A model generated the notes under the pieces. It worked only from the letters and a program-made list of their open reading frames with translations. It was not told where the DNA came from and searched no databases. 64,000 nt of DNA from Ornithinimicrobium humiphilum (lineage in GTDB: Bacteria; Actinomycetota; Actinomycetes; Actinomycetales; Dermatophilaceae), in NCBI RefSeq assembly GCF_006716885.1, contig NZ_VFPU01000001.1:1736001-1800000 (forward strand), written 5' to 3'. How positions within the stretch are numbered: position 1 is the first letter of the stretch; every line of letters begins with the position of its first letter. Made by a program: the position numbers and the translations under genes. Below are positions 1 through 64,000 of the stretch, piece by piece.

Positions 1-1
1 C

Positions 2-1738
2 ATGAACACCATCAAGTGGGAGCTGGAGGACCTCGCGTTCGCCCAGCTCTACCCGAAGGTCTACGACGAGATCGTGCGGATGGTGGCCCAGCGCGCCCCG
101 GCCCGCGAGGAGCTGCTCGCCAAGATCCGCGAGGAGATCTCCGAGGAGCTCAAGACCAACAAGATCCGCGCGACGATCACCGGGCGGCCCAAGCACTACT
201 ACTCGGTCTACCAGAAGATGATCGTGCGGGGGCACGACTTCGACAAGATCTACGACCTGGTGGGCGTGCGCGTGCTCGTCGACTCGATCCAGGAGTGCTA
301 CGCGGTGCTCGGTGCCCTGCACAGCCGGTGGAACCCGGTGCCGGGGCGCTTCAAGGACTACATCGCGATGCCCAAGTTCAACATGTACCAGTCGTTGCAC
401 ACGACGGTCATCGGGCCCGAGGGCAAGCCGGTCGAGATCCAGATCCGCACCCACCAGATGCACCGCCGCGCCGAGTACGGCGTCGCCGCGCACTGGAAGT
501 ACAAGGAGCAGGGTCCGGACGGCACCAAGGCCGTCACCGGCTCCGACGGGGCACCCGGACCGCTCGAGGGTATGCAGTGGCTGCGCCAGCTCATCGACTG
601 GCAGCGCGAGACCGCCGACCCCGGCGAGTTCCTCGACTCCCTGCGCTTCGAGATCGGCTCGGCCGAGGTCTACGTCTTCACGCCCGGCGGCGACGTCATG
701 GCGCTGCCGGCGGGGGCGACCCCGGTCGACTTCGCCTACGCCGTCCACACCGAGGTCGGCCACAAGTGCGTCGGCGGGCGCGTCAACGGCAAGCTCGTGC
801 CGCTCGACTCCGAGCTCTCCAACGGCGACACCGTCGAGATCATCACGAGCAAGGCCGAGGACGCCGGACCCAGCCGCGACTGGCTGACGTTCGTCAAGAG
901 CGCGCGGGCCCGCAACAAGATCCGGCAGTGGTTCACGCGCGAGCGGCGCGAGGAGGCCATCGAGTCCGGCAAGGACCAGATCGCCAAGGTGCTGCGCAAG
1001 CAGAACCAGCCGCTCCAGCGCCTGATGTCGCACGACACGCTCATGGCCGTCGCCCAGGAGCTCAGCTACAAGGACATCGATGGGCTGTTCGCCGCGGTGG
1101 GGGAGCGCCACATCTCGGCCCAGCACGTCGTGGGCCAGCTCGTGGCGACGCTGGGCGGCGAGGACGGCGCCGAGGAGGACCTCGCCGAGGCCACCACGCC
1201 GCCGCGACGCGGCCGGGTCCAGCAGGCCGACCCGGGCGTCACCGTCGTCGGCACCGACGACGTGTGGGTCAAGCTGGCCAAGTGCTGCACCCCGGTGCCG
1301 GGCGACCCGATCATGGGCTTCGTCACCCACGGTCGCGGCGTCTCCGTGCACCGCACCGACTGCACCAACGCCGAGCAGCTCAAGGAGCGGCACTCCGAGC
1401 GCATCATCCCGGTCGCCTGGGCTCCCACCGCCTCGAGCCTGTTCCTGGTCAACCTGCAGGTCGAGGCGCTCGACCGGCCACGCCTGCTGTCGGACATCAC
1501 GCACGTGCTCTCCGACCAGCACGTCAACATCCTGTCGGCCTCGGTGCAGACCGGCCGCGACCGGGTCGCGCTGTCGAAGTTCACCTTCGAGATGGCCGAC
1601 CCGAGCCACCTGCAGTCGGTCATCCGGGCCGTCCGCCAGGTGTCCGGCGTGCTCGACGCCTACCGCGTCACGGGCACGGCGAGCACCGACCCGCACCGGC
1701 GCCGGTCCGCCGAGTCCAGTCGCTCTGCGACCGCCTGA
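2..1738 (+). CDS. rel: Bifunctional (p)ppGpp synthetase/hydrolase Rel, 5' end outside window
   Basis: Stringent-response enzyme that makes and degrades (p)ppGpp. The visible 578 residues hold the synthetase domain (about 50-170), a TGS domain (about 225-285) and a C-terminal ACT domain (about 480-560). The N-terminal HD hydrolase domain lies before the window, so the first ATG here is an internal methionine. The synthetase carries R116-F-K-D119, the RXKD motif of bifunctional Rel enzymes rather than the EXDD of monofunctional RelA. It is convergent with the aminopeptidase gene; the 57-bp gap holds only a weak 5-bp hairpin (1775-1789) and a GTATGCCGT-type word. Confidence 0.97.
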
Positions 1739-1747
1739 GGCGGGCGC

Positions 1748-1756
1748 ACGGCATAC
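1748..1756 (-). repeat. Intergenic copy of the 9-mer GTATGCCGT
   Basis: Reverse-strand copy between rel and the M18 peptidase gene. It is one of nine exact copies in the window (see findings). Confidence 0.6.
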
Positions 1757-1795
1757 CCCTGGAAGGGCGGGGCACCCGGACGAGCCGGGCGGCCC

Positions 1796-3139
1796 TCAGC
1801 GCTCGGGGGAGAGGAAGGCCGCCAGGGCCGCGGCGTAGGCCGCCTGGTCCAGCGTGCCGCAGATCTCGCGCGTCGAGTGCATCGAGAGCATCGGGGCGCC
1901 GAAGTCGACCGTCGTGGCGCCGGTGAGCGCCGAGGTCATCGGGCCCACCGTCGACCCGCAGGGCAGGTCGGAGCGGGTCACGAAGGTCTGCATCGGCACG
2001 CCCGCCTGCTCGCAGGCCAGCGCGAAGGCCGCGGCACCGAGCGAGTCGGTCGCGTAGCGGAGGTTGGTGTTGACCTTGAGCACCGGGCCGCCGTTGATCG
2101 CGATCGTGTGCTCGGGCTCGTGCCGCTCGGCGTAGTTGGGGTGCGTGGCGTGCGCCATGTCGCCCGAGGCGATCACGGAGCCGGCCAGCGCCCGCCAGAC
2201 GTCGTCGCGGGTGCCGCCGGCGGCGAGCACGATGCGCTCGATCCAGGACGGCAGGAAGGTCGACTGCGCCCCGCGCTCGGAGGTGCTGCCGACCTCCTCG
2301 TGGTCGAAGAGGACGATCAGCGGGATGAGGGGGGCTCCGTCCGCGGGGTGATCGACGACCTCGAGCAGGGCGCGCACCGCGGCATAGCTCGTGGCCAGGT
2401 TGTCCAGGCGCGCGGAGGCGAGCAGCTCGCGCTCGGTGCCGACGAGGCGGGCCGGCGTGAGGTCGTGGGTCATGGCGTCGAAGGCGAGCAGGTCGGCCGG
2501 CGCGACGTGCACCTGCTGGGCGAGCCACTCCCGGAAGGAGCGGCGCTCCAGGCCCAGGCCCCAGTGCGGGGCGAGGTGCTGCTGGTCGTTGAGGACCAGG
2601 CCCTCGGACCGGACCGTGCGGTCCAGGTGGATGGCCAGCTGGGAGACCCGCAGGACCGGGTCGTCGGTGCGGAACAGCCGCGCCGAGTAGCCACCCGGCG
2701 CCGAGCTGTCGCGGACGGTGACCCGGCCCGACAGGCCCAGGTCGCGGTCCAGCCAGGAGTTGGTCAGCGCCCCGCCGTAGACCTCCACGCCCAGCATCTG
2801 CCAGCCGGCCCGGACCCAGTCGGGGCGCGGCTTGATGCGCAGGTTGGGGGAGTCGGTGTGCGCACCCACGACCCGGAAGGGGGTCGCGGGCGGCAGCGGG
2901 GCGCCGTCGCCGGCCTCGGCCGTGGACCACGCCAGCAGCGATCCGCCGCGGCGGACCACGTAGCGGCCCGGTGCGGCCGGGGCCGGGTCGGTCTCGGCCA
3001 CCTCGACGAAGCCGGCCGCGCGGAGCAGCGCGGCGGCGGAGTCGACGGCGTGGAAGGGGGAGGGGGAGGCGTCCAGATAGGCGCACAGCCCCTCCGCCAC
3101 GTCCGCGACGCGGGTGGCCAGACCGGCGGGGTCGGTCAC
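1796..3139 (-). CDS. apeB: M18 family aminopeptidase
   Basis: Cytosolic metallo-aminopeptidase of the M18 (DNPEP/ApeB) family, 447 aa, the usual length. The metal-binding elements are visible: VGAHTDSPNLRIKP, FDHEEVGS and the C-terminal SGDMAHATHPNY segment. The GTG start shares GTGA with the stop of the upstream DUF349 gene, so the two are probably translationally coupled and transcribed from the promoter near 4600. Substrate preference (acidic residues in many homologues) cannot be read from the sequence. Confidence 0.93.
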   Translation of the reverse strand: MTDPAGLATRVADVAEGLCAYLDASPSPFHAVDSAAALLRAAGFVEVAETDPAPAAPGRYVVRRGGSLLAWSTAEAGDGAPLPPATPFRVVGAHTDSPNLRIKPRPDWVRAGWQMLGVEVYGGALTNSWLDRDLGLSGRVTVRDSSAPGGYSARLFRTDDPVLRVSQLAIHLDRTVRSEGLVLNDQQHLAPHWGLGLERRSFREWLAQQVHVAPADLLAFDAMTHDLTPARLVGTERELLASARLDNLATSYAAVRALLEVVDHPADGAPLIPLIVLFDHEEVGSTSERGAQSTFLPSWIERIVLAAGGTRDDVWRALAGSVIASGDMAHATHPNYAERHEPEHTIAINGGPVLKVNTNLRYATDSLGAAAFALACEQAGVPMQTFVTRSDLPCGSTVGPMTSALTGATTVDFGAPMLSMHSTREICGTLDQAAYAAALAAFLSPER

Positions 3140-4533
3140 GACAGGTTGCCCCGCGCGGACTCGAGCCAGAGGCGCTTGGTCTCCAGCTCGGACTCGAGCG
3201 TGGCGACCTTGCGGTCGTCACCGGCGGCCCGGGCCGCCGCGAGGTCGGACTCCAGACCCTGGACGGCGCGCTCGAGCTGGTCGACGAGCGACCGGGCACG
3301 GGCGGCCAGCTCGGGGTCGGTGCGACGCCACTGGTTGTCCTCGAGCTCGCGGACCTTCTGCTCGACGGCGCGCAGGCGGCCCTCGACGCGGCGCAGGTCG
3401 TTGCGCGGCACCTTGCCGGCGGCGTCCCAGCGCTCCTGGATGCGCCGCAGCTCGGCCTTGGCGGACTCGAGGTGCTCCTCGTCGATCGTCAGCGCCTCGG
3501 CCTCGACCAGCAGCGCCTCCTTGACCTTGAGGTTCTCGGCGAACTCCGCCTCCTCGGCGGCGACGACCTCGTCCTTGGCGTTGAAGAAGGCGTCCTGCGC
3601 CGCCTTGAAGCGCGTCCACAGGGCGTCGTCGTCGGCGCGGGCGGCCCGACCGGCACGCTTCCACTCCTGCATGAGGCGCTTGAAGGCACCGGCGGTGGGG
3701 CCCCAGTCGGTGCTGGTGGCCAGCGCCTCGGCCTCGCGGACGAGCTGCTCCTTGACGGCCTTGGCCTGACCGTGCTGCTCGTCGAGCTGGGCGAACCAGG
3801 TCTTGCGCTTCTTGTCGAAGGCGGTCCGCGCGTGGCTGAACCGCTTCCACATCTCGTTCTCGACGTCCTTGTCCAGGCGCGGGCCGGACCGCTGGTGGGC
3901 CTTCCACTCGTCGAGGAGCTCGCGGACGCGGGTCGAGGCCTGCTTCCACTGCACCTTGGCGGGGTCGGCGGCGGCGAGGCCCTCGGCCTCGGCGACGAGC
4001 TTCTCGCGCTCGACGGTGGCCTCCGCCTTCGCCTTGGCGCGCTGCTCGGCCTCGACGGCGGACTTGGCGGCGACGGACTCCTCGAGGGAGGAGACGGTGG
4101 CCTCGAGCGCGGCGATGTCGCCCACGACGTGGGCCTCGCCGATCTGCTCCTTGAGGTGGGCCAGTGACTGGCGGGCGTCGTGCGCCGAGACGTCGGTGTG
4201 GGCCAGGCGCTGCGCGAGGAGGTCGGCGGAGGCGACGAGCTCGTCGTACTTGCGCGCGAAGTAGGCCAGGGCCTCCTCGGGCGTGGCGTCGGGATAGGAG
4301 CCCACCGCGCGCTCGGAGCCGTCGGCCAGGATCACGTAGACCGTGCCGTCCTCACCGACCCGACCGTGCTTGACCGACTCGCTCGGGGCGACGGCGGGGG
4401 TCTCGGCCGCGGCGGGGGCCTCGGCTGCCGGCTCGGAGGCCGGTGCGGCCGGGCGGGGGACCGCCGGCTTGCGGGACGCCAGCATGGCCGGCGACGGGGG
4501 AGTGGGAACGGGGCTGGGCGTCTGCTCGGACAC
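3136..4533 (-). CDS. DUF349 repeat coiled-coil protein
   Basis: A 465-aa protein with a Pro/Ala-rich N-terminus (about 1-75), then charged helical sequence with several DUF349 repeats: W-K-x-A patterns such as KWKQAS, EWKAHQ, EWKRAGR and RWDAAGK. Its biochemical role is not established. The GTG at 4533 is chosen because GAGAGAGG lies just upstream and the domain follows directly; an in-frame codon 21 residues earlier has no such support. It overlaps the aminopeptidase gene by 4 bp and diverges from the MBL hydrolase gene. Confidence 0.85.
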   Translation of the reverse strand: MSEQTPSPVPTPPSPAMLASRKPAVPRPAAPASEPAAEAPAAAETPAVAPSESVKHGRVGEDGTVYVILADGSERAVGSYPDATPEEALAYFARKYDELVASADLLAQRLAHTDVSAHDARQSLAHLKEQIGEAHVVGDIAALEATVSSLEESVAAKSAVEAEQRAKAKAEATVEREKLVAEAEGLAAADPAKVQWKQASTRVRELLDEWKAHQRSGPRLDKDVENEMWKRFSHARTAFDKKRKTWFAQLDEQHGQAKAVKEQLVREAEALATSTDWGPTAGAFKRLMQEWKRAGRAARADDDALWTRFKAAQDAFFNAKDEVVAAEEAEFAENLKVKEALLVEAEALTIDEEHLESAKAELRRIQERWDAAGKVPRNDLRRVEGRLRAVEQKVRELEDNQWRRTDPELAARARSLVDQLERAVQGLESDLAAARAAGDDRKVATLESELETKRLWLESARGNLS

Positions 4534-4597
4534 TGGTGGCCTCTCTCGACCGCGGGCACGACCATCGGGGCCGGCTCGACTGACATGGCGTGGCACG

Positions 4598-4603
4598 ACA
4601 CTA
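4598..4603 (-). promoter_or_regulatory. -10 box for the DUF349-apeB transcript
   Basis: TAGTGT read on the minus strand. It predicts a start near 4591 and a leader of about 58 nt carrying the GAGAGAGG ribosome-binding site. No clear -35 is seen. Confidence 0.5.
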
Positions 4604-4633
4604 CCGAACGGAATCGCCGACGCGTGCGTCGCG

Positions 4634-4639
4634 TAGTGT
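4634..4639 (+). promoter_or_regulatory. -10 box, leaderless start of MBL hydrolase
   Basis: TAGTGT followed by 7 nt and the GTG at 4647. No Shine-Dalgarno sequence precedes the GTG, so the message is probably leaderless. Confidence 0.6.
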
Positions 4640-4646
4640 TCCGAGC

Positions 4647-5342
4647 GTGTTCGTCCGCAGCATCGTCGCCGACGCCTTCGGCACCAACTGCTACGTCATC
4701 GCCCCCGCGCGCGGCGAGGAGTGCCTGGTCGTCGACCCGGGCATCGGGGTGACCGACCGCGTCGCCGAGGTCCTCGCGGAGCACCGGCTGCGGCCCGCGG
4801 CCGTCCTCCTCACGCACGGCCACCTCGACCACGTCTGGTCGGTGACGCCGGTCTGCGGGGGCACGACGGCCGCCTACATCCACGCCGACGACCGCTACCG
4901 CCTCGTCGACCCGGTGCGCCAGCTCTCGGAGCCGATCCGGCTGGCGCTGGAGCAGCAGTTCGGACGCTCGGCGACGTGGAAGGAGCCGGAGACGGTCGTC
5001 GAGGTGACCGACCGCCAGACGTTGGAGATCGCGGGAGTGAGGCTCGAGGTCGCCCACGCGCCGGGCCACACCGAGGGCTCGGTCCTCTTCAGCCTCCCGG
5101 GCCTGCCCCAGGGCATCCCGTCGGACGAGCTCGACCGCACCGTCCTCTCGGGCGACGTGCTGTTCGCCGGCTCGATCGGCCGCACCGACCTCCCCGGCGG
5201 CGACCCCGCGGCCATGCAGCGGTCGTTGCGCGACGTCGTGCTGCCGCTGGCGGACTCGACCCTCGTGCTGCCCGGTCACGGCCCGGCCACCACCATCGCC
5301 CGCGAGCGCTCGACCAACCCCTTCCTGCGCGAGCTGTCCTGA
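4647..5342 (+). CDS. MBL-fold hydrolase, glyoxalase II-like
   Basis: A 231-aa metallo-beta-lactamase-fold hydrolase with the HxHxDH metal motif (LTHGHLDHVW), a later HAPGHTEGS histidine and a C-terminal LPGHGP. It is the positional homologue of the protein between rel and hisS in mycobacteria (Rv2581c), usually annotated as glyoxalase II-like; the substrate is unproven. The GTG at 4647 is preferred to an in-frame ATG 57 bp upstream because a -10 box sits 7 nt before it and homology begins at VFVRSI. Confidence 0.9.
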   Translation: MFVRSIVADAFGTNCYVIAPARGEECLVVDPGIGVTDRVAEVLAEHRLRPAAVLLTHGHLDHVWSVTPVCGGTTAAYIHADDRYRLVDPVRQLSEPIRLALEQQFGRSATWKEPETVVEVTDRQTLEIAGVRLEVAHAPGHTEGSVLFSLPGLPQGIPSDELDRTVLSGDVLFAGSIGRTDLPGGDPAAMQRSLRDVVLPLADSTLVLPGHGPATTIARERSTNPFLRELS

Positions 5343-5408
5343 GGGGGTCGGGCGGTCCCCGTCCACATACCGAGATGGTCCGCTGGCGACCTCCTGCGGG
5401 CCTACCCC

Positions 5409-5414
5409 TTGACG
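5409..5414 (+). promoter_or_regulatory. -35 box of gntR-acdS promoter
   Basis: TTGACG, 18 bp before TGCAAT (5433-5438), which serves as a plausible -10 box 7 nt ahead of the gntR ATG. Confidence 0.5.
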
Positions 5415-5432
5415 CGAACACCCTGCCCGGTG

Positions 5433-5446
5433 TGCAATATATTGCA
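5433..5446 (+). promoter_or_regulatory. Palindromic operator for the GntR regulator
   Basis: TGCAATATATTGCA is a perfect 14-bp palindrome, strikingly A+T-rich in this genome, whose last base is the A of the gntR start codon. It overlaps the predicted -10 and transcription start. A dimeric FCD-type GntR binding here would block its own promoter. Inference from symmetry and position. Confidence 0.7.
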
Positions 5447-6120
5447 TGTCGACGACGCAGCCGCTCGCCCCGGTCCGCAAGGGCCTGCTCCGCGACGACG
5501 TCTACACGCGGCTGCGCGACGCGATCGTCGACGGCCGCCTCGCGCCGGCCTCGGTGCTGCGCGACGGCGAGCTCGCGGCCCAGCTCGGCGTGAGCCGCAC
5601 GCCGGTCCGGGAGGCGATCCTCAAGCTGGCCGAGTCGGGGCTGGTCAGTGCCGTCCCCGGGCGGTCCACGATCGTCGCCGACGTCGACGAGGACGCCGTC
5701 CGGGACGCCCAGGCGGTCGTCGCCGCGATGCACCGGCTGGCCGTCACCACGGCGGCCCGGCGGTTCACGGACGACGACCTCGCGCGGATGCGCGAGGCGA
5801 ACGCGCGCTTCGCCGCGGCTCTCGAGGCGGGGGACGTCGACGCCGCGCTGGCCGCCGACGACGAGCTGCACGACGTCCCGGTGGCTGTCTCCGGCAACCG
5901 GGCGCTGCGCACCGTGCTCGACCAGTTCACCCCGGTCGTGCGCCGCCTCGAGCGGATCCGCTTCGGCACCCACGCCGGACAGGACTCCGTCCACCTGCAC
6001 GCGGAGCTCGTCGACCGCTGCGAGGCCGGCGACGCCGCCGGTGCCGCGGACGTCAGCGACCGCATCTGGCGGACGCTGCAGGACCTCCTTCCCCCTCCCA
6101 CCCACCCCGACACCACGTGA
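5446..6120 (+). CDS. GntR family regulator (FCD subfamily)
   Basis: A 224-aa transcription factor. It has an N-terminal winged helix (about 10-75; [17 protein letters not shown] is the recognition region) and an all-helical FCD ligand-binding domain containing a D-x-x-x-H stretch (DDELHDV) and later histidines (HLHAELV). It precedes acdS with only 8 bp between the genes, so it is probably the local regulator of ACC deaminase and of itself. The ATG at 5446 directly follows the -10 region with no ribosome-binding site, as in a leaderless message. The ligand is unknown. Confidence 0.9.
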
Positions 6121-6128
6121 AGGCAGCG

Positions 6129-7148
6129 ATGAAGCTCGCAGAGTTCCCCCGTCACCAGCTCACCTTCGGGCCCAGCCCGGTCCACCACCTCAGGCGCCTG
6201 TCCGACCACCTCGGCGGCGCGCAGGTCTGGGCCAAGCGCGAGGACGTGAGCAGCGGCCTGGCCTACGGCGGCAACAAGGTCCGCAAGCTCGAGTACCTCG
6301 TCCCCGACATCCTGGCCTCCGGGGCCGACACGCTGGTGTCGATCGGCGGCTACCAGTCCAACCACACCCGCCAGGTCGCGGCCGTCGCGGCGCACCTCGG
6401 CCTGAGGTGCCGGCTCGTGCAGGAGACCTGGGTGCCGTGGGACGACCCGATGAACGACAAGGTCGGCAACATCCTGCTCTCGCGGATGATGGGCGCCGAC
6501 TCCCGCCTCGACGAGTCCGGCTTCGACATCGGCATCCGCGACTCCTGGAAGCAGGCGCTGCGCGAGGTGGAGGAGGCGGGCGGCACGCCATACCCGATCC
6601 CTGCCGGTGCCTCCGAGCACCCGCTGGGCGGGCTCGGCTTCGCCAACTGGGCCTTCGAGGTGGCCGAGCAGGAGAAGGACCTCGGCGTCGTCTTCGACAC
6701 GATCGTCGTCTGCACCGTCACCGGCTCGACCCACGCGGGCATGATCGCGGGCTTCGCGGCGCTGGAGGACCTGACCGGCGTGCGCCGCCGCGTCATCGGC
6801 ATCGACGCCTCGGCCACCATCGAGAAGACCCGCGACCAGGTGGCGCGCATCGCCCGGCACACCGCCGAGCTCATCGAGCTGGGCCGTGACCTGCGCGAGG
6901 ACGAGATCCAGGTGCTGGAGGGCTGGGCGGGCGACCTCTACGGCATCCCGGTCGACTCCACGATGGAGGCCATGTCCCTGGGCGCCCGGCTGGAGGCGAT
7001 GATCACCGACCCGGTCTACGAGGGGAAGTCGCTCGCGGGCCTGATCGACCTGGTCCGGGAGGGCGACATCCCGCGCGACTCGACGGTGCTCTACGCCCAC
7101 CTCGGCGGCCAGCCGGCGCTCAACGCCTACCACTCGCTCTGGTCCTGA
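6129..7148 (+). CDS. acdS: 1-aminocyclopropane-1-carboxylate deaminase
   Basis: PLP enzyme that splits the plant ethylene precursor ACC into 2-oxobutyrate and ammonia; 339 aa, typical for the family. The PLP lysine is K50 in [12 protein letters not shown]271 and Y297 match the active-site tyrosines. E298 and L325 correspond to the Glu295/Leu322 pair used to tell ACC deaminase from D-cysteine desulfhydrase. The ATG at 6129 is chosen for the GAAGG 5 nt upstream; a GTG at 6117 overlaps the gntR stop but has no ribosome-binding site. The pair separates the MBL gene from hisS, which are adjacent in mycobacteria. Confidence 0.92.
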
Positions 7149-7187
7149 CCCGGCCGACGGCGTGACGGGCGGTGGTCGCCGGGTCGA

Positions 7188-7193
7188 TAGACT
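7188..7193 (+). promoter_or_regulatory. -10 box, leaderless start of hisS
   Basis: TAGACT, 6 nt before the hisS GTG at 7200. Confidence 0.65.
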
Positions 7194-7199
7194 CGCCCG

Positions 7200-8594
7200 G
7201 TGATCACCCCCCGCACGCCGTCCGGTGTCCTCGAGCTGCTCCCTCCCGAGCAGGTGGCCTTCCAGCGCATGCTGGACGTCATCCGTTCTGGCTACGAGCG
7301 CTTCGGCTTCCTGCCGATCGAGACCCCCGTCTTCGAGCGCTCGGACGTGCTGCTCACCAAGACCGGGGGCGAGACCGAGCGCCAGGTCTACTTCGTGCAG
7401 TCGACCGGCGCGCTGGAGAAGGCCCGCGAGGGTGGCGACGACGCGCTGCCGGAGATGGCGCTGCGCTTCGACCTGACCGTGCCGCTCGCGCGCTACGTCG
7501 CCGAGCACGAGCACCAGCTGACCTTCCCCTTCCGCCGCTACCAGATGCAGCGGGTCTACCGGGGCGAGCGCCCGCAGCGCGGCCGCTTCCGCGAGTTCTA
7601 CCAGTGCGACGTCGACATCATCGGCAAGGACGAGCTGTCGGTCCGCCACGACGCCGAGTGCCCGGCGATCATCCACGCGATCTTCACCGACCTGGCCATC
7701 GGTGACTTCACGATCCAGATCAACAACCGCAAGCTCCTGCGCGGCTTCTACGAGGACCTCGGCATCACCGACGCCGACCAGCAGGCGGCCGTCCTGCGCG
7801 AGGTCGACAAGCTCGACAAGCGCGGCCCCGACTACCTGCGCACCACGCTGACCGGTGAGGGCTTCGGCCTGTCCGACGCGGTCGTCGACGCGATCCTCGA
7901 CTTCGTCCAGGTGCGCTCGACCGGTCACGACGACGCGCTGGAGCAGCTGGCGCGGGTGGAGGCCGCCTCCTCCGGCAGCGCCTCGCTCTCCGAGGGCGTC
8001 GCCGAGCTGCGCGAGGTGCTCACCCTCGTCCGTGCCCTGGGCGTGCCGGAGAGCGACTACCGCCTCAACTTCTCCATCGCCCGCGGGCTCGACTACTACA
8101 CCGGCACGGTCTACGAGACGGTCCTCGACGACCACCCCGAGATCGGGTCGATCTGCTCCGGCGGTCGCTACGACAACCTGGCCGGCCAGTACACGAAGTC
8201 GAAGCTGCCCGGCGTCGGCATCTCGATCGGCCTGTCGCGACTCTTCTGGCAGCTGCGCGAGGCCGGCCTGCTCGAGGCGTCGACCAGCGAGTCGACGGTC
8301 CAGGTGCTCGTGCCGCAGGTCGACGCCGAGCTGCTCGACGACCAGCTCGCGCTGGCCTCCCAGCTGCGCCACGGCGGCATCAACACCGAGGCCGTCCTCG
8401 ACGGCGGCAAGCTCGCCAAGCAGCTCCGGTATGCCGATCGCGCGGGCATCCGCTTCGTCGCCCTGCTCGGGCGCCAGGAGGTCGCCGACGGCACGGTCAC
8501 GATCAAGGACCTGCGCCGCCAGGACCAGTTCACCGTGCCGCGCGCCGAGGTCGTCTCGGCGCTGAAGGTCGAGCTGGCGCAGCCGCTCGTCTGA
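7200..8594 (+). CDS. hisS: Histidyl-tRNA synthetase
   Basis: Class II aminoacyl-tRNA synthetase, 464 aa. Motif 2 is in [16 protein letters not shown], the histidine-binding segment is [13 protein letters not shown], and motif 3 is in SGGRYDNL...[12 protein letters not shown]. An anticodon-binding domain occupies about 365-455. It is of the longer type with [13 protein letters not shown] and [13 protein letters not shown], unlike the shorter enzyme of E. coli and M. tuberculosis; some actinobacteria share this form. The leaderless GTG start follows a -10 box by 6 nt. Confidence 0.95.
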
Positions 8595-8613
8595 TCCACG
8601 ACGCACGCACGAC

Positions 8614-8642
8614 GGCCGCCGCACCGATCCGGTGCGGCGGCC
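8614..8642. terminator. Bidirectional terminator hairpin
   Basis: Perfect 12-bp arms GGCCGCCGCACC (8614-8625) and GGTGCGGCGGCC (8631-8642) around a 5-nt loop, followed by TTCGTCT. It lies between the convergent hisS and cyclophilin genes. Confidence 0.8.
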
Positions 8643-8663
8643 TTCGTCTCCGCGAGCCGTGAC

Positions 8664-9398
8664 CTACTGCGTGATCTCGACCGACAGGATGCTGATCGGC
8701 TGGGCGGGGGCGCCGTCGGAGGCCCCGCCCTCGACACCGGCCTCGGCGACCTTCTCGACGACCTCCATGCCCTCGACGACCGTGCCGAAGATGCTGTAGC
8801 CGCCGCCGTCGGTCGGCAGCTGGGTGTCCTCGTAGACGATGAAGAACTGGCCGCCGTTGCTGTTGGGGTCCATGGTGCGGGCCATGGCGAGGGTCCCGGG
8901 CGGGTAGTAGCCGTCGGCCGGGGCGTTCTCGATTCCATACGTGTAGCCGGGCCCACCCGCGCCGGTGCCTGTGGGGTCGCCGCACTGCAGGACGTAGATG
9001 CCCGAGGTCGTCAGGCGGTGGCAGGCGCTGTCCTCCCAGTAGCCCTCCTTGGCGAGGAACTCGAAGGAGGCGACGGTCTGCGGGGCGTCCGCGGCGGCCA
9101 GCTCGATGACGATGTCGCCGCAGTTGGTCTGCACCGTGGCGGTGAGCGTCTCAGGGTCGCCGCTCTTGGGGCGCGGCAGGTCATCGGGGTGGAAGGCCAT
9201 GGGGTCCGACGGCGGGGCCGGCGGCTCGCTGCACTCCACCGGACCGGCGGGCTGGGCCGCGCCGGTCTCGCCGGCAGCGGTCTCCTGCCCGTCGTCCTCG
9301 GCGCCGGGGAACATCGCCTCGCCGGAGCACCCGGCCAGGGCGACGGCCGCGACGGCGCTGGTCAGGGCGAGGCGGGGCAGCAGCAGAGAACGGCGCAT
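8664..9398 (-). CDS. Cyclophilin-type peptidyl-prolyl isomerase, lipoprotein
   Basis: Secreted lipid-anchored prolyl isomerase, 244 aa. The N-terminus has an Arg-Arg start, a hydrophobic stretch and lipobox LAGC (about 21-24), then an acidic/Pro-rich linker and a cyclophilin domain from about 75 (VASFEFLAKEGYWEDSACHRL, GGQFFIVYED, YSIFGTVVEGM). The ATG at 9398 is chosen over a preceding TTG because GGGAGA lies 8 nt upstream. Cyclophilins near hisS are common in actinobacteria (ppiB-like position). Confidence 0.9.
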   Translation of the reverse strand: MRRSLLLPRLALTSAVAAVALAGCSGEAMFPGAEDDGQETAAGETGAAQPAGPVECSEPPAPPSDPMAFHPDDLPRPKSGDPETLTATVQTNCGDIVIELAAADAPQTVASFEFLAKEGYWEDSACHRLTTSGIYVLQCGDPTGTGAGGPGYTYGIENAPADGYYPPGTLAMARTMDPNSNGGQFFIVYEDTQLPTDGGGYSIFGTVVEGMEVVEKVAEAGVEGGASDGAPAQPISILSVEITQ

Positions 9399-9433
9399 CA
9401 AGAAGTCTCCCGTAGACGGTTGGCGGTGGCGCG

Positions 9434-9439
9434 ATGCTA
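9434..9439 (-). promoter_or_regulatory. -10 box for the cyclophilin gene, overlapping an upstream stop
   Basis: TAGCAT on the minus strand. Its first three bases are the TAG stop codon of the upstream response-regulator gene. Confidence 0.45.
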
Positions 9440-10063
9440 CCCGAGGATCCCCGTCTCGTAAGCGGTGGCCACGGCCGCGGCGCGGTCGGTGACGCCGAGC
9501 TTGTCGAAGACGTGACCGAGGTGCGTCTTGACGGTCGCCTCGCTGACGAAGAGCTCCCTGGCGATCTGCTTGTTGGTCATCCCCCGGGCCACGAGCACCA
9601 GCACCTCGCGCTCCCGCGCGCTGAGCGCCGGCCGGCGCCCGGGATCGCGGACGTGCGAGGCGAGGCGGGTCGCCACGGTGGGGGAGAGCACCGTCTCGCC
9701 GGCCGCGGTGGAGCGCACGGCCGACACCAGTGTGGCGGTCGGGGCGTCCTTGAGGAGGTAGCCCGTGGCTCCCGCCTCGATCGCGGCCACGGTGTCGGAG
9801 TCGGTGTCGTAGGTCGTGAGCACCAGCACCGAGGCGCGCAGGCCCCGGCGGCGCATCTCGCGCACGGCGTCGACACCCCCGCCGCCCGGCATCCGCAGGT
9901 CGAGGACGACGACGTCGGGGTCCAGCGCGACGGTCCGCTCGACGGCCTCTGGCCCGCTCGCGGCCTGGCCGACGACCTCGAAGTCGTCGACGGCCGACAG
10001 GGTGGCCGCGACGCCGTCGCGCACCACGGGGTGGTCGTCGACGACGAGGATGCGGACGCTCAC
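9437..10063 (-). CDS. NarL/LuxR-family response regulator
   Basis: A 208-aa two-component response regulator. The receiver domain (about 1-120) has D9/D10, phospho-acceptor D55 in VVVLDLRMPG and a conserved K in GYLLKDAP. The C-terminal LuxR HTH (about 145-205) reads LSAREREVLVLVARGMTNKQIA. The GTG start overlaps the kinase stop (GTGA). It pairs with the upstream kinase, and the shared operon suggests it controls the ABC exporter. Confidence 0.95.
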   Translation of the reverse strand: MSVRILVVDDHPVVRDGVAATLSAVDDFEVVGQAASGPEAVERTVALDPDVVVLDLRMPGGGGVDAVREMRRRGLRASVLVLTTYDTDSDTVAAIEAGATGYLLKDAPTATLVSAVRSTAAGETVLSPTVATRLASHVRDPGRRPALSAREREVLVLVARGMTNKQIARELFVSEATVKTHLGHVFDKLGVTDRAAAVATAYETGILG

Positions 10064-11328
10064 GCGGCGACCTCCCGGGCGAGCGCGGGCAGCCGCAGCG
10101 AGACGGCGGTGCCCTGCCCCGGCTGGGTCTCGACCTCGAGGGCGCCGGCGAGGCGCTCGGCGCGCTGCCGCATACCTCTCAGACCGAAGGAGGTGGGTGC
10201 CCGCTCGGCGTCGAGGTCGAATCCGACCCCGTCGTCACGGACGTCGAGGAGGACCTCCTCGTCGTCGAGGGCGAGCGTCACGCCGACCCGCGTGGCGGAG
10301 GCGTGCTTGGCGACGTTGGAGAGCGCCTCCTGCGTGACGCGCAGCACGGTCGCCTCCACCTCGGGGTGCAGCGGTCGCAGGTCGCCGGTGACGTGCACCT
10401 CGGCCGCGGCCCGGTGCTCCTCGTCCCAGCGGTGCACCAGCCGGGTGACCGCCTCGGCGAGGTCGGCGGAGCCGGTGAGCGGGGCGGGGGAGAGGTCCAT
10501 CACCGAGCGGCGGGCCTCGGCGAGGGCCTCCTGCGCCAGGTCGGCGGCCCGGTCGAGCCGCGCCCGGGGGTCGGGCTCCACCTGCGCCGCGCGGAGCTGG
10601 GCGAGGACGCCCGCGAGGGACTGGGCGATCGTGTCGTGGATCTCGCGGGCCAGGCGCTGCCGCTCCTCCTGCACCCCGGCGCGCCGAGCCTGCTCGACGA
10701 CGGTCTCGTGGAGCCGCGCGTTCTCCGCAAGAGCCCGCTCCAGGTCGGCGTTGAGACGCTCGAGCTCGGTGATGGCCGCCGCCTGGTCGGCCGAACGCCG
10801 GTCGAGCTCCTGCTGCACGTTGCCGAAGAAGGTGAACAGGCCGACGTGCAGCACGACGAGGACCGCGAGGACGAGCGTCTGGGCGGCGCCGGAGGGTGGG
10901 AGGCCGCCCGACTGCGAGCCGGCCACCGTCGCCGCGACGACGAGGAGGACGGCCCGGCGGGGCCAGCCGGTGAAGGCGTCACCGACGTCGAGGAATCCGA
11001 CCCACGCGAAGAGCGCGAAGAAGGGGTTGATCCAGGTCAGCACGAAGGCCAGGGCCGTGCGCCCGACGACGTGCACGGCCATGCGGCGGCGATCGGCGCG
11101 CCACTCCGGCCGCCGCATCGTCCACCACCAGGACCAGAGCGCCGTGACCGCCACCAGGACGGCCTGGACCAGCAGCCATCGGGGCGTCCCGGTGCCGAAG
11201 ATCGAGCCGGTGGGCAGCGCGACGACGGTCGCCACGGCGAGCATGGCGAACGGCACGTAGGGGTTCCACCGCTCCCAGGCGCGCCGGTGGCGGTCCGGGC
11301 TGCCGGTCGTGCTGGTCACGGCTCCCAC
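10060..11328 (-). CDS. Sensor histidine kinase, HisKA_3 type
   Basis: A 422-aa membrane kinase. About six hydrophobic segments fill residues 25-170, then a coiled stretch (about 165-200), the HisKA_3 dimerisation helix with phospho-acceptor histidine (RLAREIHDTIAQSLAG) and an HATPase domain with NVAKHASA and DVRDDGVGF. It has no large extracellular sensor domain, so it is probably an intramembrane-sensing kinase. A second in-frame GTG at 11319 also has a ribosome-binding site (GGGAG), so the true start is uncertain by 3 residues. It begins 4 bp after the ABC permease stop. Confidence 0.93.
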   Translation of the reverse strand: MGAVTSTTGSPDRHRRAWERWNPYVPFAMLAVATVVALPTGSIFGTGTPRWLLVQAVLVAVTALWSWWWTMRRPEWRADRRRMAVHVVGRTALAFVLTWINPFFALFAWVGFLDVGDAFTGWPRRAVLLVVAATVAGSQSGGLPPSGAAQTLVLAVLVVLHVGLFTFFGNVQQELDRRSADQAAAITELERLNADLERALAENARLHETVVEQARRAGVQEERQRLAREIHDTIAQSLAGVLAQLRAAQVEPDPRARLDRAADLAQEALAEARRSVMDLSPAPLTGSADLAEAVTRLVHRWDEEHRAAAEVHVTGDLRPLHPEVEATVLRVTQEALSNVAKHASATRVGVTLALDDEEVLLDVRDDGVGFDLDAERAPTSFGLRGMRQRAERLAGALEVETQPGQGTAVSLRLPALAREVAA

Positions 11329-11332
11329 CCTC

Positions 11333-12124
11333 TCACTCCCAGCGGAAGGTGCGCACGGACACCGCGCCGGTGAGGACCGTCCACACCAGCACGACGAGCA
11401 CGTCCCGCAGCTGCGGCAGGTCGCCGACCAGCGCCGCGGTCATGGCCTGGACCGAGGCACCCATCGGCGTCAGGTCGACCACGGTGCGCAGCGCGCCACC
11501 CATCCCCTCGACGGGGAACCAGACGCCGGCGGTGAACATCGAGCCGAAGAAGAGGATGCTCGCCAGCACGGTGCCGGCCCGCGCGTTGGGCGCGACGGCC
11601 GTCGCGACCGCGCCGAGCGAAAAGGCCGCGAGCAGCCCGAGCAGGTAGGCGCCAGCGTAGGCGGCCAGCGCCTGTGGCAAGGGCACGTCGAAGACGAGAC
11701 GCCCCACGAGCAGGACCAGGACCGAGGAGGCCGTGACCGCGGCGCCGTGCAGCAGCACCTGCGCCCCGAGCAGGCTGGGCGGGCGCACCGGGGTGGTGCG
11801 CAGGCGGCGCAGCACGCCGGCCTCCCGGTAGGCCCAGATCAGCGCGGGCATCGACATGATCGCCGCCATGATCATCGACATGACGATCATCGTCGGCACG
11901 TAGAGGTCGATGACCCGCAGCCCGCCCAGGTCGGCCGACGGCTCGCGGAAGGACGGGACCGCGCCCAGGATGCACAGCAGGGCGACGGGGAAGAGCAGGA
12001 TCCAGAAGAGCGAGCCCAGCTCGCGCCCGAACAGGCGGGCCTCGGTGCGCAGCACGGCGGCCGTCGGCGCGGCGCGACGGGCGGGCTTCGGGGTGGCGGT
12101 GGTCGTGGTGGTCGAGAGGGTCAT
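11333..12124 (-). CDS. ABC-2 type transporter permease
   Basis: A 263-aa membrane subunit of a type-2 ABC exporter. A basic N-terminus is followed by about six transmembrane segments (FWILLFPVALLCIL, VPTMIVMSMIMAAIM and others), and it has the ABC-2 signature region YREAGVLRRLRTTPV. The ATG shares ATGA with the stop of the ATPase gene. The genes run ATPase-permease-kinase-regulator, a layout used for antibiotic or antimicrobial-peptide efflux, but no precursor peptide or synthetase is visible and the substrate is unknown. Confidence 0.92.
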   Translation of the reverse strand: MTLSTTTTTATPKPARRAAPTAAVLRTEARLFGRELGSLFWILLFPVALLCILGAVPSFREPSADLGGLRVIDLYVPTMIVMSMIMAAIMSMPALIWAYREAGVLRRLRTTPVRPPSLLGAQVLLHGAAVTASSVLVLLVGRLVFDVPLPQALAAYAGAYLLGLLAAFSLGAVATAVAPNARAGTVLASILFFGSMFTAGVWFPVEGMGGALRTVVDLTPMGASVQAMTAALVGDLPQLRDVLVVLVWTVLTGAVSVRTFRWE

Positions 12125-13053
12125 GCCAGCTCCTCGGCGAGGTGGGCTGTTGCGGAGGTCAGGTCGAGGTATGCGGTGTCGAGGCTGCCGTCGACGACCC
12201 GCAGGGAGGCGGGGGTCACCCCCTGGGCGGAGAGCGCCGCGAGCACGTCCAGGACGCTGTCCTCGGCGCCCTCGACGGTGACCCGCCCGGACGTGGAGCG
12301 GACGTCGGCGACGCCCGGCAGCTCGCGCAGCGCCTGCAGGTCGACGGGCGCGCCGGGGGTGAAGGAGATGACGGTCGCGGAGGTGGCGGCCCGGATGAGC
12401 CCGTCCGGGGTGTCGAGCGCCCGGACGCGGCCCTCGCTGATGATGGCGATGCGGTCGCAGAGCGACTGCGCCTCCTCCATGGAGTGCGTGACGAGGAGGA
12501 CGGTCACGCCGCGGTCGCGGACGTCGCGGACCAGGTCCCAGACCTCGCGCCGGGCGCGGGGGTCCAGACCCGTGGTCAGCTCGTCGAGGATCGCGACCCG
12601 GGGCCGGCCGACGAGGGCCAGGGCGATCGAGAGCCGCTGCTGCTGACCGCCGCTGAGGTTGCGGAACTGCGAGTCGAGCATCGTGTCGAGCCCCAGCCGG
12701 GCCGCGAGCTCGGGCCAGGGCTCGGGGTCGTCGTAGAAGGCCGACCACAGCACCAGCGCCTCACGGACGGTGATCTTGGGCTGGAGACGGCTCTCCTGCA
12801 GCTGCACGCCCAGGACACGGGTCAGCGCGTCGTGCTCGCGGACGGGGTCCAGACCGTGGACCCGGATCGTCCCGGAGTCGGGGACGCGCAGCCCGGCGAT
12901 CGACTCGACCGTCGTGGTCTTGCCGGCACCGTTGGGGCCGAGGATCCCGAAGACCTCGCCCTCGGCGACGGTCAGGCTCACGTCGTCCACGGCCACCGTC
13001 GTGCCGTAGGTCATGCGCAGGTGCTCCACCGTGACTGCTGCGTTCCGTTCCAT
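12121..13053 (-). CDS. ABC-2 exporter ATP-binding protein
   Basis: A 310-aa ATPase subunit (DrrA/CcmA-like). Walker A is GPNGAGKT (39-46), the signature is LSGGQQQRLSIALAL, Walker B is VAILDELTTGLDP, and a C-terminal ~80-residue DUF4162-like extension follows. Walker B has Leu-Thr (DELTTG) where many ATPases have Pro (DEPTTG). ATG 13053 is chosen because homology starts at MERNAAVTVEHL; in-frame codons upstream encode basic low-complexity sequence. First gene of the four-gene minus-strand operon; it diverges from the his operon. Confidence 0.92.
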   Translation of the reverse strand: MERNAAVTVEHLRMTYGTTVAVDDVSLTVAEGEVFGILGPNGAGKTTTVESIAGLRVPDSGTIRVHGLDPVREHDALTRVLGVQLQESRLQPKITVREALVLWSAFYDDPEPWPELAARLGLDTMLDSQFRNLSGGQQQRLSIALALVGRPRVAILDELTTGLDPRARREVWDLVRDVRDRGVTVLLVTHSMEEAQSLCDRIAIISEGRVRALDTPDGLIRAATSATVISFTPGAPVDLQALRELPGVADVRSTSGRVTVEGAEDSVLDVLAALSAQGVTPASLRVVDGSLDTAYLDLTSATAHLAEELA

Positions 13054-13173
13054 GTGCCCCAGCCTCGCCCGGCGCGGCCCGCGCGCACATCGCCCGCGGG
13101 GGTGCACCGGCATCCTCCGATCGGGGGATGCCACGGCTCGACCACCGATGTGAGACGGGCGTCTCGAGCGTGC

Positions 13174-13179
13174 TAGTGT
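13174..13179 (+). promoter_or_regulatory. hisR-G: Putative -10 box of the his operon
   Basis: TAGTGT, overlapping the left arm of the palindrome at 13176-13197. It predicts a start near 13186 and a leader of about 70 nt to the regulator gene. Confidence 0.5.
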
Positions 13180-13197
13180 AATAACGCGTTAACACAC
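13176..13197 (+). promoter_or_regulatory. Palindromic operator of the his operon
   Basis: Core TAACGCGTTA is a perfect 10-bp palindrome, flanked 2 nt out by GTGT on the left and ACAC on the right; 9 of 11 positions per arm are symmetric. It covers the likely -10 and transcription start, 58 bp before the TrpR-like gene. The position suits repression by that regulator with histidine as co-effector; this is inference. Confidence 0.65.
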
Positions 13198-13254
13198 CGG
13201 GTCGTGCTTCCACGCCCGGTTCTTCTCTGTCCGATCCCGTCCGGAAGGTCCCCC

Positions 13255-13578
13255 GTGAAGCGTCGCAGCACCGTCGACCGCGCCGCCCTGGCCCGGCTCT
13301 GCACGGTCCTGGCGGGCCTCGACGACGCGGACTCCGTGCAGACCTTCCTCGAGGACCTCTGCACGCCGGCCGAGCTGGAGGCCCTCTCCGACCGCTGGGG
13401 CGTGGTCCCGCTGCTGGCCGCGGGGCTCTCCTACCGCCAGATCCACGAGCGCACCGGCGTCAGCGTGACGACCATCGGCCGCGTCGCCCGCCACCTCGAG
13501 GGCGGCGCCGGGGGCTACCGCGCCGCGCTGCAGGTGGCCTCGGCCGCGGGCGGGGAGCCCGAGCATCTGGTGCGCTGA
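13255..13578 (+). CDS. hisR: TrpR/YerC-family regulator, probable histidine operon repressor
   Basis: A 107-aa helical DNA-binding protein of the TrpR superfamily, YerC/YecD branch: FLEDLCTPAELEALSDRWGV followed by an HTH (GLSYRQIHERTGVSVTTIGRV). YerC-type proteins near his genes are proposed histidine-responsive repressors (HisR) in Firmicutes. Here it heads the his operon, 83 bp before hisG. The GTG is supported by GGAAGG 6 nt upstream, and hisG has a near-identical GGAAGG spacer. It probably binds the palindrome at 13176-13197. The symbol is by analogy. Confidence 0.8.
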   Translation: MKRRSTVDRAALARLCTVLAGLDDADSVQTFLEDLCTPAELEALSDRWGVVPLLAAGLSYRQIHERTGVSVTTIGRVARHLEGGAGGYRAALQVASAAGGEPEHLVR

Positions 13579-13661
13579 CCGCCTCCCCGCGACGGACCGT
13601 CGCACGCCCCCGAACCACCCGCCCCGGCCCCTCGGCCGGGCACCCGACCGGAAGGTCCTCC

Positions 13662-14570
13662 ATGACCCCGCCCGTCCAGCCGCGCGAACGCCTCCGTGTG
13701 GCGATCCAGAAGTCCGGCCGCCTCGGCGAGCCCGCCCGCGAGCTCCTCGCCTCGTGCGGGCTGACCTGGCGCGAGAGCCGCGACAAGCTCTTCCTCTACG
13801 GCGAGTCGCTGCCCGTCGACATCCTCCTGGTCCGCGACGACGACATCCCCGGCCTCATCGCCGACGGGGTCTGCGACCTCGGCATCGTCGGGCGCAACGT
13901 GCTCGTCGAGCACGGTCTGGAGCGCGAGGCGCAGGGTCGCCCGGCCGACCTCAACGAGTGGCGCCAGCTGGGCTGGGGCACCTGCCGCCTCGACATCGCC
14001 ATCCCGGAGTCCGAGGAGTGGACCGGCCCGCAGCAGCTGGAGGGGCTGCGCATCGCCACGTCCTACCCGCAGACCCTGGGCCGCTGGCTGCGCGACAACG
14101 GTGTGGACGCCGAGCCCGTGGTCCTCAACGGCTCCGTCGAGATCGCCCCGCGCCTGGGCCAGGCCGACGTCGTGTGCGATCTCGTCTCCACCGGCGGCAC
14201 GCTGCGCGCCAACCAGCTCCGCCCCGTCACCACGATCCTGCACTCCGAGGCCGTGATCGCCGGCCCGCGCGCCACCCTCGACGACGGCCGCCAGGAGATC
14301 GCCGACCTGCTCGTCCGCCGCCTCGATGGCGCCCTGCAGCTCAAGGAGTCGCGCCTGCTCATGCTCCGCGTCTCCCGTGACGGCCTGACCGACCTGCTGC
14401 CGCTGCTGCCCGAGGGCCACGAGCCGACCGTGATGCGTGTCGACGACCGTGACGAGGTGTCCGTGCAGGTGCTCGTGCACGGCTCCGTGTCCTGGTCCAA
14501 GCTGGAGCAGCTCAAGCACGCGGGTGCGCACAACCTCATGGTCCTGCCCGTCGAGGGGATGCTGGCATGA
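13662..14570 (+). CDS. hisG: ATP phosphoribosyltransferase, long form
   Basis: First committed step of histidine synthesis (ATP + PRPP to PR-ATP). It is 302 aa with a C-terminal regulatory domain (about 225-302), so feedback inhibition by histidine is expected. Sequence style is gammaproteobacterial: [51 protein letters not shown]. Typical actinobacterial HisG instead begins LRVAVPNKGxL. GGAAGG precedes the ATG. The stop overlaps hisD as ATGA. Confidence 0.95.
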
Positions 14571-15883
14571 ACGTCCTGACCTGGTCCGAGCTCTCCGAGA
14601 CCGAGCGCGCCGAGGCCCTGCGCCGGGCGACCGCCGCCGCGGGCCCGGAGGTGCGCGCCGGGGTCGCCGACATCCTCGAGCAGGTGCGCACCCGTGGCGA
14701 CGCCGCGCTGCGCGAGCTCACCGCCCGCCTCGACCGCGCCGAGCCGGCGGCCCTCGAGGTCTCCGTCGCCGACCGTGACGCCGCCGTCGCCGCCCTCGAC
14801 CCGCAGCTGCGCGAGGCGATCGCCGAGGCCGCCGCCCGCATCCGGGCCTTCCACGAGGCGGGTATGCAGTCCGCCTACGCCGTCGAGACCGCTCCTGGCG
14901 TGGTCTGCGAGCGCGTCGTCCGGCCGATCCGCCGCGTCGGTCTCTACGTGCCCGCCGGCTCCGCCCCGCTGCCCTCGACCGCCCTCATGCTCGGTGTCCC
15001 CGCCCAGCTGGCCGGCTGCCCCGAGGTCGTCCTCTGCACCCCTCCCCGCCCCGACGGCACCGCCGACCCCGCCGTCCTCGCGGCCGCGGCCGAGTGCGGC
15101 ATCACCCGCATCTTCGTCGTGGGCGGCGCGCAGGCGATCGCGGCGATGGCCTACGGCACCGGGTCGGTCCCGGCGTGCGACAAGCTCTTCGGCCCGGGCA
15201 ACGCCTGGGTGACCGAGGCCAAGCGCCAGGTGACCACCGCAGAGGGCGGCCCCGGTATCGACATGCCCGCCGGTCCCTCCGAGGTGCTGGTCATCGCGGA
15301 CGCGGGCGCGGACCCCGAGTTCGTGGCCGCCGACCTGCTGAGCCAGGCCGAGCACGGGCCCGACAGCCAGGTGCTGCTCCTCACCGACTCGCGTGAGCTC
15401 GCCGAGGCCGTCGCGGCCCAGGTCGAGGAGCAGGTCGAGAGCCTGCCCCGCGCCGACATCGCCCGCAAGGCCCTGGCCTCCAGCCGGCTGATCCTCACCC
15501 CCGACCTCGACACCGCCTTCGAGGTGTCCAACGACTACGCGCCGGAGCACCTCATCCTGGCGCTGCGCGACGCCGAGGAGCGTGTCGCCCAGGTCGACCG
15601 GGCCGGCTCGGTCTTCCTCGGCGACCACACGCCGGAGACCCTCGGTGACTACTGCTCGGGGACCAACCACGTGCTGCCCACCGCCGGCGCGGCCAGGTTC
15701 ACCGGCGGCGTCAACGTCTCCGCCTTCCAGATCGCGATGACCGTCCAGCGCGCCACCCCCGACGGGCTGGCCGCCGTCGGCCCGTGCGCGGTCGTGCTCT
15801 CCGAGGCCGAGCAGCTGCACGCCCACCAGCGGGCCGTCACCCGCCGCCTCGACCGGCTCGCCCCCACCCAGGACGCGTCGTGA
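14567..15883 (+). CDS. hisD: Histidinol dehydrogenase
   Basis: Catalyses the last two steps of the pathway, L-histidinol to L-histidine with 2 NAD+; 438 aa. Family segments visible: [59 protein letters not shown], the catalytic YAPEHL glutamate/histidine and SGTNHVLPT. It overlaps hisG by ATGA and hisC by GTGA. Compared with E. coli HisD from memory, the conserved blocks correspond closely. Confidence 0.96.
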
Positions 15884-16983
15884 GCGCCGCCGGACCCTCC
15901 GAGGGCTTCCCGACCGAGCTCGTCCGCGAGGACCTGCGCGGTTTCGCCGGCTACTCCTCGGCCCGGACCAGCGCCCCCGGCGTCCCGGCCCGCATCTGGC
16001 TCAACGCCAACGAGTCCGGCGACCCCAGCGCCGCCGACCCCGGGGGCGCCAGCCGTCGCTATCCCGACCCGCAGCCCGCCGAGCTGGTCGAGGCCTTCGC
16101 CGACCTCTGGGCCGTCACGCCCGACCGCGTCGTCGTCGGTCGCGGCAGCGACGAGCTCATCGAGCTGCTCGTGCGGGCGCTGTGCCGTCCGGGCGGTGAC
16201 GGGATCGTCATCTGCTCGCCGACCTTCGGCATGTACGAGGTCTCGGCCCGCCTCCACGGCGTGCCCGTCACCGACGTGCCCCAGCTCGACGACGGCCTGA
16301 CCTGGCGCGTCGACACCGCAGCGGTGGCCCGCGCGGCCCGGGAGAAGGGTGCCCGGGTGGTGTTCGTCTCCTCGCCCGGCAACCCGACCGCCAACGTCGT
16401 GCCGCTGCGCGAGATCGCCTCGCTGGCCGACGAGCTCGCCGACCAGGCGGTCGTCGTCGTCGACGAGGCCTACGGCGAGTACGCCGAGCAACGGTCGGCC
16501 GTCACGCTCCTGGAGGAGCACCCGACGCTCGTCGTGCTGCGGACCCTGTCCAAGGCGCACGGGCTCGCCGGTGCCCGCGTCGGGATCGCCCTGGCCCACC
16601 CCGAGCTGGCCACGGTGCTGCGCCGGGTGCAGGCGCCATACCCCGTGCCCGTCCCCGTCGCCCGCCTCGCGCTGGCGGCGCTCACCCCCGAGGCGCTGGC
16701 CGCCACGCGTGAGCGCGTCAACGCCACGCTGCGCCGGCGCGACCACCTCTGCCACCGGCTGCGCCACCTGGACGGCGTGCGCGCCGTCTACGACAGCGAG
16801 GCCAACTTCCTGCTGGTGCGGCACGACGACCCCGACGCGCTGCTCCGTACCCTCGCCTCTGCCGGGATCGTGGTGCGCGACGTGCGCCACCACCCCGGTC
16901 TCGCCGACGCCGTGCGCATCACGATCGGCACCGACGACGAGATGACCGCCCTCGACACCGCCCTGGGAGAGATCGACCGATGA
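15880..16983 (+). CDS. hisC: Histidinol-phosphate aminotransferase
   Basis: PLP aminotransferase (fold I) converting imidazole-acetol phosphate to histidinol phosphate; 367 aa. Visible features: [54 protein letters not shown], and the PLP lysine K225 in [14 protein letters not shown]. The GTG at 15880 overlaps the hisD stop (GTGA); upstream in-frame codons would extend into hisD. It overlaps hisB by ATGA. Confidence 0.95.
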
Positions 16984-18074
16984 GCCCCCGCCCCCTCTGC
17001 CTCGTCGACCGCGACGGCACGATCATCGCCGAGCCGGACGACTTCCAGGTCGACAGCCTGGCCAAGCTGCGACTCGTGGACGGCGTCATCCCCGCGCTGC
17101 TGCGCATCCAGGACGCCGGCTACGACCTGGTCATGGTGAGCAACCAGGACGGCCTGGGCACCGAGTCCTTCCCGCAGGAGGACTTCGACGCCCCGCACGA
17201 GCTGCTCCTGCAGATCCTCACCAGCCAGGGCATCCGCTTCCGCGAGGTCCTGATCGACCCGCACCACGCCGGTCCCGACGCCCCCTGGACCCGCAAGCCC
17301 GGCATCGGCATGGTCGTGCACCTGCTCAAGGACAAGGACGTCGACTGGGAGCGCAGCGTCATGGTCGGCGACCGCGAGACCGACCGCCAGTTCGGTGACA
17401 ACCTGGGGATCCGCACCTACCTGCTGCCCTCCGCGGCGAGCCCGGCCGAGGGCACCACCACCTGGGCGCAGATCGCGCACGAGCTGGCCGACCGTCCGCG
17501 CACCGCGCACGTCGACCGCAACACCGCCGAGACGCGGATCAGCGTCGACGTGGACCTGGACCAGCCGGGCGGGGCCGTCGCCGACACCGGCATCGGCTTC
17601 TTCGACCACATGCTCGACCAGCTCGCCAAGCACGGCGGCTTCTCGATGACGGTGCGCTGCTCCGGCGACCTCCACATCGACGAGCACCACACCATCGAGG
17701 ACGTCGCGCTGGCCGTCGGCGAGGCGATCCGCACCGCCCTCGGCGACAAGCGCGGCATCGGCCGCTACGGCTTCACGCTGCCCATGGACGAGGCCCGCGC
17801 CAGCGCGGCGATCGACCTGTCGGGCCGCCCGTTCTTCCGCTACGACGGCACCTTCTCCCGCGAGAACGTGGGCGAGTTCCCGACCGAGATGATCGAGCAC
17901 TTCTGGCGCTCCTTCGCCGACGCGCTGCGCTGCACCCTGCACCTGAGCGTCGACGGCGAGAACACCCACCACCAGATCGAGGTCGGCTTCAAGGCCGTGG
18001 CCCGCGCGCTGCGGATGGCGCTGGCCCGCCAGGGCGACTCCACCGAGCTGCCCTCCACCAAGGGCGTGCTGTGA
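16980..18074 (+). CDS. hisB: Bifunctional histidinol-phosphatase / imidazoleglycerol-phosphate dehydratase
   Basis: A 364-aa HisNB fusion. An N-terminal HAD phosphatase (1-165) has D10-R-D12-G-T, S54-N-Q-D, K106 and GDRETD; a C-terminal IGPD domain (about 175-364) has [38 protein letters not shown] and [11 protein letters not shown]. This fusion is characteristic of gammaproteobacteria; actinobacteria normally have a stand-alone IGPD. The zinc-loop cysteines of E. coli HisB-N are missing: residues 93-103 read [11 protein letters not shown]. It overlaps hisC (ATGA) and hisH (GTGA). Confidence 0.95.
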
Positions 18075-18679
18075 GCCTGCGCGTCGCGCTGGTCGACTCC
18101 GGTGGCACCAACATCGGGTCGGTCAGCTACGCCTTGGAGCGGCTCGGCGCCACCGCGCGCCTGACCGCCGACCGGGACGAGATCCTGGCTGCCGACCGGG
18201 TGATCCTGCCCGGTGTCGGCGCCGCCGGGGCGGGGATGCGGCGGCTCCGCGAGCTGGGCCTGAAGGAGGTCCTCCACGAGGTCCAGGTGCCCCTGCTCGG
18301 GGTGTGCCTGGGCATGCAGCTGCTCTTCGAGCGCTCGGCCGAGGACGGCGGCGTGGACACCCTGGGCCTGGTGCCCGGGGAGGTGCTCCCGATCAAGGCC
18401 GACTACGGTGTGCGGGTGCCGCACATGGGGTGGAACGCGCTCACGGAGATCGTCGACGACCCCTTGCTGGCCGGGATCGGTGAGGGGGAGCGGGCCTACT
18501 TCGTGCACTCCTACGCCGCACCGGCCGGTCCGCACACCCTGGCCGCGACCACCCACGGGGACACCTTCACCGCGGTGGTGCGCTCGGGGCTGCGGTGGGG
18601 CGCGCAGTTCCACCCGGAGCGTTCGGCGTCCGTCGGCGCCCGGCTGCTGCGAAACTTCCTCACGGAGGTCGGTCGATGA
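18071..18679 (+). CDS. hisH: Imidazole glycerol phosphate synthase, glutamine amidotransferase subunit
   Basis: Supplies ammonia to HisF; 202 aa, class I glutaminase. Triad: C79 in [10 protein letters not shown] and the H-x-E pair in [17 protein letters not shown] and YFVHSYA are also present. The GTG start overlaps the hisB stop. The stop overlaps an ATG of hisA (ATGA at 18676). Confidence 0.95.
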
Positions 18680-19473
18680 CGTCCGACCTGCCCGACCAGT
18701 CACGGAGTGATTCCACAGTGAGCACCACCCGACCGTTCACCGTCTACCCGGCGATCGACGTGCGGCACGGAGCCGTCGTCCGGCTCCTCAAGGGGGACTA
18801 CGACCAGGAGACGCAGTACTCCGACGACCCGGTGACGGTCGCCGAGTCCTACGCCCGCGCAGGCGCCCGCTGGCTGCACCTGGTCGACCTCGACGCCGCC
18901 CGCGAGGGCCGCTACACCCTCGACGGGATGCTGCAGCAGATCGTCGAGCGCACCGGGCTGATGGTCCAGACCGGCGGCGGAGTGCGCAGCGCCGACGACG
19001 TGCAGCGCCTCCTCGACGCCGGCGCCACCCGGGTCGTCATCGGCTCGCTGGCGGTGCGCGAGCCCGACACCGTCATCGGCCTCCTCGAGCGCTTCGGCCC
19101 TGAGAGCATCACGGTCGCCCTCGACACCCGCATCGGCGAGGACGGCGTCTGGCGGCTCCCGGTCGACGGGTGGACCGGCGACTCCGACCTCGACCTCATC
19201 ACCTGCCTGCACCGCTACGACAGCTCGGGCCTGCGGCACGTGCTGACCACCGACATCGGGCGCGACGGCACGCTCGGCGGCCCGAACTTCCACCTCTACA
19301 CCGCGCTGACCCGGTCGGCCCCCCAGCTGCAGGTCCAGGCCTCCGGCGGGGCCCGCAACGTCGACGACGTGCGCGCGGCCCGCCGCACCGGCTGCGCGGG
19401 GATCATCCTCGGCAAGGCCCTGCTCGAGGGCCGCCTCACCGTGACCGACGCCATCCAGGAGGAGGGCCTGTGA
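18676..19473 (+). CDS. hisA: ProFAR isomerase HisA (not PriA-like)
   Basis: TIM-barrel isomerase converting ProFAR to PRFAR; 265 aa from the ATG overlapping the hisH stop, or 251 aa from the GTG at 18718, which has GGAG about 10 nt upstream. Catalytic aspartates: D28 in YPAIDVRHG and the one in [29 protein letters not shown] and GKALLEG are present. Blocks such as [11 protein letters not shown] resemble E. coli HisA. Actinobacteria normally carry PriA, which also does the TrpF reaction; this protein lacks that appearance. Confidence 0.93.
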
Positions 19474-20261
19474 CCCTGGCCCGACGCATCATCCCCTGCC
19501 TCGACGTGCGCGACGGGCGGGTTGTCAAGGGCACCCGCTTCCGCGACCACGTCGACATGGGCGACATCGTCGAGCTCGCGAAGCGCTACGCCCGGGAGGG
19601 TGCCGACGAGCTCGTCTTCTACGACATCACCGCCAGCCCCGAGGGCCGCGCGGTCGACGTCGACTGGGTCACCCGCGTGGCCCGCGCGATCGACATCCCG
19701 TTCTGCGTGGCCGGCGGCATCCGCAGCGTGGAGGCGGCCCGCGCCGTGCTGCACGCCGGTGCCGACAAGATCTCGGTCAACACCCCCGCGACCCAGCGCC
19801 CCGAGCTCGTCTCCGAGCTGGCCGAGGCCTTCGGCGTGCAGTGCGTCGTCGTGGGCGTCGACAGCCTGCGGGACGAGGACGGGGTCTGGCGCATCCGGCA
19901 GTTCACCGGCAGCCCCGACGCCACCCGTGCGCTGCCCGTGACCACGCTGGACTGGGTCCGGCACGTGCAGGAGCTCGGTGCCGGCGAGATCGTCCTCAAC
20001 TGCATGGGGTCGGACGGGGTCCGTGAGGGCTACGACCTCCAGCAGCTGCACGCGGTCCGGCAGGTATGCCGTGTCCCCCTGATCGCGTCCGGCGGCGCCG
20101 GCACCGCCGGGCACTTCGTCGAGGTCTTCCGCGAGGCCGACGTCGACGGCGCCCTGGCCGCCACCGTCTTCCACAACGGCTCGATCGAGATCCCGGCGCT
20201 CAAGCGGCAGCTCGCCGAGGCCGGGCTGGTCGTCCGCACCGTCCCGGAGCCGGTCCGATGA
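19470..20261 (+). CDS. hisF: Imidazole glycerol phosphate synthase, cyclase subunit
   Basis: Cyclase partner of HisH producing imidazole glycerol phosphate and AICAR; 263 aa TIM barrel. D12 in [11 protein letters not shown] and the aspartate in [10 protein letters not shown] are the catalytic pair; [37 protein letters not shown] and ASGGAGT are family blocks. GTG start overlaps hisA (GTGA); stop overlaps hisIE (ATGA). Confidence 0.96.
20064..20072 (+). repeat. Coding copy of the 9-mer GTATGCCGT (inside hisF)
   Basis: Forward-strand exact copy within hisF, one of nine in the window. Confidence 0.5.
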
Positions 20262-20884
20262 GCGTCCCGCTGCTGCCCGAGGGCACCGCCGTCGACGACG
20301 TCGACTTCGCCAAGACCGGGGGACTGGTGCCCGGGGTCGTCCAGGACGCCCGCACCCGCCAGGTGCTCATGGTCGGCTTCCTCGACCGCGCAGCCCTGGA
20401 GACCACCCTGGGCACCGGTCTGGCGACCTTCTTCTCCCGCTCCCGCGGCACCAGCTGGACGAAGGGAGAGACAAGCGGCAACACCCTGGCGGTGGAGCGG
20501 GTCGAGGTCGACTGCGACCGCGACACGCTGCTGATCCACGCCGTGCCCGCCGGGCCGACCTGCCACACCGGCGACCGCACCTGCTTCGGGCCCGGAGCGG
20601 TCGAGGGCTCCTTCGTGCACGAGCTCGACGACGTCGTGCGGGTGCGCGACCTCGAGCGGCCCGAGGGGTCCTACACGACCCTCCTCCTCTCCGGCGAACC
20701 GCGCCGCGTCGCCCAGAAGGTGGGGGAGGAGGGCGTCGAGACCGCCCTCGCCGCCGTCGCCCAGGGCGACGAGGAGCTGCTCGGGGAGGCCGCCGACCTC
20801 GTCTACCACCTGCTCGTCCTGCTGCGGACCCGTGGCCTCGGGATCGCCGACGTGGAGCGGGTGCTGCGCGAGCGCCACGGCTGA
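20258..20884 (+). CDS. hisIE: Bifunctional PR-AMP cyclohydrolase / PR-ATP pyrophosphohydrolase
   Basis: Catalyses steps 2 and 3 of the pathway in one 208-aa chain. The N-terminal HisI domain (about 1-120) has [16 protein letters not shown] and metal-binding [11 protein letters not shown]; the C-terminal HisE domain (about 120-208) has [17 protein letters not shown] and [13 protein letters not shown]. Most actinobacteria have separate hisI and hisE, with hisE beside hisG, so this fused form is another gammaproteobacterial trait. Last gene of the operon. Confidence 0.95.
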
Positions 20885-20947
20885 CCGACCTCGGGCCGGG
20901 CCGGTCCCGGGTTGGCGCTCGTGGCGCGACGGGGTGAGCATGGACAG

Positions 20948-22450
<1,503 letters not shown>

Positions 22451-22469
22451 GGCCTGCGTCCGTCTCCGG

Positions 22470-22478
22470 GTATGCCGT
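22470..22478 (+). repeat. Intergenic copy of the 9-mer GTATGCCGT
   Basis: Forward exact copy in the 34-bp gap between the convergent POT and membrane-protein genes. Confidence 0.6.
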
Positions 22479-22484
22479 GGCGCC

Positions 22485-23099
22485 TCAGCGCCGTGCCGGG
22501 CGGCTGCGCAGGCCGACCTCCGCCAGCTCGAGGTCGGCGAGGGCGCGGCGGGCCTCCGGGTCCCCGGAGCGCCAGGCCCCGACCGGGTCGGGGTAGAGCT
22601 CCTGGAGCCGGCGCGGGCTCTGGCGGACCAGGGCGCGCAGGGCGAGCAGCTCCTGCGACTCGGGGTCGTCCAGCTCGCGGCCCAGCGCCGCCGCCCGCCG
22701 CATCCAGGCGACGCGGAAGAGCGCCCAGACGGCGAGGACCAGCAGCACCGGGGTCCCCGTGGTGAGGAGGGTGACGACCCAGGCCACGGTGCGCACCGAC
22801 TCCTCGAGCCGGTCGCCGGCCGCGACCAGGTCGGTGCCGACGGCCGCGGCCCCGGTGAGCCGCTCGCCGAGGGAGTCCCCGACCGCGGGGATGCGCGTCA
22901 CCTCGGCCGCCGCCTCCGTCAGCCGGGCGCTGAGCGACCCGCCCGCCTCACGGAGCGGGTCGGCAGGAGCGGCGAGGGTGGTGACCAGACCGAAGACGGC
23001 CCGTCCGACGAGCACCCAGGCGACCACCCAGCCGAGCAGGAACAGGTCGGCGAGGACCTGACGGGATCGCCTCACGGGGGCGTCGGCATACCAGCGCAT
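22485..23099 (-). CDS. Membrane protein of unknown function, two TM segments
   Basis: Not recognised. A 204-aa protein with hydrophobic segments at about 17-42 and 106-130, a periplasmic-looking helical loop between them ([28 protein letters not shown]) and a charged cytoplasmic C-terminal half ending with Arg-rich residues. ATG 23099 is chosen because upstream in-frame codons encode low-complexity Arg/Pro sequence. It diverges from xerD with 104 bp between start codons. Confidence 0.75.
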
Positions 23100-23190
23100 G
23101 GAGGTCAGTCTGGCGCAGCGGCGCCGGTGCGGTGCCGCACCGCGCGGGACGACCCCGGCGGGGCGGGCCGTCCCCGGCCCGACGCGCTGC

Positions 23191-23196
23191 GACAAT
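23191..23196 (+). promoter_or_regulatory. -10 box, leaderless start of xerD
   Basis: GACAAT, 7 nt before the ATG at 23204; no ribosome-binding site is present. Confidence 0.5.
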
Positions 23197-23203
23197 CGGG
23201 CCG

Positions 23204-24178
23204 ATGTCCGCACCCAGTCCCGAACCGCCGCGCCGCACGGCCCTGCGCCGCGCCCGCGACGGCTGGCTCGACCACCTGCGGGTGGAGCGAGGACGCTCCG
23301 AGCACACCCTGAAGGCCTACCAGCGCGACACCGAGCGCTACCTGACCTTCCTCGAGGGTCTCGGCGTCACGGACCCGGAGGACGTCGCGGAGCGCCACGT
23401 GACCGACTTCCTCGCCGCCCTGCGTCGTGGCAACGACGAGCACCCGCCCCTGGCGGCGACGTCCGCGGCACGCGCCGTCGTCGCCGTCCGCGGCCTGCAC
23501 CGGTTCCTGACCGTCGAGGGCGAGGTGGAGGCGGACCCCGCCCGGGAGGTCCAGCCTCCGGCTCCTCCACGGCGGCTGCCCAAGGCGCTGTCGGTCGACG
23601 ACGTGGGCCGGCTGCTGCAGGCCGCGTCCCTGGGTGACACCCCCGCCGCGCTGCGCGACCGCGCGCTGCTGGAGCTGCTCTACGGGTCGGGGGCGCGGGT
23701 GAGCGAAGCGATCGGGCTGGACCTGGACGACCTGGAGCTGGGGAGGGGCGACGACGGCACCGGCGGGGTCGTGCGGCTCTTCGGCAAGGGCGGCAAGGAG
23801 CGCATCGTGCCGCTCGGCCGCTACGCCCGGGACGCCCTCGACGCCTGGGTCGTGCGGGGCCGTCCGGCCCTGGCGCGCGCCGGCACCGGCACGCCCGCGG
23901 TCTTCGTCAACGTCCGCGGCGGCCGGCTGTCGCGCCAGTCGGCCTGGACCGCGATCCGCGCCGCTGCCGAGCGGGCCGGCCTCCGGGCCGACGTCTCACC
24001 GCACACCCTCCGGCACTCCTTCGCCACCCACCTGCTCGACGGAGGAGCGGACGTGCGCGTGGTCCAGGAGCTGCTCGGCCACGCGTCGGTCACCACCACG
24101 CAGATCTACACCCACGTCTCGACCCAGCACCTGCGCGAGGTCTACGCCCAGGCGCACCCGCGCGCCCGGGCCCGCTGA
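23204..24178 (+). CDS. xerD: Site-specific tyrosine recombinase XerD
   Basis: Chromosome dimer resolution recombinase acting at dif with XerC and FtsK; 324 aa. N-terminal SAM-like core-binding domain (about 18-105) and C-terminal catalytic domain with R165, K195 (FGKGGKER), H267-x-x-R270 (SPHTLRHSF), H293 (LLGHASV) and nucleophile Y302 (QIYTHVS). The spacing H-R-H-Y matches E. coli XerD. Position ahead of parA-scpAB is the standard actinobacterial order, so this is housekeeping rather than phage-derived. Confidence 0.95.
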
Positions 24179-24207
24179 CCTCCCGGAAGAGGCGGTCGGA
24201 GCAGACC

Positions 24208-24224
24208 CTCGACCTCAGGTCGAG
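24208..24224. other. 17-bp palindrome upstream of parA
   Basis: CTCGACCT and AGGTCGAG (8-bp arms) around one C, about 36 bp before a possible -10 (TAGTGT, 24260-24265). It could be an operator or a weak xerD terminator. The function is not known. Confidence 0.4.
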
Positions 24225-24316
24225 GTTGACGGGCCGGGGCGGGGAGCCGCCCGACCCGTTAGTGTTTCGGTGATCGGCGGGAGGCCGACCACGAGCGATC
24301 GAGGCTGGAGAGATAC

Positions 24317-25219
24317 GTGAAGCGCGAGGCAACCGCGACGTACGACCGCCTGCCCGGGACGGAGGACACGGGCGTGGGCCAGGAGGGGCCGACCGGCCGA
24401 CCCCTGCCCGACTTCCCCGTGCCCGCCCCGCTGAGCAGCCACGGGCCTGCGCGCATCATCGCGATGTGCAACCAGAAGGGCGGCGTCGGCAAGACGACCA
24501 GCACCATCAACCTGGGCGCGGCCCTGGCCGAGTACGGCCGGCGCGTGCTCATGGTCGACTTCGACCCCCAGGGTGCCCTGTCCGTCGGCCTCGGCGTGCG
24601 CACGCACGAGCTCGACATCACGGTCTACAACCTCATGGTCGAGCGCGGCCACGACATCCGCGACGTCATCCAGACCACCCGGGTGCCCAACATCGACATC
24701 CTGCCGGCCAACATCGACCTGTCGGCCGCCGAGGTGCAGCTGGTCGGCGAGGTCGCCCGCGAGCAGATCCTGGCCCGCGTGCTGCGGCCGGTGCTCGACG
24801 ACTACGACGTGGTCCTCATCGACTGCCAGCCCTCGCTCGGCCTGCTCACCGTCAACGCGCTCACCGCGGCGCACGGCGTCGTCATCCCGCTGGAGTGCGA
24901 GTTCTTCGCGATGCGCGGCGTGGCGCTGCTCATCGAGACGATCGAGAAGATCACCGACCGCCTCAACCCGCGCCTGCAGATCGACGGCATCCTGGCCACC
25001 ATGTACGACGGCCGGACGCTGCACTCCCGCGAGGTCGTGCGCAGCGTGGTCGACCACTTCCAGGACCAGGTCTTCCACACCGTCATCAGCCGCACCGTGA
25101 AGTTTCCCGATGCGACCCTCGCGGCCGAGCCCATCACCTCCTACGCCAGCACCCACGCGGGTGCCGAGGCCTACCGCCAGCTGGCCCGCGAGCTCATCAG
25201 CCGCGGCGGCGCCCCCTGA
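24317..25219 (+). CDS. parA: ParA-family ATPase
   Basis: A 300-aa P-loop ATPase with the deviant Walker A of the ParA/MinD family (CNQKGGVGKTTSTINL), VDFDPQG and DCQPSLGLLTVNAL. An unstructured 45-residue N-terminus precedes the domain. No parB follows; instead scpA and scpB lie directly downstream, as in mycobacteria (Rv1708-Rv1710), so it is the Soj-like protein of this locus and not the oriC-linked ParA. GTG start with GGAGAG upstream. Confidence 0.92.
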   Translation: MKREATATYDRLPGTEDTGVGQEGPTGRPLPDFPVPAPLSSHGPARIIAMCNQKGGVGKTTSTINLGAALAEYGRRVLMVDFDPQGALSVGLGVRTHELDITVYNLMVERGHDIRDVIQTTRVPNIDILPANIDLSAAEVQLVGEVAREQILARVLRPVLDDYDVVLIDCQPSLGLLTVNALTAAHGVVIPLECEFFAMRGVALLIETIEKITDRLNPRLQIDGILATMYDGRTLHSREVVRSVVDHFQDQVFHTVISRTVKFPDATLAAEPITSYASTHAGAEAYRQLARELISRGGAP

Positions 25220-25221
25220 CC

Positions 25222-26151
25222 GTGACCGCCGCCCCGCCGGCCGGGGCCGGGGCACCGGTCGCGCCGGAGGACCAGCAGGAGCAGGGGAGCGGGCAGGAGC
25301 CCGCCGCCGCTCCCGTCACGCCCGGCGGCGTGCTGACCCGCTCCTCGAGCGGCTTCGAGGTCCACCTCGACGTCTTCTCGGGGCCCTTCGAGCTGCTCCT
25401 CGGGCTCATCGCCAAGCACAAGCTCGACGTCACGGAGATCGCGCTGGCGCGCGTCACCGACGAGTTCGTCGCCTACATCCGCGCGGCGCAGGCGGCCGAG
25501 GACGACTGGGACCTGTCGCAGGCCAGCGAGTTCGTGCTCATCGCCGCCACGCTGCTCGACCTCAAGGCGGCGCGGCTGCTGCCGAGCGCCCGCGAGGACG
25601 ACGAGGAGGACCTCGCGCTCATCGAGGCCCGCGACCTGCTCTTCGCCCGGCTGCTGCAGTACCGCGCCTTCAAGCAGGTCGCCGGGGAGCTGCGGCTACG
25701 GATGGAGGGCGCGGGGCGGATCTTCGCCCGCGACGTCGGCGTGGAGGAACGCTTCGCCTCGCTGCTGCCCGAGCTCGTGCTGACCGTCACGCCCGAGCAG
25801 CTGGCGATGATTGCCGGTCGCGCGATGATCCCGCGCCCGCCGCCCACCGTCGGGGTGTCCCACCTGCACGCGCCCCAGGTGTCGGTGCGCGAGCAGGCCT
25901 CCCTCGTCGTCGAGCGGCTGCGCGAGAAGGGGACGCTGAGCTTCCGCGAGATCGTCGCCGACGCCGACAGCACGCTGGTCATCGTGGCGCGCTTCCTGGC
26001 CCTGCTCGAGCTCTTCCGCGACACCGTCCTGACCTTCGACCAGCCCGAGCCGCTGGGTGAGCTGACGGTGCGCTGGACCGGGCCGGACCGGGGCCGTGTG
26101 GAGGTCAGCGACGAGTTCGACGAGGATGGCACCGACGAGGTGGACCGATGA
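25222..26151 (+). CDS. scpA: Segregation and condensation protein A
   Basis: Kleisin subunit that links Smc with ScpB in the bacterial condensin; 309 aa. After a Pro/Ala/Glu-rich N-terminus (about 1-40) comes the conserved VHLDVFSGPFELLLGLIAKHKLDVTEI start of ScpA, and a C-terminal winged helix (about 220-290). The GTG start is 2 bp after the parA stop. The stop overlaps scpB (ATGA). Confidence 0.94.
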   Translation: MTAAPPAGAGAPVAPEDQQEQGSGQEPAAAPVTPGGVLTRSSSGFEVHLDVFSGPFELLLGLIAKHKLDVTEIALARVTDEFVAYIRAAQAAEDDWDLSQASEFVLIAATLLDLKAARLLPSAREDDEEDLALIEARDLLFARLLQYRAFKQVAGELRLRMEGAGRIFARDVGVEERFASLLPELVLTVTPEQLAMIAGRAMIPRPPPTVGVSHLHAPQVSVREQASLVVERLREKGTLSFREIVADADSTLVIVARFLALLELFRDTVLTFDQPEPLGELTVRWTGPDRGRVEVSDEFDEDGTDEVDR

Positions 26152-26819
26152 GCGAGCGCACGGAGGAGCAGCAGGTGCAGCACGACCTGCCCGCAGGGCA
26201 CGACGACGCCGGCGCGTCGCCCCCCGACGAGGGCGAGCAGCAGGTCGCCTTCGACATCAACGACTTCCCGGGCGGTGCCCGCTCCGCGGTCGAGGCCGTG
26301 CTCATGGTCATCGACGAGCCGGTGACCGAGGAAGCCCTCGCCTCCGCCCTGGAGCTGCCGGTCGAGGACGTCGGCTCGATCCTCGACGAGCTGGCGCAGG
26401 ACTACGCCGACTCCGAGCGGGGGTTCATGCTGCGCCGGCTCGGTGGCGGGTGGCGGATCTACTCCCGCCCGGAATACGCACCGGTGGTCGAGAAGTTCCT
26501 TCTCGGGGGCCAGCAGGCCCGCTTGACCCAGGCAGCCCTGGAGACGCTGGCCGTCATCGCCTACCGGCAGCCGATCAGCCGGGCCCGCATCGGTGCCATC
26601 CGCGGCGTGAACGTCGACGGTGTGGTGCGCACGCTGCTGGCGCGCGGGATGGTCCGGGAGACGGGCCAGGACACCACCTCGGGCGCGGTGCTCTACGGCA
26701 CCACCGACCTCTTTCTCCAACGCATGGGACTGGACTCCCTCGACGATCTACCGGCGCTCGCGCCCTACCTGCCCTCGGCCGAGGTGCTGGAGGAGCTCGC
26801 CGCGGAAGGACTGGCATGA
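26148..26819 (+). CDS. scpB: Segregation and condensation protein B
   Basis: Winged-helix partner of ScpA; 223 aa. An acidic, Gln-rich 45-residue tail precedes the two winged helices (AVEAVLMVIDEPVTEEALAS and LTQAALETLAVIAYRQPISRARIGAIRGV). Translationally coupled to scpA and rluB by ATGA overlaps. Confidence 0.95.
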   Translation: MSERTEEQQVQHDLPAGHDDAGASPPDEGEQQVAFDINDFPGGARSAVEAVLMVIDEPVTEEALASALELPVEDVGSILDELAQDYADSERGFMLRRLGGGWRIYSRPEYAPVVEKFLLGGQQARLTQAALETLAVIAYRQPISRARIGAIRGVNVDGVVRTLLARGMVRETGQDTTSGAVLYGTTDLFLQRMGLDSLDDLPALAPYLPSAEVLEELAAEGLA

Positions 26820-27802
26820 ACGACGGACGCAACTCGGGCGGCTCGGGCCGCGGCAGGAGCCCGCAGGGCGGGGGCCGCTCCGGCGGCAACCGCTCCGGCG
26901 GGGGCGGCAAGGGCGGCGCCGGCCGCACCGGCGGCGGTCGCGGGGGTGGTTCGGGCCGACCCTCGCGCCGCTCCCTCGACGGCGGCACCGCCGGGCCCCG
27001 ACGGGCCGGGGCCTCCCGCCCGCCGCGCGGCCGCCAGCAGCCCCCCGGCCCCTCGACCCAGGTCGACGTCCACGACCCCGAGGGCGTGCGCCTGCAGAAG
27101 CTGCTCGCCTCCGCCGGCTTCGGCAGCCGCCGCGCCTGCGAGAAGCTCATCGCCGACGGCCGCGTGCAGGTCGACGGCCAGGTCGTGCGCGAGCTCGGCG
27201 TGCGCGTCGACGCCTCGCGCCAGGTCGTGCACGTCGACGGCGACCGCGTCGTGCTCGACACCGACAAGGTCTACCTCGCCTTCAACAAGCCGGCCGGCGT
27301 GGTCTCGACCATGGACGACGACGAGGGCCGCCCGTGCCTGGCCGACTACGTCGGGCACCTCTCGCAGCGCCTCTTCCACGTCGGTCGTCTCGACTTCGAC
27401 ACCGAGGGCCTGCTGCTGCTCACCAACGACGGTGACCTCGCCCACCGGTTGCAGCACCCCGCCTACGGCATCCCCAAGACCTACGTCGCGCAGGTGCACG
27501 GCGTGGTCGGCAGGGACGTCGGGCGCCAGCTGCGCGACGGCGTCGAGCTCGAGGACGGCCTGGCCAGGGCCGACTCCTTCAAGCTCGTCGACTCGCTGCC
27601 CGGCCACTCGATCGTCGAGATCGTCATCCACGAGGGCCGCAAGCACATCGTGCGCCGGATGATGGACGAGGTCGGCTTCCCGGTCGAGATGCTCGCCCGC
27701 ACGCAGGTCGGCCCGGTCCGTCTCGGTGAGCTGCGTCCCGGGCGCTACCGGGCGCTGGCGGCCGAGGAGGTCGCCCAGCTCTACCGCGCCGCCGGTCTCT
27801 GA
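26816..27802 (+). CDS. rluB: Pseudouridine synthase RluB/RsuA family with Gly/Arg-rich N-terminus
   Basis: Large-subunit rRNA pseudouridine synthase, 328 aa. Residues 1-85 are a low-complexity Gly/Arg/Ser tract. An S4 RNA-binding domain (about 92-140; RLQKLLASAGFGSRRACEKLI) and the catalytic domain follow, with the catalytic aspartate in VGRLDFDTEGLLLLTNDGD. The tail resembles RGG-type RNA-binding extensions. It lies in the scpB-rluB-cmk-der order common to actinobacteria. The ATG overlaps the scpB stop. Confidence 0.93.
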   Translation: MNDGRNSGGSGRGRSPQGGGRSGGNRSGGGGKGGAGRTGGGRGGGSGRPSRRSLDGGTAGPRRAGASRPPRGRQQPPGPSTQVDVHDPEGVRLQKLLASAGFGSRRACEKLIADGRVQVDGQVVRELGVRVDASRQVVHVDGDRVVLDTDKVYLAFNKPAGVVSTMDDDEGRPCLADYVGHLSQRLFHVGRLDFDTEGLLLLTNDGDLAHRLQHPAYGIPKTYVAQVHGVVGRDVGRQLRDGVELEDGLARADSFKLVDSLPGHSIVEIVIHEGRKHIVRRMMDEVGFPVEMLARTQVGPVRLGELRPGRYRALAAEEVAQLYRAAGL

Positions 27803-27832
27803 GGCCCGCGGCTCGGGGCCGGGGGAGACCCG

Positions 27833-27841
27833 GTATGCCGT
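27833..27841 (+). repeat. Intergenic copy of the 9-mer GTATGCCGT
   Basis: Forward exact copy whose final T immediately precedes the -10 box of cmk. Confidence 0.6.
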
Positions 27842-27847
27842 TAGGCT
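27842..27847 (+). promoter_or_regulatory. -10 box, leaderless start of cmk
   Basis: TAGGCT, 6 nt before the GTG at 27854. Confidence 0.65.
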
Positions 27848-27853
27848 GGGCGG

Positions 27854-28573
27854 GTGCCTGACTCCCCGATCACCATCGCCATCGACGGTCCCAGCGGTTC
27901 GGGCAAGTCGTCGGTCTCCAAGGCGGTCGCCCGGCACCTCGGCCTCGGCTACCTCGACACCGGCGCCATGTACCGCGCCCTGGCGTGGTGGTGCCTCGAG
28001 CGTGGGCTTGACCTCACGGACTCCGCCGCGGTGGCCACCGCCGCCCGCGAGCTGCCGCTGCTGATGCGCACCGACCCCGACGCGGCCTCCGTGGCCGTCG
28101 AGGGCACGGACGTCACCGAGGCCATCCGGGAGACCCGGATCAGCACCCAGGTGTCGGCCGTGGCCACCAACCTCGACGTGCGGGCCGAGCTGCGTCGCCG
28201 CCAGCGCGAGCTGATCGAGCAGCTGCGCACCGAGCGCGGCGGCGTCGTGGTCGAGGGCCGTGACATCACGACCGTCGTCGCCCCCGACGCCGAGCACCGG
28301 ATCCTCGTGACCGCCTCCGAGGAGGCCCGTCTGGCCCGCCGCGCCGCCGAGCTGCACGGCGGCACCGCGGCCGAGCACCTCGCCGCCACCCGTGACCAGA
28401 TCGTCCGCCGCGACCGTGACGACGCCACGGTCAGCGCCTTCTTCGAACCCGCCGACGGCGTCACCGGCCTCGACACCTCAGAGCTGACCTTCGAGGAGTC
28501 GGTCCGGGCCGTGTTGGACCTCGTCGCCGGCCGCGTCGCACCCCCTACCCCCGTACCCCAGGAGCACCGATGA
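27854..28573 (+). CDS. cmk: Cytidylate kinase
   Basis: Phosphorylates CMP/dCMP with ATP; 239 aa. P-loop [15 protein letters not shown] (about 10-24), [13 protein letters not shown] and [15 protein letters not shown] are diagnostic. It has its own leaderless promoter, so it can be transcribed separately from the parA-rluB genes. The stop overlaps the start of the sulfurtransferase gene (ATGA). Confidence 0.95.
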
Positions 28574-29439
28574 GCCTGCCGCACGACACCGACCCCAAGC
28601 TGGCCGCCTACGCCCACCCGGAGCGGCTGGTGACGACCGCATGGCTGGCCGAGCACCTCGGCGACGAGGGCCTGGTCGTCCTCGAGTCCGACGAGGACGT
28701 CCTGCTCTACGACACCGGGCACATCCCGGGCGCCCTCAAGCTCGACTGGCACACCGACCTCAACGACCCGCTGACGCGCGACTACGTCGACGGCGAGCGC
28801 TTCGCCCAGGTCATGGGCTCCCGCGGCATCTCCCGCGACACCACCGTGGTGATCTACGGCGACAAGTCCAACTGGTGGGCCGCCTACGCCCTCTGGGTGA
28901 TGACCCTCTTCGGCCACGAGGACGTCCGGCTGCTCGACGGCGGCCGCGCCGCGTGGATCGCCGAGGGTCGCGAGCTGACGACCGAGGTCCCCACCCCGCA
29001 GTCCGTCGACTACCCCGTCGTGGAGCGCGACGACACCACCGTGCGCGCCTTCAAGGATGACGTGCTGGCCCACATCGGCCAGCCGATGGTCGACGTGCGC
29101 AGCCCGGGGGAGTACTCCGGCGAGCTGCTCCACATGCCCGACTACCCCCAGGAGGGCGCCATGCGCGGCGGCCACATCCCGGGCGCGAGGTCGGTGCCGT
29201 GGGCCCGGGCGGCCAACGAGGACGGCACCTTCCGCAGCCGCGAGGAGCTGGAGGCCATCTACCTGCAGGAGCAGGGGCTGCAGCCCTCCGACGACGTCGT
29301 GGCCTACTGCCGCATCGGCGAGCGCTCGAGCCACACCTGGTTCGTGCTGACCCACCTGCTCGGCTTCGAGAAGGTCCGCAACTACGACGGCAGCTGGACC
29401 GAGTGGGGCAACTCCGTCGGCGTGCCGGTGGAGCGGTGA
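28570..29439 (+). CDS. sseA: Thiosulfate/3-mercaptopyruvate sulfurtransferase
   Basis: Tandem rhodanese protein, 289 aa. The N-terminal domain is inactive (about 20-140); the C-terminal domain has catalytic C247 in [14 protein letters not shown]. The CRIGERS loop is of the type seen in mycobacterial SseA. sufE follows with 2 bp between genes, as in the M. tuberculosis sseA-Rv3284 pair, suggesting a shared sulfur-transfer role. The pair sits between cmk and der, which are adjacent in mycobacteria. Confidence 0.93.
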
Positions 29440-29441
29440 GC

Positions 29442-29924
29442 ATGACGGCCGGGGACGACACCCGCGCCGCGCTGCCCGCCCCGCTGGCCGAGCTGGCCGA
29501 GGACTTCCACGCCGTCTCGGAGAAGGACCGCCTCCAGCTGCTGCTGGAGCTGAGCCAGGAGCTGCCCGCCCTGCCGGAGCGCTACGCCGGCCACCTCGAC
29601 CAGATGGAGCGCGTCGACGAGTGCCAGTCACCCGTCTTCCTCGCGGTCGAGGTCGCCGACGACCCGGAGCAGACGGTCTCGCTCTACTTCGACGCGCCCG
29701 CCGAGGCGCCGACGACGCGCGGCTTCGCGGGCATCCTGCACGAGGGGCTCGACGGCCTGCCGGCCGAGGAGGTCCTCGGGGTGCCCGACGACGCGCCCTA
29801 CCGCTTCGGCCTGGCCGAGGCGGTCTCCCCGCTGCGGATGCGCGGGATGGTGGGCATGCTCGGGCGCATCAAGCGCCAGGTCCGGATGCGCCGGGAGGCG
29901 CTGAGCCTCGGAGGAGGGGCATGA
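29442..29924 (+). CDS. sufE: SufE family sulfur acceptor
   Basis: A 160-aa SufE-like protein that would accept persulfide sulfur from a cysteine desulfurase or the neighbouring SseA. The catalytic cysteine is C61 in [30 protein letters not shown] is a family block. ATG 29442 is chosen for the GGAG 8 nt upstream; a GTG at 29436 overlaps the previous stop but is too close to it. The stop overlaps der (ATGA). Confidence 0.92.
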
Positions 29925-31450
29925 GCGAGTCCTGGGAGAACGAGGACGACGGCGTCGAGGTCGAGTGGACCGGCGGCGCCGACCCCACCGTCGACGTCGA
30001 GCCGACGGAGGAGGAGCTTCAGCTCGAGCGCGCGCTCAAGGCAGGTCTGTCCGAGTTCGAGCTGTCCGACGAGGACCTCGAGCTGGTCGAGACCGGGCAG
30101 CTGCCCGAGGGCGACCTGGACGAGGCCGAGACGCGTCCCGTCGTGGCCGTCGTCGGCCGCCCCAACGTGGGCAAGTCGAGCATGGTCAACCGCATCCTGG
30201 GCCGCCGTGAGGCGGTCGTCGAGGACGTGCCCGGGGTGACCCGTGACCGCGTCGCCTACGACGCGGACTGGTCGGGCCGGCGCTTCACCCTGGTCGACAC
30301 CGGTGGTTGGGAGGTGGACGCCACCGGCATCCACCTGCGGGTCGCCGAGCAGGCCGAGGTGGCCGTCGACCTGGCCGACGCGGTGCTCTTCATCGTGGAC
30401 GCCACGGTCGGGGCCACCGACACCGACGAGCAGGTCGTCCGGCTGCTGCGCCGCTCGGGCAAGCCGGTGATCCTCATCGCCAACAAGGTCGACGACCAGC
30501 GGGTCGAGGCCGATGCGGCGATGCTGTGGTCGCTGGGCCTGGGCCAGCCGTGGCCGGTGTCCGCGCTGCACGGGCGGGGTGTCGGCGACGCCCTCGACGC
30601 GCTGCTGGACGTGCTGCCCGACACGACGTCGGTCCCCGGGGCCTACCCCCGCGGCGGGCCCCGCAGGGTGGCCCTGCTGGGCCGACCCAACGTCGGCAAG
30701 TCCTCGCTGCTCAACAAGCTGGCCGGGTCCGAGCGCGTCGTCGTCGACAACGTCGCCGGCACCACCCGAGACCCGGTCGACGAGCTCATCGAGCTCGGCG
30801 GGCGGCCGTGGCGCTTCGTCGACACCGCCGGCATCCGGCGGCGCGTGCACCAGACCCGCGGCGCCGACTTCTACGCCTCGCTGCGCACGCAGACGGCGCT
30901 GGAGAAGGCCGAGGTGGCCGTCGTGCTCGTCGACGTCTCCGAGCCGCTGACCGAGCAGGACATCCGCGTCGTGCAGCAGGTCGTCGACTCCGGCCGGGCG
31001 CTGGTCCTCGCGTTCAACAAGTGGGACACCATCGACGAGGAGCGGCGCTACTACCTCGAGCGCGAGATCGAGCGCGACCTCGTGCAGATGCAGTGGGCCC
31101 CCCGGGTCAACATCTCGGCCGCCACGGGTCGCAACGTCGCCAAGCTGGTGCCCGCCCTGGAGACCGCTCTGGCCTCCTGGGACCGCCGCATCCCGACGTC
31201 GCGCCTCAACGCCTTCCTGGGCGAGGTCGTCGCGGCGCACCCCCACCCGGTGCGCAGCGGCAAGCAGCCGCGGATCCTCTTCGCGACGCAGGCCGACACC
31301 CGCCCGCCGAAGTTCGTGATCTTCGCCTCGGGCTTCCTGGAGGCCGGCTACCGCCGCTTCCTCGAGCGCCGGCTGCGCGAGGAGTTCGGCTTCGAGGGCA
31401 CGCCGATCGAGATCTCCGTGCGGGTGCGCGAGAAGCGCTCCCGGCGCTGA
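29921..31450 (+). CDS. der: Ribosome biogenesis GTPase Der (EngA)
   Basis: Double GTPase for 50S subunit maturation; 509 aa. A 70-residue acidic N-terminal extension (rich in Glu/Asp) precedes G domain 1 ([24 protein letters not shown]) and G domain 2 ([26 protein letters not shown]), then the KH-like domain (about 400-500). Acidic extensions are common in actinobacterial Der. It closes the parA-der block. Confidence 0.96.
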
Positions 31451-31544
31451 TCCCGGGGTCGAGGAGACACCTGTGGCGCAGGGGGACCCGGGATTCGGTT
31501 CCCCGGCCCCCATGCGTTAAGGTGATCCTCGCCCTTCGGGGCCT

Positions 31545-31618
<74 letters not shown>

Positions 31619-31625
31619 CCGAGAA

Positions 31626-31660
31626 CGAAGGCCCTGCCGGACACACCGGCAGGGCCTTCG
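31626..31660 (+). terminator. Strong hairpin terminator after tRNA-Pro
   Basis: 15-bp perfect stem with outer arms CGAAGGCCCTGCCGG (31626-31640) and CCGGCAGGGCCTTCG (31646-31660), loop ACACA, then TCATACCTC. Terminates the tRNA before the next promoter. Confidence 0.85.
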
Positions 31661-31692
31661 TCATACCTCCCGGGACGCACGGACCGGACAAC

Positions 31693-31698
31693 TACACT
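31693..31698 (+). promoter_or_regulatory. -10 box, leaderless start of CDP-alcohol phosphatidyltransferase
   Basis: TACACT, 6 nt before the ATG at 31705. Confidence 0.65.
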
Positions 31699-31704
31699 GC
31701 GTCC

Positions 31705-32334
31705 ATGACCACGGGCACGGGGGAGGCTCCGCAGACCCGGCGGGACGATCCCGTCCCGTCGGTGAGCGCCCGCGTCCTGACCGTGCCCAACGTCCTGAGC
31801 GTCATCCGCCTCGTCGGGGTGCCGGTCTACCTGTGGCTGCTGGTCGCCGGCGAGATCGGCTGGGCCGGCCTGCTCCTCGTCCTCTCCGGCGTCACCGACT
31901 ACCTCGACGGCAAGATCGCCCGGCACTACGGCCTCGTGACGCGCCTGGGTCAGCTGCTCGACCCGATCGCCGACCGCCTCTACATCGCCGCGACGCTGCT
32001 CAGCCTGGCCTGGATCTCGGTCATCCCGTGGTGGCTGGTCGCCCTCCTGGTCGCCCGCGACGCCCTCATGGCCTCGATGTACCCCGTGGTGCGGCACCAC
32101 CGGCTGCCCATCCCGCCGGTGCACTTCGTCGGCAAGATGGCGACCTTCAACCTGCTCGCGGCCTTCCCGCTGCTGCTCTTCGGCGAGCTCGAGGGCTGGT
32201 GGCAGACGCCGGCGCTGGCCGCCGGCTGGGCCCTGGTGTGGTGGGGCGCGGCGCTCTACTGGGTCACCGGCTGCATCTACCTGTGGCAGCTGCGCTCGAT
32301 GATCCGCCAGCGCCGCGCCGGGGCAGGGGTATGA
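31705..32334 (+). CDS. pgsA2: CDP-alcohol phosphatidyltransferase
   Basis: Integral membrane phospholipid synthase, 209 aa, with the full family motif D-G-x2-A-R-x8-G-x3-D-x3-D (DGKIAR...GQLLDPIAD, about 71-96) and about five or six TM helices. It is at the pgsA2 position of M. tuberculosis (Rv1822), ahead of the DUF881/sbp genes. The product may be phosphatidylglycerol phosphate or cardiolipin; the sequence cannot decide. Confidence 0.9.
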   Translation: MTTGTGEAPQTRRDDPVPSVSARVLTVPNVLSVIRLVGVPVYLWLLVAGEIGWAGLLLVLSGVTDYLDGKIARHYGLVTRLGQLLDPIADRLYIAATLLSLAWISVIPWWLVALLVARDALMASMYPVVRHHRLPIPPVHFVGKMATFNLLAAFPLLLFGELEGWWQTPALAAGWALVWWGAALYWVTGCIYLWQLRSMIRQRRAGAGV

Positions 32335-33209
32335 GGTTCCCCCGCGCCGGGCAGGCCCGCCGCGACCCCGACCCCGCGGCGTCCATGGCCCTGCTCAACC
32401 AGGTCCTCGACCCGCCCGTGGGGCCGGGCTACAGCTCGGCCGCGGAGGCGCGCGAGGCGGCCGGGCTGCCCCGGTCCTCCGGCTTCGCCACGCCGCTGAT
32501 GTTCGTCACCGCCCTCGCGTTCGGGGTGCTCCTCACGGTCTCGGCGCTGACCCTGCGCGTGCCCGACCCCGTTGCGGCGGAGACCCGTGCCCAGCTCGTC
32601 ACCCGCATCGAGGCGGCCGAGGCCGCCGGCGACGACCTGCGCGAGCGGGTCGAGACCCTGCGCGCCGAGCTGCTCGAGCTCGAGCAGGCGCAGACCCTGC
32701 CCCAGGGCTCGGCCGGCGAGGGCGGGATCGCCGCCGCGGGCCTGCAGGTCGGCGCCGCCGCCGTCCAGGGCCCGGGGGTGCTCATCACCCTCCAGGACGC
32801 CGTCCCGGAGGCCGCCGGGCCGGGGGAGCGGCCCCGTGCCGAGCGGGTCAACGCCCGGGACATCCAGCTCGTCGTCAACAGGCTGTGGAGCGCGGGCGCC
32901 GAGGCGATCTCGGTCAACGGCCACCGCCTCACGAGCACCTCGGCGATCCGCTACGCCGGCGAGGCGATCATCGTCGACTTCCGCGGCCTGGCGCCGCCCT
33001 ACGAGATCCGCGCCATCGGCGACCCGGAGCGGCTGGCCGAGGAGACGTCGCGCGGCATGACGGGGGCCTACCTGTCCGAGCTGCGCTCCCAGCTCGGCAT
33101 CCGCTCCGAGGTCGGCGCCCAGGAGCAGATCACCATCGGCGCCGCCGAGCGGCTCACCACCCGCGTCGGCCGCGTGCCGGAGCAGCAGACCTCGGAGGAC
33201 ACCCGATGA
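32331..33209 (+). CDS. DUF881 membrane-anchored protein (first of two)
   Basis: A 292-aa protein: cytoplasmic N-terminus, one TM helix (about 58-77), an extracytoplasmic coiled coil (about 85-125, RIEAAEAAGDDLRERVETLRAELLE in part) and the DUF881 domain (about 135-280; VQGPGVLITLQDA, LWSAGAEAISVNGHRL). Homologous to Rv1823. Coupled to its neighbours by ATGA overlaps. A role at the envelope or division site is suspected for this family but not established. Confidence 0.9.
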   Translation: MRFPRAGQARRDPDPAASMALLNQVLDPPVGPGYSSAAEAREAAGLPRSSGFATPLMFVTALAFGVLLTVSALTLRVPDPVAAETRAQLVTRIEAAEAAGDDLRERVETLRAELLELEQAQTLPQGSAGEGGIAAAGLQVGAAAVQGPGVLITLQDAVPEAAGPGERPRAERVNARDIQLVVNRLWSAGAEAISVNGHRLTSTSAIRYAGEAIIVDFRGLAPPYEIRAIGDPERLAEETSRGMTGAYLSELRSQLGIRSEVGAQEQITIGAAERLTTRVGRVPEQQTSEDTR

Positions 33210-33538
33210 TCCCCATCCTCGGACTCGTGATCGGCATCGCGATCGGCCTGGTCGTCAGCCCCGAGGTGCCGCTGTGGCTGCAGCCCTACCTGCCGATCGC
33301 CGTGATCGCCGCGCTCGACGCCGTCTTCGGCGCGACCCGGGCCGCCCTGGAGGGCATCTTCAACGACCGCGTCTTCGTCATCTCCTTCCTGTCCAACGTG
33401 GTCGTGGCCGCGCTTATCGTCTTCCTCGGCAACCAGCTCGGTGTCGGGGCGCAGCTGTCGACGGGCGTCGTGGTCGTGCTCGGCCTGCGGATCTTCTCCA
33501 ACGTGGCGGCGATCCGGCGCCACCTGCTGGGGGCCTGA
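33206..33538 (+). CDS. sbp: Small basic protein, DUF1290
   Basis: A 110-aa membrane protein with three hydrophobic helices (GLVIGIAIGLVVSP, IAVIAALDAVFGA, VVVAALIVFLGNQLG) and the signature GATRAALEG plus LRIFSNVAAIRRHLLGA. Homologous to Rv1824. Always found between two DUF881 genes in actinobacteria, as here; its function is unknown. Confidence 0.9.
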   Translation: MIPILGLVIGIAIGLVVSPEVPLWLQPYLPIAVIAALDAVFGATRAALEGIFNDRVFVISFLSNVVVAALIVFLGNQLGVGAQLSTGVVVVLGLRIFSNVAAIRRHLLGA

Positions 33539-34341
33539 TGACGGACACCGACCGAGCGGGCCCCCGGAACCGTCTCCACCTGCCCCGGCGCCACCACGGA
33601 CCACGGGTCACGACGGACCAGGCGCGCAGCCGGCTGCGCAGCCTCGCGACGGGCGCACGACCCAGCCGCGGGCAGGTCGTCGCGGCGATGCTGCTCGCGC
33701 TGCTGGGCATCGCCCTGGTCGCGCAGGTGCGCAGCACCGACGAGGCCGGCCTGCGCCAGCTGCGGCAGGCCGAGCTGGTGGCGCTTCTCGACAACGTCAC
33801 GGGGCGTGTCGACGCGCTCCAGCAGGAGGTCGTCCAGCTCGAGGCCGACCGGCTCCGCCTCCAGGGCGAGCAGGGCGGGGAGGCCGCGGCGGTCGCCGCG
33901 GCCGAGCGCCTGGAGTCCTACGCCATCCTGGCGGGCACCGTGCCGGTCCAGGGCCCGGGCGTGACGATCTACGTCAACGACCCCGAGGGCGGGGTGACCC
34001 AGACGATGATGCTCGACGCCATCCAGGAGCTGCGCGACGCCGGTGCCGAGGCGATCCAGATCGGTGCGGAGCGGGTGGTGGCCTCCACGTGGGTCGGCAC
34101 CGACGCCGAGGGACGCGTCACCCTCGACGGCGCGCCCCTGGTGCCGCCCTACCGGATCGTGGCGATCGGCGACTCGCACACGCTCGCGGCGGCCATGGCG
34201 ATCCCCGGCGGCTTCTCCGACAGCCTCCGCGGGGTGGGAGCGACGGTCAACGTCGTCGAGGACGACGACCTCCTCGTGGATGCGTTGCACCCGGCGCAGG
34301 AGCCCCGTTACGCTCGGCCCGTCCCGTCAGCCCCCGAGTAG
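33538..34341 (+). CDS. DUF881 membrane-anchored protein (second of two)
   Basis: A 267-aa protein with a basic N-terminus, a TM helix (about 46-64), a coiled coil (about 68-105) and DUF881 domain (VPVQGPGVTIYVNDPEGG, ELRDAGAEAIQIGAERV, VPPYRIVAIGDSHT). Homologous to Rv1825. It starts on the last base of the sbp stop codon (TGATG). Confidence 0.9.
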   Translation: MTDTDRAGPRNRLHLPRRHHGPRVTTDQARSRLRSLATGARPSRGQVVAAMLLALLGIALVAQVRSTDEAGLRQLRQAELVALLDNVTGRVDALQQEVVQLEADRLRLQGEQGGEAAAVAAAERLESYAILAGTVPVQGPGVTIYVNDPEGGVTQTMMLDAIQELRDAGAEAIQIGAERVVASTWVGTDAEGRVTLDGAPLVPPYRIVAIGDSHTLAAAMAIPGGFSDSLRGVGATVNVVEDDDLLVDALHPAQEPRYARPVPSAPE

Positions 34342-34360
34342 TGCGCGCTGCCCGGGCTCG

Positions 34361-34366
34361 TAAGGT
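34361..34366 (+). promoter_or_regulatory. Putative -10 box of gcvH
   Basis: TAAGGT; predicts a leader of about 50 nt with GAGGAGAG just before the ATG. Confidence 0.4.
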
Positions 34367-34423
34367 AGCCCTACCGACCACGGCGGTCGCACCGCACCGC
34401 CGGACCAGCCACCGAGGAGAGCG

Positions 34424-34813
34424 ATGAGCACCCTGAACTACCCCGAGGACCTTCGTTACACCACCGACCACGAGTGGGTGCGCGACCAGGGCGACGGGGT
34501 GGTGCGCGTCGGCATCACCGCCTACGCGCAGGACGCCCTCGGTGACGTCGTCTACGTCTCGCTGCCGGCCGTCGGCGACACCGTGGCCGTGGGCGACTCG
34601 GTCGGCGAGGTCGAGTCGACCAAGTCGGTGAGCGACATCTACGCTCCCGTCGCCGGCGAGATCACCGCCGTCAACGAGGCCCTCGACGCGACGCCCGAGC
34701 TGATCAACTCCGACAGCTACGGCGAGGGCTGGATGTACGAGGTCAAGCTCTCCGACGCCGCCGCCCTCGAGGGCCTCATGGACTCCGCCGCCTACCAGGC
34801 GTCGCTGGACTGA
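34424..34813 (+). CDS. gcvH: Glycine cleavage system H protein
   Basis: Lipoyl carrier of the glycine cleavage complex, shuttling the aminomethyl group between GcvP, GcvT and Lpd; 129 aa. Lipoylated K67 in GEVESTKSVSDIYAP. GAGGAGAG precedes the ATG. gcvP lies 3 kb downstream behind the FHA and MerR genes; gcvT is not in the window. This is the mycobacterial arrangement (Rv1826-Rv1832). Confidence 0.96.
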   Translation: MSTLNYPEDLRYTTDHEWVRDQGDGVVRVGITAYAQDALGDVVYVSLPAVGDTVAVGDSVGEVESTKSVSDIYAPVAGEITAVNEALDATPELINSDSYGEGWMYEVKLSDAAALEGLMDSAAYQASLD

Positions 34814-34877
34814 CCCCGGACCCCTGTCGATCCGCGCCACCCCCGTCCGGGACCTCGGAACGGGGGGAGCGCTGGAC

Positions 34878-34883
34878 TACAGT
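34878..34883 (+). promoter_or_regulatory. -10 box of the FHA-protein gene
   Basis: TACAGT; predicts a start near 34889 and a leader of about 75 nt. Confidence 0.5.
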
Positions 34884-34885
34884 GG

Positions 34886-34919
34886 GGGACCGGTGACCGC
34901 ACCGTCGGCCACCGGTCCC
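34886..34919 (+). other. Hairpin in the 5' leader of the FHA-protein gene
   Basis: 10-bp arms GGGACCGGTG (34886-34895) and CACCGGTCCC (34910-34919) with a 14-nt loop, beginning at the predicted transcription start. It might stabilise the mRNA or regulate it; no known family matches. Confidence 0.5.
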
Positions 34920-34963
34920 TTCCGTCCCCGGACACGACGTACCAACCACCAGGAAGGTCACCC

Positions 34964-35419
34964 GTGAGCGACCGCGACCGCGAGCACCACGACTTCGGCA
35001 CCGACCCGGCCACCGCGCGGATCCCGCACGGCGGGGACCTGCCGCCGGCCGACTACACCTTCGACGACGAGACCCCGCGGCTCTCGGCCGAGGACCAGCG
35101 CACCGTCGACGCGCTGCGGCCCGGCACCGCCCTGCTCATCGTGCTGCGTGGTCCCAACACCGGTGCACGCTTCCTCCTGGACGCCGACGAGGTCTCCTCC
35201 GGCCGCCACCCCAGCAGCGACATCTTCCTCGACGACGTCACCGTCTCGCGCCGGCACGCGGTCTTCGTCCGCGACCCCGAGGGGTATGTCGTGCGCGACG
35301 TCGGCTCGCTCAACGGCACCTACGTCAACCGCCAGCGCATCGACGAGGCCGTCCTGCACCAGGGCGACGAGGTCCAGATCGGCAAGTTCCGCCTCGTCTA
35401 CTACCTCGGGCGCCCGTGA
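34964..35419 (+). CDS. garA: FHA domain protein, GarA/OdhI position homologue
   Basis: A 151-aa phospho-threonine-binding protein. FHA domain about 60-148: SSGRHPSSDIFLDD, VSRRHAVF, VGSLNGTYVN. GarA/OdhI inhibit 2-oxoglutarate dehydrogenase and adjust glutamate metabolism, switched by PknB/PknG phosphorylation on an N-terminal ETT motif. The N-terminus here reads FDDETPRLSAED, with no ETT, so regulation may differ. GTG with AAGG upstream. It follows gcvH and overlaps the MerR gene (GTGA). Confidence 0.88.
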   Translation: MSDRDREHHDFGTDPATARIPHGGDLPPADYTFDDETPRLSAEDQRTVDALRPGTALLIVLRGPNTGARFLLDADEVSSGRHPSSDIFLDDVTVSRRHAVFVRDPEGYVVRDVGSLNGTYVNRQRIDEAVLHQGDEVQIGKFRLVYYLGRP

Positions 35420-36180
35420 CCTCGACCGCACGCGCCGAGACCTCCGGCGCACGGGGGATCTCGATCGGGGCCGTGCTGCGCGAGCTGCAGCCCGACTTCC
35501 CCGACCTGACGATCTCCAAGATCCGCTACCTGGAGACCGAGGGGCTCATCAGCCCCGAGCGCCGTTCCTCGGGCTACCGCCTCTTCTCCGAGGCCGACAT
35601 CGCCCGGCTGCGGTTCATCCTCACCGCCCAGCGCGACCGGTTCTGGCCGCTCAAGGTCATCAAGGACGCCCTGGACCGGCTCGACCGCGGCCTCGACGTG
35701 CCCGAGCTGGCCCGGCCCGCGGGGGAGGGTGAGCCGGCCGGCGAGCCCGCCCGCGAGGAGGGCGGCGCGGTCGTCACCGACCTCAGCGCCGCCGCGCTGC
35801 GGCGTCGCCGCGCGATCCGGCTGTCCCCGGCCGAGCTGCGCGAGCGCACCGGCCTGGACCGGGCCGCCTACGGCCAGCTCAAGGCCTTCGGCCTGCTGCG
35901 CACCGACTCCAGCGGCCGGCACCACGCCGACGACCTCGACGTCGCGACCGCGGCCGCCTCGCTGGCCCGCTACGGCCTCGAGGCCCGGCACCTGCGCTCC
36001 TTCCGGATCGGCGCCGACCGCGAGCTCGGCATCGCCCAGCAGATCCTCGAGCCGTTGCGTCGGCGCCAGGCGCGCGGCGCCGCCGGGCCCGACCCCGAGC
36101 AGGCCGAGGCCGAGCTGCTCTCGACGATGCTCTCGCTGCACGTCGCCCTCGTGAGGTCCGGTCTCTCCCAGGGGCACTGA
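35416..36180 (+). CDS. ftsR: MerR-family regulator, FtsR/Rv1828-like
   Basis: A 254-aa regulator with an N-terminal MerR winged helix (about 15-85; ISIGAVLRELQPDF, KIRYLETEGLI, SSGYRLFSEADIARL) and a C-terminal helical domain. Homologues at this locus (Rv1828; FtsR of Corynebacterium, an activator of ftsZ) suggest a cell-division role. The middle (about 100-120) is a Pro/Glu-rich linker. Symbol by synteny. Confidence 0.87.
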   Translation: MTSTARAETSGARGISIGAVLRELQPDFPDLTISKIRYLETEGLISPERRSSGYRLFSEADIARLRFILTAQRDRFWPLKVIKDALDRLDRGLDVPELARPAGEGEPAGEPAREEGGAVVTDLSAAALRRRRAIRLSPAELRERTGLDRAAYGQLKAFGLLRTDSSGRHHADDLDVATAAASLARYGLEARHLRSFRIGADRELGIAQQILEPLRRRQARGAAGPDPEQAEAELLSTMLSLHVALVRSGLSQGH

Positions 36181-36259
36181 CCTCCGGCCGACGGCCCCGT
36201 TCGACCCTCCGCAGGGGACCCGTCCCGCGTCGCGCCCGCCGTCCGGGGGTGCGGCGGGG

Positions 36260-36265
36260 TACCGT
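36260..36265 (+). promoter_or_regulatory. -10 box, leaderless start of DUF151 gene
   Basis: TACCGT, 6 nt before the GTG at 36272. Confidence 0.6.
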
Positions 36266-36271
36266 GGAAGG

Positions 36272-36736
36272 GTGAGAGAGCTCGACGTCCTGGGTGTCCG
36301 GGTCGAGATGCCGACCAACAGCCCGATCGTGCTGCTGCGCGAGCGCGAGGGCCAGCGCTACGTGCCCATCTGGATCGGTGCTCCGGAGGCGACCGCGATC
36401 GCCTACGCCCAGCAGGGCGTCGAGCCGCCGCGTCCGCTCACCCACGACCTGATGGTCACGATCATCACCGAGCTGGGCCACCGCCTGACGGCCGTGCACA
36501 TCACCGAGGTGCGCGAGAACACGTTCATGGCCGAGCTCCACTTCGACGGCGGCACGGTCATCTCGGCCCGCCCCAGCGACGCCATCGCGCTGGCCCTGCG
36601 GGCGGCGACCCCGATCCTGGCGACCGAGGAGCTGCTCGACGAGGTGGGCGTCACGATGGCGGTCGAGGAGGAGGACGAGGTGCAGCGCTTTCGCGAGTTC
36701 CTCGACAACGTCTCCGCCGAGGACTTCGAGGAGTAG
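36272..36736 (+). CDS. Bifunctional nuclease family protein (DUF151)
   Basis: A 154-aa protein of the DUF151/BFN family (Rv1829 position): LREREGQRYVPIWIGAPEATAIAY, FDGGTVISARPSDAIALALR. Plant members are described as nucleases; the bacterial role is unclear. The GTG start lies 6 nt after a -10 box. It has an acidic C-terminus. Confidence 0.88.
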   Translation: MRELDVLGVRVEMPTNSPIVLLREREGQRYVPIWIGAPEATAIAYAQQGVEPPRPLTHDLMVTIITELGHRLTAVHITEVRENTFMAELHFDGGTVISARPSDAIALALRAATPILATEELLDEVGVTMAVEEEDEVQRFREFLDNVSAEDFEE

Positions 36737-36786
36737 CCGTGGCCTTCTGCGGCGCGTCGGTCGTTGACCACGCCACCCCCGCGCCC

Positions 36787-36792
36787 TACCGT
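36787..36792 (+). promoter_or_regulatory. -10 box of the second MerR gene
   Basis: TACCGT; predicts a start near 36798, inside the inverted repeat that follows. Confidence 0.5.
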
Positions 36793-36796
36793 CGAG

Positions 36797-36815
36797 GTGT
36801 GCACACGGTGCACAC
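36797..36815 (+). promoter_or_regulatory. Perfect 8-3-8 inverted repeat, probable MerR autoregulatory operator
   Basis: GTGTGCAC - ACG - GTGCACAC, at the predicted transcription start and 42 bp before the GTG of the MerR gene. A dyad of this length suits a MerR-family dimer; its place downstream of the -10 favours autorepression. Inference. Confidence 0.6.
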
Positions 36816-36857
36816 GAGTCACACCAATCCCATTGTTCACATCTCCGAGGAGGACCG

Positions 36858-37448
36858 GTGAGCGCAGGCGCTGACGCCCCCGGCACGCAGGCCGGCACCG
36901 GGCACGAGCCCCGGCCCTCCCAGGGGGTCCTCTTCACGCAGGACATCCCCGCCCTCGACGAGACCATCGGCTACCGCGGCCCCACCGCCTGCGGGGCGGC
37001 GGGCGTGACCTACCGCCAGCTCGACTACTGGGCCCGCACGGGCCTGCTCGAGCCCTCCGTCCGCAACCCCAGCGGGTCGGGCACCCAGCGCCTCTACTCC
37101 TTCCGCGACATCCTCGTCCTCAAGATCATCAAGCGCCTCCTCGACACCGGGGTGTCGCTGCAGCAGATCCGCGTCGCGGTGACGGCGCTGCGCGAGCGCG
37201 GCGTGGAGGACCTCGCCCGCATCACCCTCATGAGCGACGGCGCGAGCGTCTACGAGTGCACGAGCGACGACGAGGTCATCGACCTGGTCCGTGGCGGCCA
37301 GGGCGTCTTCGGCATCGCGGTCGGCAGCGTCTGGCGCGAGGTGGAGGGCCAGCTCGCCGAGCTGCCCAGCGAGCGGGCCGGCGAGCCCGTCGCCGAGCAC
37401 CCCTCCGACGAGCTCTCGGCCCGCCGTCGCGCCCGCCGCACCTCCTGA
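36858..37448 (+). CDS. MerR-family regulator, Rv1830-like
   Basis: A 196-aa regulator. After a 45-residue disordered tail comes a MerR helix-turn-helix (about 48-115): AAGVTYRQLDYWARTGLLEPS, TQRLYSFRDILVLKIIKRLLD, and a C-terminal part with basic tail RRRARRTS. At the Rv1830 (McdR) position, where the mycobacterial protein affects cell division. GTG with GGAGGA upstream. It probably binds the repeat at 36797-36815. Confidence 0.88.
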   Translation: MSAGADAPGTQAGTGHEPRPSQGVLFTQDIPALDETIGYRGPTACGAAGVTYRQLDYWARTGLLEPSVRNPSGSGTQRLYSFRDILVLKIIKRLLDTGVSLQQIRVAVTALRERGVEDLARITLMSDGASVYECTSDDEVIDLVRGGQGVFGIAVGSVWREVEGQLAELPSERAGEPVAEHPSDELSARRRARRTS

Positions 37449-37478
37449 CCGGTCGCCGGGGGACACCCGCGCACCTGC

Positions 37479-37484
37479 TAAGTT
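37479..37484 (+). promoter_or_regulatory. Putative -10 box of the riboswitch-gcvP transcript
   Basis: TAAGTT, about 20 nt upstream of the glycine aptamer. Confidence 0.45.
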
Positions 37485-37502
37485 TGACGGTGCCGTCGAG
37501 GC

Positions 37503-37606
37503 CGCGCGGGAGAGTCCTCGCCAGGTTTCGGTGAGGCGCCGAAGGGGCAAACTCCCCGCCAAGCTCTCAGGCGCCAGGACCGTGCGGATCAGGCAACTCT
37601 GAAGGG
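37503..37606 (+). ncRNA. Glycine riboswitch (single aptamer)
   Basis: Conserved glycine-aptamer elements appear in order: GCGGGAGAG (37506-37514), GGCGCCGAAGGGGCAA (about 37535-37550), CAAGCTCTCAGGCGCC (37560-37575), AGGAC and a closing CTCTGAAGG. One aptamer only; no second copy follows. It lies 63 bp upstream of gcvP and would switch it on when glycine is high. A short GGGG-AGCG-CCCC hairpin at about 37631-37642 may be part of the expression platform. Confidence 0.9.
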
Positions 37607-37668
37607 CGCACCACCACGTGCCCGACAGAGGGGGAGCGCCCCGCCGCGCCTGCCCGAGGAGCTTTGAG

Positions 37669-40563
<2,895 letters not shown>

Positions 40564-40584
40564 GCCGCTCCATACCTCGGCACC

Positions 40585-40625
40585 GGACGGGCGCCGGCAC
40601 GCACCTCGCGTCCCGGCGCCCGTCC
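40585..40625 (+). terminator. Terminator hairpin after gcvP
   Basis: 13-bp perfect arms GGACGGGCGCCGG (40585-40597) and CCGGCGCCCGTCC (40613-40625), 15-nt loop, no U-tract. Probably ends the gcvP transcript. Confidence 0.65.
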
Positions 40626-40699
40626 GCGTCCGGGACAGCGCTGCTCGGCACCGTCCGGAACCCCTCGCCAGCAGGGCCTTTCTGTGTTTGGATCTGGCC

Positions 40700-42262
40700 A
40701 TGGGTCAAGAGGTCAGCCACAGTGAGTTCACGCGGGAGCACCGCCTGGCCTTCCGCCAGAAGGTCCTGCAGGACCTGGACGTCTTCGAGCGGATGCTCGA
40801 GGGGAGCCGCTTCGACTTCACGCGGCCGCAGATGGGTCTGGAGATCGAGCTCAACCTCCTCGACGGCGAGACCGCGGCCCCGGCCCTGGTCAACAAGGAG
40901 GTCCTGGCCGAGATCCGCGAGGGCGACTTCCAGAGCGAGGTCGGCCGCTACAACATCGAGATGAACGTGCCGCCGCGCCCGATGGCCGGCGACCAGGCCG
41001 TCCGGCTCGAGCGCTGGCTGTCCCAGTCGCTGCGCCGCGCCGGTGACGCGGCCCGGCTCCACGGCGCACGCGTCGCGGCGATCGGGATCATGCCCACCCT
41101 GATGCCCGACCTCTTCGACAGCCCGTGGATCTCCCACGGCGTGCGCTACCAGGCGCTCGAGGACGGCCTGCTGCGCGAGCGCGGCGAGGGCTTCGAGCTC
41201 TCGATCCAGGGGCCGACGGGGGAGAGCTTCGAGGACTACTTCGACGGCATCGGCCCGCTGTCGGGCTGCACCTCGGTCCAGCTGCACCAGCAGGTGACGC
41301 CGCAGGACTTCCCGATCTACTGGAACGCCGCCACGATCATCTCCAGCCTGCAGGTGGCGATGGGGGCCAACTCGCCCTACCTCTTCGGCAGGCGGCTCTG
41401 GGCCGAGACCCGCATCCCGCTGTTCACGCAGATGACCGACACCCGTTCGATCGAGCTGAAGTACCAGGGCGTGCGGCCCCGTGCCTACTTCGGCCGTGCC
41501 TGGATCACCTCGATCTTCGACCTCTTCGAGGAGAACGTCCGGTCCTTCCCGGCACTGCTGCCCGAGGTGTCGGACGAGGACCCCGGCTCGCTGCTCGACG
41601 CCGGGGAGGTCCCCACGCTGAGCGACCTGCGGCTCCACAACGGCACGGTCTGGCGCTGGAACCGGCCCATCTACGACACGAGCCAGGGCGTGCCCCACCT
41701 GCGGGTCGAGAACCGCGTGCTGCCCGCCGGACCGACCGTCATCGACATGGTCGCCAACGCCTGCTTCTACTACGGCCTGCTCGAGGCGGCCACGAGCAGC
41801 GGTCGCCCGCTGTGGACCAAGATGTCCTTCGAGACGGCCAGCGACAACTTCGACGACGCGGCCCGGCACGGCATCGCGAGCATCCACAGCTGGCCGGGCC
41901 TGGGGCGCATCCCCGTCGTCGACCTCGTGGCCGACCACCTGCTCGACGTGGCCGACGACGGGCTGGCGGCCCTGGGCCTGCGGCGCGAGGTGCGCAGCCA
42001 CTACCTGTCGGTCATCGAGGGGCGCTGCCGCGCCCGCACCAACGGCGCCAGCTGGCAGGTCGCCACCACGGAGGCCTTCGAGGCGGCCGGCTACGGCCGC
42101 GAGGAGGCGCTGCGCGAGATGTTCCTCCTCTACGTCGACCACAGCGAGGACAACATCCCGGTGCACGACTGGGAGGTGCCGACGGTCGAGCCCGTCCCGG
42201 GCGAGGGCGAGGACGCCTCGGCCGACGAGCCGGTCGACAACCGCGCGGACGACGTCGCCTGA
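40700..42262 (+). CDS. Glutamate-cysteine ligase family protein (GCS2-like)
   Basis: A 520-aa ATP-dependent carboxylate-amine ligase fold protein: QMGLEIELNLLDG, EVGRYNIEMNVPPRP, SGCTSVQLHQQV and VENRVLPAGPTVIDMVANACFYYG are family blocks. Substrates are not evident; in actinobacteria relatives include the mycothiol/ergothioneine-linked ligases, but no egt or msh gene is adjacent. The C-terminus is acidic. The stop overlaps the OsmC gene (TGATG). Confidence 0.8.
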   Translation: MGQEVSHSEFTREHRLAFRQKVLQDLDVFERMLEGSRFDFTRPQMGLEIELNLLDGETAAPALVNKEVLAEIREGDFQSEVGRYNIEMNVPPRPMAGDQAVRLERWLSQSLRRAGDAARLHGARVAAIGIMPTLMPDLFDSPWISHGVRYQALEDGLLRERGEGFELSIQGPTGESFEDYFDGIGPLSGCTSVQLHQQVTPQDFPIYWNAATIISSLQVAMGANSPYLFGRRLWAETRIPLFTQMTDTRSIELKYQGVRPRAYFGRAWITSIFDLFEENVRSFPALLPEVSDEDPGSLLDAGEVPTLSDLRLHNGTVWRWNRPIYDTSQGVPHLRVENRVLPAGPTVIDMVANACFYYGLLEAATSSGRPLWTKMSFETASDNFDDAARHGIASIHSWPGLGRIPVVDLVADHLLDVADDGLAALGLRREVRSHYLSVIEGRCRARTNGASWQVATTEAFEAAGYGREEALREMFLLYVDHSEDNIPVHDWEVPTVEPVPGEGEDASADEPVDNRADDVA

Positions 42263-42690
42263 TGGCCGGCGACGCGACCCGCTCGGTGTCCCTGACCCGC
42301 ACCGGGGCGGGCACCTTCCTCGCGGAGAACGCCCGCGGCGGCACGATCCCGATCGGTGCCGGCGGCTCGGACGCGGCCGACTTCACGCCGGTCGAGCTGC
42401 TGCTCGCCGCCATCGCGGGCTGCTCCGCCGTCGACATCGACGCGCTCACCTCCAGGCTGGCCGAGCCGGTGACCTTCTCGATGAGCGCCTCGGGCGACAA
42501 GCTCAGCGACGAGCAGGGCAACCACATGGGGCCGATCACGGTGACCGTGTCGGTGACCTTCCCCGAGGGCGAGGGCGGCGACCGGGCCCGCGACCGGCTG
42601 CCCGACGTGGTGACCAAGTCCCGCGACCGGCTGTGCACCGTCTCGCGCACGGTCCAGCTGCCCACCGAGGTCCACTTCGAGGTCGACTGA
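42262..42690 (+). CDS. OsmC family peroxiredoxin-like protein
   Basis: A 142-aa OsmC/Ohr fold protein, probably thiol-dependent peroxide reduction. Both family cysteines are present: C54 in LAAIAGCSAVDID and a second in DRLCTVSRTVQ. It starts on the last base of the preceding stop, so the pair is coupled, which hints that the ligase-like protein upstream acts in thiol or redox metabolism. Confidence 0.85.
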   Translation: MAGDATRSVSLTRTGAGTFLAENARGGTIPIGAGGSDAADFTPVELLLAAIAGCSAVDIDALTSRLAEPVTFSMSASGDKLSDEQGNHMGPITVTVSVTFPEGEGGDRARDRLPDVVTKSRDRLCTVSRTVQLPTEVHFEVD

Positions 42691-42718
42691 CGTCCGCCCC
42701 ACGACGGGTGGGAGCTCG

Positions 42719-43960
42719 ATGACGGGGCGACCGATGCGCCGCACCCTCGGCCTCGGCGACGCCGTGACCGTCGGGCTGGGCTCGATGGTCGGGGCCGGCG
42801 TCTTCGCGGTCTGGGGGCCGGCGGCCACGGCGGCGGGCGGCTGGCTCCTCCTGGCCCTGCTCCTCGCGGCCGGGGTGGCGGTGTGCAACGCCCTGTCGTC
42901 CGCGGCCCTCGCCGCTCGCTACCCGTCCGCGGGCGGCACCTACGTCTACGGGCGCGAGCGACTGGGGGAGACCTGGGGCCATCTCGCCGGCTGGTGCTTC
43001 GTGGTCGGCAAGACCGCCTCCTGCGGGGCCATGGCGATGACCGTCGGGGCCCACCTCGTGCCGGGGGCCGAGCGCCTCGCGGCGGCCGTCGCCGTCCTCG
43101 TCATCACCGCCCTCAACCTGGCCGGGGTGCAGCGCTCCGTCTCGGCCTCCCGCGCGGTGGTCGCGGTCGTCCTGTGCGTCCTGCTCGGCGTCGGGGTCGC
43201 GGCGGTCCTGCCCACGGCCACCGGACCCGCGCTCGACGTCACCCGGGTGCTCGGCGGCGACCTCGACGGGTATGGCGTGCTGCAGGCGGCGGGTCTGCTC
43301 TTCTTCGCCTTCGCCGGCTACGCCCGGATCGCGACCCTGGGGGAGGAGGTGCGCGACCCGGCCCACGTCATACCCCGGGCCGTGGTGCTCGCCCTGACCG
43401 GCGTCCTCGGTGTCTACGCGTGCGTCGCGCTCGTCGTCCTGGGCGTCCTCGGACCGGAGGGCACGGCGGGGGACCCGGCCGCGGTCGCCACGGTCGCCGC
43501 GCAGGTGTGGGGCCCGGGATGGGGCTGGCTGGTGCGGGCGGCTGCGGGGATCGCGGCGCTGGGTGCCCTGCTCAACCTGGTGCTGGGCATCTCGCGCACC
43601 ACGGTGGCGATGGCGCGGGACGGCCACCTGCCCCGCCGGTTGGCCGCCGTCTCCGACGCCGGGGTGCCCCGGGCGGCCGAGCTCGCCGTCGGCCTCCTGG
43701 TGCTCGCCGTGGTGCTCGTGGCGGACCTGCGCGGGGCGATCGGCTTCTCCAGCTTCGGGGTGCTGCTCTACTACGCGGTCGCCAACGCCTCGGCCTTCAC
43801 CCTGCGTGCGGAGTGGCGCCCTGGCCGGGTGGTGCCGGTCCTCGGGCTGGTGGGCTGCCTGGTGCTGGCGGCCACCCTGCCGCTCTCGTCGGTCGTCGCC
43901 GGCGTCGTGGTGGTGCTCGTGGGCGTGGTCGTCCTGGCCGTGCGCCGGGCTCTGCGCTAG
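42719..43960 (+). CDS. APC superfamily amino acid permease
   Basis: A 413-aa integral membrane transporter with about 12 TM helices. TM1 has the APC glycine motif (GLGSMVGAGVFAVWGPAA), TM6 region has GLLFFAFAGYARIATLGEEVRDP. Specificity not predictable. It ends in TAG that overlaps, as CTAG, the stop of the convergent DUF421 gene. A second in-frame ATG at 42734 is an alternative start. Confidence 0.9.
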   Translation: MTGRPMRRTLGLGDAVTVGLGSMVGAGVFAVWGPAATAAGGWLLLALLLAAGVAVCNALSSAALAARYPSAGGTYVYGRERLGETWGHLAGWCFVVGKTASCGAMAMTVGAHLVPGAERLAAAVAVLVITALNLAGVQRSVSASRAVVAVVLCVLLGVGVAAVLPTATGPALDVTRVLGGDLDGYGVLQAAGLLFFAFAGYARIATLGEEVRDPAHVIPRAVVLALTGVLGVYACVALVVLGVLGPEGTAGDPAAVATVAAQVWGPGWGWLVRAAAGIAALGALLNLVLGISRTTVAMARDGHLPRRLAAVSDAGVPRAAELAVGLLVLAVVLVADLRGAIGFSSFGVLLYYAVANASAFTLRAEWRPGRVVPVLGLVGCLVLAATLPLSSVVAGVVVVLVGVVVLAVRRALR

Positions 43961-44610
43961 TCGCGCGGGGGATCGGCGACGACCGGGGCGGTGCCGGCCA
44001 CGGGGGACGCGGGGGCCGGTGCCGGCAGCGGACCCGTGTGCAGGTGCCCCGCCTCGCGCAGCTGCTCCTGGACGACGTGGGCGTTCTTGACGCCCATCAG
44101 CGCGCGCGGGTGGATCGGCTGGCCAGCGCGCAGCACCGAGATGACGCCGCGGGGCTCGAGCACCGCCAGCGCGACCTGGGAGGGGTGGCTGATCCCGGCC
44201 TGCCGCATCGCGCTCCAGATCTCGGTCAGGCTCAGGCCGTAGGCGTGCAGCGCCTCGGTGCGCACCTTGCCGTCGACGGCGAGGACGACCGCGCGGGCGC
44301 GGGGCGCCGGGCGGCGCAGCTGGGGGAGCGGGAGCCGGCGCAGGCCGTGGAAGGCGAGCTCGGTGAGGAGCAGGGTGCCGAGCGCGAGGAGGCCGCCGGC
44401 CAGGGTCGGGACGTGCCCCAGGGTCGAGCGCCCGACGATCGCCCCGAGCACCGTGACGACCGCGAGGTCGACGCTGCGCGGGCTGGAGTAGAGGCGCTGG
44501 CCCCACAGCCGAAGCACCCCGCCGAAGAGAAAGTACATGACCAGGGTGCTGATCACGACGCCGACGGCCGCGGTGGGGGAGATGCCGAGGTGGTACCAGA
44601 GGTCCCGCAT
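43957..44610 (-). CDS. DUF421 (YetF-like) membrane protein
   Basis: A 217-aa protein with three N-terminal TM helices (about 10-85) and a soluble DUF421 domain (about 95-175; VLAVDGKVRTEALHAYGLSLTEIWSAMRQAGI, ALAVLEPRGVISVL). YetF-like proteins occur widely; function unknown. C-terminal Pro/Ala-rich tail. Diverges from the GNAT gene. Confidence 0.87.
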   Translation of the reverse strand: MRDLWYHLGISPTAAVGVVISTLVMYFLFGGVLRLWGQRLYSSPRSVDLAVVTVLGAIVGRSTLGHVPTLAGGLLALGTLLLTELAFHGLRRLPLPQLRRPAPRARAVVLAVDGKVRTEALHAYGLSLTEIWSAMRQAGISHPSQVALAVLEPRGVISVLRAGQPIHPRALMGVKNAHVVQEQLREAGHLHTGPLPAPAPASPVAGTAPVVADPPRD

Positions 44611-44668
44611 GCAGGCATCGTGGCAGACGGGCGCGGAAACCCGGTGGCGGTCCTCCGGAGGCGTCCGG

Positions 44669-44674
44669 AACACT
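44669..44674 (+). promoter_or_regulatory. -10 box, leaderless start of GNAT gene
   Basis: AACACT, 7 nt before the ATG at 44682. Confidence 0.45.
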
Positions 44675-44681
44675 GGTCCCC

Positions 44682-45674
44682 ATGACAGAGACGACCACGC
44701 AGGGCGCCGGGGGCACGGACCTCGCCGCCGCCTACCGGTGGGCACCGCTGACCGAGGCCGACGTCCCCGCGTGGGCGGACCTGGTCAACCACCTGGCCCG
44801 GGTGGACGGCACCGAGGAGTTTCTCGGCGAGGAGGAGCTCCAGGAGGAGCTGACCTTCAGCGGGTTCACCCCCGCGACCGACTCGATCGCCGTCTGGGAC
44901 GGTGACGTGATGGTGGCCTACGCCAAGGTCGGCGTGCCGGTGACGCCGGACCACGAGGGTTCCGGCCGCGGCTACGTCGAGGGCGGTGTCCGCGAGGAGC
45001 ACCGCCGTCGCGGCCTGGGCACCCGTCTCATGGACCTGCTGGAGCCGCGCGCGGCCGAGCTGGTCGCCGAGCGGCACCCGGGCCGCACGGCATACCTGCG
45101 TGCCGGTGGCGGGCTGCAGGGCTCCAGCGCCTCGGCGATGCTCGAGCGGCGGGGGTATGCCGTGGTGCGCTGGTTCAACCTGCTGGAGCGTCCGCTCGGC
45201 GACGTGCCGGAGGTGCCGGAGGTCGAGGGCGTGTCCTTCGTCGTGCCGCAGCCCGAGCACGAGGAGCCGGTGCGGGTGGCCCACAACGAGGCCTTCCGCG
45301 ACCACTGGGGCTCCGGCCCGAGCGCGCCCGAGCCCTGGCACGACCACTGGACCACGCGCGCCGCGCGCCAGGACGTCTCCACGCTGGCGGTGTCCGAGGA
45401 CGGCGAGGTGCTGGCCTACGTGCTGTGCGGGGAGTACCAGCCGCGCGAGCTCTACGTGAACCTCGTGGGCACCGTGCCGCAGGCGCGGGGTCGTGGCATC
45501 GCCGCCGCCGCGCTGCTCACCACGATCGCCGCGGCGTCCCGGTCGGGCGCCTACGACACGATCCAGCTGGACGTCGACTCCGACAGCATCACCGGGGCCA
45601 CCCGGCTCTACGAGCGGGTCGGCTTCGGACCGAAGCTGTCGATGATGTCGATGCAGCGGCCGCTGCCGCTCTGA
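44682..45674 (+). CDS. Tandem GNAT acetyltransferase
   Basis: A 330-aa protein with two GNAT folds: the first with GGVREEHRRRGLGTRLMDLLE (acetyl-CoA P-loop), the second with GTVPQARGRGIAAAALLTTIA, then VDSDSITGATRLYERVGF. Layout resembles mycothiol synthase MshD, but identity with MshD is not shown; many actinobacterial paralogues share it. Substrate unknown. Confidence 0.87.
   Translation: MTETTTQGAGGTDLAAAYRWAPLTEADVPAWADLVNHLARVDGTEEFLGEEELQEELTFSGFTPATDSIAVWDGDVMVAYAKVGVPVTPDHEGSGRGYVEGGVREEHRRRGLGTRLMDLLEPRAAELVAERHPGRTAYLRAGGGLQGSSASAMLERRGYAVVRWFNLLERPLGDVPEVPEVEGVSFVVPQPEHEEPVRVAHNEAFRDHWGSGPSAPEPWHDHWTTRAARQDVSTLAVSEDGEVLAYVLCGEYQPRELYVNLVGTVPQARGRGIAAAALLTTIAAASRSGAYDTIQLDVDSDSITGATRLYERVGFGPKLSMMSMQRPLPL
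45087..45095 (-). repeat. Coding copy of the 9-mer GTATGCCGT (inside GNAT gene)
   Basis: Reverse-strand exact copy; a forward copy lies 60 bp further on. Confidence 0.5.
45155..45163 (+). repeat. Coding copy of the 9-mer GTATGCCGT (inside GNAT gene)
   Basis: Forward exact copy, facing the reverse-strand copy at 45087-45095. Confidence 0.5.
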
Positions 45675-45705
45675 GGTGCCCGAGGCCCGGGCCTGCGCGC
45701 TGACG

Positions 45706-45711
45706 TAGGCT
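45706..45711 (+). promoter_or_regulatory. -10 box, leaderless start of alpha/beta hydrolase
   Basis: TAGGCT, 7 nt before the GTG at 45719. Confidence 0.65.
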
Positions 45712-45718
45712 CGGGCCC

Positions 45719-46519
45719 GTGAGCGAGGGTCTGCACAGCACGCTGGTCGGCGAGGGCGACGGCCCCGTCGTCGTCTTCCTGCACGGCCTCTTCGGCCGCG
45801 GCCGCAACTTCGCCACCGCCGCCCGCGCCGTGCAGCCCGAGCTGCGCGCGCTGCTCGTCGACCTGCCCGACCACGGCGCCTCGCCGTGGACCGACCGGGT
45901 CGACTACGGCGCGATGGCCGACGCCGTCGCCGAGCACCTGCGCTCGGGCGTCGCCGCGGACGGCCCCGTCCACGTCGTCGGGCACTCGATGGGCGGCAAG
46001 ACCGCCATGACCCTGGCGCTGGCCCATCCCGACCTCGTCGACCGGCTCGTCGTCGAGGACGTCGGCCCGACCGGCACCGGCGAGACCAGCGAGTTCGAGC
46101 ACCTCCTCGGTGCGCTCTCCCGCATCGACCTCGAGGGGATGACCAGCACGCGCGAGGCCGACGAGCAGCTGGCCGCCGAGGTGCCGCAGCGCACGCTGCG
46201 CGGCTTCCTGCTGCAGAACCTGCGTCGCGACGACCACGGGCGCCTGGCCTGGCAGCCCAACCTCGAGGTGCTCCGTCGCGACCTGCCGGCGATCACCGGC
46301 GACATCCCGCAGCTGGGGAGCGACGCCGTCTTCGAGGGGCCGGTGCTCTGGGTCGCGGGGGCCGACTCCGACTACGTCACCGCCGAGGCGGAGCCGGTGA
46401 TGCGGCAGCACTTCCCGCAGACGCGCAGGGTCACCATCAAGGACGCCGGCCACTGGGTGCACTCCCAGCAGCCGGAGGTCTTCGCCGAGGTGCTGCGCCG
46501 CTTCCTCATCCCGGCCTGA
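45719..46519 (+). CDS. Alpha/beta hydrolase, YbfF-like esterase
   Basis: A 266-aa alpha/beta hydrolase with oxyanion HGLFGRGRNF, DLPDHGAS, nucleophile serine in VGHSMGGKTAM and C-terminal histidine in KDAGHWVHSQQP. The HG-x-FG-x-x-x-N and GHSMGGK style is that of YbfF-type esterases. Physiological substrate unknown. Leaderless GTG. Confidence 0.9.
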   Translation: MSEGLHSTLVGEGDGPVVVFLHGLFGRGRNFATAARAVQPELRALLVDLPDHGASPWTDRVDYGAMADAVAEHLRSGVAADGPVHVVGHSMGGKTAMTLALAHPDLVDRLVVEDVGPTGTGETSEFEHLLGALSRIDLEGMTSTREADEQLAAEVPQRTLRGFLLQNLRRDDHGRLAWQPNLEVLRRDLPAITGDIPQLGSDAVFEGPVLWVAGADSDYVTAEAEPVMRQHFPQTRRVTIKDAGHWVHSQQPEVFAEVLRRFLIPA

Positions 46520-46548
46520 TCTTCCGGGCGCGAGCCGCCCGCGGTCGC

Positions 46549-46554
46549 TAGGGT
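46549..46554 (+). promoter_or_regulatory. -10 box, leaderless start of yciO-like gene
   Basis: TAGGGT, 7 nt before the ATG at 46562. Confidence 0.6.
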
Positions 46555-46561
46555 GATCGGC

Positions 46562-47182
46562 ATGGCTCGCTTCGTCGACATCCATCCGGTTGACCCGCAG
46601 CCCCGCCTGGTCGCCCAGGTGGTCGACATCCTCCAGGACGGCGGGCTGGCGGCCTTCCCGACCGACGCCTGCTTCACCCTCGGGGCGCGGCTCTCCGACG
46701 CGCACGCCAAGCAGCGCATCATCGACATCCGGCACCTCGACGGCAAGCACCACTTCACGCTGATGTGCTCGGACTTCGCCCAGCTGGGGTCGCTGGTGCA
46801 GCTGGACAACAGCGTCTTCCGCGCGATCCGGGCGGCCACGCCGGGGCCCTACACGTTTATCCTCCCCGCCACCGGAGAGGTGCCGCGCCGGCTGCTCCAC
46901 CCCAAGAAGCGCACGGTCGGTGTCCGCATCCCCGACCACAAGGTCTGCCGGGCCCTGCTCGACGCGATGGGTGAACCACTGCTGACCAGCACGCTCCTGC
47001 TGCCCGACCACGAGGAGCCGATCGCGATGGGCTGGGACGTGAAGGAGGCCCTGGACCACGTCGTCGACGTCGTCGTGGACGGCGACCAGACCGGGCAGGA
47101 GCCGACCACCGTCGTGGACTTCTCCGAGGGCTATCCCGAGGTCGTGCGCGTCGGCGCCGGCGACCCGACCCCGTTCGAGTGA
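46562..47182 (+). CDS. YciO/YrdC-domain protein (Sua5 family)
   Basis: A 206-aa YrdC-fold protein of the YciO type: LAAFPTDACFTLGA, IRHLDGKHHFTLMCSDFAQL, GPYTFILPAT and KKRTVGVRIPDH. It has the RNA/nucleotide-binding YrdC domain without the Sua5 C-terminal domain. YrdC/Sua5 make threonylcarbamoyl-AMP for t6A; YciO paralogues are not proven to. The ATG at 46562 is chosen from the -10 spacing over an in-frame GTG at 46553 that lies within the box. Confidence 0.87.
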   Translation: MARFVDIHPVDPQPRLVAQVVDILQDGGLAAFPTDACFTLGARLSDAHAKQRIIDIRHLDGKHHFTLMCSDFAQLGSLVQLDNSVFRAIRAATPGPYTFILPATGEVPRRLLHPKKRTVGVRIPDHKVCRALLDAMGEPLLTSTLLLPDHEEPIAMGWDVKEALDHVVDVVVDGDQTGQEPTTVVDFSEGYPEVVRVGAGDPTPFE

Positions 47183-47193
47183 GAGGGAGCCGC

Positions 47194-48567
47194 GTGCCCG
47201 AGCCGACCGTGCCCACCGTCCTGACCATCGAGACCAGCTCGCTGGGCGACCGGAGCTATCTGGCCCACGACGGCGAGGTCGCCCTCGTGGTCGACCCGCA
47301 GCGCGACATCGACCGGGTGCTGGCCCTGGCCGAGCGGGAGGGGGTGCGCATCACCCACGTCTTCGAGACCCACATCCACAACGACTACGTCACGGGCGGC
47401 TACGCCCTCGCGCGCCGCACCGGGGCGGCCTACCACGTCAACGCCGACGACCAGGTGTCCTTCGACCGGGTCCCGGTCCGGGACGACGACGTCGTCGAGG
47501 TGTCCGACCGGCTGCGGGTGCGGGTGCTGGCGACCCCGGGCCACACCTTCACCCACCTGTCCTACGTCCTCGAGGGCGATCCGCCGCACGTCTTCACCGG
47601 CGGTTCCCTGCTCTTCGGCTCCACCGGGCGTCCGGACCTGCTCGGCGAGGAGCACAGCGAGGAGCTGGCGCGGCTGCAGCACCGCTCCGCGCACCGGCTC
47701 GCCCACCAGCTGCCGGGGGAGACCCACGTGATGCCGACCCACGGCTTCGGCTCGTTCTGCTCGGCGACCCAGGCGTCCGGGGACGCCTCGACCGTGGCCC
47801 GGGAGCGGGCGACCAACCCGGCCCTCCTCCTCGACGTCGAGGACTACGTCCGCGAGATCCTCGAGGGCCTGGACCTCTTCCCGGCCTACTACGCCCGGAT
47901 GCACCCGGCCAACGTCGCGGGCCCCTCCGAGCCCGACCTCGACCCGCCCGCCCCTGCCGACCGGGCCGAGCTGCGTCGCCGGGTCGACGCGGGCGACTGG
48001 GTGGTCGACCTGCGCACGCGCCGGGCGTTCTGCGCAGGTCACCTGCCCGGGTCGTTCAGCTTCGGGCTGGACGGGCAGTTCTCCACCTGGCTGGGCTGGC
48101 TGCTGCCCTCCGGTGCCACGGTCACCCTGCTGGGCGCGACGGAGGACGACGTCGCCATCGCGCAGCGCGAGCTGTCACGCATCGGGATCGAGCAGGTCGC
48201 GGGTGCCGCGACGGGCGGTCCGGAGGAGTGGATCGAGGGTGCGCCGGCGACCCTCGAGCGGGCCACCTTCGCCGACCTGGCGCAGGTGCTGCACCACCGT
48301 CGTGTCGGCATCCTCGACGTGCGCAACCCCAAGGAGCACGCCGCGACCCACGTCGACGGCGCGGTGAACGTCCCTCTGGGCCAGTTGCTCGAGCGGCTCG
48401 ACGCCGTGCCCGAGGGCGAGGTGTGGGTGCACTGCGCCGCGGGCTACCGCGCGGCGGCGGCCGCCTCGATCCTGCAGGCGCAGGGCCGGCGGGTCGTGTG
48501 CGTCGACGACTCCTTCGGGGAGCAGGCGCGCGCGTCCGGGCTGCCGCTCGTCAGCAGCGACGACTGA
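47194..48567 (+). CDS. MBL-fold / rhodanese fusion, persulfide dioxygenase-like
   Basis: A 457-aa fusion: ETHE1-like MBL domain (about 1-240), a degenerate rhodanese (about 255-345) with no catalytic cysteine, and a second rhodanese (about 355-450) with cysteine in VWVHCAAGYRAAA. Layout matches CstB/BlaH-type sulfide detoxifying enzymes. The MBL site has H60-I-H62-N-D64-Y65 and H117, but G137 stands where ETHE1 has its iron-binding Asp (TGD becomes TGG). GTG 47194 has GAGGGAG upstream; a GTG at 47179 overlaps the previous stop. Confidence 0.87.
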   Translation: MPEPTVPTVLTIETSSLGDRSYLAHDGEVALVVDPQRDIDRVLALAEREGVRITHVFETHIHNDYVTGGYALARRTGAAYHVNADDQVSFDRVPVRDDDVVEVSDRLRVRVLATPGHTFTHLSYVLEGDPPHVFTGGSLLFGSTGRPDLLGEEHSEELARLQHRSAHRLAHQLPGETHVMPTHGFGSFCSATQASGDASTVARERATNPALLLDVEDYVREILEGLDLFPAYYARMHPANVAGPSEPDLDPPAPADRAELRRRVDAGDWVVDLRTRRAFCAGHLPGSFSFGLDGQFSTWLGWLLPSGATVTLLGATEDDVAIAQRELSRIGIEQVAGAATGGPEEWIEGAPATLERATFADLAQVLHHRRVGILDVRNPKEHAATHVDGAVNVPLGQLLERLDAVPEGEVWVHCAAGYRAAAAASILQAQGRRVVCVDDSFGEQARASGLPLVSSDD

Positions 48568-48571
48568 CGGT

Positions 48572-48596
48572 CGTCCCGGGCCGGGCGGCCGGGACG
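48572..48596. terminator. Bidirectional terminator hairpin
   Basis: 8-bp arms CGTCCCGG (48572-48579) and CCGGGACG (48589-48596), 9-nt loop, between the convergent MBL-rhodanese and DUF2218-like genes. Confidence 0.55.
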
Positions 48597-48614
48597 GGCT
48601 GCGTCTGCCTGCCG

Positions 48615-48938
48615 TCAGGCCTGGGGCTGCCAGCTCAGGACGGCCTCGTCGCCGAGCTGGCTGATCGCGAGCTCGCTGACGGTGCGCTCGATGTGCTCGC
48701 GCCGCTCGACGGTCGGACCCTCGGCGGTGAAGTGCAGGGTGCCGCCCTCGACGCGGATGCGCACGAGGCCACCCTCGCGGAAGGGGATCGTGTAGCCGTC
48801 CTGCTCACGGAGGGCGCCCCGGTGCTTGTTGGCCTCCTCGACGAGCTTCTCGAGGAGCACCTTGGGGTCGGAGATGGTCAGCGAGGCGGTGCTGCGCTCC
48901 CGCACGCCCTCGGGTGCGGCGTCGAACGTACTGGCCAT
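48615..48938 (-). CDS. DUF2218-like small protein
   Basis: A 107-aa soluble protein. Pattern of a short N-terminal strand, YTIPFREGGLVRIRVEGGTLHFTAEG and C-terminal DEAVLSWQ resembles DUF2218; function unknown. ATG start, with AAGGAAG about 10 nt upstream. It diverges from tpx with 102 bp between starts. Confidence 0.7.
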   Translation of the reverse strand: MASTFDAAPEGVRERSTASLTISDPKVLLEKLVEEANKHRGALREQDGYTIPFREGGLVRIRVEGGTLHFTAEGPTVERREHIERTVSELAISQLGDEAVLSWQPQA

Positions 48939-49028
48939 GCTCGATCAACTTCCTTGTCGTCGGCGGAGTGCTGAGAGGCTCCATCATGACAGAGCCACCC
49001 CAGCGGGAGCCGGAGGCCCGCCCGATGG

Positions 49029-49034
49029 TAGACA
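49029..49034 (+). promoter_or_regulatory. -10 box, probable leaderless start of tpx
   Basis: TAGACA, 6 nt before the ATG at 49041; last base deviates from TANNNT. Confidence 0.4.
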
Positions 49035-49040
49035 CGACGC

Positions 49041-49538
49041 ATGGCGACCATCACCCTGCGAGGGAACCCCGTGACCACCGTCGGCGAGCTGCCCCAGGCG
49101 GGCGAGGCCGCACCGGCCCTCACGCTCACCGGCACCGACCTGTCCGACTTCAGCACCGCCGACCTGGCGGGCAAGCGCGTCGTGCTCAACATCTTCCCGA
49201 GCGTCGACACCGGCATCTGCGCCGAGTCCGTGCGCAAGTTCAACGAGCTGGCGACGACGCTGCCCGACACCGTCGTGGTCTGCGCGTCCAAGGACCTGCC
49301 CTTCGCCCAGGCCCGCTTCTGCGGCGCCGAGGGCATCGAGAACGTCCGCGTCGGCTCGGCCTTCCGCTCCGACTTCGGCGACGCGCTCGGCCTGACGATG
49401 GCCGATGGCCCGATGGCCGGGCTGCTCGCCCGCTCCGTCGTCGTGCTCGACGCCGACGGCAGCGTGATCCACACCGAGCTCGTGCCGGAGATCGGCCAGG
49501 AGCCCGACTACGACTCCGCGGTCGCAGCCCTGTCCTGA
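49041..49538 (+). CDS. tpx: Thiol peroxidase (Tpx-type 2-Cys peroxiredoxin)
   Basis: Reduces hydrogen and organic peroxides using thioredoxin; 165 aa. Peroxidatic C60 in SVDTGICAESVRKF and resolving C94 in DLPFAQARFCGAEG, at the same spacing as E. coli Tpx (61/95). The active-site loop is T-G-I-C rather than the usual T-P-V-C. Confidence 0.95.
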   Translation: MATITLRGNPVTTVGELPQAGEAAPALTLTGTDLSDFSTADLAGKRVVLNIFPSVDTGICAESVRKFNELATTLPDTVVVCASKDLPFAQARFCGAEGIENVRVGSAFRSDFGDALGLTMADGPMAGLLARSVVVLDADGSVIHTELVPEIGQEPDYDSAVAALS

Positions 49539-49571
49539 TCCCGCTGCCGGCCCGCGGGCCGGACGGCAACC

Positions 49572-49616
49572 CTGTGCCGCCGATGCGCCTCTCCGGAGGT
49601 CGCACCGGCGGCACAG
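49572..49616. terminator. Terminator with nested hairpin
   Basis: Outer arms CTGTGCCGCCG (49572-49582) and CGGCGGCACAG (49606-49616), with a CTCCGGAG palindrome in the loop, then CCTTGTCC. Lies between the convergent tpx and rlmC genes; the rest of the 134-bp gap holds a near-match (GTATGCGGT) to the common 9-mer. Confidence 0.7.
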
Positions 49617-49672
49617 CCTTGTCCGGCACGGGGTATGCGGTGCTCGGCCGAGCGGGGCGGCCGGTCGGGCAC

Positions 49673-50797
49673 TCAGGCGCCGTCGCGCGCCAGCTCCACG
49701 AGCACCTCGGCGTGGGAGCTCTGCGGGAACATGTCGAAGACCCGGGCCCGGCGCACGCGCAGCGAGGGCATCGCCTCCAGGTCACGCGCCAGCGAGGTCG
49801 CGTTGCACGAGGAGTAGAGGACCCGCGGCACGCCGCTGGCCTCGAGCCACGCAGCAAGTGAGCCGATGCCCCGCCTGGGCGGGTTGACGACGACGTATCC
49901 GGGAGCGGGCTCGTCGACCAGGAGCGACGTCGCGTCGCCCGCCGCGAAGCGCGCGGCGACGCCCATCTCCGCAGCGCTGGTGCGGGCGCTGAGGACGGCC
50001 TCGGGGGACCTTTCGACGCCGAGCACGTCGCGCCCTGGAGCCGCGAGGTGGAGCGCGAAGCCGCCGACGCCGCAGTAGAGGTCCCACAGGCTCGCGGGCG
50101 CCGACTCACCGACCCACTCCTGGGCCTGGCGGTAGAGCCCGGCCGCGACGACGGTGTTGGTCTGGAAGAAGCTGCGGGTCCGCAGGTGCAGGGTCACCGA
50201 GCTGAGGCGCATCGGCAGCGTCTGCTCCGCGGTGAGCACCAGCTCCTCGTCGCCCTCGAGCACCGCCTTGTGCTCGGGCTGGAGGTTGACGCTCACGACG
50301 CGTGTGCCGGGCAGGGCCTCGCGCACGAGGGGCAGCAGCTCACGGACGCGGTTGAGCTGGCCGGGGGAGCGCAGGACGAGGCGGACCATCAGCTCACCGT
50401 CCGGGGACGCGGTGACGAGCACGTGCTTGAGCTCGCCCTGGCGGCGCGGGACGTCGTAGGGCACCAGCCCCGACCCCGCCACGAGGTCGGCCAGGACCGG
50501 CACGGCGGCGGCCAGCGCGGGCTCGTAGAGGCCGCAGTGGCGCAGGTCGACGCCCTGCCCGGCGACGTCGAGGATGCCGAAGGTCATCGCGTCCCGGGTG
50601 CCGCCGACGACGAGCTTGGCCTTGTTGCGGAAGGCCTGCTCGGGGCCCGAGAACGGCGCGTCCCAGAGCTCGTCGGGCACGTGCGCGTGCAGCGCGGCGG
50701 CGACCGACCGCTGGGTGTCGGCCAGCTGGGTGGGGTAGGGCACCCCCATCAGGGCGCAGGAGCGGCATACCCCCGCGTCGAAGTAGTCGCACTGCAC
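49673..50797 (-). CDS. rlmC: 23S rRNA (uracil-747-C5)-methyltransferase RlmC
   Basis: SAM-dependent rRNA methyltransferase with a [4Fe-4S] cluster; 374 aa. Cluster cysteines C3, C11, C14 (MQCDYFDAGVCRSC) and one in LRHCGLYEP; SAM motif LWDLYCGVGGFALHLA; catalytic cysteine in YSSCNATSLARDL; VNPPRRGIG. It matches E. coli RlmC/RumB block for block and in length, including GPEQAFRNKAKLVV and FDMFPQSSH. Confidence 0.93.
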   Translation of the reverse strand: MQCDYFDAGVCRSCALMGVPYPTQLADTQRSVAAALHAHVPDELWDAPFSGPEQAFRNKAKLVVGGTRDAMTFGILDVAGQGVDLRHCGLYEPALAAAVPVLADLVAGSGLVPYDVPRRQGELKHVLVTASPDGELMVRLVLRSPGQLNRVRELLPLVREALPGTRVVSVNLQPEHKAVLEGDEELVLTAEQTLPMRLSSVTLHLRTRSFFQTNTVVAAGLYRQAQEWVGESAPASLWDLYCGVGGFALHLAAPGRDVLGVERSPEAVLSARTSAAEMGVAARFAAGDATSLLVDEPAPGYVVVNPPRRGIGSLAAWLEASGVPRVLYSSCNATSLARDLEAMPSLRVRRARVFDMFPQSSHAEVLVELARDGA

Positions 50798-50822
50798 CCC
50801 GACAGCCTAGGCGCGCTGAAGG

Positions 50823-51344
50823 TCAGGGCCGTCCGCTGGTGCGCATCGCGTCGAGGGACCAGCGGCCCGCCCCGGTGAAGACCAGCGCGAGGGAGAGGGC
50901 CACCAGCAGCAGGACCGCCTCGCCCGTCAGCCCGCCCTCGGGCGTCAGCGGCTGGTAGTCGAGGCTGAGGTAGATCTCCAGCAGCCAGATCGTCGACAGC
51001 GAGCCGGCGACGAGGAAGGCCGCGGGGCGGGTGAAGAGCCCGAGGGCGATGAGCACCGGCAGGCCGACCTGACCGAGCATGATCATCCAGGCGAAGAACT
51101 CCGGCGCCTGCGCCCCGAGGACGTTGTCCCCGACCTCGCGGACGAAGGTGCTCATGTCCGTCGCCTTGTGCACGCCGTGGGGGACGAGCAGCAGGGTGCC
51201 GAGGCGCGCGACGAGCAGGCCGAGGTCGAGCCCCGGGCGGTGCATCTCGGCCGCCGGACCCAGGTCCTCCTCCCACGCGTCGTAGACCTCGCGGTGGTAG
51301 TGCTCGGACCGGTCGTCGTCGGTCCGGATGTCGTCGTCGTGCAC
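50823..51344 (-). CDS. DoxX family membrane protein
   Basis: A 173-aa protein: an acidic/His-rich cytoplasmic N-terminus (about 1-40), then four TM helices with DoxX features (RLGTLLLVPHGVHKATD, GQVGLPVLIALGLFTRPAAFLVA). DoxX proteins are linked to quinone or sulfur redox and oxidative-stress complexes; no partner is evident. GTG start with GAAGGAG upstream. Confidence 0.85.
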   Translation of the reverse strand: MHDDDIRTDDDRSEHYHREVYDAWEEDLGPAAEMHRPGLDLGLLVARLGTLLLVPHGVHKATDMSTFVREVGDNVLGAQAPEFFAWMIMLGQVGLPVLIALGLFTRPAAFLVAGSLSTIWLLEIYLSLDYQPLTPEGGLTGEAVLLLVALSLALVFTGAGRWSLDAMRTSGRP

Positions 51345-51362
51345 GGTGGGCTCCTTCTCGCC

Positions 51363-51788
51363 TCAGAGCGTCCGCAGCAGGATCGAGGTCTCGGTCCGCA
51401 CCACCCCGCGCACCCCGCGCAGCTCGACCAGGGCCCGGTCGAGCTCGCCGAGGGAGGTGGCGCTGAGCGTGGCGACGATGTCCCAGCTGCCGTTGGTCGC
51501 GTGCATCTCGACCACCTCGGGGATGCGGCGCAGCACCTGCGCGACGGCCTTGGTGGTGGTGCCGTGCAGCTCGACGAGGCACACGGCGCGCACGATCTGC
51601 TTCTCGTGCTCCGGGTCGAGCTCGATGGTGAACCGCCTGATCACGCCGTCGGAGACGAGCCGGTTGAGGCGCGTCTGCGCGGTGCCCCGGGCCACGTGCA
51701 GGTCGGCCGCGAGCGAGGAGACCGAGGCCCGGCCGTCGTCCCGCAGCCGGGCCAGCAGGGCCCGGTCGATGTCGTCAAGGCGGTGCAT
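51363..51788 (-). CDS. Lrp/AsnC family regulator
   Basis: A 141-aa regulator with AsnC HTH (about 1-50; LDDIDRALLARLRDD, LAADLHVARGTAQTRLNRLVSDGVI) and a RAM ligand-binding domain (about 60-141). The ATG at 51788 follows a -10 box by 6 nt (leaderless). Divergent from ctlX, which it probably controls in response to an amino acid such as citrulline, arginine or ornithine. Confidence 0.92.
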   Translation of the reverse strand: MHRLDDIDRALLARLRDDGRASVSSLAADLHVARGTAQTRLNRLVSDGVIRRFTIELDPEHEKQIVRAVCLVELHGTTTKAVAQVLRRIPEVVEMHATNGSWDIVATLSATSLGELDRALVELRGVRGVVRTETSILLRTL

Positions 51789-51794
51789 GGCCAG

Positions 51795-51800
51795 ACTGTA
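51795..51800 (-). promoter_or_regulatory. -10 box, leaderless start of lrp-type gene
   Basis: TACAGT on the minus strand, 6 nt before the ATG at 51788. Confidence 0.6.
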
Positions 51801-51882
51801 CAACCCGCAGCGCAGAATGATCAGGGAATGACGGAAAGTATGGCGTTTCACGCCGATGTGCTGACACCGCCCCGACCGCATC
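51801..51882. promoter_or_regulatory. Lrp/ctlX divergent control region
   Basis: A+T-richer than its surroundings, with two AATGA direct repeats (about 51815 and 51827), a TGATCA palindrome and GGCG-TTTCA-CGCC (51842-51854). Suitable for an Lrp-family octamer, but no site is proven. Confidence 0.4.
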
Positions 51883-52881
51883 ATGGGGCACATGACCCTT
51901 GCTCCCGAACGCCGTGACGTCCCGGACCTCGTCCGCGGGCGCCAGCCGCAGCCGCACCCCGCGGCCGCGCAGCAGGCGCCGGCGGCCGTGGTCATGGTGC
52001 GACCCCACCACTTCACCCCGAACCCCGAGACGCTCGTGGACAACGAGTTCATGAGCGTGCCCGACGCCGCCCCCGAGGAGGTGGCCCGCGCCGCCTACCG
52101 CGAGGTCACGGTCATGGCCGAGCAGCTGCGCGCCGCCGGGGTCGAGGTCCACCTCGTCGAGGACACCGGGAGGGCCACGCCCGACTCGGTCTTCCCGAAC
52201 AACTGGTTCACCACCCACCCCGACGGCAGCCTCGTGCTCTACCCGATGCGCTCGCCCGTGCGCCGCTGGGAGCGCCGCGCCGACGTCGTGGGCATGCTCT
52301 ACGGGCGCTACCGCATCGCCCGCACGCGCGACTACAGCGCGTGGGAGGAGGTCGGCCGCTACCTCGAGGGCACCGGCGTCATGGTGCTCGACCACGTGTA
52401 CCGCATCGCCTACGTCTGCCGCTCCGGCCGCGCCGACGAGCGCCTGCTCGAGCTCTTCTGCGCCGAGCACGACTACCGCCCGGTGGTCTTCGACGCGACC
52501 GACTCCGAGGGCGTGCCGATCTACCACACCAACGTCATGATGGCCGTCGGGACCCGGGTCGCGATCGTCGCCCTGGAGACCGTGCGCGACACCACGCAGC
52601 GGGCCCGGCTCGTCCACGAGCTCGAGCAGTCCGGCCGCGAGGTCGTCTCGATCACCGAGGCCCAGATGGGCGAGTTCGCCGGCAACGCCCTCGAGGTGCT
52701 GGCGGGCGGCTCGCCGCTGCTCGTGATGTCGGCGCGCGGCTGGCGCTCCCTCGACCGCGACCAGCGTCGACGCCTGGAGTCGCACCACGAGGTGCTGCCG
52801 GTCGAGGTGCCCACCATCGAGCACGCGGGCGGCTCCGCCCGGTGCATGCTCGCGGGCATCCACGCCCCGCGCCGCGACTGA
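51883..52881 (+). CDS. ctlX: Citrulline hydrolase-like amidinotransferase-fold protein (CtlX)
   Basis: A 332-aa guanidino-group-modifying-fold enzyme: DSVFPNNWFTTH, RIARTRDYS, IYHTNVMMAVG and catalytic cysteine in GGSARCMLAGIH. These fit the CtlX family (citrulline to ornithine, as shown in Francisella) better than classical arginine deiminase; dimethylargininase is an alternative. An ATG at 51892 is an alternative start. It diverges from an Lrp-family gene, a common pairing for arginine/ornithine catabolism. Confidence 0.8.
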   Translation: MGHMTLAPERRDVPDLVRGRQPQPHPAAAQQAPAAVVMVRPHHFTPNPETLVDNEFMSVPDAAPEEVARAAYREVTVMAEQLRAAGVEVHLVEDTGRATPDSVFPNNWFTTHPDGSLVLYPMRSPVRRWERRADVVGMLYGRYRIARTRDYSAWEEVGRYLEGTGVMVLDHVYRIAYVCRSGRADERLLELFCAEHDYRPVVFDATDSEGVPIYHTNVMMAVGTRVAIVALETVRDTTQRARLVHELEQSGREVVSITEAQMGEFAGNALEVLAGGSPLLVMSARGWRSLDRDQRRRLESHHEVLPVEVPTIEHAGGSARCMLAGIHAPRRD

Positions 52882-52886
52882 CCCGG

Positions 52887-52913
52887 CGGGGCGGCCGGCC
52901 AGTGGCCGCCCCG
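52887..52913. terminator. Bidirectional terminator hairpin
   Basis: 10-bp arms CGGGGCGGCC (52887-52896) and GGCCGCCCCG (52904-52913) with a 7-nt loop between the convergent ctlX and HIT genes. Confidence 0.7.
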
Positions 52914-52917
52914 GGTC

Positions 52918-53313
52918 TCAGCGCCCCAGCGCCTCGCGCAGCAGCACCGCGTCCTGCGCCAGGTCGGCGGGGTCGCGCGGCGTCGCCGCCGAGAGGTCGA
53001 AGTCGTCCGGGCTGGACGCCGGGAAGACGTGCACGTGCGCGTGCGGCACCTCGAAGCCCTGGATGACCACGCCCACCCGCTTCCCGCCGAAGGCGCCGAG
53101 CTGGGCCCGGCCGACGGTGGCCGCGACCTCCATGAGGTGCCCCATCGTCGCGGGGTCGAGGTCGGTCCACTGATCCACCTCGGCGCGCGGCACGACGAGG
53201 GCGTGCCCGCGCGTCAGCGGGGCGATGTTGAGGAAGGCGACGCAGACGTCGTCCTCCCAGACGAGCTCGCCGGGGATCTCGCCGTTGATGATCTTGGTGA
53301 AGAGGGTGGCCAT
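52918..53313 (-). CDS. HIT family hydrolase
   Basis: A 131-aa HIT nucleotide hydrolase/transferase. Starts with ATLFTKIINGEIPGELVWEDD; catalytic HIT motif HAHVHVFP. Probably acts on adenosine 5'-phosphoramidate-type nucleotides, as HINT proteins do. Leaderless ATG 6 nt after a -10 box. Confidence 0.93.
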   Translation of the reverse strand: MATLFTKIINGEIPGELVWEDDVCVAFLNIAPLTRGHALVVPRAEVDQWTDLDPATMGHLMEVAATVGRAQLGAFGGKRVGVVIQGFEVPHAHVHVFPASSPDDFDLSAATPRDPADLAQDAVLLREALGR

Positions 53314-53319
53314 GCCGCC

Positions 53320-53325
53320 AGCCTA
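53320..53325 (-). promoter_or_regulatory. -10 box, leaderless start of HIT gene
   Basis: TAGGCT on the minus strand, 6 nt before the ATG at 53313. Confidence 0.65.
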
Positions 53326-53425
53326 GGACCGCCGGTCACGGCGCCGGGCGACCCGGGTACGGTGCCGGGGACGACAGGGTGCACGGACGCCTCGTGCCCA
53401 GGGGTCCGGGCCAGGAGGAGGAACG

Positions 53426-54169
53426 GTGGGGGAGCAGGGATCGCTGGCGCACGTCATACCCGCCCCGCTGCGGTATGACGTGGAGCTGCGCGAGCGCATC
53501 ACCGCCCACCTCTCCGGGCACGAGCGCCGGGTGGCGGACCTGGGGGAGCGGCGGCACGCCGCGGTCGCCCTGGTCCTCGTGGACTCGGCCCCGGAGACCG
53601 CACGCGCACCCTCGCTCGGGCCGGACGGTCGCCCGGCGCACGCCCCGGTGCTCCTGCACGAGGGACTGACGGCCGGGGCGGGAGGAGCGGCGTTCGTCCT
53701 CTGCCGTCGGCCGCTGACCCTGCCGCGCCACGCGGGTCAGTACGCCCTGCCCGGTGGCCGCCTCGAGCCGGGGGAGGACGTGGTCACGGCAGCCCTGCGC
53801 GAGACGCACGAGGAGATCGGCGTCGACCTCGGTCCGGACGCCGTCCTGGGACTGCTCGACGACTACGTGACGCGCTCCGGCTTCGTCATGACCCCGGTCG
53901 TCGTCTGGGCCGGTGAGGTCGAGCTGCGGCCCGACCCGGGCGAGGTGATGGCGGCCTACCGGGTCGGCCTGCACCAGCTGCTCCGGACGGACTCACCGCG
54001 CCTGGAGCACATCCCCGAGAGCGACCGTCCGGTGGTCTCCGTGCCCCTGGGATCGACCTACGTGCACGCGCCGACGGCCGCCGTCCTGGTCCAGCTCGGA
54101 TGGCTCGGGCTGCTGGGCCGGAGCGACCCCGTCGACCACTTCGAGCAGCCGGTCTTCGCCTGGTCCTGA
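53426..54169 (+). CDS. Nudix hydrolase, CoA pyrophosphatase-like
   Basis: A 247-aa Nudix protein. The complete box is visible (GG-x5-E-x7-REU-x-EE-x-[15 protein letters not shown]...[10 protein letters not shown]). Upstream, [20 protein letters not shown] resembles the NudL/CoA-pyrophosphatase signature (LTxRSxxLxxHxGQxxFPGG). GTG start with GGAGGAGG upstream. Confidence 0.88.
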
Positions 54170-54263
54170 GGCCCGGCGGACCTCGCCGGCGAGGTCCGCG
54201 ACTGGCATCACCCCCTCTGACGTGCTTGAATGCCGGTTCACGTCTCTCGGGGAGGACCTGTCC

Positions 54264-55565
54264 ATGCGCCGACGTCGCACCGTCTCGACCACCCTGGCCG
54301 CCCTCGCGGCCCTCGCCCTGCCGCTGGGGCTGACGCCCGGAGCGGTCGCCCAGCCCGACGGCTCGGGGCCTGACGACCTGACGCCGACGGACGTCACCGG
54401 GCTCGTCGTCGAGGCCGTCCGGGAGGCGCAGCAGGAGCGCACGGGCACCGCGTCCGCGAGGTCCGCCGGTCCCGCCACCACGCCCACCGACCGGGAGCTC
54501 CGCCGCGCCCTCGACGAGGCCACGCGCGCGCTCGTCGACCAGGGGGCCGTGGGCGTCACCGCCCGGGTCGAGTCGCCGGTTCTGGACTGGCGCGGCTCCG
54601 CCGGTGTGCGCGAGGTTGGGGCCCGCCCGCCGGCCCAGCCGCAGGACCGCTTCCGCGTCGCCAGCATCACCAAGACGATGATCGCCACGCTCGTGCTGCA
54701 GGAGGTCGAGGCGGGCACCTTCGACCTCGACACCCCGGTGAGCTCGATCGTCCCCGGGCTGTTCCCGGGCCGCGGCTCGGTCACGGTCGAGCAGCTGCTC
54801 AGCCACCGCTCGGGCGCGCCCACCGCGACCGACCACGTGCTCCTGACCCGCATCCAGGACCCGAGCAGCTGGGACCAGTTCCTCGCCGCGATCGGTCAGG
54901 ACTACAGCGACGAGGACCACCTGTGGGTCGTCAACAACCTGCCCTGGCACTTCCTGCCGGGCACCGACTTCTCCTACTCCAACGCCGGCTACGTCGCCCT
55001 CGGGGTGCTGCTCCAGGAGGTCACGGGGGAGGAGATCGACGACCTGCTGCGCGAGCGCGTGCTGCGTCCCGCCGGGATGCGCCACACGAGCTATCCCGAC
55101 GACCCGGGCATCAACGGCCCGTTCCTGGTCGGCGCCGCCTACACCGGGCCAGCGTGGACGGGCGGTCTGGACTGGGTCTCGCTCGACGGCTTCGACCCGG
55201 ACGTCTTCCGCTCGGCCGGGGCTGCGGTCAGCACGACCGAGGACCTCAACGCCTTCACCGAGGCGTTGCTGTCGGGCGAGCTGCTCGAGCCGGGGACCGT
55301 GGCCGACATGGTCGAGCCGCGGACCGTCGGTCAGGAGCTCTTCCCCGACTACGGGCTCGGGGTCTACCGCCTGCAGGACCCGTGCACGGGCGGGTGGCTC
55401 TACGGCCACGACGGCGCGAGCTACGGCACGGTCAGCCTGGCGCTGTCCTCGGCCGACGGCACGCGCCAGCTGTCGGTCGGCATCACCGGTCGTGACCTGA
55501 CCGGGACGCTGCCGCCCTACGACCTCAACCAGCTGCTCGTGCCGATGCTGCTGGCGACCTGCTGA
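54264..55565 (+). CDS. Secreted serine hydrolase (beta-lactamase class C / DD-peptidase fold)
   Basis: A 433-aa exported protein with signal peptide (RRRR, hydrophobic core, cleavage near GAVAQ, about residue 30). Catalytic elements: S134-I-T-K137, YSN in FSYSNAGYVALG, and HDG near the end (YGHDGASYG). Likely D-Ala-D-Ala carboxypeptidase or esterase of family S12; beta-lactamase activity is not implied. ATG 54264 has GGGGAGGA upstream. The 94-bp gap before it holds no clear promoter. Confidence 0.88.
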   Translation: MRRRRTVSTTLAALAALALPLGLTPGAVAQPDGSGPDDLTPTDVTGLVVEAVREAQQERTGTASARSAGPATTPTDRELRRALDEATRALVDQGAVGVTARVESPVLDWRGSAGVREVGARPPAQPQDRFRVASITKTMIATLVLQEVEAGTFDLDTPVSSIVPGLFPGRGSVTVEQLLSHRSGAPTATDHVLLTRIQDPSSWDQFLAAIGQDYSDEDHLWVVNNLPWHFLPGTDFSYSNAGYVALGVLLQEVTGEEIDDLLRERVLRPAGMRHTSYPDDPGINGPFLVGAAYTGPAWTGGLDWVSLDGFDPDVFRSAGAAVSTTEDLNAFTEALLSGELLEPGTVADMVEPRTVGQELFPDYGLGVYRLQDPCTGGWLYGHDGASYGTVSLALSSADGTRQLSVGITGRDLTGTLPPYDLNQLLVPMLLATC

Positions 55566-55612
55566 CGCCCGGGCCGCTGGACGACTCCGCACGGCTGCGG
55601 TTGGATCGGGGG

Positions 55613-56029
55613 ATGGACGACCCCCGGCACGACTCCCGATCCGCCGAGCCTGTGACCCTGGTCCCCGACGGGGCCCTCGCGCCCGCGGACCCGACCCCCG
55701 GCATGTCGCGACGCGTCGCCATGCACGCCGACGGGATGTGGACCGGCACTGTCGACACCGAGCCCGGCGCGGTGAGCGGCTGGCACCACCACGGGGAGCA
55801 CGAGACGACGCTCTACGTCGTCTCGGGGCGCATGCGTCTGGAGTCCGGGCCGGACGGCAGCGAGGTCGTCGAGGCCGGGCCCGGAGACTTCCTGCGGGTG
55901 CCCGCCTGGGCCGTCCACCGCGAGTCCAACCCCGGCGAGGAGGGTTCGCGCGCCGTCATCGTGCGCTGCGGCTCCGGGGCGCCGACGGTCAACGTCGAGG
56001 GCCCCGCGCCCGCCCCGCAGGAGGACTAG
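55613..56029 (+). CDS. Cupin domain protein
   Basis: A 138-aa single-domain cupin: metal-binding GWHHHGEHETTLYVVSGRMRLE (motif 1) and PGDFLRVPAWAVHRESNP (motif 2). Function unknown. GGGGG just before the ATG. Its TAG stop overlaps, as CTAG, the stop of the convergent gene. Confidence 0.85.
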   Translation: MDDPRHDSRSAEPVTLVPDGALAPADPTPGMSRRVAMHADGMWTGTVDTEPGAVSGWHHHGEHETTLYVVSGRMRLESGPDGSEVVEAGPGDFLRVPAWAVHRESNPGEEGSRAVIVRCGSGAPTVNVEGPAPAPQED

Positions 56030-57339
56030 CAGGTCGGCAGCGTCCAGTCCTGCTCCGCGCCGTAGCGGTGCCCGTGCCCCGACGGGGTGCTCAGCGAGAC
56101 GCTGGTGTCGAGCCAGGTCGTCGCATAGCTGAGCCCGGGCAGCCAGGTGCCGGGCCAGTCCTCGGGGCGCTGGTATGCCGTGCGCGTGGTCAGGTGGGTG
56201 ATCGGGTCGTCGGCGTTGAGCAGGGTCCGCTCACGCGGGTGGCCCGAGGTCGTGGTGCCGGGCGTGCCGCTCCACACCGCTGCGCAGACCTGGCCCGCCG
56301 GGTCCGGGAGCTCGGCGACCGCGGCCTGGCCGACGGTGGCACCAAGCGACTCACCCAGCACGTAGACGTCGGGGCGGTCGGCCGCCGGCACCTCGCCGAC
56401 CACCTCGACGACCCCGTGCACCAGGGTCGACGCCGCCCGGCGGGCCGGGTCCTGGTCGAGGAGGAAGTAGTACCAGCTCGGCAGGTCGCCGGCCTGGGCG
56501 GAGACGACCGCGACGTCGCCGCCGAGCTGCGCCTCGACCTCCCTGACCGCGACGTCGTTGACCCAGCCGCTCCCGGTGGGCACGACGACCACCACGGCCC
56601 GGCGGGCGAGCCCGCCCGCGGTCACGAGCCGGTCCACCGCCAGCCGGGCGACCGCCTCCGGGCCGTCGGCCTCGTCGGCCAGTGCGAGCACGCGGGTGGC
56701 CCCGACGGGCGACTCCTGGAGCAGGATGTGGTTGGGGTGCCCCTTGCGCAGCCCGTCCAGCAGCCCGTCGAGCACCCCCGGCGCGGAGGCCGACGCCGTC
56801 GTCACGCTGGCTCCCAGCACGAGGACGGTGGCGACGCGGGCCGTCGAGGAGGTGCGCAGCGCCCGCAGGGCGGCGGTGACGCCGCGGGCCAGGGTGAGAC
56901 CGACGCCCACCACGAGGAGGGTCCAGGCACCGGCCGTCAGCGCGTGGGCGAGCCCGGGTTCAGGCAGGCCGAGGGTGACAGCCTGCTCGGAGAGGCCGAG
57001 CCAGGAGAGCGTCCCTGCGACGAGGACCACGAGGGCGGTGGCTGCGAGGACGAGAACGCCCGCGCGCCCGCCGCCCGCGTCCGCGCCGGTCGCGCGCGGC
57101 CCCGTCGCGCGCCGCACCACGGCGACCAGCCCCACCGCCGCCAGCACCAGCACGCCCGCCAGCAGGCCCTGGGTCCAGGCCGGCCGGGGCAGCAGCGAGG
57201 GCACCGTGGAGGTCACCAGCGCCACCCCGATGGCGAGCGTGGTCGACGGCGCGGGCACCTGGGACGACAGCAGCGCGAGGGGGTGAATCCTCGTGCGGAT
57301 CGTCCGGGGAAGAGCGTGGGGGAGCGGTGCGGAGAGCAT
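56026..57339 (-). CDS. Membrane alpha/beta hydrolase (Abhydrolase_9 family)
   Basis: A 437-aa protein with an N-terminal membrane domain of about four TM helices (30-160) and a C-terminal alpha/beta-hydrolase-like domain (about 190-430) with nucleophile serine in VLGESLGATVGQ and a region SGHGHRYG. The layout matches Abhydrolase_9_N plus Abhydrolase_9. Natural substrate unknown. Confidence 0.85.
   Translation of the reverse strand: MLSAPLPHALPRTIRTRIHPLALLSSQVPAPSTTLAIGVALVTSTVPSLLPRPAWTQGLLAGVLVLAAVGLVAVVRRATGPRATGADAGGGRAGVLVLAATALVVLVAGTLSWLGLSEQAVTLGLPEPGLAHALTAGAWTLLVVGVGLTLARGVTAALRALRTSSTARVATVLVLGASVTTASASAPGVLDGLLDGLRKGHPNHILLQESPVGATRVLALADEADGPEAVARLAVDRLVTAGGLARRAVVVVVPTGSGWVNDVAVREVEAQLGGDVAVVSAQAGDLPSWYYFLLDQDPARRAASTLVHGVVEVVGEVPAADRPDVYVLGESLGATVGQAAVAELPDPAGQVCAAVWSGTPGTTTSGHPRERTLLNADDPITHLTTRTAYQRPEDWPGTWLPGLSYATTWLDTSVSLSTPSGHGHRYGAEQDWTLPTC
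56173..56181 (+). repeat. Coding copy of the 9-mer GTATGCCGT (inside Abhydrolase_9 gene)
   Basis: Forward exact copy, antisense to the gene that contains it. Confidence 0.5.
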
Positions 57340-57414
57340 GTCTCCAGTCCATCGACGCGAGGGCTCGGTGTCTGTGGTGCCAGACAGAGACTTCGCGGTG
57401 GCTGTCCCCGACCC

Positions 57415-57442
57415 GCCGGGGTGGGGACAACCCCACCCCGGC
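57415..57442 (-). terminator. Strong hairpin after GyrI-like gene
   Basis: 12-bp perfect stem GCCGGGGTGGGG (57415-57426) / CCCCACCCCGGC (57431-57442) with loop ACAA. It follows the minus-strand GyrI-like gene and separates it from the Abhydrolase_9 gene. Confidence 0.75.
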
Positions 57443-57456
57443 CCGCCGCCGCGGGC

Positions 57457-57465
57457 ACGGCATAC
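57457..57465 (-). repeat. Intergenic copy of the 9-mer GTATGCCGT
   Basis: Reverse-strand exact copy between the terminator hairpin and the stop of the GyrI-like gene. Confidence 0.6.
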
Positions 57466-57471
57466 CCCGGG

Positions 57472-58104
57472 TCAGGCCGGTGCCACCGGCTGACGCAGGA
57501 TGGTCCGCAGCCGCTCCGGCGAGGTGCGTCGGGCGTCGCTGAGATAGATCTCGTGGTGCTTCCCGGTGAGCCGCAGCCCCCGCCCGGGGATGACCACGTC
57601 GTGCAGCTCGGCGAGCACGGGGCCCTCGTCGTCGTAGGGCCCGACGTGCAGGGTCTGCAGGCACCGGCCCTCGGCGAGCGTCTCGCAGCGCAGCCGGTCG
57701 AGCGCGGGGGAGGCGTCGGGTCTGCGGGCCACGTCGGCGACGGCCTCGTCGACGAGGTCGGACGGGACCCAGTCCGGGACCAGGATCATCGTCGTCCAGC
57801 TCCACCGGCTCTTGTCACGTGCCGAGGTGAAGACGCGGTGGTCCTCGGCCCACCACAGCGCCTCCAGGGGCGGGACGACGTGGTCGCGCCCGAGCCGGTC
57901 CCGGGCGAGGAACTTCACGCGGTAGGCGACGGGGTAGAGCGCGGCCAGCGCCTCGGCATAGGCCCGAGCGGTGTTGGGGTCGCCGGTCCCGTCGACCATG
58001 AGGTAGCGCAGCGGTGGCACCTCGATCTCGCGGAACTCGCCGGCGCGGGCGCGGTAGGAGTCCATGGTCCGCCTGAGGTCCACCTTGTCCGTGGTGCCGC
58101 TCAT
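57472..58104 (-). CDS. GyrI-like small-molecule-binding protein
   Basis: A 210-aa stand-alone GyrI-like domain protein: MDSYRARAGEFREIEVPPLRYLMVDGTGDPNT, FKFLARDR-type segments, HVGPYDDEGPVLAELHDVV and HHEIYLSDARRTSPERLRTILRQP. The family binds or hydrolyses small aromatic compounds. Leaderless ATG, 7 nt after a -10-like TAGGCA. Divergent from the nitroreductase gene, 36 bp between starts. Confidence 0.87.
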   Translation of the reverse strand: MSGTTDKVDLRRTMDSYRARAGEFREIEVPPLRYLMVDGTGDPNTARAYAEALAALYPVAYRVKFLARDRLGRDHVVPPLEALWWAEDHRVFTSARDKSRWSWTTMILVPDWVPSDLVDEAVADVARRPDASPALDRLRCETLAEGRCLQTLHVGPYDDEGPVLAELHDVVIPGRGLRLTGKHHEIYLSDARRTSPERLRTILRQPVAPA

Positions 58105-58111
58105 GGTTGCC

Positions 58112-58117
58112 TGCCTA
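58112..58117 (-). promoter_or_regulatory. -10 box for GyrI-like gene
   Basis: TAGGCA on the minus strand, 7 nt before the ATG at 58104. Confidence 0.45.
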
Positions 58118-58128
58118 CCACGGACCAG

Positions 58129-58134
58129 CAGAAT
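58129..58134 (+). promoter_or_regulatory. -10 box for nitroreductase gene
   Basis: CAGAAT, 6 nt before the ATG at 58141. It lies only 11 bp from the opposing -10 box. Confidence 0.45.
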
Positions 58135-58140
58135 GGCGGG

Positions 58141-58683
58141 ATGACGACACGAGGCTCCGACCTGCTCGCCCTGATGCGGGGGCTGCGCCAGTCCCGCCGC
58201 TTCCTCGACCGTCCCGTGCCCCGGGAGGACCTCGAGCAGATCCTCGAGGTCGCCCGCTGGACGGGGAGCGCCAAGAACAGCCAGCCGTGGCACCTCGTCG
58301 TCGTCACCGACCGGGCCGACCAGGAGACGTTGGCCGGCTGCGGCGACTTCGCCGGCTTCCTGGCCGGTGCGCCGATGTCGATCGTCGTGGGGATCGAGGG
58401 CCCGGGGCGCCCGGGCGCCTACGACGACGGGCGGTTGCAGGAGCGGATCATGCTCGCGGCGGCGGCTCTGGGTCTGGGCAGCGGCACCGCCTGGTTCAGC
58501 ACGCCCGAGTCGCGCGGCCGGGTGCGCGACCTGCTCGGCATGCCGTCCGCGCTGGAGCCGTGGTCGGCGATCGCCCTGGGCTACACCGATACCGCCAGGG
58601 CGCAGGCGGCTCCGCAGCTGTCCGGGCGCAAGCCGCTGGAGGAGATCGTCAGCTGGGGCCGCTACGGCGGTCGCGCCGGCTGA
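58141..58683 (+). CDS. Nitroreductase family protein
   Basis: A 180-aa FMN-dependent nitroreductase-fold protein: RQSRRFLDRPVPREDLEQIL, ARWTGSAKNSQPWHLVVV (FMN-binding), IMLAAAALGLGSGTAWF. Electron acceptor unknown. Its last 35 bp overlap the end of the convergent membrane-protein gene. Confidence 0.87.
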   Translation: MTTRGSDLLALMRGLRQSRRFLDRPVPREDLEQILEVARWTGSAKNSQPWHLVVVTDRADQETLAGCGDFAGFLAGAPMSIVVGIEGPGRPGAYDDGRLQERIMLAAAALGLGSGTAWFSTPESRGRVRDLLGMPSALEPWSAIALGYTDTARAQAAPQLSGRKPLEEIVSWGRYGGRAG

Positions 58684-59086
58684 CCCGGTCGCGCACGGCC
58701 CGGGTCACGGCGTTGACCACGACCGCCCCGACGGCGAGCCCCACGAGGAGCATCAGCGACCCGACCACGGCCAGGCCCGACTCGTCCTCCCGAACGGCCT
58801 GCACGGTCCACGGAAGCCAGAAGCCGAGCACCGTGCCTGCGACGACGATCCGGGACGGCCACCTCAGGGTGAGCAGCGCCACGACGGCTGCGAAGGTCAG
58901 CGCGCAGCCGACGACCTGCGCAGGACGGTAGGGACCCTGGTAGGCCCCGATCTCGGCGTCCCAGTAGTACTCGGTGTCCCACCCCAGCCAGGCGGCCCAC
59001 GTGGCGGCGCCCAGCAGGAATGCCAGCACGAGGCCGAGCCACCAGCGGCGCCCGGCCGGATCACGACGACCGCCCTGCTCGACCAT
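58649..59086 (-). CDS. Small membrane protein of unknown function
   Basis: Not recognised. A 145-aa protein with about four hydrophobic segments (about 16-33, 57-75, 79-95, 107-128) and a basic C-terminus (RDRVSRRDRR). The ATG at 59086 follows no strong ribosome-binding site. The 3' end overlaps the nitroreductase gene by 35 bp, so one of the two ends could be mis-set, but both frames look coding. Confidence 0.6.
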   Translation of the reverse strand: MVEQGGRRDPAGRRWWLGLVLAFLLGAATWAAWLGWDTEYYWDAEIGAYQGPYRPAQVVGCALTFAAVVALLTLRWPSRIVVAGTVLGFWLPWTVQAVREDESGLAVVGSLMLLVGLAVGAVVVNAVTRAVRDRVSRRDRRSGPS

Positions 59087-59213
59087 GACGTCCCCCTCAC
59101 TCGTCCCCCGCGTCCGCCCGACGCTACTCGTCCCGACCGTCCGGCGACAGCCTTGAGCGGTCGGTTCCCGTCACCTGCTCATCCTGTCCCACGGCGCGAA
59201 CCCGCCGCGGGAC

Positions 59214-59219
59214 TACGCT
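59214..59219 (+). promoter_or_regulatory. -10 box, leaderless start of ABC ATPase
   Basis: TACGCT, 6 nt before the GTG at 59226. Confidence 0.6.
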
Positions 59220-59225
59220 GCTGAC

Positions 59226-59954
59226 GTGATGTCGTCGGTGTCGGGCGGCCCGGTGGTCGAGGCTCGTGGCCTCGTGGTCCACCGTGGTCGGACGCGCGTC
59301 CTGGACGACCTCGACCTGGCGCTCGCACCCGGCACGGTCACCGGCCTGCTGGGTCCCTCCGGCTGCGGCAAGACGACCCTCATGCGCACCCTCGTGGGCG
59401 TCCAGCGCGTCACGGCGGGGGAGGTCCTGGTGCTGGGGGAGCCGGCCGGGTCGCCGGGTCTGCGGCACCGGGTGGCCTACACCAGCCAGAACCTCAGCGT
59501 CTACCCGGACCTCACGGTGCGGGCCAACGTGTCCTACTTCGCGCGGCTGGTCGGCGCGGGCGACGGGCAGGTCGGGCGGATCCTCGAGGCGGTCGAGCTC
59601 GGGGACCACGCGGACCGTCGGGTCGAGACCCTCTCCGGCGGCCAGGCCAGCCGGGTCTCGCTCGCCTGCGCGCTGGTGGGCAACCCCGAGCTGCTGGTGC
59701 TCGACGAGCCGACCGTGGGGCTGGACCCGCTCACGCGCGAGGCGCTGTGGACCTACTTCCACTCCCTCGTCGCGGAGGGCCGCACGCTGCTCGTCTCCAG
59801 CCACGTCATGGACGAGGCCACCCGGTGCGACGACGTCCTGTTGATGCGGGAGGGGCGCTTCCTCGCCCACGGCCCGATCGAGGAGCTGCAGGAGCGCACC
59901 GGCACGACGACGCCGGAGGCCGCCTTCCTGGCCCTGATCAAGGAGGGCCGGTGA
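59226..59954 (+). CDS. ABC-2 exporter ATP-binding protein
   Basis: A 242-aa ATPase. Walker A GPSGCGKTTL, signature LSGGQASRVSLA, Walker B LLVLDEPTVGLDP. GTG 59226 fits the -10 spacing; an ATG at 59229 is an alternative. Coupled to the permease by GTGA. It has no neighbouring sensor or biosynthetic gene, so its substrate is unknown. Confidence 0.92.
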   Translation: MMSSVSGGPVVEARGLVVHRGRTRVLDDLDLALAPGTVTGLLGPSGCGKTTLMRTLVGVQRVTAGEVLVLGEPAGSPGLRHRVAYTSQNLSVYPDLTVRANVSYFARLVGAGDGQVGRILEAVELGDHADRRVETLSGGQASRVSLACALVGNPELLVLDEPTVGLDPLTREALWTYFHSLVAEGRTLLVSSHVMDEATRCDDVLLMREGRFLAHGPIEELQERTGTTTPEAAFLALIKEGR

Positions 59955-60697
59955 GCAGCCGCCTCGCGACGGTGCGACGGATCGCCGCCCAGCTCCGGGC
60001 CGACCCCCGGACCGTGGCGATCGTGCTGGTCATGCCGCTGGTGCTCGTGACCCTGCTCTACCTGGTCTTCCTCGACGTGCCGGTGCCGCCGGGCGGCCGG
60101 TCGGTCTTCGACCGCATCGGGCCGGTCATGCTCGCGGTCCTGCCGATGCTGCTGATGTTCATCGTGACCTCGGTGACGATGCTGCGGGAGCGCCGGTCCG
60201 GCACGCTGGAGCGCCTGCTCACGACGCCGCTGAGCCGCTGGAACCTCCTCGCCTCCTACGGTGCCGTCTTCGGCATGCTCAGCGTGGTCCAGGCGCTCCT
60301 GCTGGGGCTGCTCATCCTCGGCCCGCTCGGCGTCGAGATCGACGGGCCCCCGGCGGTCCTGCTCCTCGTCGCCCTGCTCGACGGCCTCGTCGGCGTGGCC
60401 TTCGGCCTCCTCGCCAGCGCCTTCGCGCGCACCGAGTTCCAGGCCGTGCAGTTCATGCCCGTCTTCATCGGACCGCAGCTCCTGCTGTGCGGCCTCTTCG
60501 TGCCGACCGACCTGATGCCGGACGCCCTCGGGCTGATCGCGGCGTGCCTGCCGATGACCTGGGCCGTGGACGCGGTCGGCGACGTGCTGGCCGACTCGGT
60601 GGGTCCGGGGACGGTCGTGGACCTGGGGCTGCTGGCGGCCCTGGTGCTGGTCTTCCTCTTCGTCGCGTCCCGGTCGATGCCGCGGCAGACCCGCTGA
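59951..60697 (+). CDS. ABC-2 type transporter permease
   Basis: A 248-aa membrane subunit with about six TM helices (VAIVLVMPLVLVTLLYLVF, VMLAVLPMLLMFIV and others) and the ABC-2 segment LRERRSGTLERLLTTPLSRW. GTG start overlaps the ATPase stop. It ends one base from the stop of the convergent dioxygenase gene. Confidence 0.92.
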   Translation: MSSRLATVRRIAAQLRADPRTVAIVLVMPLVLVTLLYLVFLDVPVPPGGRSVFDRIGPVMLAVLPMLLMFIVTSVTMLRERRSGTLERLLTTPLSRWNLLASYGAVFGMLSVVQALLLGLLILGPLGVEIDGPPAVLLLVALLDGLVGVAFGLLASAFARTEFQAVQFMPVFIGPQLLLCGLFVPTDLMPDALGLIAACLPMTWAVDAVGDVLADSVGPGTVVDLGLLAALVLVFLFVASRSMPRQTR

Positions 60698-60698
60698 C

Positions 60699-61568
60699 TC
60701 AGATGTTGGCGTCGAGCGCCGGGAAGCCGGGCGGCAGGTCGGCGGCGCCCTCCTCGGCCTCCGACTCCGCCCGGCGAGCGGCCTCGAGGTCCAGCCCCAG
60801 GGTGTAGGCGGCCATCGAGATCGAGCCGGCCGCATGGCCGTCGACCAGCGGGTCCAGCGGCTCTCCGTCGGCGAGACCGGCGATGTAGAGGAGCGGAAGG
60901 TAGTGGTCGGGCGTCGGGACGGCCGCAGCGAAGTCGGGGTGGGAGTCGAGCGCCGCGACCTGCGCCGGGTCGTCCATGAGCGTCTCGCGCGCCACGTCGT
61001 CGAAGCGCCGCGCCCAGTCGTAGCCCTCGTCCGGGCGGGTGAAGTCGACGGCGTGCAGGTTGTGGACGACGTTGCCGCTGCCGACGACCAGGACCCCTTC
61101 GTCGCGCAGCGCCCCGAGCTTGCGGCCGAGCTCGAGGTGGTGGTCGAAGCTCTTGAAGGCGTTGAGCGAGAGCTGCACGACGGGCACCGAGGCGTCGGGG
61201 AAGGCGTGAAGCAGGACCGACCACGTGCCGTGGTCGATGCCCCAGCTGTCGATGTCCTGGCCGACCCAGGTCGGCTTGACGACGTCCGCGACGAGCTCGG
61301 CGACGTCGGGCGCCCCGGGCGCGGGGTACTGGACGTCGAAGAGCTCCTGGGGGAAGCCGTAGAAGTCGTGGATGGTGCGCGGCCGCGGCATGGAGGTGAC
61401 GGCGGTGGCGTTGGTGTACCAGTGCGCCGAGACGACCAGGATCGCCCGCGGACGGGGCACCGACCGCCCGAAGAGCCGCCAGGCCTCGGTGTAGCGGTTG
61501 CGCTCCAGGGCGTTCATCGGGTTGCCGTGCCCGAGGAAGGCCGCCGGCATCCGGGTGGTCGCGCTCAT
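60699..61568 (-). CDS. LigB-type extradiol dioxygenase (DODA/YgiD-like)
   Basis: A 289-aa class III extradiol dioxygenase-fold protein. Metal and active-site residues in FLGHGNPMNAL, VVSAHWYT, GSGNVVHNLHAVD and TPDHYLPLLYI. YgiD/DODA open catechol rings such as DOPA in vitro; the cellular substrate here is unknown. ATG with AGGAGGA upstream. Confidence 0.9.
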   Translation of the reverse strand: MSATTRMPAAFLGHGNPMNALERNRYTEAWRLFGRSVPRPRAILVVSAHWYTNATAVTSMPRPRTIHDFYGFPQELFDVQYPAPGAPDVAELVADVVKPTWVGQDIDSWGIDHGTWSVLLHAFPDASVPVVQLSLNAFKSFDHHLELGRKLGALRDEGVLVVGSGNVVHNLHAVDFTRPDEGYDWARRFDDVARETLMDDPAQVAALDSHPDFAAAVPTPDHYLPLLYIAGLADGEPLDPLVDGHAAGSISMAAYTLGLDLEAARRAESEAEEGAADLPPGFPALDANI

Positions 61569-61637
61569 GGCTGGTCCTCCTGACGACGTGGGGTCCAGCC
61601 TAGGGCGGCCCACCATCGCCGACCAGCACCGGGACCG

Positions 61638-61916
61638 TCAGGCGATGACGTCGACGCCTCTCCAGAACGCCACCCGGCCCGCGATCTGCGACGCGGCCGG
61701 CTTCGGGTCGCGGTAGGTCCAGACCGCGTCGGGGTTCTGGCGGCCACCGACCTCGAGGGAGTAGTAGGAGGCCGTGCCCTTCCAGGGGCAGACCGTCGTG
61801 GTCGAGGATGGGCGCAGGAGCTCCTGCCGCACGGACTCCAGCGGGTGTGTGGGAAGGAGAACCACTGTCGGGGCCGGGACCTTCCCCGGTATGACGTGCC
61901 GGCACCTCGAGCGCAC
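61638..61916 (-). CDS. DUF427 domain protein with divergent N-terminus
   Basis: A 92-aa protein; the C-terminal two thirds are clearly DUF427 (TTTVCPWKGTASYYSLEVGG, PKPAASQIAGRVAFWRGVDV). The first 20 residues do not resemble the usual strand (KAVWNG..IAES) of the family. The other two frames do not restore it, so truncation or divergence is more likely than a frameshift. It starts 9 bp after the SulP stop. Function unknown. Confidence 0.75.
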   Translation of the reverse strand: MRSRCRHVIPGKVPAPTVVLLPTHPLESVRQELLRPSSTTTVCPWKGTASYYSLEVGGRQNPDAVWTYRDPKPAASQIAGRVAFWRGVDVIA

Positions 61917-61925
61917 CCGCGGCGG

Positions 61926-63482
61926 TTAGAGCTCCTCGCCGAGCCGACCGCTCAACCGGGCGTGGCGGGCGGCCGAGGCCTCGTTGAGGCCGACGATCTC
62001 GACCGTCTTGCCGACGCGTTCGTACTTGGTGCGCACGGCGTCCAGCGCCGCGACGGTCGAGGCGTCCCAGATGTGGCTGTCGGAGAGGTCGACGACCACG
62101 CGGGTCGGGTCGCCGGCGTAGTCGAACTGGTAGACGAGGTCGTTGCTCGTGGCGAAGAAGAGCTCGCCGGAGACCTTGTAGGTGCGCACGTCCGGGGCAC
62201 CGTCTCCGTCCACGTCCCGGTCGCCGACCGCCACGACCGACGCGAAGCGGGCCACCCGGCGGGCGAAGAGGATGATCGCGGCGTTGACGCCGACGAGCAC
62301 GCCGTAGGCGAGGTTCCCGGTGGCCACCGTGACCCCCATCGTCAGGAGCATGACGAGGTTCTCGCTGTGCGGCATACGTCGCAGGGTGGCGGGGTGGAGG
62401 CTGTGCCAGTCGATGGTCGCGACCGAGACCATGATCATCACCGCGACGAGGGCCGCCATCGGGATCATCCCGACCAGCGGCCCGGCCCCGAGGACCAGGG
62501 CCAGCAGGAAGACGCCGGCGAGGAAGGTGGAGATGCGCGTCCGGGCGCCGGCCACCTTGACGTTCATCATCGTCTGGCCGATGACCGCGCAGCCGCCCAT
62601 TCCGCCGAAGAGTCCCGAGGTGAGGTTGGCGACGCCCTGGCCCCACGCCTCCCGGGTCTTGTCCGAGTGGGTGTCGGTGATGCCGTCGACGAGCTTGGCC
62701 GTCAGGAGCGACTCCAGCAGGCCGACGAGGGCCATCGCCAGGGCGTAGGGCCCGATGATTCGCAGCGTGTCGAGGGTCAGCGGCACGTCGGGCACGACGA
62801 GCCAGGGCAGGGAGGTGGGCAGCGCGCCCTGGTCGGCGACGTCGGGCACCCTCCAGCCGGTCGCGACGACGAGCGCGGTCACCACGACGATCGCCACCAG
62901 CGGTGCGGGGATGGCGGTGGTCAGGCGGGGGAAGGCCACGATCACGGCGATGCCGAGGGCGACCAGGGGATAGACGAGCCACGGGACGCCGACCACGTGA
63001 GGGACCTGGGCGATGAGGACGAGCATGGCCAGGGAGTTGACGAAGCCGACCATGACCATGCGGGGGATGAAGCGCATCAGCCGCGCCACCCCGAGCAGCG
63101 CCAGGACGATCTGCAGGACACCGGCGAGCAGGACGGTCGCCAGGAAGTAGTCAAGCCCGTGCTGGCGCGCCACCGGCGCGATGACGAGGGCGACGGCCCC
63201 GGTGGCCGCCGAGATCATCGCCGGCCGGCCGCCGACGACCGAGATGGTCACCGCCATGATGAAGCTGGAGAACAGCCCCATCCGCGGGTCGACCCCCGCG
63301 ATGATCGCGAAGGAGATCGCCTCGGGGATCAGGGCGAGGGCGACGACCAGGCCGGCCAGGGCCTCGGTCCGCAGCCGGCGGGGATCCCGCAGCGCGGCCA
63401 GGGTCGACGTGTCACGCTCGCCGGCCTCGGGCACCACCGAGGGACGGGGCGCCTCGGGCGCGGGGCTGGCGGCTTCGGGCAT
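61926..63482 (-). CDS. SulP family anion transporter with STAS domain
   Basis: A 518-aa membrane transporter (sulfate, bicarbonate or other anions) with about 10-12 TM helices (LAGLVVALALIPEAISFAIIAGVDP, GGRPAMISAATGAVAL) and a C-terminal cytoplasmic STAS domain (about 425-510; RVVVDLSDSHIWDASTVAALDAV). Internal EAWGQGVANLTSGLFGGMGG is a family block. Substrate not assignable; no cys genes or carbonic anhydrase nearby. Confidence 0.92.
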   Translation of the reverse strand: MPEAASPAPEAPRPSVVPEAGERDTSTLAALRDPRRLRTEALAGLVVALALIPEAISFAIIAGVDPRMGLFSSFIMAVTISVVGGRPAMISAATGAVALVIAPVARQHGLDYFLATVLLAGVLQIVLALLGVARLMRFIPRMVMVGFVNSLAMLVLIAQVPHVVGVPWLVYPLVALGIAVIVAFPRLTTAIPAPLVAIVVVTALVVATGWRVPDVADQGALPTSLPWLVVPDVPLTLDTLRIIGPYALAMALVGLLESLLTAKLVDGITDTHSDKTREAWGQGVANLTSGLFGGMGGCAVIGQTMMNVKVAGARTRISTFLAGVFLLALVLGAGPLVGMIPMAALVAVMIMVSVATIDWHSLHPATLRRMPHSENLVMLLTMGVTVATGNLAYGVLVGVNAAIILFARRVARFASVVAVGDRDVDGDGAPDVRTYKVSGELFFATSNDLVYQFDYAGDPTRVVVDLSDSHIWDASTVAALDAVRTKYERVGKTVEIVGLNEASAARHARLSGRLGEEL

Positions 63483-63590
63483 GGCGGACCTCGGCGGGGC
63501 GGTGTGGCACGGGGGAGCGTCGCGACGGGGGGCGCAGGCCGCCCGGGACAGACGTCGGCGACGGCGGCGGGCCGTCGCACGGGGCGAAGT

Positions 63591-64000
63591 CTACCGGCGC
63601 GGGACGCCCTCGGAACGCTGCCGCACGAGCTCGTAGAGGGTGATCGAGGCGGCCACCGTGGCGTTGAGGGAACTGGCGGAGCCCACCATCGGGATGCTCA
63701 CGGTGCGGTCGCAGGCCTCCTGCCAGAAGGCGCTCATCCCGGTGGTCTCGTTGCCGACGACGAGTGCCGTGGGCCCACGGAAGTCGTGGGCCCAGACGGT
63801 GGAGTCCGCGTCCTCGCTGGTGCCGACGATCTCCATACCCGGGTGGGTGCGCACCCAGTCCACGACATCCGCCGGGGCCGGGACCCGCACGGCGGGGACG
63901 GCGAACACCGAGCCACGGCTGGCGCGCACGGACTTGGGGTCGTAGACGTCGGCGGCGTGCCCGGTCACGACCACCCCGCTGACACCAAGGGCGTCGCAGG
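63591..64000 (-). CDS. SpoU/TrmH-family RNA 2'-O-methyltransferase, partial
   Basis: C-terminal part of a SPOUT RNA methyltransferase; the N-terminus lies beyond the window end. Visible: GHAADVYDPKSVRASRGSVFAVP (motif 1 region), LVVGNETTGMS (motif 2) and IPMVGSASSLNATVAASITLYE (motif 3, SAM knot). rRNA or tRNA target cannot be told. The reading frame is open to base 64000. The 107-bp gap after the SulP start holds nothing else clear. Confidence 0.92.
   Translation of the reverse strand, partial: CDALGVSGVVVTGHAADVYDPKSVRASRGSVFAVPAVRVPAPADVVDWVRTHPGMEIVGTSEDADSTVWAHDFRGPTALVVGNETTGMSAFWQEACDRTVSIPMVGSASSLNATVAASITLYELVRQRSEGVPRR

Follow-up and report, generated by a model that had tools for sequence, protein, structure and literature searches.

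A Xanthomonadales-type histidine operon and a retained PriA in Ornithinimicrobium humiphilum and its relatives

In a 64,000-nucleotide stretch of the Ornithinimicrobium humiphilum genome (the window), histidine biosynthesis is encoded by an operon that was almost certainly acquired by horizontal transfer and replaced the native his genes, whatever the order of those events. The host is an actinobacterium, and the donor was apparently a Xanthomonas-type bacterium. The full account that we favour, and consider probable, is that import came first, the native genes were lost afterwards, and PriA was specialised to TrpF. On this account, the group offers a natural experiment in enzyme evolution, in which his genes were replaced across a phylum divide and a bifunctional enzyme that could not be dispensed with became specialised.

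A gammaproteobacterial-type operon with its own regulator gene

The operon is intact in the order G-D-C-NB-H-A-F-IE, with every gene open at its annotated position and all seven junctions between his genes formed by 4-bp ATGA or GTGA overlaps (Table 1). This order, together with both fusions, is typical of gammaproteobacteria. A first-pass annotation made from the sequence alone had described the order, the overlaps, the HisNB (364 aa) and HisIE fusions and a long HisG, and each of these was borne out, both fusions scoring above the NCBIfam cut-offs for bifunctional models (for HisNB as bifunctional HisB, NF003937, 515.7 bits against 443). The operon HisA scored 169.4 bits against TIGR01919, the model for bifunctional PriA, below its cut-off of 306.45, and falls among Xanthomonadales HisA proteins in a tree. 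The N-terminal domain of HisNB carries a DRDGT motif and a loop that lacks the Cys cluster, as in Xanthomonadales, from which eight clade rows differ by a one-residue loop insertion (alignment displaying 13/13 clade, 13/15 Xanthomonadales and 7/53 other gammaproteobacterial rows).

Table 1. Features of the operon and its conserved flanks (positions in the window)
Feature	Position	Strand	Details
hisS, conserved upstream flank in clade	7200..8594	+	TIGR00442 401.5 bits
predicted HisR operator TGTAATAACGCGTTAACACA	13177..13196	+	11/12 positions of simplified palindrome
hisR, YerC/YecD TrpR-family regulator gene, first of imported unit	13255..13578	+	107 aa
hisG, ATP phosphoribosyltransferase (long form)	13662..14570	+	302 aa; TIGR00070 and TIGR03455 above cut-off
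hisD, histidinol dehydrogenase	14567..15883	+	TIGR00069 523 bits
hisC, histidinol-phosphate aminotransferase	15880..16983	+	TIGR01141 321.6 bits, above cut-off
hisNB fusion, HAD-type histidinol-phosphatase and imidazoleglycerol-phosphate dehydratase	16980..18074	+	364 aa
hisH, glutaminase subunit of IGP synthase	18071..18679	+	TIGR01855 209.1 bits; 63% to Dokdonella
hisA, ProFAR isomerase (imported, monofunctional type)	18676..19473	+	TIGR00007 245.6 bits, cut-off 228.95
hisF, cyclase subunit of IGP synthase	19470..20261	+	TIGR00735 331.7 bits
hisIE fusion, PRA-CH and PRA-PH	20258..20884	+	208 aa; NF002747 235.4 bits, cut-off 187
recombinase gene, presumably xerD-like, conserved downstream flank	23282..24178	+	10/12 other clade loci, 66-83%; absent at two g9 loci

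The first gene of the unit, hisR (TIGR02531, 53.9 bits, cut-off 42.2; PF01371, 84.3 bits), encodes a product 73% identical to a Rhodanobacteraceae homologue. The first-pass region had begun at 13255, the start of this ninth gene, which was left unnamed. The predicted operator upstream of it fits, by hand count, 12 of the 14 specified positions of the proteobacterial HisR motif, a TGTA..TACA-type palindrome, printed in the excerpted text of PMC9413887. Scanning with a pattern relaxed by one position post hoc returned this single site in the window and 0 in 100 shuffles. Scores 5' of hisR were 8-10 at 12/12 other clade loci and 10-12 at 10/10 Xanthomonadales loci examined, while the best score 5' of hisG, used as a control, was 4-7; besides scoring lower than those of Xanthomonadales, many clade sites have an overlapping additional half-site. 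A TrpR-family gene leading the operon with a palindrome 5' of it is the layout of proteobacterial HisR regulons, and we infer that the operon is probably controlled by the imported HisR. Scanning for consensus promoters and terminators gave no hits.

Distribution and phylogenetic origin

Full-length HisNB was found in 11 of the 149 family genomes sampled (E 7.6e-155 or better), namely all nine genomes of genus g1 and both of genus g9, which are sister genera. The other sampled members of the family carry native-type his genes; 134/149 matched the HisNB query best in the IGPD half only (E 1.3e-49 or weaker) and four gave no match. Among 396 sampled Actinomycetota, the only full-length HisNB was the window's own, and the next-best match covered only the IGPD half (E 1.4e-60). 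A tree of vertically inherited genes separates the 11 carriers from nine genomes with the native genes (natives) by a branch with SH-aLRT 99, one further native row having been dropped as too empty. The nearest named HisNB matches are from Ornithinimicrobium sp. CNJ-824 (88%) and a Serinicoccus MAG (78%), two clade loci that may duplicate genomes within the 11.

The first-pass annotation had noted that the operon matches its neighbours in GC content and codon use, and it does: GC is 73.7% against 73.1% for the window, and GC3 of the operon genes is 94.1-98.6 against 96.4 ± 1.6 for 50 other called window genes. Such host-like composition would suit an arrangement inherited vertically throughout the family, or a contaminated assembly. 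The IGPD-only matches in the rest of the family argue against the former, and contamination would have to recur in 11 genomes, including four assembled as one contig (G119, G127, G133, G057), with common host flanks such as hisS (12/12 other clade loci, 65-89%; gene starts in part of the locus comparisons come from a simple gene caller of our own). We give either explanation a negligible chance.

For origin, we compared two clade loci and 68 gammaproteobacterial loci out of 80, leaving out 10 that were short or redundant; a gene was scored when its alignment covered >60% of the query, or 50% in the clade loci. For each enzyme and for HisR, the top eight non-clade matches among the 68 gammaproteobacterial loci were all from Xanthomonadales. 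Mean identity between clade and Xanthomonadales was 57.6%, versus 46.7% between clade and other gammaproteobacterial rows, with which the MAGs L016 and L025, lying outside the main Xanthomonadales group in a 41-row tree, were tallied; identity to natives was 38.5% for the clade and 38.4% for Xanthomonadales. The resemblance to Xanthomonas claimed earlier for HisG fits its top matches, which are all Xanthomonadales (62% to Pseudoxanthomonas; best native 32.7%). HisD is at most 67% identical to Xanthomonadales (best native 41.9%), HisC 54% to Arenimonas (36.7%) and HisF 74% to Rhodanobacter (48.4%). All eight enzymes, HisR and the operator are most like those of Xanthomonadales. The Xanthomonadales operon, hisR-hisGDC(NB)HAF(IE), has the same fusions, leading TrpR-family regulator and operator form along with the closest sequences; here, in contrast, the host is a high-GC actinobacterium.

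The concatenation kept 51 of 52 rows (>55% filled), 41 of which entered a first tree. A second tree, of 29 of the 51 rows, was built after removing all 10 natives, rows that were near-duplicates, long or gappy, and the Xanthomonadales/Lysobacterales MAGs L012, L016 and L025. In it, the clade stands beside Lysobacteraceae-type rows (98) with Rhodanobacteraceae outside (99), and the AU test rejected a grouping of the ten Xanthomonadales rows without the clade (p 0.0042). With natives as the outgroup, however, the concatenation tolerated natives on the clade stem (p 0.217). In single-gene tests under a simpler model, this placement was rejected for hisA alone (p 0.028) and unrejected for hisG, D, C, B, H and I (p 0.16-0.54), and the hisF tree put clade and natives together (SH-aLRT 95.5). 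Clade plus core Xanthomonadales was recovered for hisG and hisA and unrejected for the other six genes (p 0.16-0.66); FastTree gave equivocal positions for hisB, hisF and hisI. We take this conflict to mean that so distant a root is hard to place, but it weakens single-gene claims. The trees that the first-pass annotation had proposed as a check answer it in part: the concatenated His proteins branch among gammaproteobacteria, nested in Xanthomonadales, whereas among single genes hisG, D, C, B, H and I admit either root and hisF roots with natives.

The nearest sister also changes by tree, being Arenimonas, other Lysobacteraceae rows or a Rhodanobacteraceae MAG, as might be expected if genes had arrived separately or from several donors and the gammaproteobacterial order had been built in the host. 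Yet order, fusions, overlaps, hisR and operator are all in place, and identity points to one donor group for nine genes, which makes such piecemeal import very improbable. We infer a single en bloc transfer, with gain preceding loss.

Native his loci and the retained PriA

The native pathway has left two recognisable loci. The first is ancestrally glnE-[hisDCB]-hyp-[hisH]-priA-sseB, and the second has [hisEG], [hisF] and [hisI-trpE] upstream of trpCBA; in carriers the bracketed genes are absent and the rest remain in order. Beside priA, hisD, C, B and H are present in 10/10 natives, and a search of the locus found them in none of the 11 carriers. Upstream of trpCBA, natives have hisG, F, I and trpE (10/10) and hisE (9/10, one contig beginning at hisG), while a search of that locus in 11 carriers found hisE, G, F, I and trpE in none. 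Searches of whole genomes gave one HisG and one PRA-CH, both within the operon, in 11/11 carriers, and HisB gives one match per carrier genome. In the window's genome hisG is the sole HisG, hisNB and hisIE carry the single IGPD and PRA-CH, and HisF is single. No genome in the sample held both pathways.

The first-pass annotation had proposed that the whole operon was acquired and the native pathway replaced, and had named native hisE, hisG, monofunctional hisB and priA as genes to look for. Restriction to two genera, nesting in Xanthomonadales in the concatenated tree and the gaps at both loci, where hisE is missing upstream of trpCBA, agree with acquisition and replacement, and genome-wide no hisG or hisB was found besides the operon copies in 11/11 carriers. 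The proposal needs amending for priA, which is kept at the old his locus between hyp and sseB. A C2 region taken for the trp locus proved wrong (trpC lies at C1:2003495-2004250), and a weak His_biosynth match at C2:106607 belongs to a gene named epimerase-like by eye.

Since a TrpF-family gene was found in 0/11 carriers, PriA is the candidate TrpF; TrpC is present in 11/11. All 11 PriA proteins keep Asp11, Asp175 and Arg143 and have lost Arg85, Trp145 and Thr170, the substitutes for Arg85 and Trp145 differing among carriers. The window genome's PriA has D, A, S and A in place of Arg85, Thr105, Trp145 and Thr170, four positions that are changed in 11/11, and scores 175.2 bits against TIGR01919, under the equivalog cut-off of 306.45. 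PriA identity is 58.0% within g1 versus 82.2% among natives, a relation that nine other genes reverse.

PriA together with HisA in a genome lacking TrpF is the combination named SubTrpF2 in Ornithinimicrobiaceae, where positions 85, 105, 145 and 170 are likewise changed (excerpted text of PMC13055916, 2026). That text reports that one such PriA, the SubTrpF2 of O. murale, complements trpF and not hisA, with TrpF-only activity shown for it and HisA-only activity for O. murale HisA. It ascribes the origin of SubTrpF2 to hisA duplication within the family, citing co-occurrence of HisA and PriA in 100% of family genomes, two well-supported clades and a locus previously unreported to its authors' knowledge. 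In our PriA/HisA tree, which took 25/67 gammaproteobacterial HisA rows, SubTrpF groups with native PriA (100/100), however, and the AU test rejected its union with clade HisA (delta lnL 96.7, p 1.3e-60). The priA locus is, moreover, the ancestral his locus minus four genes in 11/11 carriers. The main text of PMC13055916, in the portion available, does not contain xenolog, Xanthomonas, gammaproteobacteria or Proteobacteria, and has 'horizontal' twice (introduction and reference list). Duplication is accordingly highly improbable. Judged by tree and locus, PriA descends vertically and still sits where the native his genes were, and HisA is the incomer. SubTrpF2 is on this reading a native PriA kept after import of a his operon rather than the outcome of hisA duplication.

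Order of events and related systems

In the history that we favour, the common ancestor of the Ornithinimicrobium/Serinicoccus group would have taken in a Xanthomonadales-type unit in one piece, comprising operator, hisR and hisGDC-NB-HAF-IE, and with it the whole pathway, which brought a HisA devoted to that one step. Native his genes, then redundant, would have been lost from five spots in the two loci with intervening genes staying. PriA could not have been given up, because these genomes lack trpF and tryptophan synthesis depends on PriA as well; relieved of its part in the histidine pathway, it would have lost its ProFAR-binding residues and become TrpF-only at its old address.

Loss may instead have come first, in a histidine-auxotrophic ancestor whose PriA came by drift to serve TrpF alone, as in Actinomycetaceae, with operon import restoring the pathway later. 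The end state would be identical, SubTrpF arising through gene loss is known (available sections of PMC5404923), and two family genomes of about 2.6 Mb, G014 and G062, have no HisB or PriA matches and have a TrpF-family gene, so pathway loss is possible in this family. Against this, the operon is in all 11 sampled genomes, the sample held no auxotroph from this group, and an extra auxotrophic stage is needed; we consider loss before import rather unlikely.

As a tentative and somewhat doubtful extension of the import-first history, import of an operon that brought its own repressor might have resolved the adaptive conflict of a dual enzyme in nature. With ProFAR turnover under the imported HisR, the same activity in the native PriA, expressed separately, might have become harmful and not only superfluous, and selection would have removed it; hisI-trpE would have disappeared during that episode too and anthranilate synthesis passed to a fused TrpE-TrpG-like protein, both pathways being rebuilt.

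In Corynebacterium, Noda-Garcia reportedly described in 2013 a SubHisA in which horizontal transfer had relieved PriA of one job and the HisA job was kept. The present case would be its mirror image, with the histidine side imported and PriA keeping the TrpF job; it completes that pair and corrects the published origin of SubTrpF2. The SubTrpF of Actinomycetaceae lacks ProFAR isomerase activity and has the Arg85/Trp145 equivalents changed, a loss predicted here for the window genome's PriA from its residues; there it is linked to his pathway loss (available sections of PMC5404923), whereas here the pathway was replaced by import. The 11 genomes and their native outgroups are material for the timing and path of subfunctionalisation. 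At the residue level, the alignment questions the Arg19-to-Gln change of PMC13055916 as an explanatory residue, because Gln at position 19 also occurs in native PriA proteins.

A fused histidine operon with a predicted switch of its own

All nine genes of the histidine unit had open reading frames and were named by curated models, and ATGA or GTGA overlaps occurred at all seven junctions between the eight his enzyme genes. The gene order, fusions and overlaps described in the first-pass annotation were thus borne out, as was its remark that composition is like that of the neighbours, the base composition of the operon being that of the host.

Features located in the window and in related sequence stretches
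Feature	Sequence	Position	Placement	Detail
Nine-gene histidine unit	window	13255-20884	single strand	TrpR-family gene (107 aa), then hisG, D, C, NB, H, A, F, IE
Predicted HisR operator	window	13177-13196	upstream of hisR	TGTAATAACGCGTTAACACA, 11/12 scored positions
Glycine riboswitch aptamer	window	37497-37592		65.1 bits
Conserved protein, ~210 aa	clade stretch L147	10170-10811	between hisB and hisH in 9/10 natives	no NCBIfam match
TrpE-TrpG-like fusion	clade stretch L301 (O. humiphilum, G000:C2:97501-103000)	1503-3374		also in L302-L305; 622-657 aa

A full-length HisNB fusion was found in 11 of 149 family genomes (53 genera), comprising 9/9 of the window's genus and 2/2 of a second genus in the Ornithinimicrobium/Serinicoccus group (together, the clade); 134 genomes matched best in the IGPD half, at E 1.3e-49 or weaker, and four had no match. 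In a search of 396 genomes across Actinomycetota, a full-length match came from the window's own genome and no other (next E 1.4e-60). Among the best 80 of 590 candidates in a scan of GTDB species representatives, from which the window's own genome may be absent, HisNB was closest to Ornithinimicrobium sp. CNJ-824 (88%) and a Serinicoccus MAG (78%), followed by Xanthomonadales at about 60%. A tree of the vertically inherited genes glnA, glnE, infC, trpC, trpB and trpA placed the 11 clade genomes on one side of a branch and nine natives, relatives in the family that keep actinobacterial-type his genes, on the other (SH-aLRT 99). Most simply, the operon was acquired once and then inherited.

The first gene of the operon belongs to the YerC/YecD TrpR-related family, whose members are named HisR in PMC9413887, and shares 73% identity with a Rhodanobacteraceae homologue. 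As described there, most Proteobacteria with hisR, including Xanthomonadales, have it at the head of the his operon, with a palindromic motif, while the actinobacterial HisR proteins reported are those of Coriobacteriales and Eggerthellales, distant from his genes. The best sites 5' of hisR scored 8-10 in 12/12 other clade loci and 10-12 in 10/10 Xanthomonadales loci examined, versus a top score of 4-7 for the control region 5' of hisG in the same loci. Judged from these sequences, hisR and its predicted operator appear to have arrived along with the operon. In many predicted clade operators (L168-L177, L001, L002), an overlapping extra half-site, of the CGTGTTAGCGT type, lies 8 bp ahead of the main palindrome.

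Relationship to Xanthomonadales

Over the eight His proteins, the clade averaged 57.6% identity with Xanthomonadales (13 rows), 46.7% with other gammaproteobacteria (15 rows) and 38.5% with natives (10 rows). Between Xanthomonadales and natives the figure was 38.4%, so that the clade's distance to natives is not smaller than that of Xanthomonadales. When natives were left out of the concatenated tree (29 rows, 2401 columns), Lysobacteraceae-type rows were sister to the clade (98) with Rhodanobacteraceae outside (99), and grouping the ten Xanthomonadales rows without the clade was rejected (p 0.0042). The phylogenetic check, proposed in the first-pass annotation for each His protein, came out for Xanthomonadales in this concatenation, but it was less decisive once the very distant natives were included: a root on the clade's stem was rejected neither for the concatenation (p 0.217) nor, in single-gene tests, for six genes, and while hisA rejected such rooting (p 0.028), hisF favoured it. 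A character independent of the root is a zinc-binding C-P-H...C-C cluster in the HisN domain. Its absence from 13/13 clade rows and from all 13 Xanthomonadales rows inspected (of 15) agrees with the Xanthomonadales placement; it was seen in all seven other gammaproteobacterial rows inspected (of 53). Since the fused arrangement is general in gammaproteobacterial loci and confined to two genera in the actinobacterial samples, we take the direction of transfer to be into the clade; the latter restriction also speaks against an ancestral arrangement, a question the first-pass annotation had raised.

Emptied native loci and the order of events

Ten natives carry hisD-hisC-hisB-(hyp)-hisH-priA-sseB at the first ancestral locus, hyp being present in 9/10, with glnE upstream in 7/10 stretches and infC downstream in 8/10. 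All 11 clade genomes have glnE-hyp-priA-sseB-...-infC instead, with hisD, C, B and H absent from this locus and the small hyp gene, the L147 protein of the table, retained while the surrounding his genes were lost. The second native locus, split in two pieces in one native and with some stretches ending before trpCBA, reads hisE-hisG-PH-kinase-hisF-(TIGR03085)-(ABC-ABC)-hisI-trpE-...-trpC-B-A, bracketed genes being present in some; in 11/11 clade genomes PH, TIGR03085, the ABC pair, trpC, trpB and trpA keep this order, and hisE, hisG, hisF, hisI and trpE are absent from it. Were the native arrangement ancestral, a minimum of five deletions would have taken place, sparing all genes between. With gene starts from our own caller, the O. 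humiphilum genome has 4-bp overlaps at hyp-priA, priA-sseB, pnuC-PH and ABC2-trpMem and a 9-bp glnE-hyp gap.

A TrpE-TrpG-like fusion, found by eye in 5/5 clade genomes examined, is probably the replacement for the native trpE missing upstream of trpCBA. The best TrpE-type matches in clade genomes have 33-40% identity, and the O. humiphilum copy, the only one scanned, matched anthranilate synthase models below cut-offs.

A search of the O. humiphilum genome (3.44 Mb, 100% complete) for native genes, as the first-pass annotation had suggested, found HisG, IGPD and PRA-CH once each, all inside the operon, and priA at its ancestral locus. Its claim of whole-operon acquisition and native replacement is thus supported and extended by the distribution, the concatenated tree and the emptied loci, with the exception that priA was retained. 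We regard transfer and replacement, in whichever order, as nearly certain. The imported operon would probably have been gained first and the native genes lost afterwards, since this needs no auxotrophic stage. Loss of the native pathway followed by regain, which we consider less likely, finds a parallel in two family genomes (G014, G062) that have neither HisB nor PriA matches.

The retained PriA

TrpC is present in all 11 clade genomes and a TrpF-family gene in none, O. humiphilum included (six of 149 family genomes have one); PriA, the dual HisA/TrpF enzyme, is therefore the candidate for the TrpF step, which would explain its retention. The reverse of the clade's condition is seen in G014 and G062 (genus g15; both 100% complete at ~2.6 Mb), which lack HisB and PriA matches but do carry a TrpF-family gene.

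In PriA, Arg85 and Thr105 hold the far phosphate of ProFAR, Trp145 stacks on ProFAR and Arg143 points to PRA (as described in PMC9088769). We found Arg85, Gly104, Thr105, Trp145 and Thr170 changed, and Asp11, Ser81, Asp130, Arg143 and Asp175 conserved, in 11/11 retained PriAs; the five changed residues and Arg143 are conserved in 10/10 native PriAs. Thr105 to Ser alone carries little information, as Ser occupies this position in 13/13 imported HisA proteins. Relative to the M. tuberculosis enzyme and the two natives compared, loop 1 is shortened by 6 residues in 9/11 and by 5 in the two proteins of the second genus. PriA identity is 58.0% within the window's genus versus 82.2% among natives, and nine other genes show the reverse; clade PriA evolved fast.

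Rosas-Becerra et al. 2026 (PMC13055916) report that HisA and PriA occur together in Ornithinimicrobium and Serinicoccus, name this PriA SubTrpF2, and show that in O. murale HisA complements hisA only and PriA trpF only. The origin by hisA duplication given there was rejected as a tree (p 1.3e-60); the retained PriA groups with native PriA (100/100), and its locus is the old his locus minus deleted genes. The enzymology they describe stands, and our results alter the history only. Their residue list includes Arg19 to Gln. Gln19 occurs in 10/10 native PriAs, and for nine of these the genome shows no TrpF-family match. Since native PriAs are encoded within the native his operon and presumably have both activities, Gln19 alone is insufficient to explain the loss of HisA activity. 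Among the open-licence PMC papers that our searches listed, we found no account of his-operon transfer into this group, and the main text of PMC13055916 describes none. Operon transfer, displacement of native genes and PriA subfunctionalisation are each already known as kinds of event; what is new is their combination, in which a whole his unit was gained with its putative switch, the native his genes were lost and the dual enzyme was retained and apparently specialised. The two PriAs of the second genus (L156, L157) are far more divergent (stem 1.44) and carry Asp171 to Ser, their TrpF activity being only putative.
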